A stretch of 64,000 bases of DNA. It comes from Flavobacteriaceae bacterium PS02334. Its GTDB lineage: Bacteria > Bacteroidota > Bacteroidia > Flavobacteriales > Flavobacteriaceae. The stretch spans positions 1 through 64,000 of the forward strand of contig JASCOH010000004.1 in NCBI GenBank assembly GCA_029959295.1, written 5' to 3'. Position 1 is the first letter of the stretch, and each line of letters opens with the position of its first letter. Shown here piece after piece: positions 1-64,000 of this stretch. The position numbers were made by a program, and so were the translations under genes. The notes beneath the pieces are model-generated. The model had not been told where the DNA came from. It ran no database searches and worked only from the letters and a program-made list of their open reading frames with translations.

Positions 1-2314
1 AGTTAGCCAATGTACCAGAAGCACGGTAAGTTCCTGACAGCGGGCTTGAACAAACTATTGCAGGAGCTCCGTTTTGGAAAGAAACAGCCATGTTTGCATA
101 AACCGCAGCATTGCAAGCCCTGTTCATTAAGATCACCGAAGTCCCGTCAGGATGCAAAAGAGTCACCCTTAAATTTCCGATGCGGGAATGCGTAGCATTT
201 ACGTTAATTTTGATATCATTGACAGTTCCTGAAGAAGGAACATTTATTACCGATTCTACGATAGTTCCTCCACCACTTGTACCTACTCCATCTGGAATGG
301 CAAGAGATGTGGTATTTGCAATCACGTTACAGTCATATCCTATTGAAAATGCTTTTGAATTAACTGCAAAATAAACGTTTCCAACAGGCTCAACCATTAC
401 GCGACAATTAAGACCTGAAACATTAGGAACCGTAATTGATTGCGTTCCGTCATTTTCAGTATTAGCGAGCAATACTGTTGGATATGTAAGTCCTCCGTCT
501 ATAGAAAGCAAAATATTTACATTTGAGGTATTTATAGGAGTTGCATTTGTTGCTCCAACATTCCATGTTATAGTCTGAGTTTGGCCTTGCATCCAAGAAA
601 TCCCATCTGTATTTTGAGAAGTTACTGCAAAAGGAGTACCTGACGCATCAAAAGTAACTGTAGCATTTCTTCTGGAAGTCTGTCCGCCATTAGGCGTTCT
701 ATTATCTCTAACTGTTACGGCAAAATTCATTGATCTATTAACCGTTGGAACTACTTCCCAAGTAGATGACAAGCTACCCGCTGCAACTGTTGTCAAAGAA
801 GGAAAATACCTAACTGGTGATGTGGTTGGAGAAAAAGATCTAAAATTTGGATTTGAAGAAGTTGTCGTTGCACTTGGAGAGTCAGTTGTCGCACCAGGAT
901 TTGTTTGTTCCCAGCAGTAAGTCAGTACGTCACCGTCGATATCAGAAGCTACAGCTTTAAGGGCAAAACCAGTTCCAGCAGGAATTGTATAATTTATAAC
1001 AGCATCAATAGTTGGTGGTGTATTATTATTAGGCACTCCTGCAACACAATTTCCTGATCCATTTATATGCGAAACCATTTGTGCGATACTTACTGCATGA
1101 AAATAAGCATCCGAGTTTGACTGAACATTTACAGGAGAACATATTCCTGCATAAGCCATAATTGTAGAACCACTTCCTGGTTCTACTGCATTGGCTGCAG
1201 ATCTTGTAGGGTTAGTACCAAGTGCTGTACAGTTACCTCCTTCGCCATTAAAAGTATGTGAAGCACCAAACTGATGCCCAACTTCGTGAGCTACGAAATC
1301 AATATCATAAGGATCCCCGACTGGCGCTGGAGAACCAGTAATTCCTCTAGCTTTACCTGACGTCAAACATACTGATGGAGATTGAGCTAATCCGCCACCG
1401 CCTGTACTTACAGTATGGCCTATATCAAAATTAGCACTGCCAATAGCTGCAGTAATTACATTTTGACTTTGAGTTATAAGCGTCGTTGCTACATCATTAT
1501 TAAATGAATCAGTGTCAACAAAAATAATATCTTCATTATTTGCAACCAATTGCATTCTAAGTGACATATCTTTTTCATAAACAGCATTCAATCTTGCAAC
1601 AGTAACATTCATTGCGGCTAAAACCGCTGCTTTTCTTGTTGCCAAGTCAGCTCCGGTTACTCCAGCCGCAGCGATATGAAATGCTGCATATTCAATTGTA
1701 CAAGCCATTGCCATGCGATAAGTTCTGAATTTGCTATCACTAGCCAATATTGCTTGTTCAAAATTAGGAAACTCTCCTTTGTCTTCATCATGAACAAGAC
1801 ATTGGTAAGTATTTGTAGTACTTAGACTTGATTTATTGTAAACAATATAGTTGTTCAAATCTTTTGTAAAAGGATCGATGTAATAAGTTCCTTTTACAGA
1901 AAGAACCATGGCATGCACACCAAAAATAGTAGTCGTAATACTCATGCTAGCCGTTGGATCATCGATTCCTACTCCTATATAAGACTGGATTTCTGAATGT
2001 CTTTTAGCCAATTCAGGTGCCATTACAGAAGATTCATAAATTTTAAATTTCTCCAATTTTCCTTCCGCATTTGGGAAAGAAATTATTACCTGAGATGATT
2101 CTTGAAGATCTCTAGAAGGTGACACACTAAGTTGCGATTTTAACTGTCCAACATTTAAATGGAAAAGCTCAAATTCTTTTGGTGAAGAATCACGATCTAA
2201 CTTTTCAAGGATAGCTAATTTTTGCTCTGTTGTTTTTGACCAAAGAGATGATTGAGAATATCCTTCAGAAAAGACAAAAAAAGCCAGTACAATTAATAGT
2301 ATTAGTTTTTTCAT
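1..2314 (-). CDS. Secreted reprolysin-like zinc metallopeptidase, 3' end outside window
   Basis: The reading frame is open from an ATG at 2312-2314 to the left edge (771 codons, no stop), so the C-terminus is missing. It begins with a signal peptide (MKKLILLIVLAFFVFSEGYS), followed by a propeptide-like region. The catalytic site is HEVGHQFGASH at about residues 340-350 (HExxHxxGxxH) with a Met-turn, GSGSTIMAYAG, about 40 residues later. These are metzincin (reprolysin/M12B-like) hallmarks. A beta-sandwich region follows, and the visible end enters what looks like a proprotein-convertase P-domain (THSRIGNLRVTLLHPDGT). By analogy with its neighbour at 2433-5711, a T9SS sorting domain probably lies beyond the edge. 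It is presumably an exported protease. The catalytic assignment is firm; the substrate is unknown. Confidence 0.88.
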   Translation of the reverse strand, partial: MKKLILLIVLAFFVFSEGYSQSSLWSKTTEQKLAILEKLDRDSSPKEFELFHLNVGQLKSQLSVSPSRDLQESSQVIISFPNAEGKLEKFKIYESSVMAPELAKRHSEIQSYIGVGIDDPTASMSITTTIFGVHAMVLSVKGTYYIDPFTKDLNNYIVYNKSSLSTTNTYQCLVHDEDKGEFPNFEQAILASDSKFRTYRMAMACTIEYAAFHIAAAGVTGADLATRKAAVLAAMNVTVARLNAVYEKDMSLRMQLVANNEDIIFVDTDSFNNDVATTLITQSQNVITAAIGSANFDIGHTVSTGGGGLAQSPSVCLTSGKARGITGSPAPVGDPYDIDFVAHEVGHQFGASHTFNGEGGNCTALGTNPTRSAANAVEPGSGSTIMAYAGICSPVNVQSNSDAYFHAVSIAQMVSHINGSGNCVAGVPNNNTPPTIDAVINYTIPAGTGFALKAVASDIDGDVLTYCWEQTNPGATTDSPSATTTSSNPNFRSFSPTTSPVRYFPSLTTVAAGSLSSTWEVVPTVNRSMNFAVTVRDNRTPNGGQTSRRNATVTFDASGTPFAVTSQNTDGISWMQGQTQTITWNVGATNATPINTSNVNILLSIDGGLTYPTVLLANTENDGTQSITVPNVSGLNCRVMVEPVGNVYFAVNSKAFSIGYDCNVIANTTSLAIPDGVGTSGGGTIVESVINVPSSGTVNDIKINVNATHSRIGNLRVTLLHPDGTSVILMNRACNAAVYANMAVSFQNGAPAIVCSSPLSGTYRASGTLAN

Positions 2315-2336
2315 AAATAATTTGATTTAATTGAAA

Positions 2337-2344
2337 CAAATTTA
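2337..2344 (-). promoter_or_regulatory. Putative -7 promoter element of the left-edge metallopeptidase
   Basis: Read on the minus strand this is TAAATTTG, an exact match to the Bacteroidota sigma-ABfr -7 element TAnnTTTG, 22 nt upstream of the ATG at 2314. No clear -33 element was identified. Confidence 0.5.
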
Positions 2345-2380
2345 GCAATTTACCAAACACATCAGCCGTTTTTTAATAAT

Positions 2381-2416
2381 AAAAAAAAGGACACCTAAAT
2401 TAGATGCCCTTTTTTA
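2381..2416 (-). terminator. Rho-independent terminator of the 2433-5711 metallopeptidase
   Basis: On the minus strand AGGGCATCT and AGGTGTCCT form a 9-bp stem with two G-U pairs around a 5-nt loop, followed by a T run. On the plus strand the same positions are A-C mismatches, so it works best for the minus-strand gene that ends at 2433. Confidence 0.75.
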
Positions 2417-2432
2417 TTCGTTAGAAATTGTT

Positions 2433-5400
2433 TTATCTTACAATAATCCTCTTCACTTCTTTTGAATCACCATTTGTAATTCTAACCAAATAAACACCAG
2501 ACTGAACATTATTCAACTGAATATTTTGATTGAAAACTGGCTCATTTGAATATTCATTATTAAAAATAATTCTTCCGCTCAAATCAAAAACTGCAATTTG
2601 CACTTTTTCAGATAAGGATTGGCTTGTAAATTTAACATTGAAGTTTCCTGTATTTGGGTTTGGATAAACTGCAAAATCAGAAAGTGTATTTTTATCAACA
2701 CTCAAAGGAGCTTGCTGGCTGCAAACGTTAAGGCTCCAGCTGTTAATTTGCCCGCCATCTTGATTTGCACTGTCTCTTACTCTCAGTGTCCATGTTCCTT
2801 CAGAAGACAATCCATTCAATTGAGACAAAGCCTGTGCAGGAATAATTTTTCCTCCGATAGCTGGACCGCTACCACAAATTAAAGTTGTTCCGGCATCATC
2901 AAAAGTTGCAGATACATTTGTTCCGCTATCACATTTTGCTGCAAAAAGTTGAATTTGCGTTCCAGCCGGACTTATTAAGGTAGCTGTTAAATCACCGACA
3001 TAACTATGCGTAATATCAAGCGTAACACTTAAATTTTCAATAGTGACACTTTGCCCTGCAGAAATACTCAAAGTAGAATTCACTGTTGGAGCTCCGCTTG
3101 CAGAAATTACTACTGGTACATTTGCAGAAGCAATTGATCCGCAAAAAGTGGTTCCAAAACTAGAAAATGCAGAATAAGAACCTTGACAGGCAGCATTTTT
3201 AGGCAAAACTCTCCAGAAATAAGTTGAGGCATTTCCAAGATTTGAAAGAGAATAAGAATTTGTATTTACAGTTCCTGAACTGACAACATTTGTAAAAGCA
3301 TTATCAGTCGCTACTTGTACATCATAAGAAGTTGCGCCAGTAGAAGCTGTCCAATTCAAAACTACATTTCCTGGAGAAACTTGCGCACCGTTTGCAGGCG
3401 AAGTTGCAGAAATTGCAGAAAACGAATTATCTAATAAATCTAAGTATAAATTTAAAGTTTTAGAAGTACTTCCAGAAGTTGCAACCACAGCCAAAGTATA
3501 AAGACCTGGGGTGCTTGCAAGAGTATTGCTTACGGTCAATGTAACATTTCCATCAGCACTTAATGAAGGTGTAGAAAATGCAACTGTCGAACCTGCTGGC
3601 TGTCCTGTCACTGCAAAAGTCGTAGTTCCTGAAAAACCTGCAAAAGTGGCATATGGAAAAGTATAAGAAATGCTTGTTCCTTTACAAATCTCCTTATTTT
3701 GTTCACCCTCAACTCCTGAAAAAGCAACTGCGAAAGTAGCAGCAGGCGCAGCAATTGTAAAGTTCACATTACAGATATCAAAGAAAACATTTTTGTATCC
3801 TTTTACCATAATTCTGTTTTGTGCTCCCGCATTATTAGGAACCGTAACTATTTCAGAACCATCATTTGGAACTTTGTTTGCTAATAATCTAGGATAAGTT
3901 GTACCTCCGTCAGTAGACAAATAAATATCTACGTATGGCGTATTTACACCATTTGCAGTAGTTCCGGCTACATCCCAAGTTATAGTTTGATTAGTCGCTG
4001 CAGGAACATTAACTCCTGTATTTGGAGAAGTAACTAAAAACGGACCAGCTGCAGCCGCAACATTAACTGTCACAAGTCCTGTAGCCGTTTGTCCTCCAGC
4101 AATATTATTATCTCTAGCAGTCAAAGCAAATTTAAGCGATCTAGACACTGAACTCAAAGCTTCAACCAAGATTTCTGTTCCTTGCGTTGTCGTTTGATTT
4201 GCCAAAAGCGTTTCAAGTCTAGGAAAATATCTAGTCGGAGAAGCTACAGGATTATAAGACCTCCAGTTTGGACCTCCTGCTTTTGTAGCCGAAGCTCCAC
4301 TATTTGTACCGCTTTGAGTAGTTGCCGTGTCATCTTGTTCCCAGCAATAAGTTAGCGCATCGCCTCCAGAATCTGTCGCAGAACCTGTTAATGAAAACGG
4401 AGTGCTTTTTGGAATTGTATAGCTTTGCCCCGCTAAAGTCAAAATTGGCGTTCCGTGATTTAATGGCGTTCTAACCGGACAAGTTTTTCCAGCCATATTA
4501 TTTTGAATTTGCCTGATTGACGCATACACAAAATAATCATCAGAATGCGGTTGCACGTCACGAGGAGTGATTCCTGCGTAACCCATAATTGTAGAACCAC
4601 TTCCTGGTTCCACATTTACTCCAGAACCTTCAACATTGTGAGAGAACGTGTGGTTTCCGCCAAATTGGTGTCCAAGTTCGTGAGCAACATAGTCAATATC
4701 AAAGTTATCGCCTTGAGGAATTCCGTCAGCTGGCGAAGTAATGCCGCTACCTTTTTCTCCATCTGAGCACACACAACCAATACATCCTGCATTTCCACCA
4801 CCGCCAGAAGCGCCAAACATATGCCCGACATCATAATTTGCTTCGCCGACAAGGCTTGTCAATGTTGATTGCAACTGGCCATTCCAGTTGCTTAAAGTAG
4901 TATAGGGATCAGTCGTTGGATTATAAAAAACAACATCGCTAGATTTATCTACAATATTCATGTGAATCGCCAAATCTTTTTCAAAAACGCCGTTCACACG
5001 AGTCATTGTAGCATTGAACGCCGCCAAAACCAATCCAACTTGCGTAGCGCTTGTAGCTCCGAAATAATTTGCATATTCGCCATTACAAGAAAGCGCTAAT
5101 CTGAAAGTCAATAATTCTGAACCGCCAGATCTGCCCGTTTCCGATACTTTCCCAGAAAGATCTTTCGCCAATGCTTTATCAACTGTTGAACAAGTAAAAG
5201 GAAGGCTTCCTTTGTTTCTTGAAGAATTAAAAACGGCATAAATTTTTCCGTCTGCAGAATAGGGTTCTACGAATTCATTCTTTCTGTCTGCTCTAAAAAT
5301 CATTGCCTGAATACCGTTTGGGTCGGCACTCAGCTTAATTTGCGCATATTTATCATCAAGTCCCTTACCAGAATAAGCTCTGATTTGTGGAAATTTCGCC

Positions 5401-5711
5401 TGAAGTTCTGCTGTAAAGTTAGAAGATTCAAAAACTTCAAAGCGCTCCATAATTCCACTCGTATTTGGAATTAAAACAACCACTCCCTGTTTTGAAGAAT
5501 TAACATTTGGTGCGACAGACAATTGCTGTCTGAACGAATTTAAATCGAGGCGGAAAGTAGAAAATTCATCTGGAAAAGAAAGCCTTTTCGTGTTTTTCGA
5601 GACCTCAACTGCATCGGTTTTTTTAGCATCCGACCAAAACTTTCCAGTCTGAGAATGCCCATACGTGGCGAAAAGCAAAGAAGCCATCGTAAAGAGTAAT
5701 GTTTTTTTCAT
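2433..5711 (-). CDS. T9SS-secreted reprolysin-like metallopeptidase with P-domain
   Basis: This is a 1092-residue exported metalloprotease. Order of parts: signal peptide (MKKTLLFTMASLLFATYGHSQ); propeptide-like region; metzincin site HELGHQFGGNH at about residues 342-352 with Met-turn GSGSTIMGYAG; a beta-sandwich; an FN3-like domain (VVLNWTASTGATSYDVQVA); a proprotein-convertase P-domain (LDITHSYVGDLTATLISP ... EGTWTLRVRD); and a C-terminal T9SS type A sorting domain (YPNPNTGNFNVKF ... GVYLVRITNGDSKEVKRIIVR). It should be exported by Sec, translocated by T9SS and then processed. It lies upstream of the paralogue at 1-2314 on the same strand, but a terminator and a separate promoter suggest independent transcription. 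Function is certain at family level only. Confidence 0.93.
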   Translation of the reverse strand: MKKTLLFTMASLLFATYGHSQTGKFWSDAKKTDAVEVSKNTKRLSFPDEFSTFRLDLNSFRQQLSVAPNVNSSKQGVVVLIPNTSGIMERFEVFESSNFTAELQAKFPQIRAYSGKGLDDKYAQIKLSADPNGIQAMIFRADRKNEFVEPYSADGKIYAVFNSSRNKGSLPFTCSTVDKALAKDLSGKVSETGRSGGSELLTFRLALSCNGEYANYFGATSATQVGLVLAAFNATMTRVNGVFEKDLAIHMNIVDKSSDVVFYNPTTDPYTTLSNWNGQLQSTLTSLVGEANYDVGHMFGASGGGGNAGCIGCVCSDGEKGSGITSPADGIPQGDNFDIDYVAHELGHQFGGNHTFSHNVEGSGVNVEPGSGSTIMGYAGITPRDVQPHSDDYFVYASIRQIQNNMAGKTCPVRTPLNHGTPILTLAGQSYTIPKSTPFSLTGSATDSGGDALTYCWEQDDTATTQSGTNSGASATKAGGPNWRSYNPVASPTRYFPRLETLLANQTTTQGTEILVEALSSVSRSLKFALTARDNNIAGGQTATGLVTVNVAAAAGPFLVTSPNTGVNVPAATNQTITWDVAGTTANGVNTPYVDIYLSTDGGTTYPRLLANKVPNDGSEIVTVPNNAGAQNRIMVKGYKNVFFDICNVNFTIAAPAATFAVAFSGVEGEQNKEICKGTSISYTFPYATFAGFSGTTTFAVTGQPAGSTVAFSTPSLSADGNVTLTVSNTLASTPGLYTLAVVATSGSTSKTLNLYLDLLDNSFSAISATSPANGAQVSPGNVVLNWTASTGATSYDVQVATDNAFTNVVSSGTVNTNSYSLSNLGNASTYFWRVLPKNAACQGSYSAFSSFGTTFCGSIASANVPVVISASGAPTVNSTLSISAGQSVTIENLSVTLDITHSYVGDLTATLISPAGTQIQLFAAKCDSGTNVSATFDDAGTTLICGSGPAIGGKIIPAQALSQLNGLSSEGTWTLRVRDSANQDGGQINSWSLNVCSQQAPLSVDKNTLSDFAVYPNPNTGNFNVKFTSQSLSEKVQIAVFDLSGRIIFNNEYSNEPVFNQNIQLNNVQSGVYLVRITNGDSKEVKRIIVR

Positions 5712-5747
5712 GTTAAAAAAATATTAGGTTTTTTGAGTTAGTAACAT

Positions 5748-5755
5748 CAAATATA
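5748..5755 (-). promoter_or_regulatory. Putative -7 promoter of the 2433-5711 metallopeptidase
   Basis: Minus-strand TATATTTG is an exact TAnnTTTG match 37 nt upstream of the ATG at 5711. It lies in the divergent gap shared with ribF. Confidence 0.5.
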
Positions 5756-5840
5756 ACAAATAGTGGACAAAAGAAAACGCTTACTTTGCAAATGTTTCAA
5801 AATAAATGCGATGGCATTTCATATATCCAATGTATACTTA

Positions 5841-5848
5841 TAAATTTG
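5841..5848 (+). promoter_or_regulatory. Putative -7 promoter of ribF
   Basis: TAAATTTG matches TAnnTTTG exactly, 21 nt before the TTG start of ribF. A second partial match (TAATTTTG) overlaps the start codon and is probably fortuitous. Confidence 0.5.
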
Positions 5849-5869
5849 TACATCGCTTAAAATATAATT

Positions 5870-6802
5870 TTGAAAATTTTTAATACAATACAAGAATTCC
5901 AGTCAAAAAATCAGACAATCGCCACTTTGGGCACTTTCGACGGCGTGCATTTGGGACATGGAAAAATCATCGAAAGACTTACCCAGAGCGCTTTTGATGA
6001 AAATTGCGAAAGTTTGGTGCTTACTTTTTTTCCGCATCCGCGGATGGTTTTGCAAAATGACGGCACGATAAAACTTTTAAATACGATTGAAGAAAGAGCT
6101 CTTTTGCTAGAAAAAGCAGGACTTGACAATCTAATAGTTCATCCGTTTGACCAAAAGTTTTCTCAAATGGAAGCTGAGGAATTTGTCAAGATCATTTTGG
6201 TAGATCAATTCCACATCAAAAAAATCATCATCGGCCACGATCATCGTTTTGGAAGAAATCGCTCTGCAGATATTAATGATTTGATTGCTTTTGGAAAAAT
6301 TTATAACTTTGAAGTAGAACAGATTTCGGCAGAAGAAATTGACGAAGTTTCGATAAGTTCTACCAAAATCAGAAATACGCTTGATGCCGGAAACATTGTT
6401 CTTGCAAACGAATATTTGGGCTACAATTATTTTCTTACTGGAAAAGTAATCCAAGGAAAACAATTAGGAAGAACGATCAATTTTCCAACGGCAAATATTA
6501 AGATCGAGGAAGATTACAAACTGATTCCGCAAAACGGAGTTTATATCGTAAGAAGCTTTATCGACGGCAATTTGGTTTACGGAATGATGAATATCGGTAC
6601 AAATCCTACTGTTGACGGCAAAAAACAATCTATCGAAGTGCATTATTTAGATTTTGAGGGCGATTTATACGATAAAATTATTGCTGTAGAATTGCTTCAC
6701 CGAATTCGTTCTGAAGAAAAATTTCCTTCCTTTGACGCGCTGAGACAGCAAATCGAAAAAGATAGAATTACTGCAAAAGAGTTTATAAAAGACTTGAGAT
6801 GA
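5870..6802 (+). CDS. ribF: Bifunctional riboflavin kinase / FAD synthetase
   Basis: Converts riboflavin to FMN and FMN to FAD in the cytoplasm. The 310-residue length is normal for bacterial RibF. The N-terminal FMN adenylyltransferase domain shows TLGTFDGVHLGHGKII (residues ~19-34, HxGH nucleotidyltransferase motif) and GHDHRFGRNRSAD. ISSTKIR closes that domain. The riboflavin kinase domain follows, with GKQLGRTINFPTANI and GMMNIGTNPTVDG. The start is TTG: no ATG lies upstream in frame and the next Met would delete the FDGVHLGH motif. The stop overlaps the ATG of the next gene (ATGA), so the two are probably co-transcribed. Confidence 0.96.
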   Translation: MKIFNTIQEFQSKNQTIATLGTFDGVHLGHGKIIERLTQSAFDENCESLVLTFFPHPRMVLQNDGTIKLLNTIEERALLLEKAGLDNLIVHPFDQKFSQMEAEEFVKIILVDQFHIKKIIIGHDHRFGRNRSADINDLIAFGKIYNFEVEQISAEEIDEVSISSTKIRNTLDAGNIVLANEYLGYNYFLTGKVIQGKQLGRTINFPTANIKIEEDYKLIPQNGVYIVRSFIDGNLVYGMMNIGTNPTVDGKKQSIEVHYLDFEGDLYDKIIAVELLHRIRSEEKFPSFDALRQQIEKDRITAKEFIKDLR

Positions 6803-8124
6803 AAAAACTTTTCCAGCCAATAGATAATGCGCCACTGATTATTTTCAGGATATTTTTCGGGTTTCTGCTCGCTGCAGAAACTTTTGGAGCCATTTTGACG
6901 GGCTGGGTAAAAAAAAATTTCATCGACCCAAAATTTACTTTCAGCCACATCGGCATGGAATGGTTGCAACCGCTTCCTGGCTTCGGAATGTATTTCTATT
7001 TTGCAACAATGGGGATTTTGGGGATTTTTGTAATGATTGGATGGAAATACCGCTGGACTTTAAGCGCTTTTACTCTCCTGTGGACGATTTCTTACTGGAT
7101 GCAGAAAACATCTTACAACAATCATTATTACATGCTGATTTTGGTCTGCCTGATCATGATTTTTCTTCCTGCAAATAAATATGCTTCCATTGATGCTGAA
7201 AAAAATCCAGAAATAAAAAGCCTGAGCATGCCAAAATGGTGTTCTTGGGTAATGATTTTGCAAATTGCAATTGTTTACTTTTTTGCGACCGTTTCAAAAT
7301 TTTATCCCGATTGGCTGGACGGCACTTTCACCAAAAATCTTTTGGCAAACAAATCGCCTTATCCTTTCATACAAGAGATTTTCAATCAAAAATGGTTTTA
7401 TCTTTTCATCGCTTACTCTGGAATTGCGTTTGACATGCTGATCATCCCGATGTTGCTTTGGAAGAGAACCCGAACGATTGCATTTATTGCTTCCTTAGTA
7501 TTTCATTTGTTCAACGCTTTTACTTTACAAATCGGAATTTTTCCTTTTTTTGCGCTGAGTTTTGCGGTTTTCTTTTATCCTCCAGAAAAAATAAGACAAC
7601 TATTTTTCAAGAAAAAACCTGAATTGGATTTGGAAAAAGAGCCGGTTCATGAAAACAAATCTATTTTGCTTTATTTCTTCCTTCCTTATTTTATAATCCA
7701 AATTATTTTGCCCGTAAGGCATTGGTTCATAAAAGGTGACGTTCTCTGGACAGAAGAAGGGCACCGATTAAGCTGGCGGATGATGCTTCGTTCGCGTTCT
7801 GGCTACACAAATTTCAGGATTTATGACAAGAAGACAAATCAGAGAATTTTCTATGATTTTCATTCAGAATTAACGCCAAAACAGTTAAATATGATTTCTG
7901 AAAAACCAGATGCAATTTGGCAATTGGCACAGCGAATCAAGAAAGAATATGCCCAAAAAGGAGTTGATGTCAGCATTTTTGCAGATACCAATGTGTCGAT
8001 AAACAGAAAGCCTTACTTAAAACTGATAAACCCTGATGTTGATTTGGCACAGGCAGAATGGAACTACTTTTTTCACAACGATTGGATTCTACTATATGAT
8101 AATCAAGGCAATCTGATAAAATAA
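6799..8124 (+). CDS. HTTM / vitamin K-dependent gamma-carboxylase-like membrane protein
   Basis: A 441-residue integral membrane protein. The first ~260 residues contain several hydrophobic spans (for example IIFRIFFGFLLAAETFGAIL and LTLLW/YYMLILVCLIMIF segments) in the pattern of HTTM-domain proteins, the family that includes gamma-glutamyl carboxylase. A loop contains MQKTSYNNHYYMLIL. The C-terminal ~130 residues are soluble (WRMMLRSRSGYTNFRIYDKK), as in VKGC-like bacterial proteins. Its start overlaps the ribF stop by 4 nt, suggesting translational coupling. The true substrate in Bacteroidota is unknown. Confidence 0.8.
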   Translation: MKKLFQPIDNAPLIIFRIFFGFLLAAETFGAILTGWVKKNFIDPKFTFSHIGMEWLQPLPGFGMYFYFATMGILGIFVMIGWKYRWTLSAFTLLWTISYWMQKTSYNNHYYMLILVCLIMIFLPANKYASIDAEKNPEIKSLSMPKWCSWVMILQIAIVYFFATVSKFYPDWLDGTFTKNLLANKSPYPFIQEIFNQKWFYLFIAYSGIAFDMLIIPMLLWKRTRTIAFIASLVFHLFNAFTLQIGIFPFFALSFAVFFYPPEKIRQLFFKKKPELDLEKEPVHENKSILLYFFLPYFIIQIILPVRHWFIKGDVLWTEEGHRLSWRMMLRSRSGYTNFRIYDKKTNQRIFYDFHSELTPKQLNMISEKPDAIWQLAQRIKKEYAQKGVDVSIFADTNVSINRKPYLKLINPDVDLAQAEWNYFFHNDWILLYDNQGNLIK

Positions 8125-8297
8125 AAAATTGGGCGACTTAAATCAGAAAAAACTTATTTATTAAAATTTTATTAAAACTCCGTTTAATAACCAATCAAAC
8201 TATCAAAATCTAGATTAAATTTTGTAATTTTAGTTATAGCAATGCGATTAATGAAAACGTCGCATGCAAAGAATTATAACTAACTAAACTGATTATT

Positions 8298-8741
8298 ATG
8301 AAATTTTCTAGACTATTCATCAACGGTATTATCATCTTTATTGGTATCGGATTATACTTTCTACTAATAGAAACTTTAGGACTGGCCGATCAAATTTATT
8401 TAAGGTTGCTGAATTTCATATTTGTAATTTATGGCGTAAACAGAACCATCCGATCAAATTACCACGATGGAATTAACGGATACCTGACCAATCTCCTGGC
8501 CGGTTTTCTAACCGGAATGGTTTCGCTGGTCTTAGGCATCTTTGCTTTCATGATCTATATTGAGTCACTTGGCGGTGATTTTACTAAATTTAAAAACAGT
8601 TATATTTTTGGCGGCGAGCCATCATTATACCAATTTTGCTTTGGCCTTTTTATTGAAGGCGCTGCTTCATCGATGATTATTTCTTTCGCTATGATGCAAT
8701 ATTGGAAAGACAAAGTAGAGAAAATCAACACTGTAGACTAA
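8298..8741 (+). CDS. Small membrane protein, DUF4199-like
   Basis: A 147-residue protein with four hydrophobic segments: near residues 7-27 (FINGIIIFIGIGLYFLLI), 33-47, 65-88 (NLLAGFLTGMVSLVLGIFAF) and 113-132. The arrangement resembles DUF4199 proteins common in Bacteroidota, but the assignment is from pattern only. It is single-standing, with a clear terminator downstream. No catalytic residues are evident. Confidence 0.7.
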   Translation: MKFSRLFINGIIIFIGIGLYFLLIETLGLADQIYLRLLNFIFVIYGVNRTIRSNYHDGINGYLTNLLAGFLTGMVSLVLGIFAFMIYIESLGGDFTKFKNSYIFGGEPSLYQFCFGLFIEGAASSMIISFAMMQYWKDKVEKINTVD

Positions 8742-8761
8742 CATTTCACTAATTTTATCTT

Positions 8762-8790
8762 AAAATCCACTTAAACAGTGGATTTTTTTT
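8762..8790 (+). terminator. Rho-independent terminator after the 147-aa membrane protein
   Basis: A perfect 10-bp stem (AAAATCCACT / AGTGGATTTT) around a 5-nt loop, ending in eight T residues. Confidence 0.9.
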
Positions 8791-8803
8791 ATATAAAGAA
8801 GCT

Positions 8804-8811
8804 TACTTTTG
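8804..8811 (+). promoter_or_regulatory. Putative -7 promoter of the DUF5686 gene
   Basis: TACTTTTG matches TAnnTTTG, about 50 nt upstream of the ATG at 8862 and just after the preceding terminator. Confidence 0.5.
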
Positions 8812-8861
8812 CAAAGTGTAACAATTCATGAATTCAATCGTCTTAAAGTAAATTCCCCCTG

Positions 8862-11354
8862 ATGAGATTTTTCTCTTTTCTGTTGCTTTTTTTCTCGCTC
8901 TCGCTTCATGCGCAATTTCAAATTTCAGGAATTGTGAGAGATGAAAACACTAAAAACCCATTGCCGTTTGCTTCAGTTGCATCTGAAAATAACGCAACAA
9001 TTACTGATGTTGACGGGAAATTTCTGCTGCAAAGTCAAAAAGAAATTACTTCTTTGAGCATTTCTTATATTGGCTATTTTTCAAAAACTATTCCTGCAAA
9101 AGGAAACAGGAAACGCTATGATATTGTGCTTTCGCCAAAAGCGGAAAACCTTGATGAAATTATGATTTCTTCGGAAGATAATGTAGCTAACGAAATTATC
9201 CGCAAAGCCATAAAGAATAAGAAAAGCAACAATCCGCAACAGCGACTCAATAGTTTTCAGTTCAAGACATATAACAAATTGATCGTTTCCGCCAATCCAG
9301 ATTCTATTGATGGGCGAATCGATTCGATTTTTGTCGATCGCTATTCCGGAAAAGTTTTTAAGGAAATTGATTCTTCTGACTATGAATTCAAGAAAATCGT
9401 CAGCAAGCAGCATTTGTTTCAGACGGAAAAAGTATCGCAATTTCAATTCAGTGACAATAGGCTGAAAGAAACCATTTTGGGCTCAAGAATGGCTGGATTA
9501 AAAAATCCGATTTATGAAATTATCGCTTTTAACCTTCAGTCTTTTTCGATTTACGACAACAGCTATGAGCTTTTCGAAACAAAATACAACAGTCCAATTG
9601 CACCCGATGCGTTTAAAGATTATCGCTTTCAACTACTTGACTCTGTAGAAATTGCAGGCAGAAATACTTACATGATTTATTTCAAGCCAAAGAGAAAAGC
9701 GAAAGCTGCAGGATTGCAAGGCGTTCTTTATATTGACCAAAATAGTTTTGCCGTTGCTAAAGCGATTATGAGAATTCGAAGCGTTTTGGATATTACAGCA
9801 ACCGATGAATTTGAATATTTAGAAAAAGAAAACATCTGGTTTCCGACGCAAAAAGAATTTAAAATTGTCAAAGGGAAAAATGACGACGACATCAGAATCT
9901 TAGGCGGAACAATTACATTTAAAGGTGATTTTGAAAATAATGAGCGAAAGAAAGTAGCTTCTGACTTCACTTACCTTCTCTCGAAATCTTATAACTTTGA
10001 CAAAGAGTACAACATTCCAGTAAAAATAAAACATCCGTCGATTTATCTGGAAGTAAAAGACAATGCCGCTGAAAAAGATGAAACTTTTTGGAATACTTAC
10101 CGAAAAGACAGCCTTGATTCTCGAAGCGAAAGAACTTATGTCGCACTTGACAGCATCGCTAAAAAAGAGCGCCTGGAAAGAAAATTACGCCTCGGCAGAA
10201 AAGTTTTAAACGGCTACATTCCGATTGGGCCAGTCGATTTAGACCTTCGCTATCTTTTGAGTTTCAACAACTACGAAGGCTTCCGTTTGGGACTTGGAGG
10301 TATTACGAATGAAAAATTTTCACGAATATTCAGGCTTGAAGGTTATGGCGCTTATGGAACAAAAGACGGAAATTTCAAATATAGCATTGGAGGCGCGACA
10401 AGACTCGGAAAATTTTCAAATAGCTGGATTGGAGGAAGCTACACCGATGACGTTCGAGAAATTGCGAGTACTTCTTTTGCGATTGACAAACGCGTTTTCA
10501 AGATTTATGATCCGCGACCGATCAACTTGAGCACTTTTTATAATCACAAAACTTGGCGCGGTTATATTGAGACCAAAATAATTCCGAAAACGGAAAGCAT
10601 CTGGCAATTGACACACAGCCGCGTAGAACCAAAATTCGGATATCTTTATATCAATGACGGAAATTTATATGACAAGTATGACATGACCACGGCAATGGTC
10701 GCAATGCAATGGAATCCTTACAGCGATTATATGCAGACGCCGACTGGAAGATTGGAAATCGAAAAACGCTACCCGAAATTCACGTTTCAATTCACGCAGT
10801 CGCTTCCTAAAATGTTCGAGAATGATTTTACTTTTTCAAAATTTGACATCCGTGCCGAATATGAAAAAAAATACCTGAACGGACAAAAAACAGGACTTTT
10901 GGTGGAAGCCGGTTACGCTTTAGGCGATCTTCCTTTGACGCATTTGTATAATACTTCTCCAAACAGCCTTACGAAAGAAAAATTGATTGAAAGAATTACG
11001 ATTGCTGGAAAAAACAGTTTTGAGACGATGTATTTTAATGAGTTTTTTTCTAGTAAATATGTCATGTTTCAATTCAAGCACGGTTTTAAAAGAACAGAAA
11101 TCATCAAAGGAATCAAGCCTTCAATTGTGCTAGTTTCAAGAATGGCCTGGGGAGATTTAGACAAGCCTGAACAGCATGTGGGATTGGAATACAAAACACT
11201 TCGCGATGGTTTTTTTGAATCTGGAATTGAAATAAATCAGATTTACAAAGTGCTCGGCCTTTCGGGATTTTACAGATATGGACCAAACCAGCTTGCAAAA
11301 TTCGAAGACAATATTTCGATAAAGCTTACCGTGATTTTAAACCTCGGAATTTAG
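8862..11354 (+). CDS. DUF5686 outer-membrane protein with carboxypeptidase regulatory-like domain
   Basis: An 830-residue exported protein. It has a signal peptide (MRFFSFLLLFFSLSLHAQ) and then a CarboxypepD_reg-like beta-sandwich (ISGIVRDENTKNPLPFASV ... ISYIGYFSKTIPAKG, residues ~20-95). A long DUF5686-type region rich in beta-strands with aromatic residues follows, ending in a barrel-like C-terminus that closes with a hydrophobic strand (SIKLTVILNLGI). The family is widespread in Bacteroidota and its function is unknown. It is probably an outer-membrane barrel with a periplasmic domain. Its stop overlaps the stop of the convergent SMR gene by 4 nt. Confidence 0.88.
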   Translation: MRFFSFLLLFFSLSLHAQFQISGIVRDENTKNPLPFASVASENNATITDVDGKFLLQSQKEITSLSISYIGYFSKTIPAKGNRKRYDIVLSPKAENLDEIMISSEDNVANEIIRKAIKNKKSNNPQQRLNSFQFKTYNKLIVSANPDSIDGRIDSIFVDRYSGKVFKEIDSSDYEFKKIVSKQHLFQTEKVSQFQFSDNRLKETILGSRMAGLKNPIYEIIAFNLQSFSIYDNSYELFETKYNSPIAPDAFKDYRFQLLDSVEIAGRNTYMIYFKPKRKAKAAGLQGVLYIDQNSFAVAKAIMRIRSVLDITATDEFEYLEKENIWFPTQKEFKIVKGKNDDDIRILGGTITFKGDFENNERKKVASDFTYLLSKSYNFDKEYNIPVKIKHPSIYLEVKDNAAEKDETFWNTYRKDSLDSRSERTYVALDSIAKKERLERKLRLGRKVLNGYIPIGPVDLDLRYLLSFNNYEGFRLGLGGITNEKFSRIFRLEGYGAYGTKDGNFKYSIGGATRLGKFSNSWIGGSYTDDVREIASTSFAIDKRVFKIYDPRPINLSTFYNHKTWRGYIETKIIPKTESIWQLTHSRVEPKFGYLYINDGNLYDKYDMTTAMVAMQWNPYSDYMQTPTGRLEIEKRYPKFTFQFTQSLPKMFENDFTFSKFDIRAEYEKKYLNGQKTGLLVEAGYALGDLPLTHLYNTSPNSLTKEKLIERITIAGKNSFETMYFNEFFSSKYVMFQFKHGFKRTEIIKGIKPSIVLVSRMAWGDLDKPEQHVGLEYKTLRDGFFESGIEINQIYKVLGLSGFYRYGPNQLAKFEDNISIKLTVILNLGI

Positions 11355-11680
11355 TGGCTTGAAACAAATTTCAATCCGATAATTGAGGCAATTAATGTTG
11401 AAAGAAAAAAGATTCTCCAGAAAGTTGCCGGTTCTTTAAAGATTAAAATCCCTACTAAAACTGTTCCTACGGCGCCGATTCCTGTCCAAACCGCATAAGC
11501 CGTTCCGATTGGCAAAACTTGCGTGGCTTTGTAAAGCAATGCCATGCTTATCGTAAGACATACAAAAAATCCAACCATCCAAAGCGTTGATTCTGTTCCT
11601 GAAGTTTCTTTGGCTTTTCCTAGACAGGAAGCAAATCCTACTTCAAATAATCCTGCAATAACTAATAAAATCCAGTTCAT
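11351..11680 (-). CDS. gdx: SMR-family exporter of the Gdx (SugE) guanidinium type
   Basis: A 109-residue protein with four transmembrane helices, the normal size for a small multidrug resistance transporter. The essential proton/substrate-coupling glutamate is E13 (VIAGLFEVGFAS). The GTAYAVWTGIGAVGTVLVG segment and the C-terminal IGLKFVSSH match the Gdx/SugE subtype rather than EmrE. Gdx proteins export guanidinium in antiport with protons. No guanidine riboswitch was recognised upstream. It ends inside the last codons of the convergent DUF5686 gene. The subtype is inferred from signature motifs. Confidence 0.87.
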   Translation of the reverse strand: MNWILLVIAGLFEVGFASCLGKAKETSGTESTLWMVGFFVCLTISMALLYKATQVLPIGTAYAVWTGIGAVGTVLVGILIFKEPATFWRIFFLSTLIASIIGLKFVSSH

Positions 11681-11700
11681 TCGTATAGTTTTAAATATAT

Positions 11701-11733
11701 AAAACCTGCCAGAAAAAATCTGGCAGGTTTTTG
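11701..11733 (-). terminator. Strong, probably bidirectional terminator after the CPA2 antiporter
   Basis: A perfect 13-bp stem (AAAACCTGCCAGA / TCTGGCAGGTTTT) with a 5-nt loop and T-rich flanks on both strands. On the minus strand it lies between the antiporter stop (11799) and the gdx start (11680). Confidence 0.85.
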
Positions 11734-11798
11734 GGAATTAATATATATGTAATCCGACAAGTACTTAATTCATTGCAAAAGTAAACCTTTTTTTAATT

Positions 11799-14069
11799 TT
11801 ATGGTTTAATAATTAACACAGATGGCGTATTATTTAACCAAACGCTTTGCGAATCAACCAATTTCTTCCAGCTGTCGAGGCTGATGATCATTAAATCTTG
11901 TTTTTCAAGAAATTCTTTGCTCATCGTTTTTTCGCTCGACATCGTAATATGGTTCGGCGCAATCTGTTCAATCGAACGGATGCTTTCCTTAATTTCAGAA
12001 TTATTCTTGATTTCTCCAGCCGGATCTAAAACCGTAATCTGGGAATCATTATTGTGAATTAATTTCTGTGCATATTCAATCAAGAATTTATCTTCCGCAG
12101 AAAATAACGGCATAAAAATCTGGTCGATTTCCTCTAGATTTTTGTCTACTAAAATCCCGACTGGCATTTTGCTGTAAGCAATGATGTGGCGCGTTCTTTC
12201 GTCAAAAGGAGAATTTTCGAACAAGCCTTCTTTTCCTGATAACTTGTCAATCAAACGATCTGGATTGATGATTCTTGTGGTGTATCCTAAAACTCTTCCT
12301 AATAAAGTTCCTTCAAAAATCGACTGTCCTAAACCGATCAATAATAAATCAAATTCGCCTTGGTTTGCAATTTCAGTCACATCAGAATCAATATCTACAG
12401 AAGCTTTGAAAAGCGTAACGATTTTTTGGTCTAGATTTTCAGCTTCGTTTACAATCGGCTTGAAAATTTCCTGTTCATAATGGCCGGCGTCAAAACCGTG
12501 AAGTTCGTTGCTTGACGACAAATGCATCGTTGTAATCAGCGCATTTCCGTTCTGTTTTTTCACTAAACTATTTGCAATTTTCAACAAGGAAATTCCTCTT
12601 TCTGGAACGGCAAACGAAAGCAATATTTTGTATTTTGATTTATTCGTAATTGATTCTGGAATAATAGAATTTTGCGTCTTGAAAATTAAATTTATCAAAT
12701 CTAAAGCGGGTCCGGTCATGAAAGTTGTCAGCAAAGCCATCAAAACCAGCATCGTGAAAATTGCCGGAGAAAGTACGCCTAATTCATAACCGATATTTAA
12801 AACAATCAATTCCATCAATCCGCGCGTATTCATCAAAGCCCCGATAACCAAACTGTCTCGCCAATTTTGACCTACAAATTTGGCGGCAAGCGCGCTTCCC
12901 AAGAACTTTCCGGTAACGGCAACTGCAATGATTAATCCGGTAACTTTCCAAAGATAAATATCATCTAAAAGTCCGATCTCAGTTCTCAAACCTGTGAATA
13001 CGAAGAATAACGGAAGTAAAACGATTAAAGCAATATCTTCTACTTTTTCGATAAAAATGCTTCTGAATTTTGCGCTTTCTGGCATAATAACTCCGGCCAT
13101 AAAAGCTCCGAATAAAGCGTGGATTCCGATAACTTCAGTTACATATGCAGAAATAATCAAGGTCAAAAAGAAGATGGCAACGACTGGTTTGCTAAGCGTT
13201 TTTCTAGAAGAATATAAATCTCCTACTCTTTTCAAGAACGGTTTTACGACCATAATCATCAAGAAAACATAAGCGACAGCCATGGCAATAATATACAAAG
13301 AACTCACGAATGAACCTGCTTTTACGATAGCAATAACTGCGGCCAAAATACACCAAGCCGTTATATCATCGGCGGCGGCGCAAGTAATTACGATATTTCC
13401 CAATCTTGTTTTTTGGATGCCTCTTTCTTGAACGATTCTTGCCAAAACTGGAAAAGCCGTGATGCTCATCGCAATTCCCATAAACAAGGCGAAAGACATG
13501 AATTCAACACCTTCTGGGGCAAAAGTCTGATATAAGAAATAAGCCAATCCGATTCCCAAAGTGAAAGGAAAAATAATACTGGCGTGGCTGATTACGACTG
13601 CTTCGTGCGCTTTATTTTTCAAGACTTTTAAGTCCAATTCCATCCCGATGACGAACATGAAAAGTATCAGTCCGATTTGGCTCAAAAACTGCAAATTTCC
13701 AAGAGAAGCTTTTGCAAATAAAATCCCTGAAAATTCTGGAAAATACATTCCTAAAAGTGATGGCCCGAGAACAATTCCAGCGATAATTTCTCCAATAACC
13801 GAAGGCTGTCCAATTTTTCTGCAAATCCATCCGAAGAATCTTGCAACAAGAATAATTGTAATAATTTGGGCTAATAAAATTGCCAATGGATGTTGCAAGC
13901 TATGCTGCATTGAATCTAAAAATTCTGCCCAGTCTGATTTATCTGAAGTTTTTTCAACAATAGTTCTTCCTTCTTCCAGAAATTTTCCTTGGTTTAAAAA
14001 CCAATAAATTACTGCCGAAAAAACAGCAATTAAAACTACGTAGAAAATGGAATTTTTGTGTTTTTGCAT
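11799..14069 (-). CDS. CPA2-family cation:proton antiporter with C-terminal USP-like region
   Basis: A 756-residue inner-membrane transporter. After one N-terminal span there is a ~400-residue Na+/H+ exchanger (KefB/NapA-like) domain with about twelve helices. Recognisable segments include IIAGIVLGPSLLGMYFPEF, VITCAAADDITAWCILA (the conserved acidic pair of the ion site) and GALMNTRGLMELIVLNIG. The C-terminal ~290 residues are cytosolic. They resemble two universal-stress-protein-like halves (YKILLSFAVPERGISLLKIA and PVGILVDKNLEEID), with no obvious TrkA-N domain. The ion (Na+ or K+) cannot be read from sequence. It appears monocistronic. Confidence 0.9.
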   Translation of the reverse strand: MQKHKNSIFYVVLIAVFSAVIYWFLNQGKFLEEGRTIVEKTSDKSDWAEFLDSMQHSLQHPLAILLAQIITIILVARFFGWICRKIGQPSVIGEIIAGIVLGPSLLGMYFPEFSGILFAKASLGNLQFLSQIGLILFMFVIGMELDLKVLKNKAHEAVVISHASIIFPFTLGIGLAYFLYQTFAPEGVEFMSFALFMGIAMSITAFPVLARIVQERGIQKTRLGNIVITCAAADDITAWCILAAVIAIVKAGSFVSSLYIIAMAVAYVFLMIMVVKPFLKRVGDLYSSRKTLSKPVVAIFFLTLIISAYVTEVIGIHALFGAFMAGVIMPESAKFRSIFIEKVEDIALIVLLPLFFVFTGLRTEIGLLDDIYLWKVTGLIIAVAVTGKFLGSALAAKFVGQNWRDSLVIGALMNTRGLMELIVLNIGYELGVLSPAIFTMLVLMALLTTFMTGPALDLINLIFKTQNSIIPESITNKSKYKILLSFAVPERGISLLKIANSLVKKQNGNALITTMHLSSSNELHGFDAGHYEQEIFKPIVNEAENLDQKIVTLFKASVDIDSDVTEIANQGEFDLLLIGLGQSIFEGTLLGRVLGYTTRIINPDRLIDKLSGKEGLFENSPFDERTRHIIAYSKMPVGILVDKNLEEIDQIFMPLFSAEDKFLIEYAQKLIHNNDSQITVLDPAGEIKNNSEIKESIRSIEQIAPNHITMSSEKTMSKEFLEKQDLMIISLDSWKKLVDSQSVWLNNTPSVLIIKP

Positions 14070-14182
14070 TGTGGTAGTTATTTGTTTGGACGCAAATATC
14101 TACATTGAAAACCTTATACAAATTGATTTTGTAAAATAGTTTTGGGCAATTGTAATAAGAAGGCAGAATTTTGTAATAAAAC

Positions 14183-14911
14183 TTAAAGATTGATCTTGCA
14201 AAGAAAATCAGATCGGTAAATATCGCTTAAAAACAAAACCAAATTTTTTCCAGATTTATCTAAAATCGTAGTCGTGATTTCATCATGTGCAAAAAACTTT
14301 ACGGCTGTCATTGCAATAATATCTTTCTTGTTTATCCTACAGAAATCTGCTTTAGGAAGGTGGGAAAGCAATTTGGCAAACGTAATATTCTTCAGCAAAA
14401 TTGAATTTCCGTCTTTCATCAAAACTTCCTTGTCGCGACTGTCACTCTCTGACGGCTGAATATGAATGATTTGGTCAAAAAACAGAAGTGCTTTACCTTT
14501 GTCCGTATTAAGTTGCGCAAATTTCTTAGTGGACGTTTTTTTGTTGATTTTCTCCAAAGCTTTTGTGACAGCTTTTTGCAGTCGGTCTTTTTTAACAGGC
14601 TTCGTAATGTAGTCAATCGCTTCAATATCAAAAGCTTCAACCGCATATTCTTTATAAGCTGTCGTAAAAATTACCATTTTGTCTTTTAGCAAATTGGCCA
14701 CGCTCAAACCATCCATTCCTGGCATTTCGATGTCGGTTATTACCAAATCAAAATCCAAGTTTTTCATTTCTGCGAGCAATTTTTCAGGATTGTCAAATGC
14801 CTTCACGACTTCCAATTCTGGAATTTGTTCGCACATCATTTTTAAGTACGTCAGTCCTGGCAATTCATCGTCCAGAAGCAAGCATTTGAGCTTTGTATTC
14901 AAGGAGGTCAA
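14183..14911 (-). CDS. LytTR-type response regulator
   Basis: A 242-residue two-component regulator. The receiver domain (residues ~8-125) has the acidic pair in LLLDDELPG, the phosphoacceptor D60 in VITDIEMPGMDG, Thr in IFTTAYKEYA and Lys in ITKPVKKD. A C-terminal LytTR-like DNA-binding domain follows (VLMKDGNSILLKNI ... FCRINKKDIIAM). Its start overlaps the 3' end of the sensor kinase gene by 47 nt. An internal in-frame TTG nine nt downstream is a possible alternative start. It pairs with the adjacent kinase; targets are unknown. Confidence 0.9.
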   Translation of the reverse strand: MTSLNTKLKCLLLDDELPGLTYLKMMCEQIPELEVVKAFDNPEKLLAEMKNLDFDLVITDIEMPGMDGLSVANLLKDKMVIFTTAYKEYAVEAFDIEAIDYITKPVKKDRLQKAVTKALEKINKKTSTKKFAQLNTDKGKALLFFDQIIHIQPSESDSRDKEVLMKDGNSILLKNITFAKLLSHLPKADFCRINKKDIIAMTAVKFFAHDEITTTILDKSGKNLVLFLSDIYRSDFLCKINL

Positions 14912-15638
14912 TTTTTAAGTGAGCAATATAAACATCATCTTCGACAAATTTATCGAGTTTGAAATTATTGTTGTAAATTATTTTCAGGCGCTGTTCTAAA
15001 GTATTTGAACCCAGACCGCTGTGGTCTTTTTTCAAGGTTTTGTGATCAGAAATTTTATTGGAAACCGTCAAATAAAAACTGCTTTCCTTAAACTCAAAAA
15101 CGATAGAAATAAAAGCATCCGGACTTTTTAAATCGGCGTGCTTGAAAGCGTTTTCAATCAAATCAATGGAAACCATCGGTGCTAAAATTGGCTGTTCATA
15201 AAGCAATTCGTCTTCTTTGATTTTGGTTTTTACTTTCAATTCAAAAAGCGGACTGACCTTTATTTTATTGATTTCGATCAAATTTAAAGCAAATTCAATT
15301 TCTTCTCTTGGCGAAACAAATTTCTTCTGGCTTTCATATAAAATATAATCCAAGACATTTGCCAGTTTGTCAAGTGCGTGATAGGTTTGATAAGCATGCG
15401 ACTGAATTGAATTCAGAATATTTTTAAAAAGATGCGGATTTAATTTTGATTCTAACGTTTCTAGTTTTAGTCCGTTTACTTTTAATTCGAGTGAGTTGTA
15501 TTTTTCTTCAAATTCTTGCTTTTGTGCTTTGGCTTTTTTTAATTTGTATATGAGGAGTAAAATTCCAATCGCTAGAAGAATGATCACAATAATCCCGATG
15601 ACGTAAAGTGTGTTTGAGATTAAGACGTCGGTTTTCAT
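14865..15638 (-). CDS. LytS/YehU-type sensor histidine kinase
   Basis: A 257-residue membrane kinase with one N-terminal transmembrane helix (residues ~9-30, VIGIIVIILLAIGILLLIY) and a coiled-coil linker. The His_kinase domain has the phosphoacceptor histidine in LESKLNPHLFKNILNSI. The ATPase N-box is DLIENAFKHAD and the glycine motif is HSGLGSNTLEQRLKIIY. No periplasmic sensor domain is visible, so the signal is probably sensed in the membrane or through a partner. It is encoded immediately upstream of, and overlapping, its LytTR regulator. Confidence 0.91.
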   Translation of the reverse strand: MKTDVLISNTLYVIGIIVIILLAIGILLLIYKLKKAKAQKQEFEEKYNSLELKVNGLKLETLESKLNPHLFKNILNSIQSHAYQTYHALDKLANVLDYILYESQKKFVSPREEIEFALNLIEINKIKVSPLFELKVKTKIKEDELLYEQPILAPMVSIDLIENAFKHADLKSPDAFISIVFEFKESSFYLTVSNKISDHKTLKKDHSGLGSNTLEQRLKIIYNNNFKLDKFVEDDVYIAHLKIDLLEYKAQMLASGR

Positions 15639-15981
15639 TTTTATTTTTTTGTAAAATTAGATAAAAATAATGAAAGTCATTGCGATGGAAGAAGCTATCA
15701 CATCCTGAATTTCTATTTAAATTAGGAACACAGATGACACGGATTTTGCGGATTTACACAGATTTTTTGGAGGTTGTTTTTTCTAATTTTACCATATAAG
15801 AAATTTAAGTCCATATAAGTTTTTGAGCCTTAAAATCTCAAACTTGTTGACTTATTTTTTTACTATCTTTGCGGTCTGTTTTTCGGGAAGTTTTCTTTAC
15901 AAACAGACTTAATTAGAAAGATTTGAAATCTTTCAGAATTCAAATAAAAGAATAAATTCAAGAATATTTACACTAATAAAA
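15639..15981. other. 343-bp intergenic region with degenerate repeat fragments
   Basis: This gap lies between the divergent kinase and asnS. It holds GTCATTGCGATGGAAGAAGC at about 15675-15694, like a decayed GTCATTGCGA-type repeat. A CACAGAT/GGATTT tract lies at about 15727-15767, and two ATATAAG-containing segments lie at about 15793-15820. These resemble the intergenic repeats elsewhere in the window. The asnS promoter lies at the right end. No gene is seen. Confidence 0.6.
15844..15871 (+). promoter_or_regulatory. Putative asnS promoter
   Basis: A -33-like TTG (15844-15846), a 17-nt spacer and an exact -7 element TATCTTTG (15864-15871). The leader to the ATG at 15982 is about 105 nt. Confidence 0.6.
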
Positions 15982-17415
15982 ATGAAACACACAAAAGTTA
16001 AGGAGCTGTTGAATAGTGCTCAAACGATGCAGGAAGTTTATGTAAAAGGCTGGGTTAGAACGTTTAGAAATAATCAGTTTATTGCCTTGAATGACGGTTC
16101 GACTATCAATAATATTCAGTGTGTTGTGGATTTTGAAAATACGCCGGCAGATACGTTGAAGCGTATCACGACTGGCGCGGCGGTGGCTTTGAAAGGTTCA
16201 TTGACGGAAAGCAAAGGTGCTGGACAAAAATATGAAATTCAGGTAACGAGCTTGGAAATTTTAGGTGATTCTGATCCTGAGAAATTCCCGATGCAGCCGA
16301 AGAAGCATTCGCTTGAATTCTTGCGTGAAAATGCGCATTTGCGTGTGAGAACGAATGCTTTTGGAGCGATTATGAGAGTTCGTTCGGTGTTGTCTTTCGC
16401 GGTGCACCAATATTTTCAGGAAAAAGGTTTTGTGTATGTAAATACGCCTGTAATTACTGGCGCTGACGCGGAAGGCGCGGGTGAAATGTTTCAGGTAACT
16501 TCTTTGCCATTGGATAATTTACCAAAAAACGAAGAAGGAAACATCGATTATAAAAAAGATTTCTTCGGAAAACATACAAATCTGACAGTTTCTGGTCAAT
16601 TGGAAGGCGAAGCTTTTGCAATGGCTTTAGGTCAGATTTACACTTTTGGACCAACATTTAGAGCGGAGAATTCAAATACATCACGCCACTTGGCTGAATT
16701 TTGGATGATTGAGCCAGAAGTTGCGTTCAATGATTTGCATGATAATATGGATTTGGCCGAAGATTTCATTCAATATGTAATCAAATACACGGTTGATAAA
16801 TGTGGCGACGATTTGAAGTTTTTGGAAGGTCGTTTGCTAGAAGAAGAAAAATCAAAACCGCAAGCGGAAAGAAGCGAATTAGCTTTACTTGAGAAATTGA
16901 ATTTTGTGTTGGAAAACAATTTCAAACGTGTTTCTTACACGGAAGCGATTGATATTTTGAAAAATTCAACTCCGAATAAAAAGAAAAAATTCAACTATAT
17001 TATTGAAGAATGGGGTGCTGATTTGCAGTCAGAACACGAGCGTTATCTGGTGGAAAAACACTTTAAATCGCCGGTAATTGTTTATGATTATCCGGCAAAT
17101 ATCAAGTCGTTTTACATGCGCTTGAATGAAGACGGAAAAACGGTTGGAGCCATGGATATTCTTTTTCCAGGAATTGGAGAAATCGTTGGAGGTTCGCAAA
17201 GAGAAGAGCGTTTGGACGTTTTGCTTGAGAAAATGAAAGTGATCGGCATCGATGAAGAAGAACTTTGGTGGTATTTAGACACAAGACGTTTTGGTTCTGC
17301 GGTTCACAGCGGTTTCGGTCTTGGTTTTGAGAGATTGGTGCTGTTTGTAACTGGAATGACAAATATTAGAGACGTAATTCCTTTTCCAAGAACTCCTGGG
17401 AATGCGGAGTTTTAA
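15982..17415 (+). CDS. asnS: Asparagine--tRNA ligase
   Basis: A class IIb aminoacyl-tRNA synthetase of 477 residues that charges tRNA-Asn with asparagine. The N-terminal OB-fold anticodon-binding domain spans residues ~15-105 ([21 protein letters not shown]). The catalytic domain has motif 2 [20 protein letters not shown] and motif 3 [16 protein letters not shown]. The C-terminus [15 protein letters not shown] is diagnostic of AsnRS. Length is standard. It is followed by a strong terminator, so it is monocistronic. The cognate tRNA-Asn gene also lies in this window, at 58651. Confidence 0.98.
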
Positions 17416-17442
17416 TAGTCAATACTTTATAAAAATCATCTC

Positions 17443-17482
17443 AAAAATGGCACAAGTTTATCTTAACATGTGCCATTTTTAT
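17443..17482 (+). terminator. Rho-independent terminator of asnS
   Basis: A 12-bp perfect stem (AAAAATGGCACA / TGTGCCATTTTT) with a 14-nt loop and flanking T residues. Confidence 0.85.
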
Positions 17483-17493
17483 TTGAAAATGAT

Positions 17494-17501
17494 TAAATTT
17501 G
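17494..17501 (+). promoter_or_regulatory. Putative -7 promoter of rpoN
   Basis: TAAATTTG is an exact TAnnTTTG match 28 nt upstream of the ATG at 17530. Confidence 0.5.
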
Positions 17502-17529
17502 AAATGTAAATACCAATTAAATCCATAGA

Positions 17530-18996
17530 ATGCTCAAGCAATTTTTACAACTTAAATTATCACAGAAATTATCTCCGCAGCAAATCCAGCTGATGAAGTT
17601 AATTCAATTGCCTACGCAAGCTTTTGAACAGCGTTTAAAAGAAGAAATGGTCGAAAATCCTGCGTTGGAAGCGGGAAAAGAAGAAGATGAATATGAAAAA
17701 GACGAATTCGAAAATGAAGAATATGATGATTATGATGAATTCGAAAACGACAGAATCGATGCTGAAGACATCAACATCGACGAATATTTAAGCAATGATG
17801 AAACGCCAGATTACAAACTTCAGGCGAATAATTATAGCGATGACGACGAAGACAGAAGCATGCCTTTTGCCGCGCCGGTAAGTTTCCACCAAGATTTGAT
17901 TAATCAATTGAATACTTTTATCTTAAATGATGAAGAGCGCGAAATTGCTGAATTTTTAGTCGGAAGCATCGATGATATGGGTTACATCCGCAGAAGTATT
18001 CCTGATATTGTAGACGATATGGCGTTTACGCAGGGAATTTATACGGATGAAAAAAATGTGGAGAAAATCCTTCATATTATCCATGAATTAGAACCTTCGG
18101 GAGTCGGCGCAAGAGATTTGCAAGAATGTCTTTTGTTGCAATTAAAACACAAAACTCCGACGGAAGCTGTGGATTTGGCGATCGATGTTTTAGAACACCA
18201 ATTCGAAGCTTTTACGAAGAAACATTACGATAAACTACTCCAGAAATATGGCGTTTCTCAAGACCAATTGAAAAAAGCAATTGACGAAATTGAGAAATTA
18301 AACCCAAAACCAGGAGGCGCTTTTACCGGAAATAATAAAATGGTAGAACACGTTGTTCCTGATTTTACCATAAGAATTGTCGAAGGCGAATTGGAACTTT
18401 CATTAAACGGAAGAAACGCGCCAGAACTTCACATTTCGAAAGATTATCAAGAAATGATGCAGACTTACAAAGCGTCTCGCGATAAATCAAACCAGCAAAA
18501 AGAAGCCGTTCAGTTCATTAAACAAAAGTTGGATTCTGCCAAATGGTTCATCGATGCGATTCGACAAAGGCAAGAAACTTTGTTTGTGACGATGAATGCC
18601 ATCATGCATTATCAGGAGGAATTTTTCCTTGACGGCGATGAAACCAAACTGAAACCGATGATCTTAAAAGACATCGCAGATATGGTTGGTTTGGATATTT
18701 CGACCGTTTCTCGTGTGGCAAACAGCAAATATGTGGAAACGCCCTATGGAACAAAATTGATCAAGGAATTCTTTTCTGAAGCCATGAAAAATGACCAAGG
18801 CGAAGATGTTTCTACGCTTGAAATCAAGAAAATTTTACAGAATGTTATCGAGGAAGAAGACAAGCACAAACCGCTTCCAGATGATCAATTGGCTGATATT
18901 TTAAAGGAAAAAGGATATCCGATTGCTAGAAGAACTATTGCAAAATATAGGGAACAGCTTGATATTCCGGTAGCGAGAATGAGAAAGAAAATGTAA
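17530..18996 (+). CDS. rpoN: RNA polymerase sigma-54 factor
   Basis: A 488-residue alternative sigma factor requiring enhancer-binding ATPases. Region I (LKQFLQLKLSQKLSPQQIQLMKLIQLPTQ and similar, residues ~1-40) is Gln/Leu-rich and binds activators. An unusually acidic region II linker follows (residues ~55-110, many Asp/Glu/Tyr). Region III contains the core-binding domain (FLVGSIDDMGYIRRSIPDIV), a helix-turn-helix (LKDIADMVGLDISTVSRVAN) and the C-terminal RpoN box (ARRTIAKYREQLDIPVARM). No partner enhancer-binding protein gene is adjacent. Confidence 0.97.
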   Translation: MLKQFLQLKLSQKLSPQQIQLMKLIQLPTQAFEQRLKEEMVENPALEAGKEEDEYEKDEFENEEYDDYDEFENDRIDAEDINIDEYLSNDETPDYKLQANNYSDDDEDRSMPFAAPVSFHQDLINQLNTFILNDEEREIAEFLVGSIDDMGYIRRSIPDIVDDMAFTQGIYTDEKNVEKILHIIHELEPSGVGARDLQECLLLQLKHKTPTEAVDLAIDVLEHQFEAFTKKHYDKLLQKYGVSQDQLKKAIDEIEKLNPKPGGAFTGNNKMVEHVVPDFTIRIVEGELELSLNGRNAPELHISKDYQEMMQTYKASRDKSNQQKEAVQFIKQKLDSAKWFIDAIRQRQETLFVTMNAIMHYQEEFFLDGDETKLKPMILKDIADMVGLDISTVSRVANSKYVETPYGTKLIKEFFSEAMKNDQGEDVSTLEIKKILQNVIEEEDKHKPLPDDQLADILKEKGYPIARRTIAKYREQLDIPVARMRKKM

Positions 18997-19052
18997 TAAA
19001 TTTTAAAATCTGAAGTTATAAAAACAAAGAATTATCTTGCAAAAATCATTTT

Positions 19053-19940
19053 ATGAAATTTTACCTTCAGGTTTTCTTATTCTTTTTCACAATTCAAAAT
19101 TTTGCCCAAATCAACGCAAAAGTTCAAGACAGCGTTACTAAAAAACCACTTCCTTATGTCAATATTTGGGTTGAAAATGAAAACATCGGAGCAACTTCTG
19201 AAGAAAATGGAGTTTTTGTAATTTCAAATGAGGCTTTAAACAAAACACTGATTCTGTTGTGTATTGGTTATGAAAAAAAAGCCATAAAACTTTCTGAAAA
19301 TAACCAGGTATTTTATTTAAAAGAAGCTGTTCAACAGCTTAATGAAGTTGTAATTGAGTCTCAAAAAAAGACCATTTTCAATACAATTTCTACTTTTAAT
19401 TTAGAAGAAGCAACAACCGGTTTTGGCATTCAGCTGGCGCCTTGGATTGTTGGCCGTTATTTTGAATATAACAAAGACTACGAAAAAACTCCTTATTTAA
19501 ACAAGATAAAATTCGCTACAAACAGCAATATAAAAAATGCCCAATTCAAGATGGTTTTATATGTTGCTGATGAAAATGGAGCTCCAGGAGCTTATCTTTA
19601 TAATGAAGATATTATTTTTTCAGTACCAAAAGGACTGAAAGAAACTACTGTAGATTTATCAAAATATAAAATTGTTTTTCCTGAAAACGGCCTATTCATT
19701 GCCTTTGAATGGCTGACTATCGAAAACAATAAATACAAATATAAATTGAAAGAATTCAATAGCGACAGCTACAAAACAGCCTATCGTTATGAACCGACTT
19801 TGTCTGCATTTACTACAGAAAAATTTGGAAATACATGGATTTACACAAATGCCCATTGGAGAAAGTCAACTGCATTATCGATTGGAAAAGATAAAGGTTC
19901 TTTTACTACATTGGCCATCGAAACAATACTTTCCAATTAA
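19053..19940 (+). CDS. Exported CarboxypepD_reg-like domain protein, function unknown
   Basis: A 295-residue protein with a signal peptide (MKFYLQVFLFFFTIQNFAQ). A carboxypeptidase-regulatory-like beta-sandwich spans residues ~20-100 (INAKVQDSVTKKPLPYVNIW ... NEVVIESQKK). This is the domain that usually sits in front of TonB receptors, but here no plug or barrel follows. The remaining ~190 residues are beta-rich and resemble no family I recognise. It is followed by a PAP2-like membrane protein gene only 12 nt downstream, suggesting one operon. The location is probably periplasmic or at the outer membrane. Confidence 0.75.
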   Translation: MKFYLQVFLFFFTIQNFAQINAKVQDSVTKKPLPYVNIWVENENIGATSEENGVFVISNEALNKTLILLCIGYEKKAIKLSENNQVFYLKEAVQQLNEVVIESQKKTIFNTISTFNLEEATTGFGIQLAPWIVGRYFEYNKDYEKTPYLNKIKFATNSNIKNAQFKMVLYVADENGAPGAYLYNEDIIFSVPKGLKETTVDLSKYKIVFPENGLFIAFEWLTIENNKYKYKLKEFNSDSYKTAYRYEPTLSAFTTEKFGNTWIYTNAHWRKSTALSIGKDKGSFTTLAIETILSN

Positions 19941-19952
19941 GAAAAAGAAAAT

Positions 19953-20558
19953 TTGAAAAAATTCCTAGCTACATTTTCTTATGTTTTTCACCCGATGTTT
20001 ATCTCGGTTTATGCCGTTTTGCTTTATTTTTTTCTAACAGACAGATATCATTCTTACCAAGAATTATTTCTGATTATGGTTCAGATAATTATCTTGACAA
20101 TTCTAATTCCGATTTCAATATTCTACTTTTTAATGACACTTGGAAAAGCAGATTCTATAATGATCAAGCAGATTTCACAACGGAAAATTCCGCTTTTTGT
20201 GAATGCGATTTTGCTTTACATTTTAATTACGCAAAGCATCAGGGTTGAAATTATCCCGGAACTTTATTATTTTTTCTTCGGAGCTTTGGCAAGTACAATC
20301 CTGACTTTTTTATTGATTTTTGCCAATTTAAAAGCAAGCATTCATATGGTTGGAATCAGCGCATTGACAGTTTTCATAATCGGATTCAGCCTTCACACGC
20401 AAAGCAATCATATTTATCTCGTCGCAAGTTTTTTATTAATAACCGGGCTTGTGGCAACTTCCAGATTATCTATGAAAGCGCACGATAGCAAAGAATTAAT
20501 TGCTGGTTTTCTAGTAGGTGTTTTGCCTCAAATCAGCCTTTTATATTTTTGGCTATAA
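19953..20558 (+). CDS. Multi-pass membrane protein, PAP2-superfamily-like
   Basis: A 201-residue protein with about six transmembrane helices. It starts at TTG (TTGAAAAAATTC), 12 nt after the preceding stop. The C-terminal part has ATSRLSMKAHDSKELIAGFLVG, resembling the last conserved region of PAP2 phosphatase-like membrane proteins (SR-x5-H-x5-E spacing). The first PAP2 catalytic motif (KxxxxxxRP) is not obvious, although GKADSIMIKQISQRKIP is comparable. Enzymatic activity is therefore uncertain. Its stop overlaps the convergent beta-barrel gene by 6 nt. Confidence 0.68.
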   Translation: MKKFLATFSYVFHPMFISVYAVLLYFFLTDRYHSYQELFLIMVQIIILTILIPISIFYFLMTLGKADSIMIKQISQRKIPLFVNAILLYILITQSIRVEIIPELYYFFFGALASTILTFLLIFANLKASIHMVGISALTVFIIGFSLHTQSNHIYLVASFLLITGLVATSRLSMKAHDSKELIAGFLVGVLPQISLLYFWL

Positions 20559-21365
20559 AATATAAAACATCAATCCGATATTTAAAGTATTCATATCGAT
20601 GGATTTTCCATCCAATTTAGCTTCAGATTTCAAAAGTGAATTCAAGCCGTAATAGGCGTGAAAATTCCAAGTATTGTAACCAAATGAAACATATGCTCCA
20701 TATTGGAATTTATTGAAATCATCATTTCCAAAATACTTAAAAGTTTCTTCCGGACCTGTAAATTTTGACTTATTCAAGAACAAATAGCTCAGTTTAAAAC
20801 CTGTATAAATTCGCCAAAAACGATGGCTTTGGATTGTGGAGGTTCGCCATCTAAATTCAATCGGAAGATCAAGATAATGCAAGGCAAATTTATTTTTATC
20901 AAAATCATTATCGATTTCATAATTAAATTTTCCGTCAATTTCTGTGATTTTTAAATTTTGGCGAAAATCATTCATCGAATAGCCAAGACCAATTGCAATG
21001 GCATGATTTCTTGTTTTATTCAAAGGGAAATCTCTCAAAAAACCAATATGCAAACCTGAAGAAAACGAATTTTGACTCAAGCCTTTTGGCCTATTTTGCA
21101 GTAAATTGTAAGTCAAACCAATATAAAATTGGTCCTCGCGATACAAAGAATCCATGACTGTCACCGTAATTCTTGTGGAATCACTTTTGCGTTTTGCATC
21201 TTCAATTTCCTGCTGGTCAACAATTTTCTGATTGTCAAGATTTTCCTTAATCCTTTCTTGCTCTTCACGTTCCTGCGCCTCCTTGATCTGTTGATTTGTC
21301 ACAGGATCTTGCGCATAAATTGCAGAAATAGAGAAGAATAAAAGTAATGTCAGAAATTTTTTCAT
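20553..21365 (-). CDS. Outer-membrane beta-barrel protein, PorT-like
   Basis: A 270-residue exported protein with a signal peptide (MKKFLTLLLFFSISAIYAQ). A charged helical segment follows (EAQEREEQERIKENLDNQKI, residues ~30-60), then an eight-stranded-type barrel of alternating aromatic and hydrophobic strands (FYIGLTYNLL, AIAIGLGYSMN, LDLPIEFRW, YGAYVSFGYNTW) ending in NIGLMFYIL. It resembles PorT-family barrels of Bacteroidota, whose best-known member is a T9SS component. There is no neighbourhood support that this one acts in T9SS. Confidence 0.75.
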   Translation of the reverse strand: MKKFLTLLLFFSISAIYAQDPVTNQQIKEAQEREEQERIKENLDNQKIVDQQEIEDAKRKSDSTRITVTVMDSLYREDQFYIGLTYNLLQNRPKGLSQNSFSSGLHIGFLRDFPLNKTRNHAIAIGLGYSMNDFRQNLKITEIDGKFNYEIDNDFDKNKFALHYLDLPIEFRWRTSTIQSHRFWRIYTGFKLSYLFLNKSKFTGPEETFKYFGNDDFNKFQYGAYVSFGYNTWNFHAYYGLNSLLKSEAKLDGKSIDMNTLNIGLMFYIL

Positions 21366-21470
21366 AGCGTCAGATTGCGTGAATAAAAGTAATAAAAAAA
21401 TGGCACCTTAAAAAATGGTTTCTGAAATAAGAAGAAAGCATTTCAGTCTTTAGGTCTGCGTAATCTTTGC

Positions 21471-21478
21471 TATCTTTG
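21471..21478 (+). promoter_or_regulatory. Putative -7 promoter of lpxH
   Basis: TATCTTTG is an exact TAnnTTTG match 19 nt before the TTG start at 21498. Confidence 0.55.
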
Positions 21479-21497
21479 AATTTTAAATTACGAAATT

Positions 21498-22253
21498 TTG
21501 ACTTCAAACACAAAAATATACTTCGCATCTGACCAACATTTTGGCGCTCCCACAGCAGAATTGAGTTTTCCAAGGGAAAAGAAATTTGTAGCTTGGCTTG
21601 ACGAAATCAAGAAAGATGCGACCGCTTTGTTTTTATTGGGTGATTTATTTGATTTTTGGTTTGAATACAAAACCGTTGTCCCAAAAGGTTTTGTACGTGT
21701 TTTAGGAAAATTGGCAGAACTTCGTGATGCTGGAATTCCTATTTATTTCTTCGTAGGAAACCACGATTTGTGGATGGAAGATTACTTTCAAAAAGAGTTA
21801 GACATTCCAGTTTATCATACTACGAAAGAATTCACTTTTGACAACAAACTCTTCTTAATCGGCCACGGCGACGGACTTGGTCCTGGCGACAAAGGCTATA
21901 AAAGAATGAAAAAAGTTTTTACGAATCCGTTTTCAAAATGGCTTTTCAGATGGCTTCATCCTGATTTAGGCGTTCGATTGGCGCAATATTTATCTGTAAA
22001 AAACAAGCTGATTTCTGGCGATGAAGACGTTGTTTATTTAGGAGAAGAAAAAGAATGGCTGGTTTTATATTCCAAAAGAAAGCTGGAAACCAAACATTAT
22101 GACTATTTCATTTTTGGTCACAGACACTTGCCGATGACGATAAAAGTGGGAGAAAATTCTACGTATGCCAACTTAGGCGACTGGATTGGGTATTTTACCT
22201 ACGGCGTTTTTGATGGAGAAAAGTTTGAGTTGAAAGAATATAAAAAGGATTAA
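21498..22253 (+). CDS. lpxH: UDP-2,3-diacylglucosamine diphosphatase
   Basis: Hydrolyses UDP-2,3-diacylglucosamine to lipid X and UMP in lipid A synthesis, at the inner-membrane surface. The 251-residue calcineurin-like phosphoesterase shows all metal-site motifs: SDQHFG (DxH), LLGDLFDFWF (GDxxD), FVGNHDLWM (GNHD), LIGHGDGLGPGD and FGHRHLP. The start is TTG (MTSNTKIYFASDQHFG); no ATG lies between the promoter and DQH. The stop overlaps the convergent small gene at 22250 by 4 nt. Bacteroidota LpxH enzymes are well established. Confidence 0.92.
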   Translation: MTSNTKIYFASDQHFGAPTAELSFPREKKFVAWLDEIKKDATALFLLGDLFDFWFEYKTVVPKGFVRVLGKLAELRDAGIPIYFFVGNHDLWMEDYFQKELDIPVYHTTKEFTFDNKLFLIGHGDGLGPGDKGYKRMKKVFTNPFSKWLFRWLHPDLGVRLAQYLSVKNKLISGDEDVVYLGEEKEWLVLYSKRKLETKHYDYFIFGHRHLPMTIKVGENSTYANLGDWIGYFTYGVFDGEKFELKEYKKD

Positions 22254-22603
22254 TTCTGGCAGACATCATCCAAATAATCTTTCAATTGTATTTGAAAAAT
22301 CGTCCCCTCGACCAAATCTTTAATTTGCAGTAATTCATCCATAGAAACGGCCAAATCAATTTGCTGTAAAGGTGTTTTCAATAGAAACTTGTGGCATTTT
22401 CTTTGAAATTGGCATCCATTGCAATTCATCTCTTCACAAGTTGCATCAATATTATCTGCAAAAACAGTCAATTCTTCTTTTGAGAAATAAAATCCGGTTT
22501 CCTTAAAAACCAATTGCACTTTGCTTTTCAAAACTTTTTTTTCCTTTTTCCAATGAAAAGCGACACCAAAATCATTAAAATAGATTTGCTCAATTTCTTT
22601 CAT
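22250..22603 (-). CDS. Conserved small protein with a cysteine cluster, function unknown
   Basis: A 117-residue protein when started at MKEIEQIYFNDFG (ATG at 22603). An upstream in-frame Met at 22624 adds only seven residues and looks less likely. The centre carries CEEMNCNGCQFQRKCHKFLL (four Cys in a C-x5-C-x2-C-x6-C arrangement, with His), which could bind a metal or iron-sulfur cluster. There is no signal peptide or membrane segment. I recognise it as a Flavobacteria-type hypothetical but know no function. It overlaps the lpxH stop by 4 nt on the other strand. Confidence 0.75.
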   Translation of the reverse strand: MKEIEQIYFNDFGVAFHWKKEKKVLKSKVQLVFKETGFYFSKEELTVFADNIDATCEEMNCNGCQFQRKCHKFLLKTPLQQIDLAVSMDELLQIKDLVEGTIFQIQLKDYLDDVCQN

Positions 22604-22690
22604 AACCTGAATTATTTCAAACAAATATAATAATTATTTAAAATGATTCTAAATTATTTTTTAAGAAATTAGTCATTAGGCAAATCATTT

Positions 22691-23392
22691 TTATTCAAGT
22701 TTAAATGTTGCTTTCAATTCAGTTTCTATTTTTATTTTTTCAAATTCAATATTTACTGGTTCATATTTTTCTTTTTCTTGTAGACTTTTTGCTCCACGAA
22801 TTTGAATGCCAGCAACTCGACCACTCAACATATTTACAATATTGCTAAAATCAGAAATATAAATGGCATTTCCGATTTTTTGGTTCAAAGGTTTTGTCAT
22901 TGCTATTGCTTGATTTTTTGCTTTTAAAATAGCTTTACCTTTTAAAAGTAAAATCATCTCTTCTGCTTTTGAATATTCAGTTTTTTCTAGAACAACATTT
23001 GATATTTCAATTTCTTCTAACGCAATAATTACTTTTCCAGCAATTTTTGCATTATAGACAAGTAAAGTATAGTTTTTGTTTTTTAAAATATCCTGTTGCT
23101 TTAAAAAATATTTTTTGTAATTACTGGATAAGTCATTTAGAGTCAATTGCTTTTCAGTTGTAATACCCAAAGATTTTAGCTTTTCATCCATTTTTGTTTC
23201 TAATTCTTCAACTGATATTTTTCCCTTGGTATCTTTTTCGGTTATAGAAATATTTAAAAAAATTCTATCAGGAATTACTAAAGTGTCAACTTTTGCTGAC
23301 GTCTCAATATATGCTTGATCTATAAAGTTCTTGTTTTGAGAAAAAGATTTTGTAAATAATAAAACTAGAAATATCAAAAATATTTTTTTCAT
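22691..23392 (-). CDS. SIMPL (DUF541) domain periplasmic protein
   Basis: A 233-residue exported protein. It has a signal peptide (MKKIFLIFLVLLFTKSFSQ) and then a SIMPL/DUF541 domain: ETSAKVDTLVIPDRIFLNISI near residue 32, and a final strand KIKIETELKATFKL. SIMPL proteins are periplasmic or surface proteins of ill-defined role. Near residues ~189-202 sits LSGRVAGIQIRG, which closely resembles the plug-domain signature of SusC-type TonB receptors and is unexpected here. It is monocistronic or last in the recJ direction. Confidence 0.85.
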   Translation of the reverse strand: MKKIFLIFLVLLFTKSFSQNKNFIDQAYIETSAKVDTLVIPDRIFLNISITEKDTKGKISVEELETKMDEKLKSLGITTEKQLTLNDLSSNYKKYFLKQQDILKNKNYTLLVYNAKIAGKVIIALEEIEISNVVLEKTEYSKAEEMILLLKGKAILKAKNQAIAMTKPLNQKIGNAIYISDFSNIVNMLSGRVAGIQIRGAKSLQEKEKYEPVNIEFEKIKIETELKATFKLE

Positions 23393-23497
23393 AATGTTAA
23401 AGGGTGTTTATTTTATAAGATGACCTTTTACTCTAAAAGGTTGGAATTGCAATAAATATTTTCTTTAATTTCCAATTTTCTTCAAAATATCGACCAA

Positions 23498-25189
23498 CTA
23501 TTGCCTTATATCGCGAAGTCGCATTTGCAAACTCACATTTCCATTATATTCGTTTTCGTCAATAGAATAAACCGCTTGAAATAATTGTCTGTTTGCTGTC
23601 AGATTTAATTTATCGCCGATTTTAAACCCAATCGCTGCGATTCCTTCTGAATTTCCTTGCTTTACAAAAAGCTTTAAATGTTCGTCATCTTTCCCAATTT
23701 TTTTTCCAAAACCAGTATCAATCAAATCTTTCGTCAAGAAAATCGGAGTCATATTCATTGGGCCAAATGGCTCGAATTGCTTTAAAATACGGATAAATCT
23801 TTCGTTAATATCAGTCAAATTAATTTCGGCATCAATCAATATTTCCGGAATCAGAAGTTCTTCGGTTATCGTTTCAGAAACTACTTTCTCAAATTGATTT
23901 TTGAAATTTTCAAACTGATCTTCCTTTAAAGTCAATCCTGCGGCGTACATGTGTCCTCCAAATTGCTCCAAATAATCGGAACAAGCTTCTAATGCATTGT
24001 AAACGTCAAAATCTTTCACAGAACGCGCCGAAGCTGCTAATTTATCACCGCTTTTTGTAAACACCAAAGTCGGACGGTAATAAGTTTCAATCAATCGCGA
24101 AGCCACGATTCCGATAACGCCTTTGTGCCAATCTTCTTGATAAACAACCGTCGAAAATCTTTTTTCTTCCTTATTTGTAGTAATTTGAGAAAGCGCTTCA
24201 ATCGTGATTTGCTTGTCTAATTCTTTTCTACCTGAATTAAAAGTTTCAATTTCTTTGGCAAATGCTTCGGCCTCTTCAATCCCAAATTCTGTCAAAAGCT
24301 GCACCGCATAATTTCCGTGTTTTATTCTTCCCGCAGCATTAATTCTTGGCGCAATAATAAAAACAACATCGGTAATTGTGAGCTCTTTTTTCTTTACATT
24401 TTGAGTAATTGCCTTGAAACCCGGACGCGGATTGGAGTTGATTACATCCAAACCAAATTTCGCCAAAATCCTATTTTCGCCCGTAATAGGAACAATATCA
24501 GCACCAATTGCCGTGGCAACTAAATCTAAATACGGAATCAAATCTTCAATCGTCTGATTTCTATTTTGGCCTAGAGCTTGGATCAATTTAAAACCAATCC
24601 CACAACCGCAAAGCTCATCATATGGATAATCGCAATCTTGTCTTTTTGGATCTAAAATAGCCACGGCCTCCGGCAAAGAATTCCCCGGACGGTGGTGATC
24701 GCAAATCACAAAATCGATGTTTTTCGCATTCGCGTAAGCAATGTGATCGATGGATTTTATACCGCAATCCAATGCAATGATCAGTGAAATTTCATTGTCT
24801 TCAGCATAGTCTATTCCTTTATACGAAATGCCGTAACCCTCGTCATAGCGATCCGGAATATAAGTATCCACATTTGGATAAAAACTTTTTAAGTAGGAAG
24901 AAACCAAGGAAACTGCAGTCGTTCCATCGACATCATAATCTCCGAAAACCAAAATTCGTTCTTGATTTTGAATTGCTTTTTCAATTCGAAGAACGGCTTT
25001 GTCCATATCTTTCATCAGATAAGGATCGTGTAAATCTTCTAATTTTGGTCTAAAAAATTGCCTCGCTTCTTCAAAAGTTTTAATGTCGCGCTGTACCAAA
25101 AGTGTGGCAGTCAGCTCGTCAACATTTAAGGAATTTTGCAGGCTTTTTACTTTTTCTGAATCGGGTTTTGGTTTTAAGTTCCAACGCAT
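23498..25189 (-). CDS. recJ: Single-stranded-DNA-specific 5'-3' exonuclease RecJ
   Basis: A 563-residue DHH-superfamily nuclease acting in recombination, mismatch repair and base-excision repair. The N-terminal DHH domain has VFGDYDVDGTTAV (residues ~82-93), IIALDCGIKS and the eponymous VICDHHRPG. The DHHA1 domain contains ARSVKDFDVYNALEAC and EQFGGHMYAAGLTL (GGH motif). The OB fold lies at the C-terminus (FLTKDLIDTGFGKKIG). Length is typical. It reads in the same direction as the HopJ-like gene only 26 nt upstream. Confidence 0.97.
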   Translation of the reverse strand: MRWNLKPKPDSEKVKSLQNSLNVDELTATLLVQRDIKTFEEARQFFRPKLEDLHDPYLMKDMDKAVLRIEKAIQNQERILVFGDYDVDGTTAVSLVSSYLKSFYPNVDTYIPDRYDEGYGISYKGIDYAEDNEISLIIALDCGIKSIDHIAYANAKNIDFVICDHHRPGNSLPEAVAILDPKRQDCDYPYDELCGCGIGFKLIQALGQNRNQTIEDLIPYLDLVATAIGADIVPITGENRILAKFGLDVINSNPRPGFKAITQNVKKKELTITDVVFIIAPRINAAGRIKHGNYAVQLLTEFGIEEAEAFAKEIETFNSGRKELDKQITIEALSQITTNKEEKRFSTVVYQEDWHKGVIGIVASRLIETYYRPTLVFTKSGDKLAASARSVKDFDVYNALEACSDYLEQFGGHMYAAGLTLKEDQFENFKNQFEKVVSETITEELLIPEILIDAEINLTDINERFIRILKQFEPFGPMNMTPIFLTKDLIDTGFGKKIGKDDEHLKLFVKQGNSEGIAAIGFKIGDKLNLTANRQLFQAVYSIDENEYNGNVSLQMRLRDIRQ

Positions 25190-25215
25190 TTTTGTATGGT
25201 GTTTATTTTTCTGGA

Positions 25216-25572
25216 TTAAAATATTTTACTTTTTTCTAGTAACGCTTCACCTTCAAAATGAATTCCGTCCCAACTAAATTGCATAAAATTCCGAATGTTT
25301 TGATGGTCATTCCCATCGGGATTTTTCAGTACATCTTCAAAATAATAACTCCCGAAGCAAGCCAAAGTCGCTTCTTCTGAAAGATTTTGCAGTTTTGCGA
25401 AAGAAAAAATCTTGCAAGAACCGTTATTTTCTCCAGTATTATTATGTTGATTTCCATTTTTGAAAGCAGTCGGTTCAAAATCATAATTTTCTTCGATGAC
25501 ATTTATCGCGTCTTGAAAAGTTATTGATTTCGGATTTTCTTGAAGTTGTTTTAAAAAAGAAACAGTATTCAT
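25216..25572 (-). CDS. HopJ type III effector-family protein
   Basis: A 118-residue cytosolic protein. It matches the HopJ family (FEPTAFKNGNQHNNTGENNG ... CFGSYYFEDVLKNPDGNDHQNIRNFM). The name comes from a Pseudomonas effector, but the family is widespread in free-living bacteria. No type III secretion genes are present here, so an effector role should not be assumed. It sits between osmC-like and recJ genes, one nucleotide from the former, and is probably co-transcribed. Confidence 0.87.
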   Translation of the reverse strand: MNTVSFLKQLQENPKSITFQDAINVIEENYDFEPTAFKNGNQHNNTGENNGSCKIFSFAKLQNLSEEATLACFGSYYFEDVLKNPDGNDHQNIRNFMQFSWDGIHFEGEALLEKSKIF

Positions 25573-25573
25573 T

Positions 25574-25996
25574 TTATTGATTGAAATAATTAATTTTCAC
25601 TTCCACTTTTGCAAAATGACGAAACATTTCCATCACGCCACAATATTTTTCTACGGATAAATCCACAATTTTCTGAAGTTTTGTTTGGTCTAGATCTTTT
25701 CCGTAGAAATTGTAATCGACACGAACGGTATGATAGAATTTCGGATGTTCTTCGGTCAAATCGCCTTCTACATCAATTGTAAAAGTATCGATTTCGGCAC
25801 GCATTTTTTCAACCAGCGAAGCAATATCAATTCCGGTACAACCCGCAAGCGAAGCCAGCATCATTGACTTTGGACGAAGTCCGTCGTTATTTCCTCCAAA
25901 TTCTGCATCAGAATCCATCTTGATCAAACCACCAGGATTTGTAGATTCAAAAGACATTTTACCGAGCCATTTTGTTTTTACTTGGTGTGTGTTCAT
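25574..25996 (-). CDS. OsmC-family protein
   Basis: A 140-residue OsmC/Ohr-fold protein beginning MNTHQVKTKWLGKMSFES. The upstream in-frame Met at 26050 would add 18 residues not matching the family. The conserved cysteine lies in LASLAGCTGIDIASLVEKMR. The second typical cysteine falls in VEKYCGVMEMFRHFAKVEVK. Members reduce organic hydroperoxides or act in stress responses; this subgroup (YhfA-like) is not well characterised. It lies in a run of same-strand genes (rsmI, osmC-like, hopJ-like, recJ). Confidence 0.88.
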   Translation of the reverse strand: MNTHQVKTKWLGKMSFESTNPGGLIKMDSDAEFGGNNDGLRPKSMMLASLAGCTGIDIASLVEKMRAEIDTFTIDVEGDLTEEHPKFYHTVRVDYNFYGKDLDQTKLQKIVDLSVEKYCGVMEMFRHFAKVEVKINYFNQ

Positions 25997-26039
25997 AAAT
26001 TGAAATTTAAAGATTGAAGGATTAAAAAATTGCAAAATT

Positions 26040-26070
26040 TCCTTGCGCAAAAAATCTGTGAAATCTGTGT
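26040..26070. repeat. CACAGATTTCACAGATTTTTT-type intergenic repeat fragment
   Basis: The minus strand reads ACACAGATTTCACAGATTTT, similar to tracts at about 15727-15767 and 53590-53617. It lies in the gap just downstream of the rsmI stop. Confidence 0.5.
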
Positions 26071-26071
26071 T

Positions 26072-26749
26072 TTATTTCGTAGGTTTTCCTCCAACAATGA
26101 CCACAATTTCTCCTTTTGGAGGTTTTGTTTCAAAGTGTTTCAATACTTCCGCAACTGTTCCACGGATAGTTTCTTCATGTAATTTTGATAATTCTCTTGA
26201 CACTGAAACCGCTCTGTCTTCCCCAAAATATTGAATAAATTCAGTTAAAGTTTTTACCAATTTATGTGGCGAAACATATAAAACCATCGTTCGGGTTTCC
26301 TCAGCTAAAGCCAAATATCTTGTCTGTCTTCCTTTTTTATCAGGCAGAAATCCTTCAAAAACAAATTTATCATTCGGCAAACCGCTATTGACCAAAGCCG
26401 GCACAAAAGCAGTCGCGCCAGGAAGGCATTCCACGTCAATATTATTTTCAACACAAGCGCGCGTCAGCAAAAATCCAGGATCAGAAATCGCCGGAGTTCC
26501 CGCGTCAGAAATCAAAGCGATCGTTTCGCCAGATTTCAATCTTGAAATTAAATTTTCCACTGTTTTATGCTCATTGTGCATGTGATGGCTTTGCATGTGC
26601 GTTCCGATTTCGAAATGTTTCAGCAGTTTGCCACTGTTTCGAGTGTCTTCTGCCAAAATTAAATCGACTTCTTTCAAGACTTTTATTGCTCTGAAAGTCA
26701 TGTCTTCAAGATTGCCGATTGGCGTTGGAACTAGATATAATTTTGACAT
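26072..26749 (-). CDS. rsmI: 16S rRNA (cytidine(1402)-2'-O)-methyltransferase
   Basis: A 225-residue SAM-dependent tetrapyrrole-methylase-fold enzyme that 2'-O-methylates C1402 in the ribosomal decoding centre. Diagnostic motifs are LYLVPTPIGNLEDMTFRA at the N-terminus, AEDTRNSGKLLKHF, ALISDAGTPAISDPGFLL, and LPGATAFVPALVNSGLPNDKFVFEGFLP. The C-terminus (PPKGEIVVIVGGKP) is typical of the shorter RsmI forms. A long inverted-repeat element lies just upstream. Confidence 0.96.
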   Translation of the reverse strand: MSKLYLVPTPIGNLEDMTFRAIKVLKEVDLILAEDTRNSGKLLKHFEIGTHMQSHHMHNEHKTVENLISRLKSGETIALISDAGTPAISDPGFLLTRACVENNIDVECLPGATAFVPALVNSGLPNDKFVFEGFLPDKKGRQTRYLALAEETRTMVLYVSPHKLVKTLTEFIQYFGEDRAVSVSRELSKLHEETIRGTVAEVLKHFETKPPKGEIVVIVGGKPTK

Positions 26750-26763
26750 TTATTATTTTTTTC

Positions 26764-26925
26764 TAACCGCAGATTCGCAGATTTATTTTCTTTTTTTGCC
26801 ACAGATTGAAAGGATTAAAATGATTCCTGTTTTTTTTTTGAACAACAGTAAATAATCCGTGAAAATTCTTTTAATCTGTGGCAAAAAAAATCGCAAGCAC
26901 AATTAAAAATCTGCGAATCTGCGGT
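26764..26925. repeat. Nested inverted-repeat intergenic element
   Basis: Two concentric palindromes fill the gap between rsmI and the Glu-rich gene. The outer arms (26766-26784 and 26907-26925) form a perfect 19-bp pair starting ACCGCAGATTCGCAG. The inner arms (26791-26807 and 26873-26889) form a perfect 17-bp pair containing GCCACAGATT and continue for another ~10 bp with few mismatches. The inner part shares its sequence with the element at 54721-54794. Confidence 0.85.
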
Positions 26926-26931
26926 AACTTC

Positions 26932-28074
26932 TTATTTAAATTTATTTTCGACAACTTCCAAAAAGCGTTCTTGAAAATCTTCTTTGCCTTTCCATTCGTT
27001 ATAATCTGGTTTTACCAAATCTTCAATGAAATTTTTAGCGTCTTGAAACGTATCAAAAGTGTTCAATTGCGATAAAACTCGGTTGAAATCTTCGTTGCTT
27101 CCCCCAAAAAGATGGTTTACAAAACCAACTCTGTCGTTCAAACCAATTGTGATTCCTTTGGTTACTTTTTCAACATGAGGTTTTGGTTCTTCCTTTGTAG
27201 CTTCTACTTTTTCTTCCTCTTTTGTAGCTTCTTCTTGAACTAGCTCTTGTGCTTTTACTTCTTCTTCGGGCTTAACTTCTGCTTTATTTTCCTCTTCGTG
27301 ATCGTGTTCGTGCTTTTTCTCGATTTCCGCTTTCACGAATTCCAAGTCTTTATAATGATCGCCTAAGAAATCTTCAAAAATGATTTGGTGCCCCGATTCT
27401 TTTGCTACTTCTTCAACCGTTTCTTCTTCTTTTTTATCAAAAGCCAATTCAAAAGCGGGTGCAAAATCATCTTCTTTTTTCGTTTCTTGCGGAGTTTCCA
27501 TAGTAGCGATTTCTTCTACTTTTGGTTCCACTTCTTGATCGACAGCTTCTTCGGCTTCTTCCAAAGTTGGTTCTTCCGTTTCAAAAACAACAGTCGGTTC
27601 TTCTTCTAAATCTTCTTCCGAAAGTTCAATTTGACCCACAACCACTTTTTCTTCTTCCGCTTGCGGTTCTATTTCTTCGGATTTCGTTTCTTCTTCAGAT
27701 TCCACTGCTGCTATCTCCTCATTTTCAGATTCGCTTTCTTCAACAGCTTCTTCCTCTTTTATGTCATCCGTATGATTTGCTTTCTCTTCACTTACAATTT
27801 TCTGAGCTTCTAAAGCAACTTCTTCTTGAGTATCCAAAGCAACTTTGCCTGCAACTACATTTTCATCAAAAGCAGTTTCCAAAACTTCATAAGCTTCAGA
27901 TTTGCCGATTGTGGGTTGCAATCCTGCGAAATTTTCTTCTACAAAAAGCAAAACTGACAGTTTCTCATATACTTTTTGAGATTCTTGGTGCAACTGAACT
28001 AGCTCAGATTTGTTTTTCAGCTTCAAGATTCTGTGCGCAATGCTGATTAATTCGGCTTCTAACTTTTTCTTCAT
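26932..28074 (-). CDS. Acidic Glu-rich protein of unknown function
   Basis: A 380-residue protein with three parts. Residues ~1-60 are a basic helical head (LEAELISIAHRILKLKNKSELVQLHQESQKVYEKL). Residues ~85-320 are highly acidic, low-complexity and rich in Glu, Val, Lys and Ala (predicted disordered). The C-terminal ~65 residues form a conserved folded domain (GITIGLNDRVGFVNHLFGGSNEDFNRVLSQLN ... FIEDLVKPDYNEWKGKEDFQERFLEVVE). No signal peptide or membrane span is present. I do not recognise a characterised family. It is divergent from tdk. Confidence 0.8.
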   Translation of the reverse strand: MKKKLEAELISIAHRILKLKNKSELVQLHQESQKVYEKLSVLLFVEENFAGLQPTIGKSEAYEVLETAFDENVVAGKVALDTQEEVALEAQKIVSEEKANHTDDIKEEEAVEESESENEEIAAVESEEETKSEEIEPQAEEEKVVVGQIELSEEDLEEEPTVVFETEEPTLEEAEEAVDQEVEPKVEEIATMETPQETKKEDDFAPAFELAFDKKEEETVEEVAKESGHQIIFEDFLGDHYKDLEFVKAEIEKKHEHDHEEENKAEVKPEEEVKAQELVQEEATKEEEKVEATKEEPKPHVEKVTKGITIGLNDRVGFVNHLFGGSNEDFNRVLSQLNTFDTFQDAKNFIEDLVKPDYNEWKGKEDFQERFLEVVENKFK

Positions 28075-28114
28075 AACTTTTGATATATAATTGAGTAAAG
28101 CAACGGTTTTTTAA

Positions 28115-28122
28115 TAAATTTG
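28115..28122 (+). promoter_or_regulatory. Putative -7 promoter of tdk
   Basis: TAAATTTG matches TAnnTTTG; the ATG at 28176 is 53 nt downstream. Confidence 0.5.
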
Positions 28123-28175
28123 TTTCTGTCACAAAGTAAAAAAAACTAATCCTTTTTAAGGCTGAAAATTACAAA

Positions 28176-28799
28176 ATGTTTCTCGAAAATACAGTAAATC
28201 ATAAAGAACAATTTGGCTGGATTGAAGTAATCTGCGGTTCGATGTTTTCGGGAAAGACCGAAGAGCTGATTCGCCGACTGAAAAGAGCTCAATTTGCCAA
28301 GCAGAAAGTGGAAATTTTCAAACCTGCAATCGACACGCGCTACCACGACGAAATGGTGGTTTCGCACGATGCAAACGAAATTCGCTCCACGCCTGTTCCC
28401 GCTGCCGCAAACATCAGAATCTTGGCGCAAGGTTGTGACGTTGTCGGCATTGATGAAGCGCAGTTTTTTGACGATGAGATTGTTTCGGTCTGCAATGATT
28501 TGGCCAATTCTGGAATTCGAGTGATTGTCGCGGGATTGGATATGGATTTTAAAGGAAATCCGTTTGGACCAATGCCGGCACTTATGGCAACGGCTGAATA
28601 TGTGACAAAAGTGCATGCAGTTTGCACCAGAACCGGAAATTTAGCCAATTATAGTTTCAGAAAAGCAAACAATAATAACTTGGTTATGCTTGGTGAAACT
28701 GAAGAATATGAACCATTGAGTCGTGCCGCTTATTTTAATGCGATGAAGGAATTGCAGGACAATGAGCAAAGTTTTTTTGCTAAGAAAAAAGATATTTAA
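28176..28799 (+). CDS. tdk: Thymidine kinase (type II)
   Basis: Phosphorylates thymidine to dTMP in the salvage pathway. 207 residues, standard size. The Walker A is [19 protein letters not shown] (residues ~19-37), Walker B is [13 protein letters not shown], and the lasso/thymidine-binding end is [19 protein letters not shown]. The usual structural zinc site of TK1-like enzymes (two Cys pairs) is mostly gone: only one Cys remains in HAVCTRTGN, and the second pair is replaced by PLSRAAY. Activity is still expected from the intact active site. Confidence 0.95.
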
Positions 28800-28800
28800 T

Positions 28801-28880
28801 TTTAGATTTCAGCGCACAGACTTAAATGACCTTATATACCTTAAATGGTAAAAGTCAAAACAGATAAGGCATATAAGAAC
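28801..28880. repeat. ATATACCTTAAATGGTAAAA-type intergenic repeat fragment
   Basis: The spacer after tdk contains AAATGACCTTATATACCTTA and GATAAGGCATATAAGAAC. These resemble, on the opposite strand, the ATATAAG segments near 15793-15820. It is probably a decayed copy of a dispersed element. Confidence is limited because similarity was judged by eye. Confidence 0.4.
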
Positions 28881-28933
28881 ATATTAGCGAACTTCAATTT
28901 TAAACTTTTTAATGTTTTCAATATGAAACTTTG

Positions 28934-28941
28934 TAACTTTG
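28934..28941 (+). promoter_or_regulatory. Putative -7 promoter of murF-alr
   Basis: TAACTTTG is an exact TAnnTTTG match. It overlaps the possible TTG codon at 28939, arguing that translation begins downstream at 28975. Confidence 0.55.
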
Positions 28942-28974
28942 AATCTCTCCAACTTTCAAACTAAAAAAGAAAAA

Positions 28975-31416
28975 TTGAGCTTAAAAATCCAACACATCAT
29001 TCCTGAAATCAAAGCTGTTTTCAACGGAAAATCCCAATTAGAAATCGACAATGTTTCTATCGACAGCCGTTCGCTTCAGAATAATTCTGGGACATTATTT
29101 TTTGCGTTATCTGGAGCAAATAATGACGCGCATCAATATATCGAAGACTTGATTTTAAAGGGAGTTCAGAACTTCGTGGTCAATCATATTCCAAATAATT
29201 TAGAAGGCAAAGCCACTTTTTTAGTCGTAGAAAACACATTAAAAGCGTTGCAGGATTTTGCTTCATTTTATAGAAAATCGTTCCATTTTCCAATTATCGG
29301 AATTACCGGAAGCAACGGAAAAACCATCGTAAAAGAATGGCTGAATTTTCTCTTGAGTCCGGATTATAATATTATCAGAAGCCCGAAAAGTTATAATTCC
29401 CAAATCGGAGTGCCACTTTCGGTGATTTCAATTAATGAAAAACACAATCTAGGAATATTTGAAGCCGGAATTTCCACGACAAACGAAATGGAAAAACTGG
29501 AAAAAATTATCCAGCCGACGATTGGAATTTTGACGAATATCGGTTCTGCTCATGACGAAGGTTTTCAAAATTTGGAGGAAAAAATTACGGAAAAACTTCG
29601 CCTTTTTGAAAATTCCGAAATTCTTATTTATCAAAAAAATAATTTGGTTGATTCGCTTATAAACCCAAATCTGGAGACGTTTACTTGGAGTTTTGAAGAC
29701 GAAAAAGCGAATGTTTTTATTACGAAAAAATCAATTTCAGATAAAACGCAATTACACATTAAATTCGGAGCTACTTTTTTTGACGTAATTATTCCTTTTC
29801 AGGATAAAGCTTCGGTTGAAAATGCTATCAATTGTTTGATGACTTTGTTGCATTTGGGTTATTTGCCGGAAGTAATTCGCCAGAGAATACAATTGTTGTA
29901 TTCCGTAGAAATGCGCTTGAAAGTCAAAAACGGCAATAATAATACAGCTATAATTGACGACAGCTACAGCTCTGATTATCAATCTTTAAAAATTGCTCTA
30001 GACTTTTTAGAACAGCAAAAACAATACAAAAAGAAGACGATAATTCTTTCGGATATTATTCAAAGCGGATTGCCAACGGATGAATTATATACCAAAGTTT
30101 CTGAATTAGTAACTTCCAATAAAATAGACAGAATCATCGGAATTGGAGAAGAAATTTCTACGTATTCTGAGAGTTTCAAAAACATAATTACCTATAAAAA
30201 TACCCAAGATTTTATTGCTGATTTCAAGAATCTGACTTTCGAAAACGAAACGATTCTAATCAAAGGCGCACGAATTTTCCAGTTTGAAGAAATCACTTCT
30301 TTATTGGAAGAGAAAACGCACGAAACAGTTTTAGAAATCAACTTGAATGCCATCAGCCACAACTTGAATTTCTTCAAATCAAAATTAAAACCAGAAACCA
30401 AATTAATGGTCATGGTCAAAGCATTTGGCTATGGAAGTGGCGGATTTGAAATTGCAAAATTATTAGAATACCATAAAGTCGATTATCTCGGTGTTGCTTT
30501 TGCCGACGAAGGAATTTCGCTGAAAAGTGCCGGAATCACGTTGCCAATTATGGTCTTGAATCCAGAAAACACAAGCTTTCCTGCGATAATTGAGCATAAT
30601 TTAGAACCTGAAATTTATTCTATTAAAGGTCTGCGAGCCTTTTTAAAAATTGCAGAGCAGAGAAATTTACAGCATTTTCCGGTTCATATAAAATTGGATA
30701 CCGGAATGCACCGTCTTGGTTTTCAAGAAAATGATTTGGATGAATTGATTGCGACTTTAAAAAATACGCCTTCGATAAAAGTAAAAAGTATTCTGAGTCA
30801 TTTGGCGACGAGCGATGATTTGAAGCATCACGAATTTGCAAAATCCCAAATTGCTTTGTTTGAAAAATTGTCTTCAAGAATTGTAAGTGAACTTTCAATA
30901 CAGCCGATTCGTCATATTTTAAATACTTCGGGAATTAGCAATTATCCGGAAGCGCAATATGATATGGTTCGCTTGGGAATCGGACTTTACGGAGTTTCCA
31001 ATGATCCTTCGGAAACAAAATATTTGGAAAATGTTGGGACTTTAAAATCCATTATTTCCCAAATCAGAACGATTCAAGCTGGAGAAAGTGTGGGTTATGG
31101 AAGACGTTTTATGGCGGATAAAGAAACCAAAATCGCCACAATTCCCATTGGTTATGCCGACGGAATTCCGAGAAGTTGGGGCAATGAAACTGGGTATATT
31201 ATGATTAAAAACCAGAAAGCGAATATCGTCGGAAGCGTTTGCATGGATATGCTGATGGTGAATGTGACCGACATAGATTGTTTGGAAGGCGATGCTGTAA
31301 TTATCTTCGGAGAAAATCCGAATGTGACTTATATTGCTGAGAAATTGGGCACAATTCCGTATGAAATTTTGACTGGAATTTCGCATCGTGTAAAACGTGT
31401 CTTTTATCGAGAATAG
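28975..31416 (+). CDS. murF-alr: Bifunctional UDP-MurNAc-tripeptide:D-Ala-D-Ala ligase / alanine racemase fusion
   Basis: A 813-residue fusion typical of Bacteroidota that makes D-alanine and adds D-Ala-D-Ala in peptidoglycan synthesis. The N-terminal half is MurF: SIDSRSLQNNSGTLFFAL, the P-loop IIGITGSNGKTIVKEWL, and TNIGSAHDEGF. The C-terminal half (from ~residue 455) is a PLP alanine racemase: MVMVKAFGYGSGGFEIAKLL carries the Schiff-base lysine, followed by HIKLDTGMHRLGF and SVGYGRRF. In the MurF half, MurF-specific residues are not all verifiable by eye. The start is TTG at 28975 (MSLKIQHIIPEIK); an upstream TTG at 28939 falls inside the promoter element. Confidence 0.94.
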   Translation: MSLKIQHIIPEIKAVFNGKSQLEIDNVSIDSRSLQNNSGTLFFALSGANNDAHQYIEDLILKGVQNFVVNHIPNNLEGKATFLVVENTLKALQDFASFYRKSFHFPIIGITGSNGKTIVKEWLNFLLSPDYNIIRSPKSYNSQIGVPLSVISINEKHNLGIFEAGISTTNEMEKLEKIIQPTIGILTNIGSAHDEGFQNLEEKITEKLRLFENSEILIYQKNNLVDSLINPNLETFTWSFEDEKANVFITKKSISDKTQLHIKFGATFFDVIIPFQDKASVENAINCLMTLLHLGYLPEVIRQRIQLLYSVEMRLKVKNGNNNTAIIDDSYSSDYQSLKIALDFLEQQKQYKKKTIILSDIIQSGLPTDELYTKVSELVTSNKIDRIIGIGEEISTYSESFKNIITYKNTQDFIADFKNLTFENETILIKGARIFQFEEITSLLEEKTHETVLEINLNAISHNLNFFKSKLKPETKLMVMVKAFGYGSGGFEIAKLLEYHKVDYLGVAFADEGISLKSAGITLPIMVLNPENTSFPAIIEHNLEPEIYSIKGLRAFLKIAEQRNLQHFPVHIKLDTGMHRLGFQENDLDELIATLKNTPSIKVKSILSHLATSDDLKHHEFAKSQIALFEKLSSRIVSELSIQPIRHILNTSGISNYPEAQYDMVRLGIGLYGVSNDPSETKYLENVGTLKSIISQIRTIQAGESVGYGRRFMADKETKIATIPIGYADGIPRSWGNETGYIMIKNQKANIVGSVCMDMLMVNVTDIDCLEGDAVIIFGENPNVTYIAEKLGTIPYEILTGISHRVKRVFYRE

Positions 31417-31486
31417 CTATTTTTTGTTGAAAATGTTAAAATATTTATTTAATTTAGCATAACAAAAATCAACCAAAAAAAATTTT

Positions 31487-31870
31487 ATGGGACTAGCGAA
31501 AGAATTTAAAGAGTTTGCTTTTAAAGGCAATGTGCTCGACTTGGCAGTCGGTGTAGTAATCGGAGCTGCTTTTAGTGCAATTATAAAATCCCTGGTAGAT
31601 GATGTGATAACGCCATTGCTTCTCAATCCTGCATTAGAAGCTGCTGGTGCAAAAGACATTGCAACTTTAGAATGGAATAGCGTAAAATATGGTAATTTTC
31701 TATCGAACGTTATTTCTTTTTTCATTGTCGCAATTGTACTTTTTTTAATCATTAAAGGTGTAAATGCCTCACGCAAAAAAGAAGTTGAAACTCCTGCAGC
31801 ACCGCCAGCGCCTTCTAATGAAGAAAAATTATTGATGGAAATTCGCGATGCCTTAAAAAATAGACCCTAA
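31487..31870 (+). CDS. mscL: Large-conductance mechanosensitive channel
   Basis: A 127-residue homopentameric inner-membrane channel that opens under hypo-osmotic stress. N-terminal KEFKEFAFKGNVLDLAVGVVIGAAFSAIIKSLVDDVITPLL is reduced here to its hallmark segments: FKGNVLDLAVGVVIGAAF (gate/TM1) and VDDVITPLL. TM2 is NVISFFIVAIVLFLIIKGVN. The cytoplasmic helix is EEKLLMEIRDALKNRP. Length is normal. It is followed by a clear terminator. Confidence 0.97.
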   Translation: MGLAKEFKEFAFKGNVLDLAVGVVIGAAFSAIIKSLVDDVITPLLLNPALEAAGAKDIATLEWNSVKYGNFLSNVISFFIVAIVLFLIIKGVNASRKKEVETPAAPPAPSNEEKLLMEIRDALKNRP

Positions 31871-31901
31871 TAAATTTCCGCTACATTATATATTCTAACC
31901 T

Positions 31902-31930
31902 AAACCGTTTCTTGATTGAGACGGTTTTTT
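31902..31930 (+). terminator. Rho-independent terminator of mscL
   Basis: A 10-bp stem (AAACCGTTTC / GAGACGGTTT, one G-U pair) with a 6-nt loop, followed by T residues. Confidence 0.85.
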
Positions 31931-31998
31931 TACAAATATTTATTTTCATAACAAATTGTTATATTTTAAATATTCGTATTTTCAATCAGATTATTAGC

Positions 31999-32006
31999 TA
32001 CTTTTG
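31999..32006 (+). promoter_or_regulatory. Putative -7 promoter of asd
   Basis: TACTTTTG matches TAnnTTTG, 39 nt upstream of the ATG at 32046. Confidence 0.5.
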
Positions 32007-32045
32007 CATTCAGAAAATCAGTTTTAAACATTTAAAATCAAGAAT

Positions 32046-33035
32046 ATGAAAGTTGCTGTTGTTGGCGCAACCGGAATGGTTGGCGAAGTAATGCTTCAAG
32101 TTTTGGCGGAAAGAAATTTTCCTGTAACCGAGTTGATTCCTGTGGCTTCAGAGAAATCTGTCGGAAAGGAAATCGAATTCAAGGGAAAAAAGTATAAGGT
32201 TGTGGGATTGGAAACTGCCGTTGCCATGAAGCCTGAAATAGCTTTGTTTTCGGCTGGCGGAGAAACTTCTTTGGCCTGGGCACCAAAATTCGCAGAAGCC
32301 GGAACAACAGTAATTGACAATTCATCAGCTTGGAGAATGCACGCTGATAAAAAATTAATTGTTCCTGAAATCAATGCTTCAGAATTGACAAAAGACGATA
32401 AAATTATTGCAAATCCAAATTGTTCGACTATTCAAATGGTTTTGGCCCTGGCGCCTTTGCATAAAAAATACAACATCAAAAGAATCATCGTTTCTACTTA
32501 CCAATCCATTACTGGAACTGGCGTTAAAGCTGTGCAACAGTTAGAAAATGAATATGTTGGAGCAAAAGGGGAAATGGCTTACAAATACCAAATCCACAGA
32601 AATGCAATTCCTCAATGTGATTCATTTGAAGACAATGGTTACACAAAAGAAGAGATGAAACTGGTTCGAGAAACTCAAAAAATCTTAAGCGACAAAACGA
32701 TTGCCGTTACTGCAACTGCAGTTCGCGTGCCGATTGTTGGAGGCCATAGTGAAGCAGTAAATGTGGAATTTACAAATGATTTTGATGTAAATGACGTACG
32801 CAAAATCCTTCACGAAACACCGGGAGTCGTGGTTCAAGATAATACCGACACTTACACTTACCCGATGCCGTTATTTGCACAAGGAAAAGACGACGTTTTC
32901 GTGGGAAGAATTCGTCGCGATGAATCACAGCCAAATACGCTAAACATGTGGATTGTGGCTGATAACTTGAGAAAAGGTGCAGCAACAAATACTGTTCAAA
33001 TTGCTGAATATTTGGTGGCAAATAAATTGGTATAA
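32046..33035 (+). CDS. asd: Aspartate-semialdehyde dehydrogenase
   Basis: Reduces aspartyl-4-phosphate to aspartate semialdehyde with NADPH, feeding lysine/diaminopimelate, threonine and methionine synthesis. 329 residues, normal length. The NADP-binding motif is VAVVGATGMVGEVMLQVL. The catalytic cysteine is in IANPNCSTIQMVLAL (about residue 125). Other conserved segments are STYQSITGTGVKAVQQLENE and VRVPIVGGHSEAVNVEF, with the catalytic histidine in GGHSE. It is monocistronic, bounded by its own promoter and terminator. Confidence 0.97.
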   Translation: MKVAVVGATGMVGEVMLQVLAERNFPVTELIPVASEKSVGKEIEFKGKKYKVVGLETAVAMKPEIALFSAGGETSLAWAPKFAEAGTTVIDNSSAWRMHADKKLIVPEINASELTKDDKIIANPNCSTIQMVLALAPLHKKYNIKRIIVSTYQSITGTGVKAVQQLENEYVGAKGEMAYKYQIHRNAIPQCDSFEDNGYTKEEMKLVRETQKILSDKTIAVTATAVRVPIVGGHSEAVNVEFTNDFDVNDVRKILHETPGVVVQDNTDTYTYPMPLFAQGKDDVFVGRIRRDESQPNTLNMWIVADNLRKGAATNTVQIAEYLVANKLV

Positions 33036-33058
33036 AGTTTAAATTCTTATAAATATTT

Positions 33059-33090
33059 AAAAGCTACAATTGAAAAGTTGTAGCTTTTTT
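33059..33090 (+). terminator. Rho-independent terminator of asd
   Basis: An 11-bp perfect stem (AAAAGCTACAA / TTGTAGCTTTT) with an 8-nt loop, continuing into T residues. Confidence 0.85.
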
Positions 33091-33190
33091 TATACCCAAT
33101 CCAAAGCCTCAAAGCAAAAAACTAGCACCTTCAACCTTTCAACAAATCCTTAAAATATGTTAAAACAATTATTTTTATAATCCTCTTCCC

Positions 33191-33198
33191 TACATTTG
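33191..33198 (+). promoter_or_regulatory. Putative -7 promoter of the metal-related TonB locus
   Basis: TACATTTG is an exact match ending only 6 nt before the ATG at 33205. The transcript would start at or next to that codon (leaderless or nearly so). Confidence 0.5.
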
Positions 33199-33204
33199 CA
33201 TTGG

Positions 33205-33552
33205 ATGAAAAAGAAATTTGCCATAATAAATCTCTCTTTGATGCTGACAGTATTGTTTTCGATACTGTTTCAGTCTGTCCATTCTTATGAGCATTTTTTA
33301 GGCCAGGAAACGACTTTTGTTAATCATTCACAGGATGAAGGAAATACAAAAATCCAAACGCTCGACCACAATCATGAGAAATGTTTTGTCTGCGAATTTA
33401 CCTTAAGCAGTTTTATCGCGACAGAATTTACTTCTTTCAAATCACAGCTTGCTTTTGAGGCTTTTGCCCACACGAATTTTCCCGCGACAGAAACTCCTGA
33501 TGTTTTTTCAGGAAGCCTTTTCTCGCACCGCGGACCGCCTTCTAATTGCTAA
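33205..33552 (+). CDS. Small exported His/Cys-containing protein upstream of TonB receptor
   Basis: A 115-residue protein started at MKKKFAIINLSLMLTVLFS. An in-frame TTG at 33196 lies inside the promoter element and is rejected. The N-terminal signal or anchor helix spans residues ~5-24. The mature part has several potential metal ligands: HSYEHF, HSQDEG, DHNHEKCFVCEF (His-x-His near Cys-x2-Cys) and a C-terminal FSHRGPPSNC. It looks like the small metal-locus proteins that precede TonB receptors in Bacteroidota. The function is inferred from context only. Confidence 0.72.
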   Translation: MKKKFAIINLSLMLTVLFSILFQSVHSYEHFLGQETTFVNHSQDEGNTKIQTLDHNHEKCFVCEFTLSSFIATEFTSFKSQLAFEAFAHTNFPATETPDVFSGSLFSHRGPPSNC

Positions 33553-33634
33553 TTATCGAATAGGGAAACTTCCCTACTTTCTGGCTTTTTCCTTTTTGGA
33601 ATCTGCCATAATTATCATTTTAGAGTTGTAAAAA

Positions 33635-36016
33635 ATGCGATACATCTTACTATTTGTTTTCCTATTTATGGGAAATCAATCTCTTGTCTATTCCCAAAAC
33701 ACATTGTCTGGGAAAATTACAAACGAGAAAAAGCAGCCTTTAGCGGGAAGCCACATCCACGTTTCAAGCTTTTTTGCTAATGCGGATGAAGCTGGAAATT
33801 ATACAATTAACGGAATTCCGAATGCGCGTCTGCAGGTTTTTGTGGAATATTTGGGTTATAAAACTTTGGATACAATTATAGATTTCCAAGAAAATAAAGT
33901 ACTCAATATTGCTTTAAAACCTGATGTTTCTCAATTGTCAGAAGTCGTTTTGAAAGAAACTTACGCCAAAGAAAAAGCGCAAGAAATCAAAACTTCTACG
34001 ATTGAAAAATACAGCAGTGAAAGCTTAGGTGACGCTTTAAAGGAAATCAGTGGCGTTTCTTCCTTAAAAACTGGAAACACGATTGTCAAGCCAATCATCA
34101 ATGGCTTGCACAGCAGCCGTGTTTTGATTATCAACAACAACGTGCGTTTGGAAGACCAGCAATGGGGAACCGAACACGCGCCAAACATGGATCTCAACAC
34201 AGCAGGAAAAATTTCAGTAATTAAAGGCGCTTCCGGCCTGCAATTTGGCGGTGATGCGATTGGCGGGACGGTTATTATTGATCCGCCACACATTCCTGTT
34301 AAAGATACCATTTTCGGAAAGACGATTTTAAGCGCCCAATCCAATGGTCGCGGTGGCAGTCTGACTTCTTCACTATTCAAGGGCTATAAAAGTGGCTGGA
34401 ACTGGAATCTTCAAGGAACTTACAAATATCTAGGCGATTTCGAAGCGCCAGATTATGTACTTTCAAATACGGGAAACCGTGAAAAAAACTTTTCCGGAAG
34501 CTTTGGATACAAAGGAGAAAATCAAGGATTCAGCTTTTTCTACAGTTATTTCAATGCTGAAATCGGAATTTTGAGAGCTTCGCATATCAGCGCCGTTTCT
34601 GATTTGATTCGCGCGATTAATAGTGGCCAGCCTCAATATATTTCTGATTTCTCCTATGATATAAATGCGCCAAGACAAGAATTGCAGCATCATTTGGGAA
34701 AAATAAATTATTACAAACATTTTTCAAATCACCGAAAATTGTCGCTTCAATATTCTTTTCAATTCAACAATCGATTAGAATTTGACTTGCGCAGAGGTGG
34801 GGACCGTGACAAGCCTTCCTTAGATTTAGACTTGAAAACACATACTTTCAATGCTGATTTTGAAGGAAATTATTCGGATAATTTAAAGTATAAAGTCGGA
34901 ATAAGTGCGGGCTTCCAAAATAATTTCGCAGATACTGACAATACTAATGTTCGCGCTTTGATTCCAAATTATGACAAGTCAGATGCCGGAATTTATGCCA
35001 TCGGAACTTACATTCTAAATAACAAACTGTCTTTAGAAACCGGACTTCGATATGATTTCAGCCACATTGATGCCCAAAAATATTATTTGAAAACAAGATG
35101 GACTGAGCGTGGCTACGATGCTAAATTTAGTGATTTTATTGTCAGCGATGCGGGTCAGCAATGGTATACAAATCCGGTTTTTAATTACAATAATTTCTCA
35201 GGAAGTTTGGGCTCAAAATATGAATTCAGCAATAATTTGCATTGGACGACAAATGTTGGCGTGACCAGCAGAAATCCAAATCCTGCCGAATTATTCAGCG
35301 ACGGATTGCACCATGCGACTGGCCAGATCGAATTGGGAGATTTGGCATTGAAGCGCGAAGTTGCCTTAAAATTGTCAACTGCTTTCAATTACACTTCCAG
35401 CAATTTTGCTTTGGAAATAAATCCGTATGCGAATTTTATCAATGATTTTAAGATTTTGATTCCGACGACAATTATCCTTTCAAACCGCGGGCCTTTTCCA
35501 GTTTGGGAATACAAGCAAGTAAACGCAAGACTTTTTGGAATTGATTTTACGGCTGATTATGATTTTATGAAAAATTGGAATTGGCATTCTACAGCGGCAT
35601 TTGTTTATGGGGATGACTTGACAAACGACACAGCCTTGATTGACATGCCTCCAATGAATTTCAACAACAGCATCAGTTTTAGAAAAGCAAGTTGGAATAA
35701 TCTTGTCTTGAGCTTAAAAAATGAAACTGTTTTGACTCAGAAAAGATATCCAAATAACGATTTTTATATTGATGTTTTTGACACCGGAGAGCCTGTAAGC
35801 ACTTTGGTTGAAATCAGCAAACCGCCAAAAGGCTACAGCCTGCTACATTTTAATTCTGAGATGAGCTTCAGTGTTTTAAACAACTCTAAAATGACCATCG
35901 GATTTAATATCCAAAACATTATGAACACGAACTACCGAGATTATCTCAACAGAATCCGCTATTATGCTGATGATTTGGGACGCAATTTTAGGGTTCAACT
36001 AAAACTAAATTATTAA
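33635..36016 (+). CDS. TonB-dependent outer-membrane receptor
   Basis: A 793-residue receptor with a signal peptide (MRYILLFVFLFMGNQSLVYS), a CarboxypepD_reg-like domain (residues ~22-105, LSGKITNEKKQPLAGSHIHV) and a plug domain (SLGDALKEISGVSSLKTGNTIVKPIINGLH ... SVIKGASGLQFGGDAIGG as separate segments). A 22-stranded-type barrel ends in GRNFRVQLKLNY with a terminal aromatic. The plug motif GLHSSRVLIINNNVRLEDQQWG resembles that of metal-uptake (ZnuD-like) receptors. Its neighbours are a His/Cys-rich small protein and a lipoprotein, suggesting divalent-metal uptake. The substrate is not proven. Confidence 0.9.
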   Translation: MRYILLFVFLFMGNQSLVYSQNTLSGKITNEKKQPLAGSHIHVSSFFANADEAGNYTINGIPNARLQVFVEYLGYKTLDTIIDFQENKVLNIALKPDVSQLSEVVLKETYAKEKAQEIKTSTIEKYSSESLGDALKEISGVSSLKTGNTIVKPIINGLHSSRVLIINNNVRLEDQQWGTEHAPNMDLNTAGKISVIKGASGLQFGGDAIGGTVIIDPPHIPVKDTIFGKTILSAQSNGRGGSLTSSLFKGYKSGWNWNLQGTYKYLGDFEAPDYVLSNTGNREKNFSGSFGYKGENQGFSFFYSYFNAEIGILRASHISAVSDLIRAINSGQPQYISDFSYDINAPRQELQHHLGKINYYKHFSNHRKLSLQYSFQFNNRLEFDLRRGGDRDKPSLDLDLKTHTFNADFEGNYSDNLKYKVGISAGFQNNFADTDNTNVRALIPNYDKSDAGIYAIGTYILNNKLSLETGLRYDFSHIDAQKYYLKTRWTERGYDAKFSDFIVSDAGQQWYTNPVFNYNNFSGSLGSKYEFSNNLHWTTNVGVTSRNPNPAELFSDGLHHATGQIELGDLALKREVALKLSTAFNYTSSNFALEINPYANFINDFKILIPTTIILSNRGPFPVWEYKQVNARLFGIDFTADYDFMKNWNWHSTAAFVYGDDLTNDTALIDMPPMNFNNSISFRKASWNNLVLSLKNETVLTQKRYPNNDFYIDVFDTGEPVSTLVEISKPPKGYSLLHFNSEMSFSVLNNSKMTIGFNIQNIMNTNYRDYLNRIRYYADDLGRNFRVQLKLNY

Positions 36017-36036
36017 ATTTTAAAAAACATTTCCTC

Positions 36037-36618
36037 ATGAAAACAATCAAATTTTTATCTCTAAGCCTTATTGCCACACTATTTTTTGCTTCTTGCAACA
36101 GCGATGACAGCAGTGGCGGAAGCGGTCCGGTTAATGAAGAAGAAGTAATTACCACTTTAAAAGCGACTTTAAACGGCGGCGGTCAAACGATCACGCTTAC
36201 TTCCAGAGATTTAGACGGAGCGGAAGGCCCAAATGCGCCGATAGTTACCGTTTCAGGAAATTTTGCACCAAGCACGACTTACAACGGAAGCCTTGATTTA
36301 TTAAACGAAGCTGCAACTCCTGCAGAAAGCATTACGGCAGAAATTTTAGAAGAAGCTCATGACCATCAGTTTTTCTTCAATGTTTCTAATGATTTAGGAA
36401 GTTTTGCGTATGCAAGCCCAAATGATGAAAACGGACATCCGGTAGGATTAAACTTTACTTTCACAACTGGTGCAACTTCCGGAACTGGCAATTTTACTAT
36501 CACTTTAAGACATCAGCCAAATAAAACCGGTGAAGGTGTTTCTTCTGGAAATATCACAAATGCTGGCGGTGAAACTGACATTCAAGTGACTTTCCCAATT
36601 GTAATTGCTGTACAATAA
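36037..36618 (+). CDS. Lipoprotein with His-containing beta-rich domain, partner of TonB receptor
   Basis: A 193-residue lipoprotein. The lipobox is LFFASC at residues ~15-20, followed by a Ser/Asp/Gly-rich linker (NSDDSSGGSG). The rest is beta-rich with EEAHDHQFFFNVSNDLG and DENGHPVGLNFTF, which could hold metal-binding histidines. This class is sometimes annotated as a 'type 1 periplasmic binding fold' protein and commonly follows TonB receptors of this subtype. It starts 20 nt after the receptor stop and is followed by a terminator, so it closes the operon. Confidence 0.78.
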   Translation: MKTIKFLSLSLIATLFFASCNSDDSSGGSGPVNEEEVITTLKATLNGGGQTITLTSRDLDGAEGPNAPIVTVSGNFAPSTTYNGSLDLLNEAATPAESITAEILEEAHDHQFFFNVSNDLGSFAYASPNDENGHPVGLNFTFTTGATSGTGNFTITLRHQPNKTGEGVSSGNITNAGGETDIQVTFPIVIAVQ

Positions 36619-36633
36619 TACTATTTTCATACT

Positions 36634-36665
36634 AAAAAAAACCGCTGTAATGGCGGTTTTTTTAT
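36634..36665 (+). terminator. Rho-independent terminator of the TonB/lipoprotein operon
   Basis: AAAACCGC and GCGGTTTT pair across a 7-nt loop (TGTAATG). The stem extends through A/T pairs into a T run. Confidence 0.85.
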
Positions 36666-36843
36666 TTATAAATTGAAGAAACAACTCCCTTTTTACTCTA
36701 GCAGAATAGTTGTATTTTTAACCTCTACAATATTAATTACACATTAATATAACTATTATTTATCAACATATTAATTTAGTTAACATATTTTTAGTAATTT
36801 AGGAAATTTAATACCTATTTAGTAACTGTTAAATTTCGTAATC

Positions 36844-37224
36844 ATGAATTCAAAATTTACTTCGATTGTTCGTGTTGTTTTAGGAATTGTTCTTTTGGTT
36901 TTTGGTCTTAATAAATTCTACCCCCTGCCCTTTCTTCCCATGCCGCATTTGCCAGAAAGCGCCGCTTCCTTCATGGGATCTTTATCTGCCACAGGCTATG
37001 TTTTGCCGGTCGTTGCCACTTTAGAAATATTCATAGCCATTTTGCTTTTATCAAAAAAATGGATTGCTTTTGCCCTGATTCTATTAGTTCCAATTTCACT
37101 AAATATTTTGCTTTTCCATCTATTTCTTGATATTCCAGGAATCGGAGGCGCAGTTTTAGTAGCAGTTTTAAACGGAATCCTGATCTACAAACATTGGGCG
37201 CAATACCGTCCGCTTTTTAACTAA
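36844..37224 (+). CDS. DoxX-like membrane protein
   Basis: A 126-residue protein with four transmembrane helices: SIVRVVLGIVLLVFGLNKF, the ATGYVLPVVATLEIFIAILLL region, WIAFALILLVPISLNILLF and GGAVLVAVLNGILIY. The pattern and the GLNKF segment fit the DoxX/DoxD-like superfamily. The role is unknown and the family includes membrane redox and stress proteins. It stands alone after a 225-nt gap in which no exact promoter motif was found. Confidence 0.75.
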   Translation: MNSKFTSIVRVVLGIVLLVFGLNKFYPLPFLPMPHLPESAASFMGSLSATGYVLPVVATLEIFIAILLLSKKWIAFALILLVPISLNILLFHLFLDIPGIGGAVLVAVLNGILIYKHWAQYRPLFN

Positions 37225-37243
37225 CTTACAATTCATTTTTCCC

Positions 37244-37251
37244 TATTTTTG
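37244..37251 (+). promoter_or_regulatory. Putative -7 promoter of the prolyl oligopeptidase gene
   Basis: TATTTTTG matches TAnnTTTG, 21 nt upstream of the ATG at 37273. Confidence 0.5.
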
Positions 37252-37272
37252 TAGGAATCAAAAAACATTTTA

Positions 37273-39405
37273 ATGAAAAAATTAGTATTAACAGTGATTG
37301 CAGCATCCGCTCTTTTATCTTGTAAAGAAGAAACCATTAAAGAAGAGAAAATCGTGCTAATATATCCTGAAACCAAGCAAGTCGACACGACTACTACTTA
37401 CTTCGGAACAGAAGTAAAAGACCCATACCGCTGGCTGGAAGATGACAAATCTGCCGAAACTGCGGCGTGGGTAAAAGCTGAAAACGAAGTCACTTTTGGC
37501 TATTTAGAAAAAATTCCTTTTAGAAAAGAATTAAAGGAAAGACTAGAAAAAGTATGGAATTATGAGAAGATTTCTGCTCCATTTAAGGAAGGAGATTATA
37601 CTTATTATTTCAAAAACAACGGTTTGCAAAACCAATCTGTTTTATACAGAAAAGATAAAAGTGGCAAGGAAGAATTGTTCCTAGATCCAAATACTTTTTC
37701 TGCTGACGGAACAACTTCGCTTTCTTCTGTAGAATTTTCAAAAGATGGATCTTTAGTGGCTTATTCCATTTCTGAAGCAGGAAGCGACTGGAATAAAATA
37801 ATCATTTTGGATGCCGTTACTAAAAAGAAACTGGAAACTGAATTGGCAGACGTAAAATTCAGCGGTATTGCTTGGATTGGCAACGAAGGTTTCTATTATT
37901 CAAGTTATGACAAGCCAACCGGAAGCCAGCTTTCGGCCAAAACCGATCAGCACAAATTGTATTTCCACAAGTTGGGAACTTCTCAAAAAGACGACAAAAT
38001 TATCTTCGGGCAAAACGAAAAACGCCGTTATGTGGGCGCGTACGTTACGGAAGATGACAGATATTTAGTTATTTCGGCAGCAAATTCCACATATGGAAAT
38101 GAGCTTTACATTAAAGATTTAAGTGTTCCAAACAGCAAAATCGTAAACATTGTAAACAATTTCAACAGCGATAATAATATTGTCGACAACGTTGGGACAA
38201 AATTGTTTATCACTACAGATTTAAACGCTCCGAACCAAAAAGTGGTTACAGTTGACGCTTCAAATCCAAAATCAGAGAACTGGAAAGATTTTATTCCGGA
38301 AACGGAGAATGTGTTGTCCATAAGCACCGGTTCAGGATTTATCTTCGCAAATTACATGAAAGATGCCGTTTCTCAGATCAAGCAATATGATTATGAAGGG
38401 AAAATGCTTCGTGAAATTAAATTGCCTGGAATCGGTTCTGCAGGAGGTTTTGGCGGTAAAAAAGAAGATGCTGAATTGTATTATTCTTTTACAAATTACA
38501 CCACTCCAGGGACAATTTATGCTTACAATCCAAAAGCTGGAACTTCAAAAGTATATGAAAAACCAAAAGTAGATTTCAAATCTGAAGACTATGAAAGCAA
38601 GCAGGTTTTCTACACTTCAAAAGACGGAACAAAAGTGCCGATGATTATCACGCATAAAAAAGGCTTGAAATTAGACGGCAAAAACCCGACAATTCTCTAT
38701 GGTTATGGTGGTTTCAGCGTAAGCTTGACGCCTGCTTTTAGTATTTCTAATGCCGTTTGGCTAGAACAAGGAGGCGTTTATGCGGTCCCAAATCTTCGCG
38801 GTGGCGGGGAATACGGAAAAAAATGGCACGACGGAGGAATCCAGCAAAAGAAACAGAATGTATTTGATGATTTCATCGCTGCAGCAGAATATTTGATGAA
38901 AGAAAAATATACTTCTCCAGATTTCTTGGCAATCCGCGGAGGTTCAAACGGAGGTTTGTTAGTTGGCGCAACAATGACACAAAGGCCTGACTTGATGAAA
39001 GTGGCGCTGCCAGCAGTTGGCGTTTTAGACATGCTTCGCTACCACACATTTACAGCGGGCGCAGGTTGGGCTTATGACTATGGAACTGCCGAAGATTCTA
39101 AAGAGATGTTTGATTATTTGAAAACCTATTCTCCAGTTCACAACGTGAAAAAAGGCGTAAAATATCCGGCAACATTAGTTACGACAGGCGATCACGACGA
39201 TAGAGTTGTTCCAGCGCATAGTTTTAAATTCGCTGCTGAATTGCAAGCAAAGCAAACTGGCGACAATCCTGTTTTGATTCGAATTGAAACCAATGCCGGC
39301 CACGGCGCTGGAAAACCAGTTTCTAAAACTATTGAAGAAGCGGCAGATATTATGGCGTTTACATTGTTCAATATGGGTTACAGAGAATTGCCAAGCAAAA
39401 AATAA
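37273..39405 (+). CDS. Prolyl oligopeptidase family serine peptidase (S9A), lipoprotein
   Basis: A 710-residue peptidase that cleaves short peptides after proline. The N-terminus ([20 protein letters not shown]) has a lipobox, so it is probably membrane-anchored in the periplasm. The S9A N-terminal region ([22 protein letters not shown]) leads into a seven-bladed propeller. The alpha/beta hydrolase domain contains the nucleophile in [15 protein letters not shown] (Ser ~558), the Asp in [16 protein letters not shown] (~643) and the His in NAGHGAGKP (~677). All triad members are present. Terminators flank the gene. Confidence 0.95.
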
Positions 39406-39426
39406 AAGCAATAATAATCTAAACAG

Positions 39427-39460
39427 AAAAGCATCCGCATAAAGTGGATGCTTTTTTATT
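39427..39460. terminator. Bidirectional terminator between convergent genes
   Basis: A 10-bp stem (AAAAGCATCC / GGATGCTTTT) extended by inner pairs, with T runs on one side and A runs on the other. It lies between the S9A peptidase and the convergent methyltransferase gene, whose stop overlaps its edge. Confidence 0.8.
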
Positions 39461-40088
39461 TTTGAGCAATTAAAATCAAATCTTTAGTAACGGTTCCGTC
39501 ATTTTGCAAAAAATCTTTTCGCGTCATGCTTATAATCCTAAAACCGCTTTTGACAAGAGCTTCTGTCAAGTAATCGGCTTCGTGATAATTAATATAAGCT
39601 TGATATTTTCCAGAACTAGACTTTTTAAATCCTGATTTTGAATGGTCGTCTTCCATCGTACTCAAGTACAAAATTCCGTTGAGATTTAAGATCTCAAAAG
39701 CATCATCTATTAATTTTACAGCTTCTTTTTTGGAAAGATAAGGCAGTGCGAAACCGCACATGATTGCGTCAAATGTTTGCGACAAGCTTTTTATATTTCG
39801 GCAATCCATCATCTGAAAATCAGCTTTAGGATTGTTATTTTTTGCGAGTTCAAGCATTTTCAAGGATAGATCAGTGGCGGTAATTTTAAAATCGGGTCGC
39901 TTTTGAAGCAGATATTTTGTAATATTTCCTGGTCCGCAAGCCAATTCTAATAACAGCGCATTTTTCTTGTCAATTGAGTTGCAAAACAAATCAAAAGTAT
40001 CGTCATACAAATCCATATCCATGAATTTCTCTTGATATTCATCGGCGCAATTATCAAATACATAAATTGTATTTTCAGTAGAATCCAT
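39456..40088 (-). CDS. Class I SAM-dependent methyltransferase
   Basis: A 210-residue Rossmann-fold methyltransferase. Motif I is LLLELACGPGNITKYLL (residues ~43-59). The acidic ribose-binding residue is in KITATDLSLKMLELA, motif III is ADFQMMDCRNI, and motif IV is FDAIMCGFALPYLSKKEA. The substrate cannot be read. It is the last gene of a minus-strand run and follows the 100-residue gene by 12 nt. Confidence 0.87.
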   Translation of the reverse strand: MDSTENTIYVFDNCADEYQEKFMDMDLYDDTFDLFCNSIDKKNALLLELACGPGNITKYLLQKRPDFKITATDLSLKMLELAKNNNPKADFQMMDCRNIKSLSQTFDAIMCGFALPYLSKKEAVKLIDDAFEILNLNGILYLSTMEDDHSKSGFKKSSSGKYQAYINYHEADYLTEALVKSGFRIISMTRKDFLQNDGTVTKDLILIAQK

Positions 40089-40100
40089 GGCAAGCTGAAA

Positions 40101-40403
40101 TTATTTCAACGACAATTTCTGTAGCAAATCGTCTGAAGCATCTTCAATATACATTCCGTAAGAAGTAACTAAAATTCCTTTTACGCCATCTTTAGATTCA
40201 ATTCCATAAACCGTTGATTCTTCATCCGGATTTGAATCTCCTTCATACCTGTAAACTTCTGTAATCTCGAAATCGGCACAGTCGTAAGCGGCATCATTTA
40301 CCGTAAGAGCATTTCCAGAAATATTAAAATCTACCATGAAACCAGCATCTCGCAATTGTTTTATGGCTTCTAAAACAGTTGCATATTTATAATTCGCACT
40401 CAT
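40101..40403 (-). CDS. Conserved small cytosolic protein, function unknown
   Basis: A 100-residue acidic protein (YKYATVLEAIKQLRDAGF ... YGIESKDGVKGILVTSYGMY) without signal peptide or membrane span. Relatives in Bacteroidota are sometimes labelled phosphoribosylpyrophosphate synthetase. That label is not credible at this size and without a PRPP motif. It probably forms a single alpha/beta domain. It lies just upstream of the methyltransferase and is probably co-transcribed with it. Confidence 0.75.
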   Translation of the reverse strand: MSANYKYATVLEAIKQLRDAGFMVDFNISGNALTVNDAAYDCADFEITEVYRYEGDSNPDEESTVYGIESKDGVKGILVTSYGMYIEDASDDLLQKLSLK

Positions 40404-40456
40404 CTTTAAACTTTTTTGTAAGTCCTAAAGTTACGTAAAAATATTGATTTCAAGAA

Positions 40457-41407
40457 TTAATATAACAAATAGGAAGCTCCGATAGAACCATAAAAATAGC
40501 CCTCGTTTCTGCTGTTATCAATTTCTTTGCTTCTGTAAACAAATAAATAATGCAGATTCCAATGGTTTTTTCTGTACTTAAATCCGGCTTCGCCATAAAA
40601 GCGCAACGGCCGCAAATCAAAAGTTACTGGACTGTCATTATTAAACATGCTTCCTTGGATCGTGGCATCGTAAACCTGATAATTGATATTCGGATTTATG
40701 TAGAAATAAAATTCGCTTTGTTCCTTATACTTTGATTTATCAGCATTTAAGGAAGCATTATGAAGATTTGAATCATAAAAAGGAAGCAGTTTTTTCAAGC
40801 TGAAACGGGCTAAAGGCCCAACTGTAATTCCGTTTAAAACTGTTCCGAAATTCGCTTCGCCTTGGAGGCTGAAATCTACATTCTGGCTAAATTTTGAAGG
40901 AAATATTTTCTTGGAATAAAACAAATTCCCTTGAACCGCCAAAGCATTATGGATTTGATAATCCCAGCCTTCGACATCTTTGTAGCCAAAAGCTTTATGA
41001 AATAATTTCTGAAATTCTTCCGCTCCAGAAGACGGACCGACAACGCCAACTTGGCCAGTCATTTTAAAAACAGATTCGTTTTGGTAGAACTTATGCAATC
41101 CTGCTTCTACAAAAAGGTAGCCCGCAAAAGGCCTGTCTTGCTTTCTTACCGAAGCCGCTTCGACAGTATGCGGATTGTAAATATATTGCCCAAATTTAAA
41201 TTCTGTAATCTTTTTATTGATATTCAGATTCTCATTTTGGTTTAAATATCTGTAGAAAATTTCAATTCCGTTGGTATAATATTGATCATTTACCGTGGAA
41301 GTAAACAAATCGTTGTCAATCAAAATGCCAATTTCTCCCGATTTATTCTGGCTGAAAAGCGCGGTCGTAAAGATTAGAAAAAGCAACGGGGAAATTTTTT
41401 GCAGCAT
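40457..41407 (-). CDS. LpxR-family lipid A deacylase
   Basis: A 316-residue outer-membrane barrel enzyme with a signal peptide (MLQKISPLLFLIFTTALFSQ). Family signatures are GILIDNDLFTSTVNDQYYTNG (Asn-Asp catalytic region near residues 30-35), RKQDRPFAGYLFVEAG, and GQVGVVGPSSGAEEFQKLFHK, which carries the catalytic His. The C-terminus is HYLFVYRSKE ... YGSIGASYLLY. LpxR removes the 3'-acyloxyacyl chain of lipid A. Its start is one nucleotide from the mtgA stop, implying co-transcription. Confidence 0.88.
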   Translation of the reverse strand: MLQKISPLLFLIFTTALFSQNKSGEIGILIDNDLFTSTVNDQYYTNGIEIFYRYLNQNENLNINKKITEFKFGQYIYNPHTVEAASVRKQDRPFAGYLFVEAGLHKFYQNESVFKMTGQVGVVGPSSGAEEFQKLFHKAFGYKDVEGWDYQIHNALAVQGNLFYSKKIFPSKFSQNVDFSLQGEANFGTVLNGITVGPLARFSLKKLLPFYDSNLHNASLNADKSKYKEQSEFYFYINPNINYQVYDATIQGSMFNNDSPVTFDLRPLRFYGEAGFKYRKNHWNLHYLFVYRSKEIDNSRNEGYFYGSIGASYLLY

Positions 41408-41408
41408 A

Positions 41409-42086
41409 TCAATATTCTAATTTCACATAATTCATGTGTTTCATGATTCGCCCTTTTCGTCTTTCAATATAAGAAGAGGAATTTGACGCCTTAAATTTTC
41501 TGGGATTCGGAAGAATTGCAGCGATTCCGGCAGCTTCTCTTTTGGAAACAGATGAAGCGCTTTTTTTATACCAATGTTCAGAAGCCGCTTCAACGCCATA
41601 AACGCCGTCGCCCATTTCAATACTGTTCAAATACACTTCCATGATGCGTTCTTTGCCCCAAAAAATTTCAATTAAAACTGTAAAATAGGCTTCCAAGGCT
41701 TTTCTCAAATAGCTTCTCCCTTGCCACAAGAAAACATTTTTTGCAGTTTGCTGTGAAATTGTGCTTCCTCCTTTTAATTTTTTTCCTTTAGAATTGTTCT
41801 TGAAGGCTTTTTGCATGGCCGTAAAATCAAATCCGTTATGCGATAAAAAAGTTCCATCTTCACTTGCGATTACCGCTTTTTGGAGATTTTTAGAAATATC
41901 TTCTAACGGAACCCAGTCGTGGCTACAAGTCATTTCTTTTCCAGCTTCTTTCTGTTCCATTGCGCGAACGGCCATCAGCGGCGTAAACGGAACTGGAACA
42001 AATTTAAAAAGTATGACAAAAAACACCGAGATTCCGAGAAACCAAAGTGCGCATTTTATTAAAAATTGAAGTATTTTTTTACCCAT
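41409..42086 (-). CDS. mtgA: Monofunctional biosynthetic peptidoglycan transglycosylase
   Basis: A 225-residue GT51 enzyme polymerising lipid II into glycan strands. The chosen start is MGKKILQFL at 42086; a Met four codons earlier is possible. One N-terminal transmembrane helix (CALWFLGISVFFVILF) anchors it. Catalytic signatures are AVIASEDGTFLSHNGFDF (first Glu) and KGGSTISQQTAKNVFLW. The later motif is KERIMEVYLNSIEMGDGVYG (second Glu). No transpeptidase domain follows. It is coupled to the lpxR-like gene downstream. Confidence 0.95.
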   Translation of the reverse strand: MGKKILQFLIKCALWFLGISVFFVILFKFVPVPFTPLMAVRAMEQKEAGKEMTCSHDWVPLEDISKNLQKAVIASEDGTFLSHNGFDFTAMQKAFKNNSKGKKLKGGSTISQQTAKNVFLWQGRSYLRKALEAYFTVLIEIFWGKERIMEVYLNSIEMGDGVYGVEAASEHWYKKSASSVSKREAAGIAAILPNPRKFKASNSSSYIERRKGRIMKHMNYVKLEY

Positions 42087-42108
42087 AAATAATTGCAAAA
42101 CGTATAAT

Positions 42109-43230
42109 CTAATCTATTAAATCAGCCAATTCCTGACCAATCAAGCTGCCAATGGCAACACCCATTCCGCCTAATCTCACACCGCAATAAACATGTTCGG
42201 AAATTTTTTCGACAATTGGCTTTTTGCTCGAACCTATTCCCATAATGCCGCTCCAGCGATGCTCAATTTTAAAATCGCGGTTTGGCAAAATTACTTCTTT
42301 TAAAATTTCTTCCAATTTATTTTGTATTAAATCTGTCTGGCCAAATGCTGTTGTAGTTTCGCCTTCGAAATCTTCATTTCTGGCACCGCCAAATAGAATT
42401 CTGTCGCCGAAATTCCTGAAATAATAATAACCTTTATCAATATGAAAAGTTCCTTTGATATCTAAATTCGGAATTGGCTCAGTGATTAAAACTTGTGCTC
42501 TTGCTGGTTTTACAGCTCCGTTTGTCAAGTTTCCAGCGAAACCATTTGTCGCAAAAAAGAGTTTTTGGGTTTGGAAATCAAAATCGTTTGTAGCGACTCG
42601 AACACCGTTTGCATTTTCCTGATATTCAGTCACGGTTTGCTGGTTTAAGATGAGAATATTATTTGCAATGGCTAATTTCAGCAACGCTTGCATCATATTT
42701 CCGGTATCAATTTGTCCTTCAAATGGATTGAAAACTAAATAGTGTTGAATGCCGCCAAAATCAAAACGGTCGATTTCTTTGGCAAAAACATCGGCCTTGA
42801 AAAGCGGACGCAAGACATCATTGATAAAAGGAATTTTTTGGAGGCATTCGTTGTAATGGCTTTCTGAATTTTTCAAAAAAAGTTCATAACCGCCGTATAA
42901 TTTGTAGTCAATAGTTGCATCTCCAAGACGTTTTCTCAATAATTGCAAACCTTGCCAGCGTTTTTGAATCAACTGGATTACTTCTTCTTCGGAGTGATTT
43001 CTTAAATCGTCGATGATTTCAGAAATACTTCCGAAACAGGCAAAACCTGCATTTTTGGTACTTGCTCCTTGCGGCAGAAATCCTTTTTCGAGAACTAATA
43101 TTTTGCTTTCAGGAAATTTTTCTCGGAGTCGCAATGCGGTGTGCAAGCCTACGATTCCGCTGCCAACGATAGTGTAATCAACGTTTGAAAACCAATTTTT
43201 TATTTCCCAGTAGCTTAAGTTCGCTTTCAT
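42109..43230 (-). CDS. FAD-dependent amino-acid oxidase-like oxidoreductase (DAO family)
   Basis: A 373-residue flavoprotein. The Rossmann motif is VDYTIVGSGIVGLHTALRL (residues ~18-36), followed by the acidic ribose ligand in ILVLEKG and the DAO-family segment STKNAGFACFGS. The C-terminal FAD contact is HVYCGVRLGGMGVAIG. Relatives include glycine oxidase and D-amino-acid dehydrogenase; the substrate is unknown. The start at 43230 (MKANLSYWEIKNWF) is chosen. A longer in-frame reading to 43314 would pass through a palindromic intergenic repeat and does not match the family. Confidence 0.87.
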   Translation of the reverse strand: MKANLSYWEIKNWFSNVDYTIVGSGIVGLHTALRLREKFPESKILVLEKGFLPQGASTKNAGFACFGSISEIIDDLRNHSEEEVIQLIQKRWQGLQLLRKRLGDATIDYKLYGGYELFLKNSESHYNECLQKIPFINDVLRPLFKADVFAKEIDRFDFGGIQHYLVFNPFEGQIDTGNMMQALLKLAIANNILILNQQTVTEYQENANGVRVATNDFDFQTQKLFFATNGFAGNLTNGAVKPARAQVLITEPIPNLDIKGTFHIDKGYYYFRNFGDRILFGGARNEDFEGETTTAFGQTDLIQNKLEEILKEVILPNRDFKIEHRWSGIMGIGSSKKPIVEKISEHVYCGVRLGGMGVAIGSLIGQELADLID

Positions 43231-43267
43231 GTCCTGAAGTTTAAATCCTGAAAATTTGCTTTTATAC

Positions 43268-43302
43268 ATTGCAATGCTTCTCGACTGCGCTCGAGGTGAC
43301 AA
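43268..43302. repeat. CTCGACTGCGCTCGAG-type palindromic intergenic repeat
   Basis: TTCTCGACTGCGCTCGAGGT contains the imperfect palindrome CTCGA-CTGCGC-TCGAG. It is of the type commonly dispersed between Flavobacterium genes. It falls upstream of the FAD oxidoreductase start. Confidence 0.55.
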
Positions 43303-43355
43303 AAAATACAACACAAAGCAGAAAACTACTATTTCGCTTCTAATAAAAGGAAAAA

Positions 43356-44060
43356 TTATTCTGGCGTATTTTCTTCTTCGTTTTTAATCTCTGTTTTACG
43401 CTTGAAATAGTTGATAACCAAAGGCAAAGTCGTAATGGCAACGATTCCTAAAACGATGAATTCAATGTGTGATTTCAAATCAATTCTAAATTCTTTCAAG
43501 AATAGATCATATAAATAATGTCCGGCAAAAATGAGTGCAAATGCCCAAAGAAATGAACTTAATATGTTATAAAACATGAATTTCTTTTTTTCCATAGCTA
43601 CGATTCCTGCGATAATTGGCGCAAAAGTTCGGATTATTGGAAGAAAACGCGCAAAAATAATCGCGCGCCCGCCATGCTTTTCAAAGAAAATTCTTGACTC
43701 GACTAAATATTTTTTCTTGAACCAGAAAGTATCTTCTTTATTGTAAAGATAATAACCGCTTTTTGAGCCAAACCAATAGCCAAAAGTGTTTCCGATGATT
43801 CCTGCGAGCGCAACAAGCGACGCCAGTAAAACAAGATTTATGAAGTCGCTGTCAATGGTGACGATGGTTGACATCAATTCACCGCTGTAAATTCCTGCAA
43901 GAAAAAGGAGCGTGTCGCCCGGAAGAAAAAATCCGGCAAAAAGACCCGTTTCAGCAAAAACTATAAATAAAACGACGTAGATTCCGACAGGAACACCGCC
44001 AATTTGGATGTTAATATAATATTCTGGATTTAATAATTGCGTCCAATCAAAACTGCTCAT
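43356..44060 (-). CDS. DedA-family (VTT domain) membrane protein
   Basis: A 234-residue inner-membrane protein beginning MSSFDWTQLLNPEYY. An in-frame Met 16 codons upstream lies inside the preceding gene and is rejected. Family signatures are ETGLFAGFFLPGDTLLFLAG, GIIGNTFGYWFGSKSGYYLY and KHGGRAIIFARFLPIIRTFAP. DedA proteins support lipid flipping and membrane homeostasis. The start overlaps the stop of the upstream symporter gene (TAATG, 1-nt overlap), indicating translational coupling. Confidence 0.93.
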   Translation of the reverse strand: MSSFDWTQLLNPEYYINIQIGGVPVGIYVVLFIVFAETGLFAGFFLPGDTLLFLAGIYSGELMSTIVTIDSDFINLVLLASLVALAGIIGNTFGYWFGSKSGYYLYNKEDTFWFKKKYLVESRIFFEKHGGRAIIFARFLPIIRTFAPIIAGIVAMEKKKFMFYNILSSFLWAFALIFAGHYLYDLFLKEFRIDLKSHIEFIVLGIVAITTLPLVINYFKRKTEIKNEEENTPE

Positions 44061-45586
44061 TAGTGTGTAATTTCTGGTGTTATTGTTTCCCCTGGTTCCG
44101 ATTCCCATTTGTCAACCGCTGTTGTGGCCAAAGCGTTTCCGAGCACGTTGGTCATGCTTCGCGCCATGTCACAAAAGTGATCGATTGGCAAAATCAAAGC
44201 AATTCCTTCTGGCGGAATTCCGAACATCGCACAAGTTGCAACTACAACAATTAGCGAGGCTCTTGGCACGCCGGCAACTCCTTTGCTGGTCAACATCAAG
44301 ACTAAAAGCATTGTCAATTGTTCCCCGATTGACATTTCGACGCCATAAACTTGGGCGATAAAAATACTCGCAAAAGTCATATACATCATGCTTCCGTCAA
44401 GATTGAAGGAATATCCGAGCGGCAAAGTAAAGGAAACTATTTTGCTTTTACATCCGAAACGCTCTAATTCTTCTACTAATTTTGGAAAAACTGCTTCGCT
44501 GGAAGTTGTTGAGAAAGCAATCAGTAGCGGACTTTTAATTCTTTTCAATAAGATCCAAAGGCGATTTCCTAGAATAAAATAACCTACAAGCAACAATAAC
44601 GCCCACAGGACAAGGATTCCAATAGCGAAATCTAATAGATATTTTGCGTAAAGGCTGAAGATTTCAAAACCATAAACAGCAACGGCTGCGGCAACGGCTC
44701 CAAAAACGCCAAGCGGTGCAATCCACATGATATAAGTCACCATTTTCAGGATGACGTGCGAAATAACATCTAAAACCTTGATAATTGGATCTCCTAGTTT
44801 TCCCATTCCAGAAAGCGCAATTCCGAATAAAATCGAGAAAATAACAATTTGAAGGATTTCATTTGTTGCCATCGCTTCAAAAATACTTTTTGGAACAACG
44901 TGTGTCACAAAATGTTCTAAAGAAAATGAACTTGTATTTTTCAATAAATCATCGGCAGCAGAAACATCTTCCATCTTTATGGATGTTCCTTTTCCGGGTT
45001 TAAGCCAATTTACCAATACCAAACCAACAGTTAAAGAAACCAGCGATGCAGTGATAAACCAAGCCATTGCCTTTCCTCCAACACGGCCAACCATTTTCAT
45101 GTCGCCCATTTTTGCGATTCCAACGACCAATGTAGAAAACACTAACGGCGCGATAATCATTTGGACCAAACGGATGAAAATTGTTCCCAGAAGTTTTATT
45201 TTTTCTGCAAAAGAATCAATGTTTTCAATCGATGCTGAAGAACCATTTTCAGATTTTGAAACTTTTTTCAGTGTCAGATTTGGGTTTTGCTTTAAAATAG
45301 TTGGAACTAAAGTCGTCTTCTTTTCATTTAAGACAATAACTTCTCCAGCATTCGTTGACGGCTTTTTTACATACTCTTTATAACTCGCGCTATCGCTTAC
45401 AACATAAATGTCTTGCACATATTTTTTTCCGTCACTTAATTCAAAAGAAAGCTTGTCGGCTCCTAATTTTGCTGGCGAAAAACGAACTGTTTCTCCTTTT
45501 CCTGAAAAATTGATAACATACCCCAATGCAACGCCCAAAAGGAGCGCGACAATAATTGCGATAAATAATTTATTGTTGTTTTTCAA
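44060..45586 (-). CDS. Dicarboxylate/amino acid:cation symporter (DAACS) with N-terminal insertion
   Basis: A 508-residue GltPh/DctA-like transporter. TM1 (LFIAIIVALLLGVALGYVINF) is followed by an unusual ~100-residue hydrophilic segment (residues ~27-125). TM2 then starts at IFIRLVQMIIAPLVFSTLVVG. The family core is present: SSEAVFPKLVEELER (HP1, serine-rich), GYSFNLDGSMMYM, the MLVLMLTSKGVAGVPRASL region (HP2) and IDHFCDMARSMTNVLGN. Usual family length is ~420-440. The substrate is probably glutamate, aspartate or C4-dicarboxylates. The gene heads a transcription unit with the DedA gene. Confidence 0.92.
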   Translation of the reverse strand: MKNNNKLFIAIIVALLLGVALGYVINFSGKGETVRFSPAKLGADKLSFELSDGKKYVQDIYVVSDSASYKEYVKKPSTNAGEVIVLNEKKTTLVPTILKQNPNLTLKKVSKSENGSSASIENIDSFAEKIKLLGTIFIRLVQMIIAPLVFSTLVVGIAKMGDMKMVGRVGGKAMAWFITASLVSLTVGLVLVNWLKPGKGTSIKMEDVSAADDLLKNTSSFSLEHFVTHVVPKSIFEAMATNEILQIVIFSILFGIALSGMGKLGDPIIKVLDVISHVILKMVTYIMWIAPLGVFGAVAAAVAVYGFEIFSLYAKYLLDFAIGILVLWALLLLVGYFILGNRLWILLKRIKSPLLIAFSTTSSEAVFPKLVEELERFGCKSKIVSFTLPLGYSFNLDGSMMYMTFASIFIAQVYGVEMSIGEQLTMLLVLMLTSKGVAGVPRASLIVVVATCAMFGIPPEGIALILPIDHFCDMARSMTNVLGNALATTAVDKWESEPGETITPEITH

Positions 45587-45805
45587 ATCGTTTCATTTTA
45601 GTTCGTGAAAATAGCTATATTTTTTGACAAACCGATTTGAATGGAACTTAAAATCATAATTTTTTATTAAAAAATACTTATTTAATGAGGGTTCAGCAAC
45701 CATTCACAATCTTTAATTATTCAACATATTTTATTTATATCTGTTAAATATTAATATTTTTAAGATTTATTATGATAATTTATCACAATGTAAAGAAAAA
45801 TATTC

Positions 45806-45813
45806 TACATTTG
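45806..45813 (+). promoter_or_regulatory. Putative -7 promoter of the 45848 metallopeptidase
   Basis: TACATTTG is an exact TAnnTTTG match, 34 nt upstream of the ATG at 45848. The remainder of the 45587-45805 gap is very AT-rich with no other recognised feature. Confidence 0.5.
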
Positions 45814-45847
45814 AATCCCCCTTATTATTAACCAAAACCTACTTATT

Positions 45848-48800
45848 ATGAAGTACAGATTACTCTCTGTGGCCTTATTGGCCTGCGCGAGTTTTTCGTT
45901 TGCTCAAAACGCAAAAACTCCTTGGAAAGCATCAGCTCCAAAAAGCGGTACCGCAATTTTTGAAAACCGGACGTTGCTTCCGACAAAAAATTTATTTGAA
46001 CTTGACATCAATTCTTTAAAGCAGGAATTGGTAAAAGCACCACTTCGAACGAGTTCAAAATCTTCAAATACCATAATTTCTTTTCCAAATTCAGACGGAC
46101 TTTCAGAAAAGTTCAGAATTTTCGAAGCTTCAATCATGGATCCAGAATTGGCGGCAAGATATCCAGAAATAAAATCATACACCGGACAAGGAATCGATGA
46201 TCCAACTGCCACAATTTATTTCAGCATTTCACCGCTCGGGTTTCAAGGAATGATTTTGGCAGCAGACAAACCTGCAGAATTTATTGAGCCTTATTCTAAA
46301 GATCTAAAAACCTATTCCGTTTATAAAAGAGCAGACAAAAGACAAGCTTTTACCAAATTTGAATGTGAAGTAATCGACAATACAAAAGTGCAATTATCGA
46401 CAATGGCGCGCCCAAATACTGACGACAGCACTTTGAGAACCTACAGATTGGCCATGTCAGTTACCGGAGAATATACGGCTTATCACGGCGGTACAAAAGC
46501 TTTGGCTTTAGCAGCAATCAACAACACGATGACCAGAGTCAACGGAGTTTTTGAAAAAGATTTTGCCGTTCGAATGGTTTTGATTTCAAATACCGATGCC
46601 GTAATTTATACAAGCGCTTCTACAGATCCTTACGGAAGTACCGACGCAAACTACAATTCGCAATTGCAATCTACTTTGACAAGCGTAATCGGAAACGCCA
46701 ATTATGACATCGGGCATTTGATGTCTGCAATTGGAAATAATGGAAACGCCGGCTGTATTGGCTGTGTTTGCGCGACTGGAAAAGGCAGCGGTTTTACGAC
46801 CAGCACAGTTCCGGTTGGAGATAATTTTGATATTGATTTTGTGGCCCACGAAATGGGACATCAATTTGGAGCCAACCACACTTTCACTTTCAGCAACGAA
46901 GGAACTGGCGTTCAAAATGAGCCTGGAAGCGGCACCACAATTATGGGATATGCAGGAATCACAGGCGCTACAGACGTACAAGCGCATAGCGACCCATTTT
47001 TTCATGCGGTAAGCATCCAGCAAGTAACGAATTATGTAAAAACTACGACTTGCCAGACAAATACGGCTACAGGAAATTCAGTTCCGACGGCAAATGCTGG
47101 TTTGGATTATACAATTCCGAAAGGAACACCTTTTTTATTGACAGGTTCTGGAACGGATGCGAATGGCGATGCGCTGACGTATTGCTGGGAACAGATGAAT
47201 TCTGGAACTTCAACAACTACTTATCCAAGCGCGACGGCAACTTCGGGACCGGCTTTTCGATCTTTCGTGCCTTCTACAAATGGAACACGCTATTTTCCTA
47301 GATTGGAAACTGTAAAAACTGGAGCAACGACTTGGCAATGGGAAGCAGTTCCGAATGTAGCAAGAACCCTGAATTTCCGCTTGACGGTAAGAGACAACAG
47401 AGCTGGCGGACCTGCAAATAACAGCGACGATATGGTTGTAACTGTAAATGTAACTGCGGGGCCTTTTTCAGTAAGCGCTCCAAATACTGCTGTTTCTTGG
47501 GCGGCAGGAAGTTCGCAAACCGTGACTTGGAATGTAGCCGGAACAACTGCAAATGGCGTAAACGCCGCAAATGTTGACATTTTGCTTTCTACTGACGGAG
47601 GGAATACTTATCCTATTACGATTTTGGCAGGAACTCCAAACGACGGAACGCAAGCGATTACGGTTCCGAATAATCCTGGATCGCAGAACAGGATTATGGT
47701 AAAAGGTTCAAACCATATCTTTTTTGACATCTCCAATGTGAATTTTACGATTACTCCGGGTTCTAGCGACACGATTGCTCCTAGCGCTCCGACTGCTTTG
47801 ACTGCTTCTGGAACGACACAAAATTCCACTAATTTATCTTGGACTGCTTCTACGGATAATGTTGCCGTGACAGGTTATGAAGTGTATCAAAATGGAACTT
47901 TAAAAACTACGGTAACGACAACAGCTTATGCAGTCACTGGTTTAACGCCTTCAACAGCTTACACTTTTTATGTAATTGCAAAAGATGCGGCAGGAAATCC
48001 TTCGACAGCGAGCAATACTGCAAACGCTACAACTTTAGCTGGAACTGTAACTTATTGTACTTCCAAAGGAAATAGTGTTTCAGATGAATATATCGGAAGA
48101 GTGCAGCTTGGAACCATAAATAATCCTTCCACAGGAGGAACCGGATATACCGATTTCACTTCAATTTCTACGAATTTATCTAAAGGAACAGCTTATACAA
48201 TTACAGTAACGCCGACTTGGACAGGCACTACTTATTCAGAAGGAGTTGCCGTTTGGATTGACTACAATGGCGATGGAGATTTTGCAGATGCAGGAGAATT
48301 AGTTTGGAGCAGAGCCGCTTCAACAGCAACTCCAGCAACGGGAAGTTTCACGGTTCCAAATACAGCTGCAACAGGAAATACTAGAATGAGAGTTTCACTG
48401 AAATACAATGCGACTCCAACTTCTTGTGAGGCGTTTGATTATGGCGAAGTGGAAGATTATACTGTAAATCTGCAAACAGGAACAGTTGACGCAACCGCAC
48501 CGACAGCGCCTGCAAGCTTGACAGCTTCTGGAACAACGCAGACAACTACGAATTTATCTTGGTCAGCTTCTACTGATAATGTTGGCGTGACTGGCTATGA
48601 AGTATACCAAGATGGAACTTTGAAAACTACGGTAACGACAACAACTTACGCAGTTACTGGATTAACAGCCGGAACTTCGTATGCCTTTTCTGTAAAAGCA
48701 AAAGATGCTGCAGGAAATGCTTCCGGGTTCAGCAATACTGCAAATGTTACGACTTCCTCAACTTCTGTTTCTTATTGCGCTTCGCAAGGAAATAGCGTTG

Positions 48801-49450
48801 CTGATGAAAAAATTGGCAGAGTTCAATTCGGCACAATCGACAATACTTCAACTGGCGGAACTGGCTACACCAATTTCACGACAGTTGCTACAAATGCAAC
48901 GAGAGGAACAGCTTATACAATTACAATCACGCCACAATGGACAAGTTCTGCTTACAGCGAAGGCTATTCCGTTTGGATTGACTACAACCAAGATGGCGAT
49001 TTTACTGATTCTGGCGAACAAGTTTTTACAAAAGCGGCGTCTTCAGCAACAACAGCAACTGGAACATTTACAATTCCGACGGGAGCAACTTTGGGCGCAA
49101 CCCGCATGAGAGTTTCCATGAAATATAATGCAATTCCAACGGCTTGTGAAGCTTTTTCTTATGGACAAGTAGAAGATTATACGGTAAATATTGTGTCTTC
49201 CGGAAGAGGAGAAAGCACTTCTGATTTAGCTCAAATCAAGTTATATCCAAATCCAACAGCTTCTATTTTAAATGTTTCTTCTGTTTCTGAAAAAGCTACT
49301 TTTAGAATCATCAGCCTTTTGGGACAAGAAGTTAGCAGAGGCAATTTAGCTTCTGGAACAATTGACGTTTCATCATTGGCTTCTGGAAATTATATTTTAG
49401 AAATCAGCGATAATGATACCGCTACGATAAAACGTTTTATCAAAAAATAA
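45848..49450 (+). CDS. T9SS-secreted reprolysin-like metallopeptidase with duplicated FN3-GEVED modules
   Basis: A 1200-residue exported protease. Signal peptide (MKYRLLSVALLACASFSFAQ), propeptide-like region, then the metzincin site HEMGHQFGANH (~residues 334-344) and Met-turn GSGTTIMGYAG. Two copies of an FN3 plus GEVED pair follow (residues ~640-870 and ~880-1115). The GEVED hallmarks are VWIDYNGDGDFADAGE and VWIDYNQDGDFTDSGE, with EVEDYTVN/QVEDYTVN ends. The C-terminus is a T9SS type A sorting domain (LYPNPTASILNV ... NYILEISDNDTATIKRFIKK). It is paralogous to the proteins at 1-2314 and 2433-5711 but lacks their P-domain. Confidence 0.94.
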   Translation: MKYRLLSVALLACASFSFAQNAKTPWKASAPKSGTAIFENRTLLPTKNLFELDINSLKQELVKAPLRTSSKSSNTIISFPNSDGLSEKFRIFEASIMDPELAARYPEIKSYTGQGIDDPTATIYFSISPLGFQGMILAADKPAEFIEPYSKDLKTYSVYKRADKRQAFTKFECEVIDNTKVQLSTMARPNTDDSTLRTYRLAMSVTGEYTAYHGGTKALALAAINNTMTRVNGVFEKDFAVRMVLISNTDAVIYTSASTDPYGSTDANYNSQLQSTLTSVIGNANYDIGHLMSAIGNNGNAGCIGCVCATGKGSGFTTSTVPVGDNFDIDFVAHEMGHQFGANHTFTFSNEGTGVQNEPGSGTTIMGYAGITGATDVQAHSDPFFHAVSIQQVTNYVKTTTCQTNTATGNSVPTANAGLDYTIPKGTPFLLTGSGTDANGDALTYCWEQMNSGTSTTTYPSATATSGPAFRSFVPSTNGTRYFPRLETVKTGATTWQWEAVPNVARTLNFRLTVRDNRAGGPANNSDDMVVTVNVTAGPFSVSAPNTAVSWAAGSSQTVTWNVAGTTANGVNAANVDILLSTDGGNTYPITILAGTPNDGTQAITVPNNPGSQNRIMVKGSNHIFFDISNVNFTITPGSSDTIAPSAPTALTASGTTQNSTNLSWTASTDNVAVTGYEVYQNGTLKTTVTTTAYAVTGLTPSTAYTFYVIAKDAAGNPSTASNTANATTLAGTVTYCTSKGNSVSDEYIGRVQLGTINNPSTGGTGYTDFTSISTNLSKGTAYTITVTPTWTGTTYSEGVAVWIDYNGDGDFADAGELVWSRAASTATPATGSFTVPNTAATGNTRMRVSLKYNATPTSCEAFDYGEVEDYTVNLQTGTVDATAPTAPASLTASGTTQTTTNLSWSASTDNVGVTGYEVYQDGTLKTTVTTTTYAVTGLTAGTSYAFSVKAKDAAGNASGFSNTANVTTSSTSVSYCASQGNSVADEKIGRVQFGTIDNTSTGGTGYTNFTTVATNATRGTAYTITITPQWTSSAYSEGYSVWIDYNQDGDFTDSGEQVFTKAASSATTATGTFTIPTGATLGATRMRVSMKYNAIPTACEAFSYGQVEDYTVNIVSSGRGESTSDLAQIKLYPNPTASILNVSSVSEKATFRIISLLGQEVSRGNLASGTIDVSSLASGNYILEISDNDTATIKRFIKK
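47770..49190 (+). repeat. In-gene tandem duplication of an FN3-GEVED module
   Basis: Copy 1 spans about 47770-48475 and copy 2 about 48490-49190, within the 45848-49450 gene. Stretches such as AAAACTACGGTAACGACAAC are identical in both copies. The encoded ASTDNV.VTGYEVYQ and TTGGTGYT segments repeat in the same order. Confidence 0.85.
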
Positions 49451-49469
49451 TTTTCAACCACTCTGATTT

Positions 49470-49500
49470 AAAGGCTACCTAATTGGTGGCCTTTATTTTT
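49470..49500 (+). terminator. Rho-independent terminator of the 45848-49450 metallopeptidase
   Basis: A 10-bp stem (AAAGGCTACC / GGTGGCCTTT, one G-U pair) with a 5-nt loop and a T-rich tail. Confidence 0.8.
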
Positions 49501-49551
49501 ACGACAAATTTCTCCTTATTATTTATACCTTTAAGCCTTTAAATTAGTACA

Positions 49552-51453
49552 ATGAAAAAAATTCTTCTCTTAACAATTGGTATGATTGGATTATCTGCTT
49601 CGGCACAAAACGTAATGACTCCTGAATTGCTCTGGAAACTCGGAAGAGTCAGCCCGCTGGGAATTACAAAAGATGGAAAAAATGTTATTTATAAGGTAAG
49701 TATTCCTTCCGTGGAAGAAAACAAGTCGAATTCAAAAGTATATTCTATTCCTGTTTCTGGAGGAAATGCAACAGAAATTACGGATTATGAAACTTTATTG
49801 AAAGACAAAAATGTTTCTCCTGACGGAAAATTTTTACTAGCAAGCAAAGAAATCAAAGTCGGAAAAGTTCTAGGGAAGGATTATTATCCAAATCTAGAAA
49901 AGTCAGAAGTTCAGGTCTATGATGGGCTAGATTACAGACACTGGGACACTTGGAACGACGGAACGCACAATCACGTGGTTTATTCCAACGCGACTGACAA
50001 GGAAAATTTCATAGATATTATGAAAGACGAACCGTTTGATTCGCCACAAAAACCTTTTGGCGGTGACGAAGATTTCGTTTGGTCTCCCGACGGAAAAAGC
50101 ATCGTTTATGTTTCTAAAAAACTAGAAGGAACTAAATATGTGACTTCCACAAATACGGATTTGTACCAATATGATTTGGCTACAAAAACGACTAAAAATT
50201 TGACCGAAAAAAATCCGGGATATGACACGGCGCCGCAATTTTCGCCAAGCGGAGATTTGACTTGGCTGCAGATGAAACGCGACGGATATGAAGCCGACAA
50301 AAACGACATCATTGTTCGTTTTAAAGGAAATGACATGAATTTAACTGGCGCTTGGGACGGAACTATAGACAGCTTCACTTGGAGCGCAGACGGAAAAAAA
50401 GTGTATTTCTTGGCTCCGATTAACGGAACGAAACAATTATTTGAGGTAAACTTTCCGGGAATGACGAGAATTGCCGTTACAGTTAGGCAAATTACTGACG
50501 GGGATTTTGACGTGAATGATATTGTAGGTTTTTCTGGCGATAAAATTCTCGTGACAAGAACAGATTTCAATCACGCTTCTGAGATTTATTCGTATGATTT
50601 CAAGAAAAAAACGTTCACACAAATTACAAAAGTGAATAACGAAGCGTATTCTAAAATCGCCTTAAGCAAATTTGAAAAAAGATTTGTTACTACAACTGAC
50701 GGCAAAAAGATGCTCGTTTGGGTGGTTCTTCCTCCAAATTTCGACAAGAATAAAAAATATCCGACATTGTTATATTGCCAAGGCGGACCGCAATCTGCGT
50801 TGACGCAATTCTATTCTTTTAGATGGAATTTCCAAGTTATGGCTGCGCAAGGTTACATCGTTGTGGCGCCAAACCGAAGAGGAATGCAAGGTCACGGCGT
50901 GGAATGGAACGAACAGATCAGCAAAGATTGGGGCGGACAAGTGATGAACGATTACCTTTCTGCGATTGACGATGTTTCAAAAGAAAATTATGTTGACAAA
51001 GCGAGATTAGGTGCTGTTGGAGCAAGTTATGGCGGTTATTCTGTGTTTTATTTAGCCGGAATTCACCAAAAAAGATTCAAGACTTTTATTTCTCACTGCG
51101 GTGTTTACAACTTGCAAAGCATGTATGGAACGACAGAAGAAGTTTTCTTCAACAACTGGGACCACGGTGGCGCTTATTGGGAAAAAGAGAATGCTGTGGC
51201 GCAAAAAACATACACGCAATTCAATCCTATAAATAATGTAGCGAAATGGGACACGCCAATTTTGATTTTCCAAGGAGGAAAAGATTATAGAGTTCCGATC
51301 GGGCAAGGGCAGGAAGCTTTTCAGGCAGCACAATTGCGAGGAATCAAAAGCAGATTTATCTTATTTCCAGATGAAAATCACTGGGTTTTGAAACCTCAGA
51401 ACGCGCAGGTTTGGCAGAAAGAATTTTTTAGATGGCTGAAAGAAACTTTGTAA
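49552..51453 (+). CDS. S9 family peptidase (dipeptidyl/acylaminoacyl-peptidase type)
   Basis: A 633-residue exported serine peptidase with a signal peptide (MKKILLLTIGMIGLSASAQ). The N-terminal half is a WD40-like propeller with repeated DG-K motifs (VWSPDGKSIVYVS, TWSADGKKVYFLA). The C-terminal alpha/beta hydrolase (S9C/DPP IV-like) carries the nucleophile in GAVGASYGGYSVFYL (Ser ~492). The Asp is in FQGGKDYRVPIGQG and the His in PDENHWVL. The YCQGGPQSALTQ segment resembles the oxyanion region. It probably trims extracellular or periplasmic peptides. Terminators flank it. Confidence 0.94.
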   Translation: MKKILLLTIGMIGLSASAQNVMTPELLWKLGRVSPLGITKDGKNVIYKVSIPSVEENKSNSKVYSIPVSGGNATEITDYETLLKDKNVSPDGKFLLASKEIKVGKVLGKDYYPNLEKSEVQVYDGLDYRHWDTWNDGTHNHVVYSNATDKENFIDIMKDEPFDSPQKPFGGDEDFVWSPDGKSIVYVSKKLEGTKYVTSTNTDLYQYDLATKTTKNLTEKNPGYDTAPQFSPSGDLTWLQMKRDGYEADKNDIIVRFKGNDMNLTGAWDGTIDSFTWSADGKKVYFLAPINGTKQLFEVNFPGMTRIAVTVRQITDGDFDVNDIVGFSGDKILVTRTDFNHASEIYSYDFKKKTFTQITKVNNEAYSKIALSKFEKRFVTTTDGKKMLVWVVLPPNFDKNKKYPTLLYCQGGPQSALTQFYSFRWNFQVMAAQGYIVVAPNRRGMQGHGVEWNEQISKDWGGQVMNDYLSAIDDVSKENYVDKARLGAVGASYGGYSVFYLAGIHQKRFKTFISHCGVYNLQSMYGTTEEVFFNNWDHGGAYWEKENAVAQKTYTQFNPINNVAKWDTPILIFQGGKDYRVPIGQGQEAFQAAQLRGIKSRFILFPDENHWVLKPQNAQVWQKEFFRWLKETL

Positions 51454-51465
51454 TTTTTATAAATA

Positions 51466-51500
51466 AAAAAATCCCTCAAGAAATTCTTGGGGGATTTTTC
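51466..51500. terminator. Bidirectional terminator between convergent genes
   Basis: A 13-bp stem (AAAATCCCTCAAG / CTTGGGGGATTTT, one G-U pair) with a 5-nt loop. It has A-rich and T-rich flanks and lies between the S9 peptidase and the convergent T9SS protein gene. Confidence 0.85.
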
Positions 51501-51519
51501 ATTGCAACAATTAATTAAA

Positions 51520-52341
51520 CTATTTTTTTACAAATTTAAAGGCTTGCGTACCTGTTTCTGCAGTTACTTGGATAATATAATTACCTCTTGACAGGCTTGA
51601 AACATCCAACTGGCCTTGGTTTTCATTGACTTTTGTTTCAAAAACTTTTTGCCCCAGCAAGTTATAAACCTTAACTTCATGCACCATTTCATTGCTTGAA
51701 AAATGCAACACATTCTCAGCCGGATTTGGATAATATTTAAATGATAATTTACCGTTTTCAGCAACACTAAGCGCGCTTTCAGTAATAGAAAAGGCATCAA
51801 CAGTTGTAGAATAGCCATAATCTGTTTCACATTCAATGGCAACTTGGTAAGCCGTATTTGGAATGAAAATATCCCCTGAAGATGTCCAATTTCTGATATC
51901 TGAATGAAATTCTGCAACCTGAACCCACGGATCGCTAGCTGAAATTCTAAAGAAAATACGCAACCAGTTTTGATCAGGATTCCAATAAGGATTTCTGTAG
52001 TAAAAACTAATTTTTGGAGAAGACACGCTTGAAAGATTTAATACCGGGCTCACTAATTTTGTCTTGTCAAAATTGTGCGAATCTGCACGATAGTGTGCAA
52101 ATTTTGTTCCTTCATAAGCCGTTACACCGCTTCCTCCTGTTTGTGGAGATGTTGCAAAATTCCAAGACATAGCGTTTACTTCCTGAATTTGAGTCCAGTC
52201 CCCGCGAGTTGGCGAAGTATCTTCAAATGTTTCAATCCACGGAAAACTACCAACTTGAGCATTCAAAAACGAAGCTGATAAAAGAAAAAAGGCAATTCCG
52301 CTTATCTTTACAACGGAACTAAAAAAGTAGTTTTTTTTCAT
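51520..52341 (-). CDS. T9SS cargo protein with adhesin/MAM-like beta-sandwich
   Basis: A 273-residue secreted protein. Signal peptide to about residue 29 (IAFFLLSASFLNAQ). A jelly-roll domain of the cleaved-adhesin/MAM type spans residues ~33-185 (FPWIETFEDTSPTRGDW, LVSPVLNLSSVSSPKISFYY, YQVAIECETDYGYSTTVDAF). A T9SS type A sorting domain closes it (YYPNPAENVLHFSS ... GNYIIQVTAETGTQAFKFVKK). No catalytic motif is visible, so a carbohydrate-binding or adhesive role is a reasonable guess. It stands alone. Confidence 0.88.
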   Translation of the reverse strand: MKKNYFFSSVVKISGIAFFLLSASFLNAQVGSFPWIETFEDTSPTRGDWTQIQEVNAMSWNFATSPQTGGSGVTAYEGTKFAHYRADSHNFDKTKLVSPVLNLSSVSSPKISFYYRNPYWNPDQNWLRIFFRISASDPWVQVAEFHSDIRNWTSSGDIFIPNTAYQVAIECETDYGYSTTVDAFSITESALSVAENGKLSFKYYPNPAENVLHFSSNEMVHEVKVYNLLGQKVFETKVNENQGQLDVSSLSRGNYIIQVTAETGTQAFKFVKK

Positions 52342-52374
52342 ATATTATTTTGAATTTAAATGTTAATTAATAAT

Positions 52375-52382
52375 CAAATTTA
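52375..52382 (-). promoter_or_regulatory. Putative -7 promoter of the T9SS cargo gene
   Basis: Minus-strand TAAATTTG, an exact TAnnTTTG match, 33 nt upstream of the ATG at 52341. The 52383-52550 interval is AT-rich with no other recognised feature. Confidence 0.5.
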
Positions 52383-52550
52383 TTAAAAAAAAGTTAATTT
52401 AATTATTTTAACCACTTAAATTGATAAATCGACGAATGATTTATTAAAATAATAATTTTAATTCTACTTTGTTGAATAAAACATAAAAAACCAGCTGTTA
52501 TTTACCTCAACAACAGCATTTTATTTAACAATGAATTCAAAAACAAATAG

Positions 52551-53528
52551 TTAGGATTCATAAATTTCAGCATTTACAATTTTTGGAAGTCGTTCACCTT
52601 TGATTCCGGCAATGGCATTTTTAGCTGAAAGTAGGGCCATATCATTGCGTGTTTCTTCCGTCGACGAACCGATATGTGGCAAAACCGCAACGTTTGGCAT
52701 ATTCAACAAAATATTGTCTTTGTCCATCGGCTCAGGATTTGTTACGTCTAATCCGGCGCCCCAAATAGTTTTGTTTTGCAAGGCTTCCAGCAAATCTTTT
52801 TCATTGTGCATTGGTCCGCGAGCCGTGTTTACGAAGATGGCATTGGGTTTCATTTTTGCAAAAGTTTCTTTATTGAAAAGATCCTTTGTTTCATCCGTAA
52901 GATTGGCGTGAACCGAAATCACATCGCTTTGCGCTAGCAACTCTTCAAAAGAAACTTTTTTGGCTCCGAGTTTTTCTTCGGCTTCTGCATTATTGCTTCT
53001 ATTGTGGTAAATAATATCCATTTCAAAAGCGCCTTTCGAAGCCATTGCCATTTCATATCCGATTTTTCCCAAGCCTAAGATTCCGAGTGTTTTTCCTTGT
53101 AAATCTTGACCGATATTGGCCAAAGGTTCAAAGAATTTCCAGTCATCATTAAGGATTCTTTTGTGGTGGAAAAAGGCTTTTCGAGCTACATTTTGCATCA
53201 GTAAAAAAGCAATATCAGCGGTGGCTTTGCTCAATACATCTGGGGTATGGCCGATTGGAATTTTTAGTTTTGTAGCTTCGGCAATATCTACGTTGTCATA
53301 ACCTGTGGCGAATAATGAAATCGCTTTCAAATGCTTGCATTCGTTTAAGAATTCGGCATTGATTGTGGAACGTCCGGCGGTTAACAAAGCGTCTACTTTT
53401 TTACAATTTTCGATTAATTCTTCTTGCGTCAATTCTCTTTTTTCTTCCCATTGGATGACTTCTATTCCCGCTTCACGGAAAAGTTTCAGTCCTGCTTCTG
53501 GGATTATTCTTGTTATAAATACTTTCAT
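52551..53528 (-). CDS. D-isomer-specific 2-hydroxyacid dehydrogenase (glyoxylate/hydroxypyruvate reductase type)
   Basis: A 325-residue NAD(P)-dependent oxidoreductase interconverting 2-hydroxyacids and 2-oxoacids. The nucleotide-binding motif is GKTLGILGLGKIGYEMAM (residues ~145-162). The catalytic Arg is in VNTARGPMHNEKDLLEAL, the Glu in GLDVTNPEPMDKDN and the His in VAVLPHIGSSTEETR. Substrate-loop LFATGYDNVDIAEA is typical of glycerate dehydrogenases. It is followed by three further oxidoreductase genes on the same strand, each separated by a repeat element. Confidence 0.92.
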   Translation of the reverse strand: MKVFITRIIPEAGLKLFREAGIEVIQWEEKRELTQEELIENCKKVDALLTAGRSTINAEFLNECKHLKAISLFATGYDNVDIAEATKLKIPIGHTPDVLSKATADIAFLLMQNVARKAFFHHKRILNDDWKFFEPLANIGQDLQGKTLGILGLGKIGYEMAMASKGAFEMDIIYHNRSNNAEAEEKLGAKKVSFEELLAQSDVISVHANLTDETKDLFNKETFAKMKPNAIFVNTARGPMHNEKDLLEALQNKTIWGAGLDVTNPEPMDKDNILLNMPNVAVLPHIGSSTEETRNDMALLSAKNAIAGIKGERLPKIVNAEIYES

Positions 53529-53584
53529 TTCTTTTTGTTTATTCAGGGTTTTGGGTAATGGGTTTAAGGTTTTGGAATGCGGAT

Positions 53585-53618
53585 GAAAACGGATTTCGCA
53601 GATTTACGCAGATTTTTT
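53585..53618. repeat. CGCAGATTTACGCAGATTTTTT-type repeat fragment
   Basis: ACGGATTTCGCAGATTTACG lies immediately beside the 84-bp palindrome at 53625. It resembles the tracts at about 15727 and 26040. Confidence 0.5.
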
Positions 53619-53624
53619 ATCGGT

Positions 53625-53708
53625 AATCTTGTCATTCTGACGAAGGAAGAATCTTCACTAGATTTGCATTTTTTGCAGTGATCCTTCCTTCGTCAGGATG
53701 ACAAGATT
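53625..53708. repeat. 84-bp palindromic intergenic element (CATTCTGACGAAGGAAGAATC type)
   Basis: Two 29-bp arms (53625-53653 and 53680-53708) pair at 27 of 29 positions. The two differences are G-U-compatible on one strand. The core TTCTGACGAAGGAAGAATC is typical of dispersed Flavobacterium intergenic repeats. It sits between the 2-hydroxyacid dehydrogenase and aldo/keto reductase genes. Confidence 0.85.
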
Positions 53709-53752
53709 GCGTTGATACTAATTATCAACAACAATTCATAAATCAAAAATTT

Positions 53753-54703
53753 CTACCAAGCGCTTTGCGAAGTCAAGAATCGAATCGCATCAGAATCTAA
53801 ATTTAATTCCGGTGCTTGGATGATGGCATCTAATTGGTCCAAGCTTGTCGCGCTCACAATTGGTGCGGTTACTGATGGTCTTTGAATCAGCCAAGCCAGT
53901 GCAACTGACGCCGGCGTCGTGTTATTTTGCTTTGCAATTTCATCCAAAACGTCTAAAATTTTCAATCCTCTTTCGTCAAAATATTTGTCCATGTCGCCTC
54001 CACGCGGACTTTTTTTCAGGTCTTCTTTTGTTCTGTATTTTCCGGTCAAGAAGCCGCTTTCAAGGGAAAAATAAGTAAAAACGCCCAACCCGTGGCCCAA
54101 TGCCAGCGTTTCATATTGGCTTTCGTATTTTTCTCTGGCGTATAAATTGTAATGCGGCTGCAAGGTTTCATAACTTGGCAATCCTTTTTCTGCGCTGGTT
54201 TCTAATGATTCTTTAATTCGTTCTGGCGACATGTTTGAAGTTCCAATCCAGCGGATCTTTCCGTCTTTTACCAATTGGTCATACGCTTCCAAAGTTTCTA
54301 AAACGGGTGTGGATTCGTCATCAAAATGGGTTTGGTACAAATCTAAATAATCGGTTTTTAATCGTTTCAAGGAATCTTCCACAGCTTGCAGAATGTATTT
54401 CTTTTTCAAACCTTTTTTGCCGTCGCCCATATCAGAACCTACTTTTGTCGTCAAGATAATATCGTGGCGGTTTTTCTTTTCTTTCATCCAGTTTCCGATG
54501 ATCTTTTCAGATTCTCCACCAGAATTGCCTTGCTTCCATCGAGAATAAACATCGGCAGTATCGATGAAATTAAATCCGGCATCGGTAAAACCGTTTAAGA
54601 TTTCGAATGATTTTTTTTCGTCCAAAGTCCATCCAAAAACGTTTCCTCCGAAAGCGACTGGATAGATTTGTAAGTCAGTGTTTCCTAATTGTCTTTTTTC
54701 CAT
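53753..54703 (-). CDS. Aldo/keto reductase
   Basis: A 316-residue (beta/alpha)8 NADPH-dependent reductase. It begins MEKRQLGNTDLQIYPVAFGG. The catalytic tetrad is visible: Asp and Tyr in FIDTADVYSRW, Lys in IILTTKVGSDMG and His in YLDLYQTHFDDEST. The cofactor end is LAWLIQRPSVTAPIVSATSLDQL. It belongs to the general-stress/YghZ-like group. The substrate is unknown; it is probably a carbonyl-detoxifying enzyme. Both flanking gaps contain inverted repeats. Confidence 0.93.
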   Translation of the reverse strand: MEKRQLGNTDLQIYPVAFGGNVFGWTLDEKKSFEILNGFTDAGFNFIDTADVYSRWKQGNSGGESEKIIGNWMKEKKNRHDIILTTKVGSDMGDGKKGLKKKYILQAVEDSLKRLKTDYLDLYQTHFDDESTPVLETLEAYDQLVKDGKIRWIGTSNMSPERIKESLETSAEKGLPSYETLQPHYNLYAREKYESQYETLALGHGLGVFTYFSLESGFLTGKYRTKEDLKKSPRGGDMDKYFDERGLKILDVLDEIAKQNNTTPASVALAWLIQRPSVTAPIVSATSLDQLDAIIQAPELNLDSDAIRFLTSQSAW

Positions 54704-54720
54704 AGTTTTATTTTTTTGAA

Positions 54721-54794
54721 CACAGATTAAAGGATTCCAAATGATTTTCTCTTTGTCTATAATAATTAAATCCGTGAAAATCCTTTAATCTGTG
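54721..54794. repeat. Inverted-repeat intergenic element (CACAGATTAAAGGATT type)
   Basis: Perfect 16-bp arms CACAGATTAAAGGATT (54721-54736) and AATCCTTTAATCTGTG (54779-54794) enclose a 42-nt centre containing ATGATT and AATCCGTGAAA. The same sequence modules occur in the inner part of the element at 26764-26925. Confidence 0.85.
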
Positions 54795-54803
54795 GCAATT
54801 ATT

Positions 54804-55844
54804 TTAAAATTCAATTAACTTTTTCTCGTCATTACCTTTAATCGAAGCTTCAATGATTCGCATCACGTTTTCTCCGTCTTCGGCGGTTACAGGTTCGGTT
54901 TTATTGTTGGCGATGGCTTCGTATAATTTATCGAAAAACTCGAAATAATTTCCTCGTAAAGTTGGGACCAATTCTCTGGTCACAACGCTGTTGACTTCGG
55001 TGTGCAGCAATCCTTGCTTATATTCAGGTTCGATTCCCCAATTGTTGCGATTTGGTTTTTTTCCTAGTTTCAACTCGTCTTCCTGCACATCGCCTCTGTC
55101 CTTTAGGAATGAGCCTTTTTTGCCGTGCAAAACATACGAAGGAAGCATTTCCCTAACGAAGAATCCAGCTTTCAATCTTACGCGGAAGCGCGGATAATAC
55201 AGCAAAATATCAAAATTGTCATCAACTAACGATTGATCTCTCGTGATTCGAATATCGGCGGTCAAAGCTTCAGGAAATCCGAATAAAGTCAAAGCTTGGT
55301 CAATAATATGCGGCCCTAAATCCTTTAAAATTCCGGCGCCTGAATTGGCAGTTTCTTTGTGCTGTTTCGGACTTAAATTTGGGTTATACCTATCAAAATG
55401 GATTTCTGCTTCGACGATTTCTCCTAAAATATTTTTGTCTAAAATCTGTTTTACAGTCTTGAAATCGCTGTCCCATCTTCTGTTTTGGAAAACGGCCAGC
55501 TTTAGGTTTTTTTCTTTGGCTAGATTTTTTAATTCTTCGGCTTCGGCGACTGTCGTAGTGAACGCTTTCTCTACCAAGACATTTTTGTTGGCTAAAAGTG
55601 CCTGCTTGGCGTATTCGAAATGGGTTCCGACTGGCGTGTTTACAATGACTAAATCTAAATCGTCTTGAAGCAATTCTTCGATAGAATTATAGCTTTTTGC
55701 GTATGGATAATCTTCTTGTATTAGTTTTTTGCTTCGTTCCCAAGAACCGATTAATTCGAATCCTTCGTGCAAATCTAGGAATGGCGCATGGAAAACTTTT
55801 CCGGACATTCCGTAGGAAAGAAGGGCTGTTTTTATTTTTTTCAT
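54804..55844 (-). CDS. Gfo/Idh/MocA-family oxidoreductase
   Basis: A 346-residue NAD(P)-dependent sugar-type dehydrogenase. The N-terminal Rossmann domain begins KIKTALLSYGMSGKVFHAPF (an atypical GMSGKVFHAPF fingerprint common to the YdgJ-like subgroup). The signature VEKAFTTTVAEAEEL carries the conserved EK(A) pair. The C-terminal alpha/beta domain includes GAGILKDLGPHIIDQALTLFG, with the catalytic region GPHxxDQ. The substrate is unknown. It is separated from both neighbours by inverted repeats. Confidence 0.92.
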   Translation of the reverse strand: MKKIKTALLSYGMSGKVFHAPFLDLHEGFELIGSWERSKKLIQEDYPYAKSYNSIEELLQDDLDLVIVNTPVGTHFEYAKQALLANKNVLVEKAFTTTVAEAEELKNLAKEKNLKLAVFQNRRWDSDFKTVKQILDKNILGEIVEAEIHFDRYNPNLSPKQHKETANSGAGILKDLGPHIIDQALTLFGFPEALTADIRITRDQSLVDDNFDILLYYPRFRVRLKAGFFVREMLPSYVLHGKKGSFLKDRGDVQEDELKLGKKPNRNNWGIEPEYKQGLLHTEVNSVVTRELVPTLRGNYFEFFDKLYEAIANNKTEPVTAEDGENVMRIIEASIKGNDEKKLIEF

Positions 55845-55876
55845 CTTTTGTTTTTTAACGCAAAGTTTTCAAAATC

Positions 55877-55943
55877 TTGAACCATTAAGATATTAAGTTT
55901 CATTAAGTCTTCCTTAATTTTTCTTAATATCTTAATGGTTCAA
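55877..55943. repeat. Perfect 21-bp inverted repeat between oxidoreductase genes
   Basis: Arms at 55877-55897 and 55923-55943 are exact reverse complements (core GAACCATTAAGATATTAAG) around a 25-nt centre. It ends 2 nt before the stop codon of the OYE gene and may also serve as its transcript end. Confidence 0.85.
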
Positions 55944-55945
55944 AA

Positions 55946-57010
55946 CTATTTCTTCGCTCTATCGTACTGATTTGGCCAAGTGACATCTACACCTAATTCT
56001 CTAGCAAAAGTCAAGGCAAGATTTGGGTCGCGCAAAGATTCTCTGGCAAAGAAAACCAAGTCGGCTTTTTCTTCTTCGATGATGGCTTCTGCTTGTTTTG
56101 CTTCCGTGATTAATCCGACAGCGCCGGTGCACATTTTTGTTTCTTTTCTTATTTGTTCGGCAAATGGAACTTGGTATCCTGGCTCAACCGGAATTTTTTG
56201 GTGCGAAACCAATCCGCCAGAAGAAACATCTATTAAATCAACGCCTTTATGCTTTAAAATTTCGGAGAGTTTGATAGATTCTTCGATATTCCATCCACCT
56301 TCAGCCCAATCGGTTGCAGAAATTCTTACGAATAAAGGCAAATCATTTGGCCATTCTTCTTGCACAGCTTCTAAAATTTCTAATGTAAAACGGATTCTGT
56401 TTTCAAAGCTACCGCCATATTCGTCCGTTCTTTTATTAGACAAAGGCGAAAGAAATTGGTGCAATAAATAACCGTGTGCTCCGTGAAGTTCCAAAACTTT
56501 GTAACCTGCTTGAACCGCTCTTTTTGCAGCTGCTTTAAAATCTGAAATTACTTTCTCGATTCCGGCTTTGTCTAACGCTGTCGTATGTTCATTATCGTGA
56601 TAACCGATGGCGCTTGGGGCAAAAGTTTCCCAACCGCCTTCTTCTTTTGACAATTTTCTGTTTCCTTGCCACGGCGAAGTGACGCTTGCTTTTCTTCCGG
56701 CATGCGCCAATTGGATTCCAGGAACGCAGTGATGTTCGGTGATGAAATTGGTAATATTTTTTAATTTTTCAATGTGTTCGTCGCTCCAGATTCCCAAATC
56801 TTCGGGAGAAATTCTGGCTTCGGGAGAAACTGATGTGGCTTCTTGGATAATTAACGAAGCGCCTCCGTTGGCACGGCTTCCGAGGTGAACGAGATGCCAA
56901 TCGTTTGCAAATCCGTCTTTGGCAGAATACTGGCACATTGGCGAAATGACGATTCGATTTTTCAGGATAATACTTTTTATCTGAAATATGGAAAATAATT
57001 TTGAAGACAT
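55946..57010 (-). CDS. Old yellow enzyme family NADPH dehydrogenase (YqjM/NamA-like)
   Basis: A 354-residue FMN-dependent ene-reductase. Hallmarks are IVISPMCQYSAKDGFANDWH (the Cys of YqjM-type enzymes), GIQLAHAGRKASV (the His-Ala-Gly-Arg loop), VLELHGAHGYLLHQFLSPL, and RVRISATDW-like VRISATDWAEGGW. The end is ADLVFFARESLRDPNLAL. The active-site His pair HGAH is present. It reduces activated C=C bonds; the physiological role is probably detoxification. It is the first gene of the minus-strand oxidoreductase run. Confidence 0.94.
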   Translation of the reverse strand: MSSKLFSIFQIKSIILKNRIVISPMCQYSAKDGFANDWHLVHLGSRANGGASLIIQEATSVSPEARISPEDLGIWSDEHIEKLKNITNFITEHHCVPGIQLAHAGRKASVTSPWQGNRKLSKEEGGWETFAPSAIGYHDNEHTTALDKAGIEKVISDFKAAAKRAVQAGYKVLELHGAHGYLLHQFLSPLSNKRTDEYGGSFENRIRFTLEILEAVQEEWPNDLPLFVRISATDWAEGGWNIEESIKLSEILKHKGVDLIDVSSGGLVSHQKIPVEPGYQVPFAEQIRKETKMCTGAVGLITEAKQAEAIIEEEKADLVFFARESLRDPNLALTFARELGVDVTWPNQYDRAKK

Positions 57011-57184
57011 AATGGTGTGTTTTTAAGAGAAATGGCTTTGCAAACCACTAAGAATGACAGAAAAGCCATTCAAAAAAGTAAAGTTAAGGTACAATTCATT
57101 AAGTGAGAATGCCCATTTCAATTATTAACAAACTTTTAAAATATGGAAAAATGAAGAATCTAATTGTAAGTAAATAGAAAACAC

Positions 57185-57192
57185 TATTTTTG
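57185..57192 (+). promoter_or_regulatory. Putative -7 promoter of rseP
   Basis: TATTTTTG is an exact TAnnTTTG match, 29 nt upstream of the ATG at 57222. Confidence 0.5.
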
Positions 57193-57221
57193 TTCGGAAT
57201 TATTGAATCTAAAACTAAAAA

Positions 57222-58565
57222 ATGGAAATAGTTATTAAGCTCTCACAGTTCTTGTTGAGTTTATCTTTGTTGATTGTACTGCACGAATTAGGACATTTTA
57301 TCCCTGCCAAATTATTTAAGACGCGAGTAGAGAAATTCTATCTTTTCTTTGATGTGAAGTTTTCGCTTTTGAAGAAAAAAATCGGTGAAACAGAATACGG
57401 AATCGGTTGGTTGCCGCTTGGAGGATACGTGAAAATTGCCGGAATGATTGACGAAAGCATGGACAAAGAGCAGATGGCTTTGCCACCTCAGCCGTGGGAA
57501 TTCCGTTCAAAACCAGCTTGGCAACGCTTGATTATTATGCTTGGCGGTGTGACCGTAAACTTTATTTTGGCATTCATAATTTACATCGGAATTGCTTTTT
57601 ACTACGGAGAAACTTACGTAGCAAACAGCGAATTGAAAGATGGAATCTGGGTAACAAATCCAGCGCTAGAAAAAGCCGGTATTAAAAACGGAGATAAGAT
57701 TGTTTCGATAAATGGTGTAGAAAGAGAACGTTTCAGCGATTTCGCAAGCGATATTTATATGGCGGAAGAAATTGTAGTAGACAGAAACGGAAAAAAGGAA
57801 ACGATTAAGCTGCCTATCGATATCGTAAACCAAATCAGCAATTCAGGAAGACGCAGTTCTGTTGAAATGAGAATTCCTTTTATTGTAATTGGCGTAGAAG
57901 ACGGTTCTGCAAACGCTAAAAACTTAAAAGCAAAAGACATTATCACAAGCATCAACGGACAGCCGATTCATTATGCAGACGAAGCGATTGCTCAATTTGA
58001 AGGTTTTAAAGGAAAAACGGTTCCTGTGACGATCAAAAGAGACAATGAAGAGATTCAGTCAACGGTGAAATTTAACGATAGCGCGAAACTTGGAATTGCT
58101 TTTGCAACGCGCCTTCAGGCAGACAACCTAGAGAAATTAGGATTATATAAAATCAGCAAGCACGAATATGGCTTTCTCGAATCGTTCCCAATCGGAATTG
58201 AAATGGGGAAAGACAAAGTTGTAGGTTACGGACAGCAATTGAAAACAATTTTCAATCCAAAAACTGGAGCATATAAAGAAGTCGGCGGATTTTTCGCAAT
58301 TTTCAATATTTTCCCAGAACAATGGAGCTGGTTTGCCTTCTGGAACATTACCGCATTGCTGTCAATTATGCTTGGCGTAATGAATTTATTGCCGATTCCT
58401 GCACTTGACGGAGGCCACGTAATGTTTTTATTATTCGAAATTATTACAAGAAGAAAACCGAGCGAAAAATTCATGGAGCGTGCTCAAGTAATTGGTTTCT
58501 TTATACTTATAGCATTGGTTTTATTTGCCAACGGAAATGATATTTATAAGGCGATTGTGAAGTAG
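57222..58565 (+). CDS. rseP: RIP metalloprotease RseP (site-2 protease)
   Basis: A 447-residue intramembrane zinc protease that cleaves anti-sigma factors and other membrane substrates. The zinc-binding HELGH (residues 21-25) lies in TM1 (LLSLSLLIVLHELGHFIPAK). Two PDZ domains occupy the periplasmic loop (KAGIKNGDKIVSINGVE and AKDIITSINGQPI). The second catalytic motif is NLLPIPALDGGHVMFLLFE, with the Asp ligand at about residue 395. It is the usual bacterial length, with four transmembrane segments. No anti-sigma/sigma pair is adjacent. Confidence 0.96.
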   Translation: MEIVIKLSQFLLSLSLLIVLHELGHFIPAKLFKTRVEKFYLFFDVKFSLLKKKIGETEYGIGWLPLGGYVKIAGMIDESMDKEQMALPPQPWEFRSKPAWQRLIIMLGGVTVNFILAFIIYIGIAFYYGETYVANSELKDGIWVTNPALEKAGIKNGDKIVSINGVERERFSDFASDIYMAEEIVVDRNGKKETIKLPIDIVNQISNSGRRSSVEMRIPFIVIGVEDGSANAKNLKAKDIITSINGQPIHYADEAIAQFEGFKGKTVPVTIKRDNEEIQSTVKFNDSAKLGIAFATRLQADNLEKLGLYKISKHEYGFLESFPIGIEMGKDKVVGYGQQLKTIFNPKTGAYKEVGGFFAIFNIFPEQWSWFAFWNITALLSIMLGVMNLLPIPALDGGHVMFLLFEIITRRKPSEKFMERAQVIGFFILIALVLFANGNDIYKAIVK

Positions 58566-58595
58566 AAAAAAAAATGAAACTTTTTTTCAAATTTA

Positions 58596-58626
58596 TTTGC
58601 AGAAATCAAATATAGCCCTATCTTTG
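58596..58626 (+). promoter_or_regulatory. Putative promoter of tRNA-Asn
   Basis: TTTG (58596-58599), a 19-nt spacer, then TATCTTTG (58619-58626). This is a full match to the Bacteroidota TTTG-N19-TAnnTTTG consensus, 24 nt before the tRNA. Confidence 0.7.
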
Positions 58627-58650
58627 CACCGCTTTACAAGGCAAACGCCT

Positions 58651-58724
58651 TCCTCCTTAGCTCAGTTGGTTAGAGCATCTGACTGTTAATCAGAGGGTCC
58701 TTGGTTCGAGCCCAAGAGGGGGAG
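58651..58724 (+). tRNA. tRNA-Asn (anticodon GTT)
   Basis: 74 nt folding into a complete cloverleaf. The acceptor stem TCCTCCT pairs with AGGGGGA (one U-G pair), and the discriminator is G. The D-arm is GCTCAGTTGGTTAGAGC. The anticodon stem TCTGA/TCAGA encloses CTGTTAA, with anticodon GTT at 58685-58687. The T-arm is CTTGG-TTCGAGC-CCAAG. CCA is not encoded. It is a single tRNA, flanked by a consensus promoter and a terminator. Confidence 0.98.
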
Positions 58725-58731
58725 CAAAATT

Positions 58732-58760
58732 AATCCTGATAGAAATATCAGGATTTTTTG
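58732..58760 (+). terminator. Rho-independent terminator of tRNA-Asn
   Basis: Perfect 10-bp stem AATCCTGATA / TATCAGGATT with a GAAA tetraloop, followed by a T run. Confidence 0.9.
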
Positions 58761-58901
58761 TTTATAGAAATTCCTACTATTTTACAAAGATTATAACCAA
58801 TTCTTCCATTGCAGATTTGTATTTCCTAAGAACAAGTTAAGCACACCACCTTAAATAATTGCATCATTAGATTCATACGAACCTATTTTAAAAAATAATT
58901 G

Positions 58902-58909
58902 TAGTTTTG
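58902..58909 (+). promoter_or_regulatory. Candidate -7 promoter of the M1 peptidase
   Basis: TAGTTTTG matches TAnnTTTG, but the leader to 59031 would be about 120 nt, so it is less certain than the others. Confidence 0.35.
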
Positions 58910-59030
58910 TTTTGTTCTGATTCTTTTTCTGGAAAAATTCAAAACAAATTACCAGAACAAATAGAATTTCCTTAGAAATTTAAATTCTCTAATTATTCTT
59001 CGAAAGGGTTAATCAAATACATAAAATTTA

Positions 59031-60950
59031 ATGGCAACAAAACACCTTTTTTCAGCCTTAGTAGTAATTCTTTCATCCTCACTTGCATTTTCACAAATAG
59101 AGGGAAGCAATATCGATAGAATTGCCAAAAAGGAAAGAAAAGCAGCTTTTAAAAAAATAAACTTTCGATCAAATCCTAACACTTCTAATTATGATGTCAC
59201 TTATCATAAATTAGAATTAAATGTCAATCCCGCAGTACACAACATATCAGGCAAGATTACAACAGACTATACCGCTTTGTCAAATATGAATTCCATCACT
59301 TTTGATTTAGTAAACGAAATGGTTGTAAGCGATGTGAGGCAAAACAGTGTTCCCCTTTCATTCACGCAAAACACCAACAGCGAGTTAGTCATTACGCTTG
59401 CCGGCACACAATTGGCAGGCACAAACGCACGCATAGAGATCACATATGCCGGAATTCCTCCTTCAACGGGCCACGTTATTTATGACACGCATAATGGCTC
59501 GCCAATTCTTTTCACACTATCAGAATCTTTTGGAGACAGAGAATGGTGGCCGTGCAAGCAAGACATGACAGACAAAATTGACAGCATTGATTTATACATT
59601 ACAGCTCCGTCGCAGTATGTAAGCGTTGGAAACGGAGTTGAAGTTACGGCTCCAATAATTTCAGGTTCTAATAAAACCACGCATTTTCATCACAGTTATC
59701 CAATTCCGGCTTATTTGGTTTCTATTTCTGTTGCTAATTATAGTGTTTTTACCCAAGTCGGAGGCACTGCGCCCAATACATACCCGATTATAAATTATGT
59801 TTTTCCCGAACACTTGAGTTTGGCACAAAGCGCATTGGCTCAAGTTCCCTCATTTTTAAGCTTCTATGAATCAATAGTAGGAATTTATCCTTTTAGCAAT
59901 GAAAAATATGGCAATGCCGAGGTAACTTACAGCGGCATGGAACATCCGACGGTTTCCTTCATCAGCGACTATGACAGATATATGATGGAGCATGAAATGG
60001 CGCATCAATGGTTTGGAGATAAAGTTACCTGCAGCACCTGGAAAGACATCTGGCTCAATGAAGGTTTTGCCACTTTTATGGATGAATTGCTGATTGAGCA
60101 TTTTGACGGCAATGCGGCGGGCATAGCAAACAGAAATAGCATGACAAGCTATATAACTTCGTTACCGAATGGGGCCGTATATCTTACTGATGCCGAAGCT
60201 TTGGATGAAAACCGTATTTTTGACCCTCGCCTTTCCTATTACAAGGGAGCAATGGTACTTAATATGCTGCGATTAAAATTAGGCGAGACAATTTTCTTGC
60301 AAGGACTCCGAAATTATTTAAACGACCCTGCTTTAGCCTATAAAACTGCAATAACAAATGATTTTAAAGCACACATGGAAGCTGTTTACGGCAGCAGCCT
60401 GACTGACTTTTTTAATGATTGGATCTTCAACCAAGGCTATCCCATTTATTCGATTAAGGCACAAAATGTAAATACGGGACAAGCAAGAGTTACGGTAAGC
60501 CAAACACAGTCGCATCTTTCAGTGAATTATTTTGAAATGCGGGTTCCTATACAATTTACAGGCACAGGAGGCCAGGTATTTAATACATACGTAGACAATA
60601 CGGTAAATAATGAATCGTTCACAATTAATGTTCCTTTTGCCATAACCGGCGTTAGGTTCGATCCAGAAAAGCATCTTATTTCAAGAAATAGTACTGCCGC
60701 ATTAGGACTTGACAGTTATGATCTTAAAAAAGATATAGCGGTTTATCCAAATCCGGTAAATAGTATTTTGACTATTGATACTGCCGACCCAATTGATCAA
60801 ATAACAATTGTCAACGCATTGGGACAAAGATTAGCAGCAAGTTTTACAAACAAGAATCAAATTGATTTCTCCCAATTCATCCCAGGCGTTTATTTTTTAC
60901 AGATACAAAGTCAAGACAGGACTAAAACAACAAAAGTGATAAAGCAGTAG
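59031..60950 (+). CDS. T9SS-secreted M1 family aminopeptidase
   Basis: A 639-residue exported zinc aminopeptidase. Signal peptide MATKHLFSALVVILSSSLAFS. An N-terminal beta-saddle (YDVTYHKLELNVNPAVHNISG) precedes the catalytic domain. That domain has the exopeptidase motif TYSGMEHPTVSF (GxMEN variant with His in place of Asn) and the zinc site HEMAHQWFGDKV (residues 321-327), with the third ligand Glu in WLNEGFATFMDELL. A T9SS type A sorting domain follows (AVYPNPVNSILTID ... GVYFLQIQSQDRTKTTKVIKQ). The usual M1 C-terminal helical domain is short or absent. It is bounded by a terminator. Confidence 0.94.
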   Translation: MATKHLFSALVVILSSSLAFSQIEGSNIDRIAKKERKAAFKKINFRSNPNTSNYDVTYHKLELNVNPAVHNISGKITTDYTALSNMNSITFDLVNEMVVSDVRQNSVPLSFTQNTNSELVITLAGTQLAGTNARIEITYAGIPPSTGHVIYDTHNGSPILFTLSESFGDREWWPCKQDMTDKIDSIDLYITAPSQYVSVGNGVEVTAPIISGSNKTTHFHHSYPIPAYLVSISVANYSVFTQVGGTAPNTYPIINYVFPEHLSLAQSALAQVPSFLSFYESIVGIYPFSNEKYGNAEVTYSGMEHPTVSFISDYDRYMMEHEMAHQWFGDKVTCSTWKDIWLNEGFATFMDELLIEHFDGNAAGIANRNSMTSYITSLPNGAVYLTDAEALDENRIFDPRLSYYKGAMVLNMLRLKLGETIFLQGLRNYLNDPALAYKTAITNDFKAHMEAVYGSSLTDFFNDWIFNQGYPIYSIKAQNVNTGQARVTVSQTQSHLSVNYFEMRVPIQFTGTGGQVFNTYVDNTVNNESFTINVPFAITGVRFDPEKHLISRNSTAALGLDSYDLKKDIAVYPNPVNSILTIDTADPIDQITIVNALGQRLAASFTNKNQIDFSQFIPGVYFLQIQSQDRTKTTKVIKQ

Positions 60951-61017
60951 TGGGATTTTTTCTTTAATGCTTTGATAATAAAAAATTTATATAGATAATA
61001 CTTAAATATTTTAAAGG

Positions 61018-61047
61018 AAAGACGGTCAGAAATGATCGTCTTTTTTT
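61018..61047 (+). terminator. Rho-independent terminator of the M1 peptidase
   Basis: An 11-bp stem AAAGACGGTCA / TGATCGTCTTT (one G-U pair) with a GAAA loop and T tail. It insulates the peptidase from the following modification island. Confidence 0.85.
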
Positions 61048-61090
61048 GTTTACAGCATTCCTCCTTTCAATTAAAATTCTCAAAAGCGAA

Positions 61091-61123
61091 TGTAGACAAT
61101 TGTACTCGGGTCAATTGTCTACA
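61091..61123 (+). promoter_or_regulatory. Inverted-repeat operator upstream of the XRE controller gene
   Basis: Perfect 12-bp arms TGTAGACAATTG (61091-61102) and CAATTGTCTACA (61112-61123) separated by 9 nt. The right arm ends 20 nt before the ATG of the small HTH gene. Position and symmetry fit an autoregulatory C-box for a dimeric controller protein. Confidence 0.75.
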
Positions 61124-61129
61124 CAATAT

Positions 61130-61137
61130 TACATTTA
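61130..61137 (+). promoter_or_regulatory. Candidate -7 element of the XRE-methyltransferase-ATPase operon
   Basis: TACATTTA matches TAnnTTTG at 7 of 8 positions. It ends 6 nt before the ATG at 61144, so a leaderless transcript is possible. The operator covers the expected -33 region. Confidence 0.4.
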
Positions 61138-61143
61138 TCACTT

Positions 61144-61356
61144 ATGGAAATTAAGCAACAATTCGGACTTAAGATCAAAGAACTTAGAGAAGAACGACAA
61201 TACTCGATAGAATATTTGGCAAATATTGCAAATATCGATCGATCGTATATATCTGACATTGAAAAAGGAAAGAGGAATGTTTCTCTTTTAATTATTGAAA
61301 AGCTTTCAAAGGCTTTAAATGTAAATATTCAAGATTTATTTAATTATGGCAAATAA
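61144..61356 (+). CDS. XRE-family controller-like DNA-binding protein
   Basis: A 70-residue single-domain lambda-repressor-like helix-turn-helix protein. The five-helix domain spans residues ~8-65, with the recognition region in EYLANIANIDRSYISDIEKG and NVSLLIIEKLSKALNV. Size and form match C (controller) proteins of restriction-modification systems. It starts just after an inverted-repeat operator. Its 3' end overlaps the methyltransferase gene by 11 nt, so the two are translationally linked. It probably represses or tunes its own operon during establishment in a new host. Confidence 0.88.
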   Translation: MEIKQQFGLKIKELREERQYSIEYLANIANIDRSYISDIEKGKRNVSLLIIEKLSKALNVNIQDLFNYGK

Positions 61357-62605
61357 CCTAAACTTCATAGATCTTTTTGCTGGCGCTGGCGGACTTTCAG
61401 AGGGATTTATAAAACAAGGATTTAATCCTGTTGCCCATATAGAGATGGATTTGGCTGCCAGTTTTACACTTAAGACTAGAGCAGTATTTCACCATTTAAA
61501 GCAAACAAGTAATTCTGCGCTTTATGTAGATTATCTGAAAGGCAATATAAATCGCAAAGAACTATACGGGTTAATTCCAAATGAATTAATTGATAGTATA
61601 ATTCATAAAAGCATAGGTCTTGAAAACAACAATGAGATTTTTAAAACTATAGATTATAATTTGCAGAATAAGGAAGTAGACCTAATTGTTGGAGGACCTC
61701 CGTGTCAAGCATATTCGTTAGTAGGTAGAGCCCGCTCTGAAGACAATATGAAAAGTGATCCTAGAAATTATCTTTATGTTCAATATGCTAACTATCTAGA
61801 ACGATATAAACCTAAGATGTTTGTGTTTGAAAACGTATTAGGCTTAAAATCAGCAGGCAAAGGTATTTATCTTAAAAATATGGAACGCCTTTTCAATAAA
61901 AAAGGGTATTCTATCGAAGTATTTACTGTTAATGCTGAAAATTTTGGCGTCCTTCAAAAAAGAAAACGATTAATTATCATAGGCTACAGAAATGATTTTG
62001 TTCCAAATCTTCCGGACTTTGAAAATTATAAAAGTGGCTTAAATAGTTCTGTAGAAACCATTTTCTCAGACTTACCCAAACTTCAATCTGGTACTGGCGT
62101 AGATAAATTTACAAATTATTCATCAACTACTAATAAATATTTAACCGATTCTTATATCAGAAATGGTATCGACATACTTACCCAGCATATAGCTCGCCCA
62201 CATTCAATTCAAGATAAGAAAATCTATGAAATCGCAGTTAATAAATGGAATGATGAAACAGAACGACTTAACTACAATGATTTACCGGAAAATTTAAAAA
62301 CACACAAGAACAGAACCTCATTTACAGATCGTTTTAAAGTAGTTGCTAATAACGTTAATGCGTCACACACCGTTGTTGCACACATAGCCAAAGATGGCCA
62401 CCATTATATCCATCCAGACATTGAACAAAACCGATCAATTAGTGTTAGAGAAGCTGCCAGGCTACAGTCTTTTCCCGATGATTTCTATTTCGAAGGTGTA
62501 AAAGAAGGCGCAAATAGAACAGCTGCTTTTAAACAGATTGGAAATGCTGTACCGCCTTTAATGGCAAATGTGATAGCTAATGAATTAAAGAAGATATTAT
62601 GTTAG
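61346..62605 (+). CDS. DNA (cytosine-5-)-methyltransferase
   Basis: A 419-residue C5-cytosine methyltransferase of a restriction-modification-type system. Motifs in order: I, FIDLFAGAGGLSEGF; IV, LIVGGPPCQAYSLVGRAR with the catalytic Cys (~residue 120); VI, MFVFENVLGLKSAG; VIII, FGVLQKRKRLIIIGY. The variable target-recognition region spans ~residues 220-345. Motif IX is SVREAARLQSFPDDFYF and X is QIGNAVPPLMANVIANEL. A ~60-residue insertion between motifs I and IV (residues ~45-100) is longer than in minimal enzymes. The recognition sequence cannot be read. It overlaps the following ATPase gene by 7 nt. Confidence 0.95.
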   Translation: MANNLNFIDLFAGAGGLSEGFIKQGFNPVAHIEMDLAASFTLKTRAVFHHLKQTSNSALYVDYLKGNINRKELYGLIPNELIDSIIHKSIGLENNNEIFKTIDYNLQNKEVDLIVGGPPCQAYSLVGRARSEDNMKSDPRNYLYVQYANYLERYKPKMFVFENVLGLKSAGKGIYLKNMERLFNKKGYSIEVFTVNAENFGVLQKRKRLIIIGYRNDFVPNLPDFENYKSGLNSSVETIFSDLPKLQSGTGVDKFTNYSSTTNKYLTDSYIRNGIDILTQHIARPHSIQDKKIYEIAVNKWNDETERLNYNDLPENLKTHKNRTSFTDRFKVVANNVNASHTVVAHIAKDGHHYIHPDIEQNRSISVREAARLQSFPDDFYFEGVKEGANRTAAFKQIGNAVPPLMANVIANELKKILC

Positions 62606-64000
62606 ATGTAAACTCAAGCAATGGTTTTTTCAAAATCCGACCAGCAGCAAGGATAATAAACACAATCGGGAGCGATCTTATTGGGGACACCTATGCAGCA
62701 TTAGTTGAACTTGTTAAAAACTCTTATGATGCCGATGCTTCTTTCGTAAGTATAGTTTTTGACTATAAAACATTAGGAAATGAAAAAGCATTATGTATCA
62801 ATATTTCTGACGATGGGCATGGTATGAGTTTTGATACGGTAATTAATAAATGGCTAGTACCTGCAACTAATGATAAATTAACTAGGAAACTTAGCCCCAC
62901 AAAAAATCGTCTATTTCAAGGCAGAAAAGGAATAGGAAGATTTGCTGCCTCGATATTGGGGCAGGAGATGACAATGACATCTATAGATGAAACTGGCGAA
63001 AAATCTACAACAGTAATTGATTGGAGAGTGTTTGAAGAAGATGGATATCTTGAAAATGTTGAGCTATTAGTTGAAAAGACAAAAACTAATAATCCTTGTG
63101 GTACTACAATAGAAATAGTAGCAAAAGATGAAGAAGATAGTTTTAAAATATCAGTTTGGGATAAAAACTCGATAGATAATTTAATTAACGAGTTAAGAAA
63201 ATTAATCTCTCCGTTTAAAGATTTCGAAGATGATAAATTCTCAATTAATTTGTCTTTCACTAATTGCCCGATTGAAACATATAACAACACAAATTTTAAT
63301 ATAGAAACTTATCCTATTGTCGAGTTATATGATTATAGAATTTATGGCGTAATTGACAAAACTGGTAATTTCAAATTAACTTACGAGAATAACATTACTG
63401 ATGTTGTACAAATTGAGAATTTAAATGGTCATTATAAATTAGAAGGTGGCGGAAAATATTGTGGAAACTTAATCATAGATTTTAGAGTTTTTGACAGAGA
63501 ACCGGAAGCTATTGAAAATTTAATAAACAAAGGCCTTATTGATCCTGTTTCTAAAAAGTTTGCCGGCAAAAATGAAGCTAGAAAAATGCTCAATGAAGTT
63601 TATGGTGTAAATATTTACAAAAATCTTTTCAGAATAAGACCATATGGCAATGGTGGAATTGACTGGTTAGACCTTGACAAAGACAGAATTCAAAATTTCA
63701 CACTAAAAATCAGTAACAACCAAGTAGTTGGGTTCATAACAATTGAGCCCGAAGAATTTTCAAATTTGGAAGAAAAGAGTGCTAGAGACGGATTAAAGGA
63801 AAATGAATACTATATAGGATTAAAGGAACTTGCAAAAAAATCCTTGAAAGAATTAGAATTAAGGAGATTAATTTTTAGGGAAAGAAGCCTAAAAAGCAGA
63901 AAAGCAAGGACTACAATTAATGATAGCATACAAAATTTATTTAGTTTTTCTGACTTATCTAAAAATATTGAATTGAGATTGGAACAATTTAATGTTGATA
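62599..64000 (+). CDS. GHKL (MutL/MORC-like) ATPase of a modification island, 3' end outside window
   Basis: Open from an ATG at 62599 to the right edge (467 codons, no stop). The Bergerat-fold ATPase motifs are present: N-box ALVELVKNSYDADA (Glu/Asn, residues ~37-48), G1 ISDDGHGMSF (~69-78), G2 GRKGIGRFAASILG (~108-121) and a GTTIEI-type segment. A second domain with RIRPYGNGGIDWLDLDKDRI ends the visible part, which then becomes charged and helical. This matches ATPases reported within restriction-modification loci, from which eukaryotic MORC proteins are thought to derive. It overlaps the methyltransferase by 7 nt. The C-terminus and any fused nuclease are not visible. Confidence 0.88.
   Translation, partial: MLDVNSSNGFFKIRPAARIINTIGSDLIGDTYAALVELVKNSYDADASFVSIVFDYKTLGNEKALCINISDDGHGMSFDTVINKWLVPATNDKLTRKLSPTKNRLFQGRKGIGRFAASILGQEMTMTSIDETGEKSTTVIDWRVFEEDGYLENVELLVEKTKTNNPCGTTIEIVAKDEEDSFKISVWDKNSIDNLINELRKLISPFKDFEDDKFSINLSFTNCPIETYNNTNFNIETYPIVELYDYRIYGVIDKTGNFKLTYENNITDVVQIENLNGHYKLEGGGKYCGNLIIDFRVFDREPEAIENLINKGLIDPVSKKFAGKNEARKMLNEVYGVNIYKNLFRIRPYGNGGIDWLDLDKDRIQNFTLKISNNQVVGFITIEPEEFSNLEEKSARDGLKENEYYIGLKELAKKSLKELELRRLIFRERSLKSRKARTTINDSIQNLFSFSDLSKNIELRLEQFNVD

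Follow-up and report, generated by a model that had tools for sequence, protein, structure and literature searches.

A four-gene restriction-like operon with a predicted histidine–aspartate relay and a candidate toxin-like output domain in a Flavobacteriaceae bacterium

It has been an open question since 2008 how bacterial MORC and paraMORC ATPases work in restriction loci. GHKL proteins of both kinds were described in restriction-modification (R-M) operons (PMC2292703, 2008, in the available part of the paper), and a locus of related appearance lies at the end of the window, by which we mean the whole 64,000-nucleotide stretch analysed here, bases 1–64000 of a 443,579-base contig from the 4.59-Mb genome of Flavobacteriaceae bacterium PS02334; contig numbering continues that of the window. 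We read this locus, with a probability of roughly 0.5, as a restriction-like defence operon working through a His–Asp phosphorelay with a toxin-like output effector. Its features are listed in Table 1.

Table 1. Features of the operon, in contig numbering
Feature	Position	Strand	Basis
Putative palindromic operator of the XRE/C protein	61091..61123 (arms 61091–61102 and 61112–61123)		Perfect 12-nt arms
XRE/R-M control (C) protein, 70 aa	61144..61356	+	Pfam HTH_3, 2.6e-16; PADLOC Control_protein, 4.4e-20
C5-cytosine DNA methyltransferase, 419 aa	61346..62605	+	Pfam DNA_methylase, 2e-60; PADLOC DrmMII, 1e-169, full length
GHKL ATPase and histidine kinase, 730 aa	62599..64791 (first 467 codons inside the window, 62599..64000)	+	Pfam, two GHKL ATPase domains
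Response regulator, 370 aa: receiver with Asp62, helical hairpin, predicted MazF/CcdB-fold output domain	64788–65900	+	

The original prediction described three overlapping genes behind a perfect palindrome as a defence island cut by the window edge. An open-frame check of the + strand reproduced this layout exactly, with overlaps of 11 nucleotides between the XRE and methyltransferase genes and 7 nucleotides between the methyltransferase and GHKL genes, and Pfam agreed with the gene types (HTH_3, DNA_methylase and two GHKL ATPase domains). The palindrome was confirmed, its 12-nucleotide arms lying 9 nucleotides apart, and the GHKL gene does run on past 64000. An effector or nuclease had been expected just beyond that point; the contig supplies one further operon gene, a response regulator gene that overlaps the GHKL gene by 4 nucleotides and is the likely effector gene, but no nuclease or helicase gene comes next in the operon. 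All four frames are intact. The defence-type reading is supported; 'island', however, is too strong a word since the locus is only a four-gene operon of 4.8 kb ending at 65900. No restriction endonuclease was recognised in the operon by Pfam, NCBIfam or PADLOC. Downstream of the regulator gene lie an intergenic stretch and then opposite-strand genes, the first of which ends at 66377; judged from their sequence these genes look ordinary, and the flanks of the operon also include what is probably an M1-type peptidase gene. No tRNA was found in contig positions 60001–100000. In relatives the neighbouring peptidase gene stands in a different order relative to rseP, and the 1.5-kb flanks of 30 loci yielded no usable empty insertion site.

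The GHKL protein combines an N-terminal HATPase_c_3 domain with a C-terminal HATPase_c domain of the histidine-kinase type, and an H box containing His514 (placed by alignment) lies between them. Within a Pfam listing up to E 10, only HATPase_c_3, HATPase_c and HATPase_c_5 were reported. Profile comparison of the N-terminal ATPase gave Hsp90 (5.5e-6), MORC2 (5.5e-4) and MutL (6e-4), and MORC-related matches were confined to generic HATPase_c_3 and Hsp90/MORC/MutL. 'MORC-like' is thus loosely right as a description, but the protein doubles as a histidine kinase, and the mechanism to be expected changes accordingly. The N-terminus also matched the BbrUII/HgiDII restriction enzymes (2.5e-17), over residues 19–172 only and far under the model cut-off.

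Relatives were assembled into a sample of 161 loci: the window's own, 79 from a genome scan (the best 80 of at least 549 relatives), 65 from viral contigs and 16 from other searches, so that 17 of the 161 entered by routes other than the scans, mostly via the regulator. Three loci without a GHKL gene (L018, L032 and L170) were dropped, leaving 158; near-identical loci, such as L070/L071/L085 and L164/L165, were kept in all counts. A same-strand gene began less than 200 nucleotides downstream of the GHKL gene in 151 of the 158 loci. Of these genes, 87 were of the window type, a single-linkage cluster in which three members (L152, L156 and L173) are much longer; other types accounted for 21, 14, 6 and 1, and 22 genes were short. 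His514 was kept in 157 of 158 related rows sampled, the remaining row having a gap, and the receiver Asp62 was kept in 148 of 151 sampled relatives. Neither residue belonged to any pattern used in the genome or viral-contig scans. Glu37 and Asn41 of the N-terminal ATPase were part of the scan patterns, and their conservation therefore says little. The window proteins retain the H box, Asp62 and the motif sets of both ATPase domains.

The output domain of the regulator is predicted to have a fold of the MazF/CcdB superfamily. Support for this fold comes from a structural model. Foldseek with the full model returned receiver domains, with arginine decarboxylase chains repeated among 26 rows at E 0.001; VIA-align only re-ranks the Foldseek list. 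The matched part of the decarboxylase chains is receiver-like. The link to MazF/CcdB rests on the predicted structure because sequence profiles gave no match: hhalign against 23 MazF-family proteins returned a probability of 0.5% (0.6% in another comparison), so that MazF identity by sequence profile is unsupported, and Pfam toxin models did not match, with PemK_toxin absent from all 54 C-terminal stretches. The most conserved residues of the domain are Pro232, Cys234, Arg353 and Gly355, none of which is known to be catalytic in MazF, and the domain may therefore be a binding domain rather than a catalytic one. The missing sequence match and these differing residues are the strongest results against a toxin, and would be compatible with an adaptor or regulatory role. 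Two other candidates for the regulator were rejected. A PADLOC match to PDC-M60B (7e-5) covers residues 1–98 only, inside the receiver; PDC-M60 itself is mentioned in the literature found just as an unpublished candidate. The PDB chains F4132-2 and T32-15-1, from a profile search with the output domain, reached E 0.03 over helices only and were set aside.

In the mechanism we favour, the methyltransferase would mark host DNA and the N-terminal MORC/Hsp90-type ATPase would act as an ATP-driven sensor of DNA or of a complex. Unmarked DNA, or another sign of infection, would lead the C-terminal kinase core to phosphorylate His514, and the phosphate would pass to Asp62 of the regulator. Phosphorylation would free or activate the output domain, which could then act as a toxin-like effector on RNA, topoisomerase or DNA and stop phage, plasmid or infected cell. 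Through the palindrome the XRE protein, a C-protein match, would repress the operon or set its timing, giving methylation a head start on arrival in a new cell. The operon would appear to be an alarm for self and non-self DNA that works by signalling, and not a simple DNA-cutting enzyme. The conserved histidine, the near-invariant aspartate and the predicted toxin-fold output together outline a concrete chain linking the methylation state to a response of the cell. If true, this chain would join R-M, two-component signalling and toxin–antitoxin biology, which are usually separate fields. We further suggest, tentatively, that it typifies a class of immunity in which a MORC-type ATPase senses unmarked DNA and signals by His–Asp transfer to a receiver-fused MazF/CcdB-fold toxin. 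The kinase unit would be a general plug-in, with C5 or N6 methyltransferases as input and MazF-fold regulators, HNH proteins, metallo-beta-lactamase-fold proteins or DISARM genes as output.

It is also conceivable, though in our judgement unlikely, that the kinase and regulator form a regulatory two-component system that controls expression or activity of the R-M system, with a non-toxic output domain that binds nucleic acid or protein. The canonical His and Asp residues would be kept in such a system too, the absence of a profile match to MazF fits it, and a barrel that itself contacts DNA or a partner would make a helix-turn-helix unnecessary; the Discussion of PMC8011034 puts forward, as a speculation, that R-M systems are under signalling control. 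However, the operon already owns an XRE protein with a conserved palindrome, and the kinase also occurs beside HNH, metallo-beta-lactamase-fold and DISARM genes, which looks like direct effector control.

Neighbouring genes bear on a further alternative, that the barrel is a non-catalytic adaptor recruiting or gating another enzyme, such as Vsr, the methyltransferase or a host nuclease. Within four genes, the 158 sampled loci carried a C5 methyltransferase in 94 cases, an N6-type enzyme in 37, either in 130 and Vsr in 41; the N6 label rests on similarity to six seeds, two of which were checked in Pfam. Vsr lay within four genes in 29 of the 87 window-type loci, and the module is adjoined by DISARM drmA/drmB in L012 and by MzaB–E in L025, as an adaptor might lead one to expect. 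The window operon, on the other hand, has no Vsr, drmA/drmB or MzaB–E, and no neighbour other than a methyltransferase recurs beside most window-type loci; we regard an adaptor as improbable. That the methyltransferase is the sole working part of an orphan or decaying modification locus, the remainder being relic, is very improbable: no restriction nuclease was recognised and the Vsr gene that follows the regulator in L028 is missing here, but the four frames, the H box, Asp62 and the ATPase motifs are intact.

For the preferred relay, partnership among the proteins can be compared across loci. Sequence comparison indicates that the methyltransferase is an exchangeable part of the operon. In L028, from the same genus, which holds the closest kinase–regulator pair found among the examined loci, the kinase and regulator are 77% and 69% identical to those of the window and the methyltransferase only 31%. 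In L016 the methyltransferase is 65% identical and the kinase 30%. Over 53 loci, the distance correlation was 0.905 for kinase versus regulator and 0.617 for kinase versus methyltransferase. Both values exceeded all 999 permutations, so coupling of the methyltransferase to the kinase is loose rather than free. As a point against the favoured mechanism, no methyltransferase was found within four genes in 14 of the 87 window-type loci, some of them near contig ends.

Evidence on the palindrome, which ends 20 nucleotides before the XRE start codon, came from simulation and from a relative. The window contains 4 perfect 12-nucleotide inverted repeats with spacers of 3–20 nucleotides, at 3 places, and ten first-order Markov simulations of the window gave 0, 0, 0, 2, 0, 0, 0, 1, 0 and 0; by this count alone such a palindrome is unusual but not unique. 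L030, a same-genus genome with an XRE protein 73.5% identical, has a palindrome of the same layout, likewise 20 nucleotides before its start codon, followed by a methyltransferase of another type. The arms read TGTAGACAA-15-TTGTCTACA in the window and TGCGGACAA-15-TTGTCCGCA in L030, both arms being altered together (compared by eye). Matching changes at an unchanged distance make it likely that the palindrome is a real operator.

Regulator matches are patchy in the same genus, occurring in 6 of 299 genomes including the window's own; one of the six is a lone 153-aa receiver, and the 16 kb examined there contains no GHKL gene. In the phylum, a match was present in 8 of 395 sampled genomes, and in one of these a contig end truncated it. 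Hosts of the sampled genome-scan loci (the best 80 of at least 549) were bacteria and archaea, by record titles. The regulator had no match in a phage collection. A regulator-pattern scan of viral contigs returned none, but its pattern was too narrow, since the kinase scan of the same contigs gave window-type regulators (e.g. L112). Matches were found in 44 plasmid records, 41 of them from Campylobacter. Separately, 41 of the 44 records were predicted to be conjugative, and in the C. jejuni plasmid CP132119.1 (L027) the kinase–regulator pair faces a dcm gene.

Among known systems, the closest plan is that of the HEF_HK/Response_reg_2 two-component-like systems linked to C5 methyltransferases (PMC8011034, 2021, available part). 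As in the window, a methyltransferase is followed by a HATPase_c_3–DHp–HATPase_c kinase and a regulator, with Vsr often nearby; the window kinase adjoins its regulator and has the C5 methyltransferase upstream. In four PF19192 loci the kinases were homologous to that of the window (1e-45 to 4e-64) and 3 of 4 regulators matched the window-type profile, and both share the final part of the output domain (hhalign 90.9% over 29 columns). The window proteins are shorter, however, at 730 versus 966–1001 aa for the kinase and 370 versus 542–567 aa for the regulator. The kinase did not match HEF_HK (PF19191) in Pfam up to E 10, and the regulator did not match Response_reg_2 (PF19192), which matched 2 of 71 window-type regulators; plain transfer of these names is thereby ruled out. 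A shared plan, two failed Pfam models and shorter proteins suggest that the window system is a sister branch of the 2021 systems. The output domain is left unnamed in the available part of PMC8011034, although a description may exist elsewhere in the literature, and the window type supplies a candidate, toxin-fold by model.

MORC/paraMORC loci resemble the window in pairing an N-terminal GHKL ATPase with a neighbouring C5 methylase, and Vsr or HNH is sometimes present, but no kinase core or receiver partner, both present in the window, is described for them in the available part of PMC2292703. A GHKL–nuclease fusion is reported to defend against phage (PMC12137116, available part). Compared with MazF/Kid/CcdB toxins, the output domain here is joined to a receiver, lacks a sequence-profile match and has other most-conserved residues, and no antitoxin-like gene was recognised in the window operon except that of the XRE protein. 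Detocs is a defensive two-component system whose histidine kinase/receiver relay acts in phage defence, as in the relay proposed here; unlike the window operon, it is not known to have a methyltransferase or an N-terminal MORC-type ATPase, and its effector degrades ATP. DISARM shares with the window a methyltransferase matching the DrmMII model (Table 1), but drmA, drmB and drmC are absent from the operon. DISARM identity was rejected on this ground, and a single DrmMII match is not enough for DISARM annotation.

Several other arrangements of the kinase were observed. In L090 (3537–9805), drmA, drmB and drmC directly follow the GHKL-kinase gene with no response regulator between, and this locus is probably a DISARM variant with a kinase. 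Some of the 22 short downstream genes encode separate receivers. In nine loci, all from the viral-contig scan (L125, L127, L128, L129, L132, L146, L160, L166 and L174), the GHKL-kinase and such a receiver precede an HNH protein, and an N6-type methyltransferase lies nearby in 9 of 9. In eight others (L100, L102, L103, L104, L110, L130, L133 and L140), kinase and separate receiver precede a metallo-beta-lactamase-fold protein that bears LDVGHG, SHxDxDH and HHGG motifs, and an N6-type methyltransferase lies nearby in 4 of 8. These motifs are ComEC-like, and a DNase effector is possible. The HNH and metallo-beta-lactamase assignments were made by Pfam for two proteins of each kind and by similarity for the others. 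A different regulator type with a further gene, often of about 250 aa, was seen in 14 loci (L137, L143, L148, L153–L155, L163–L165, L167, L169, L172, L175 and L176); three of these further genes were tested in Pfam and had no match. Finally, four window-type loci (L066, L068, L086 and L089) carry a same-strand gene read as a MutY/endonuclease III-like glycosylase, perhaps a stand-in for Vsr in the repair of deaminated 5-methylcytosine.
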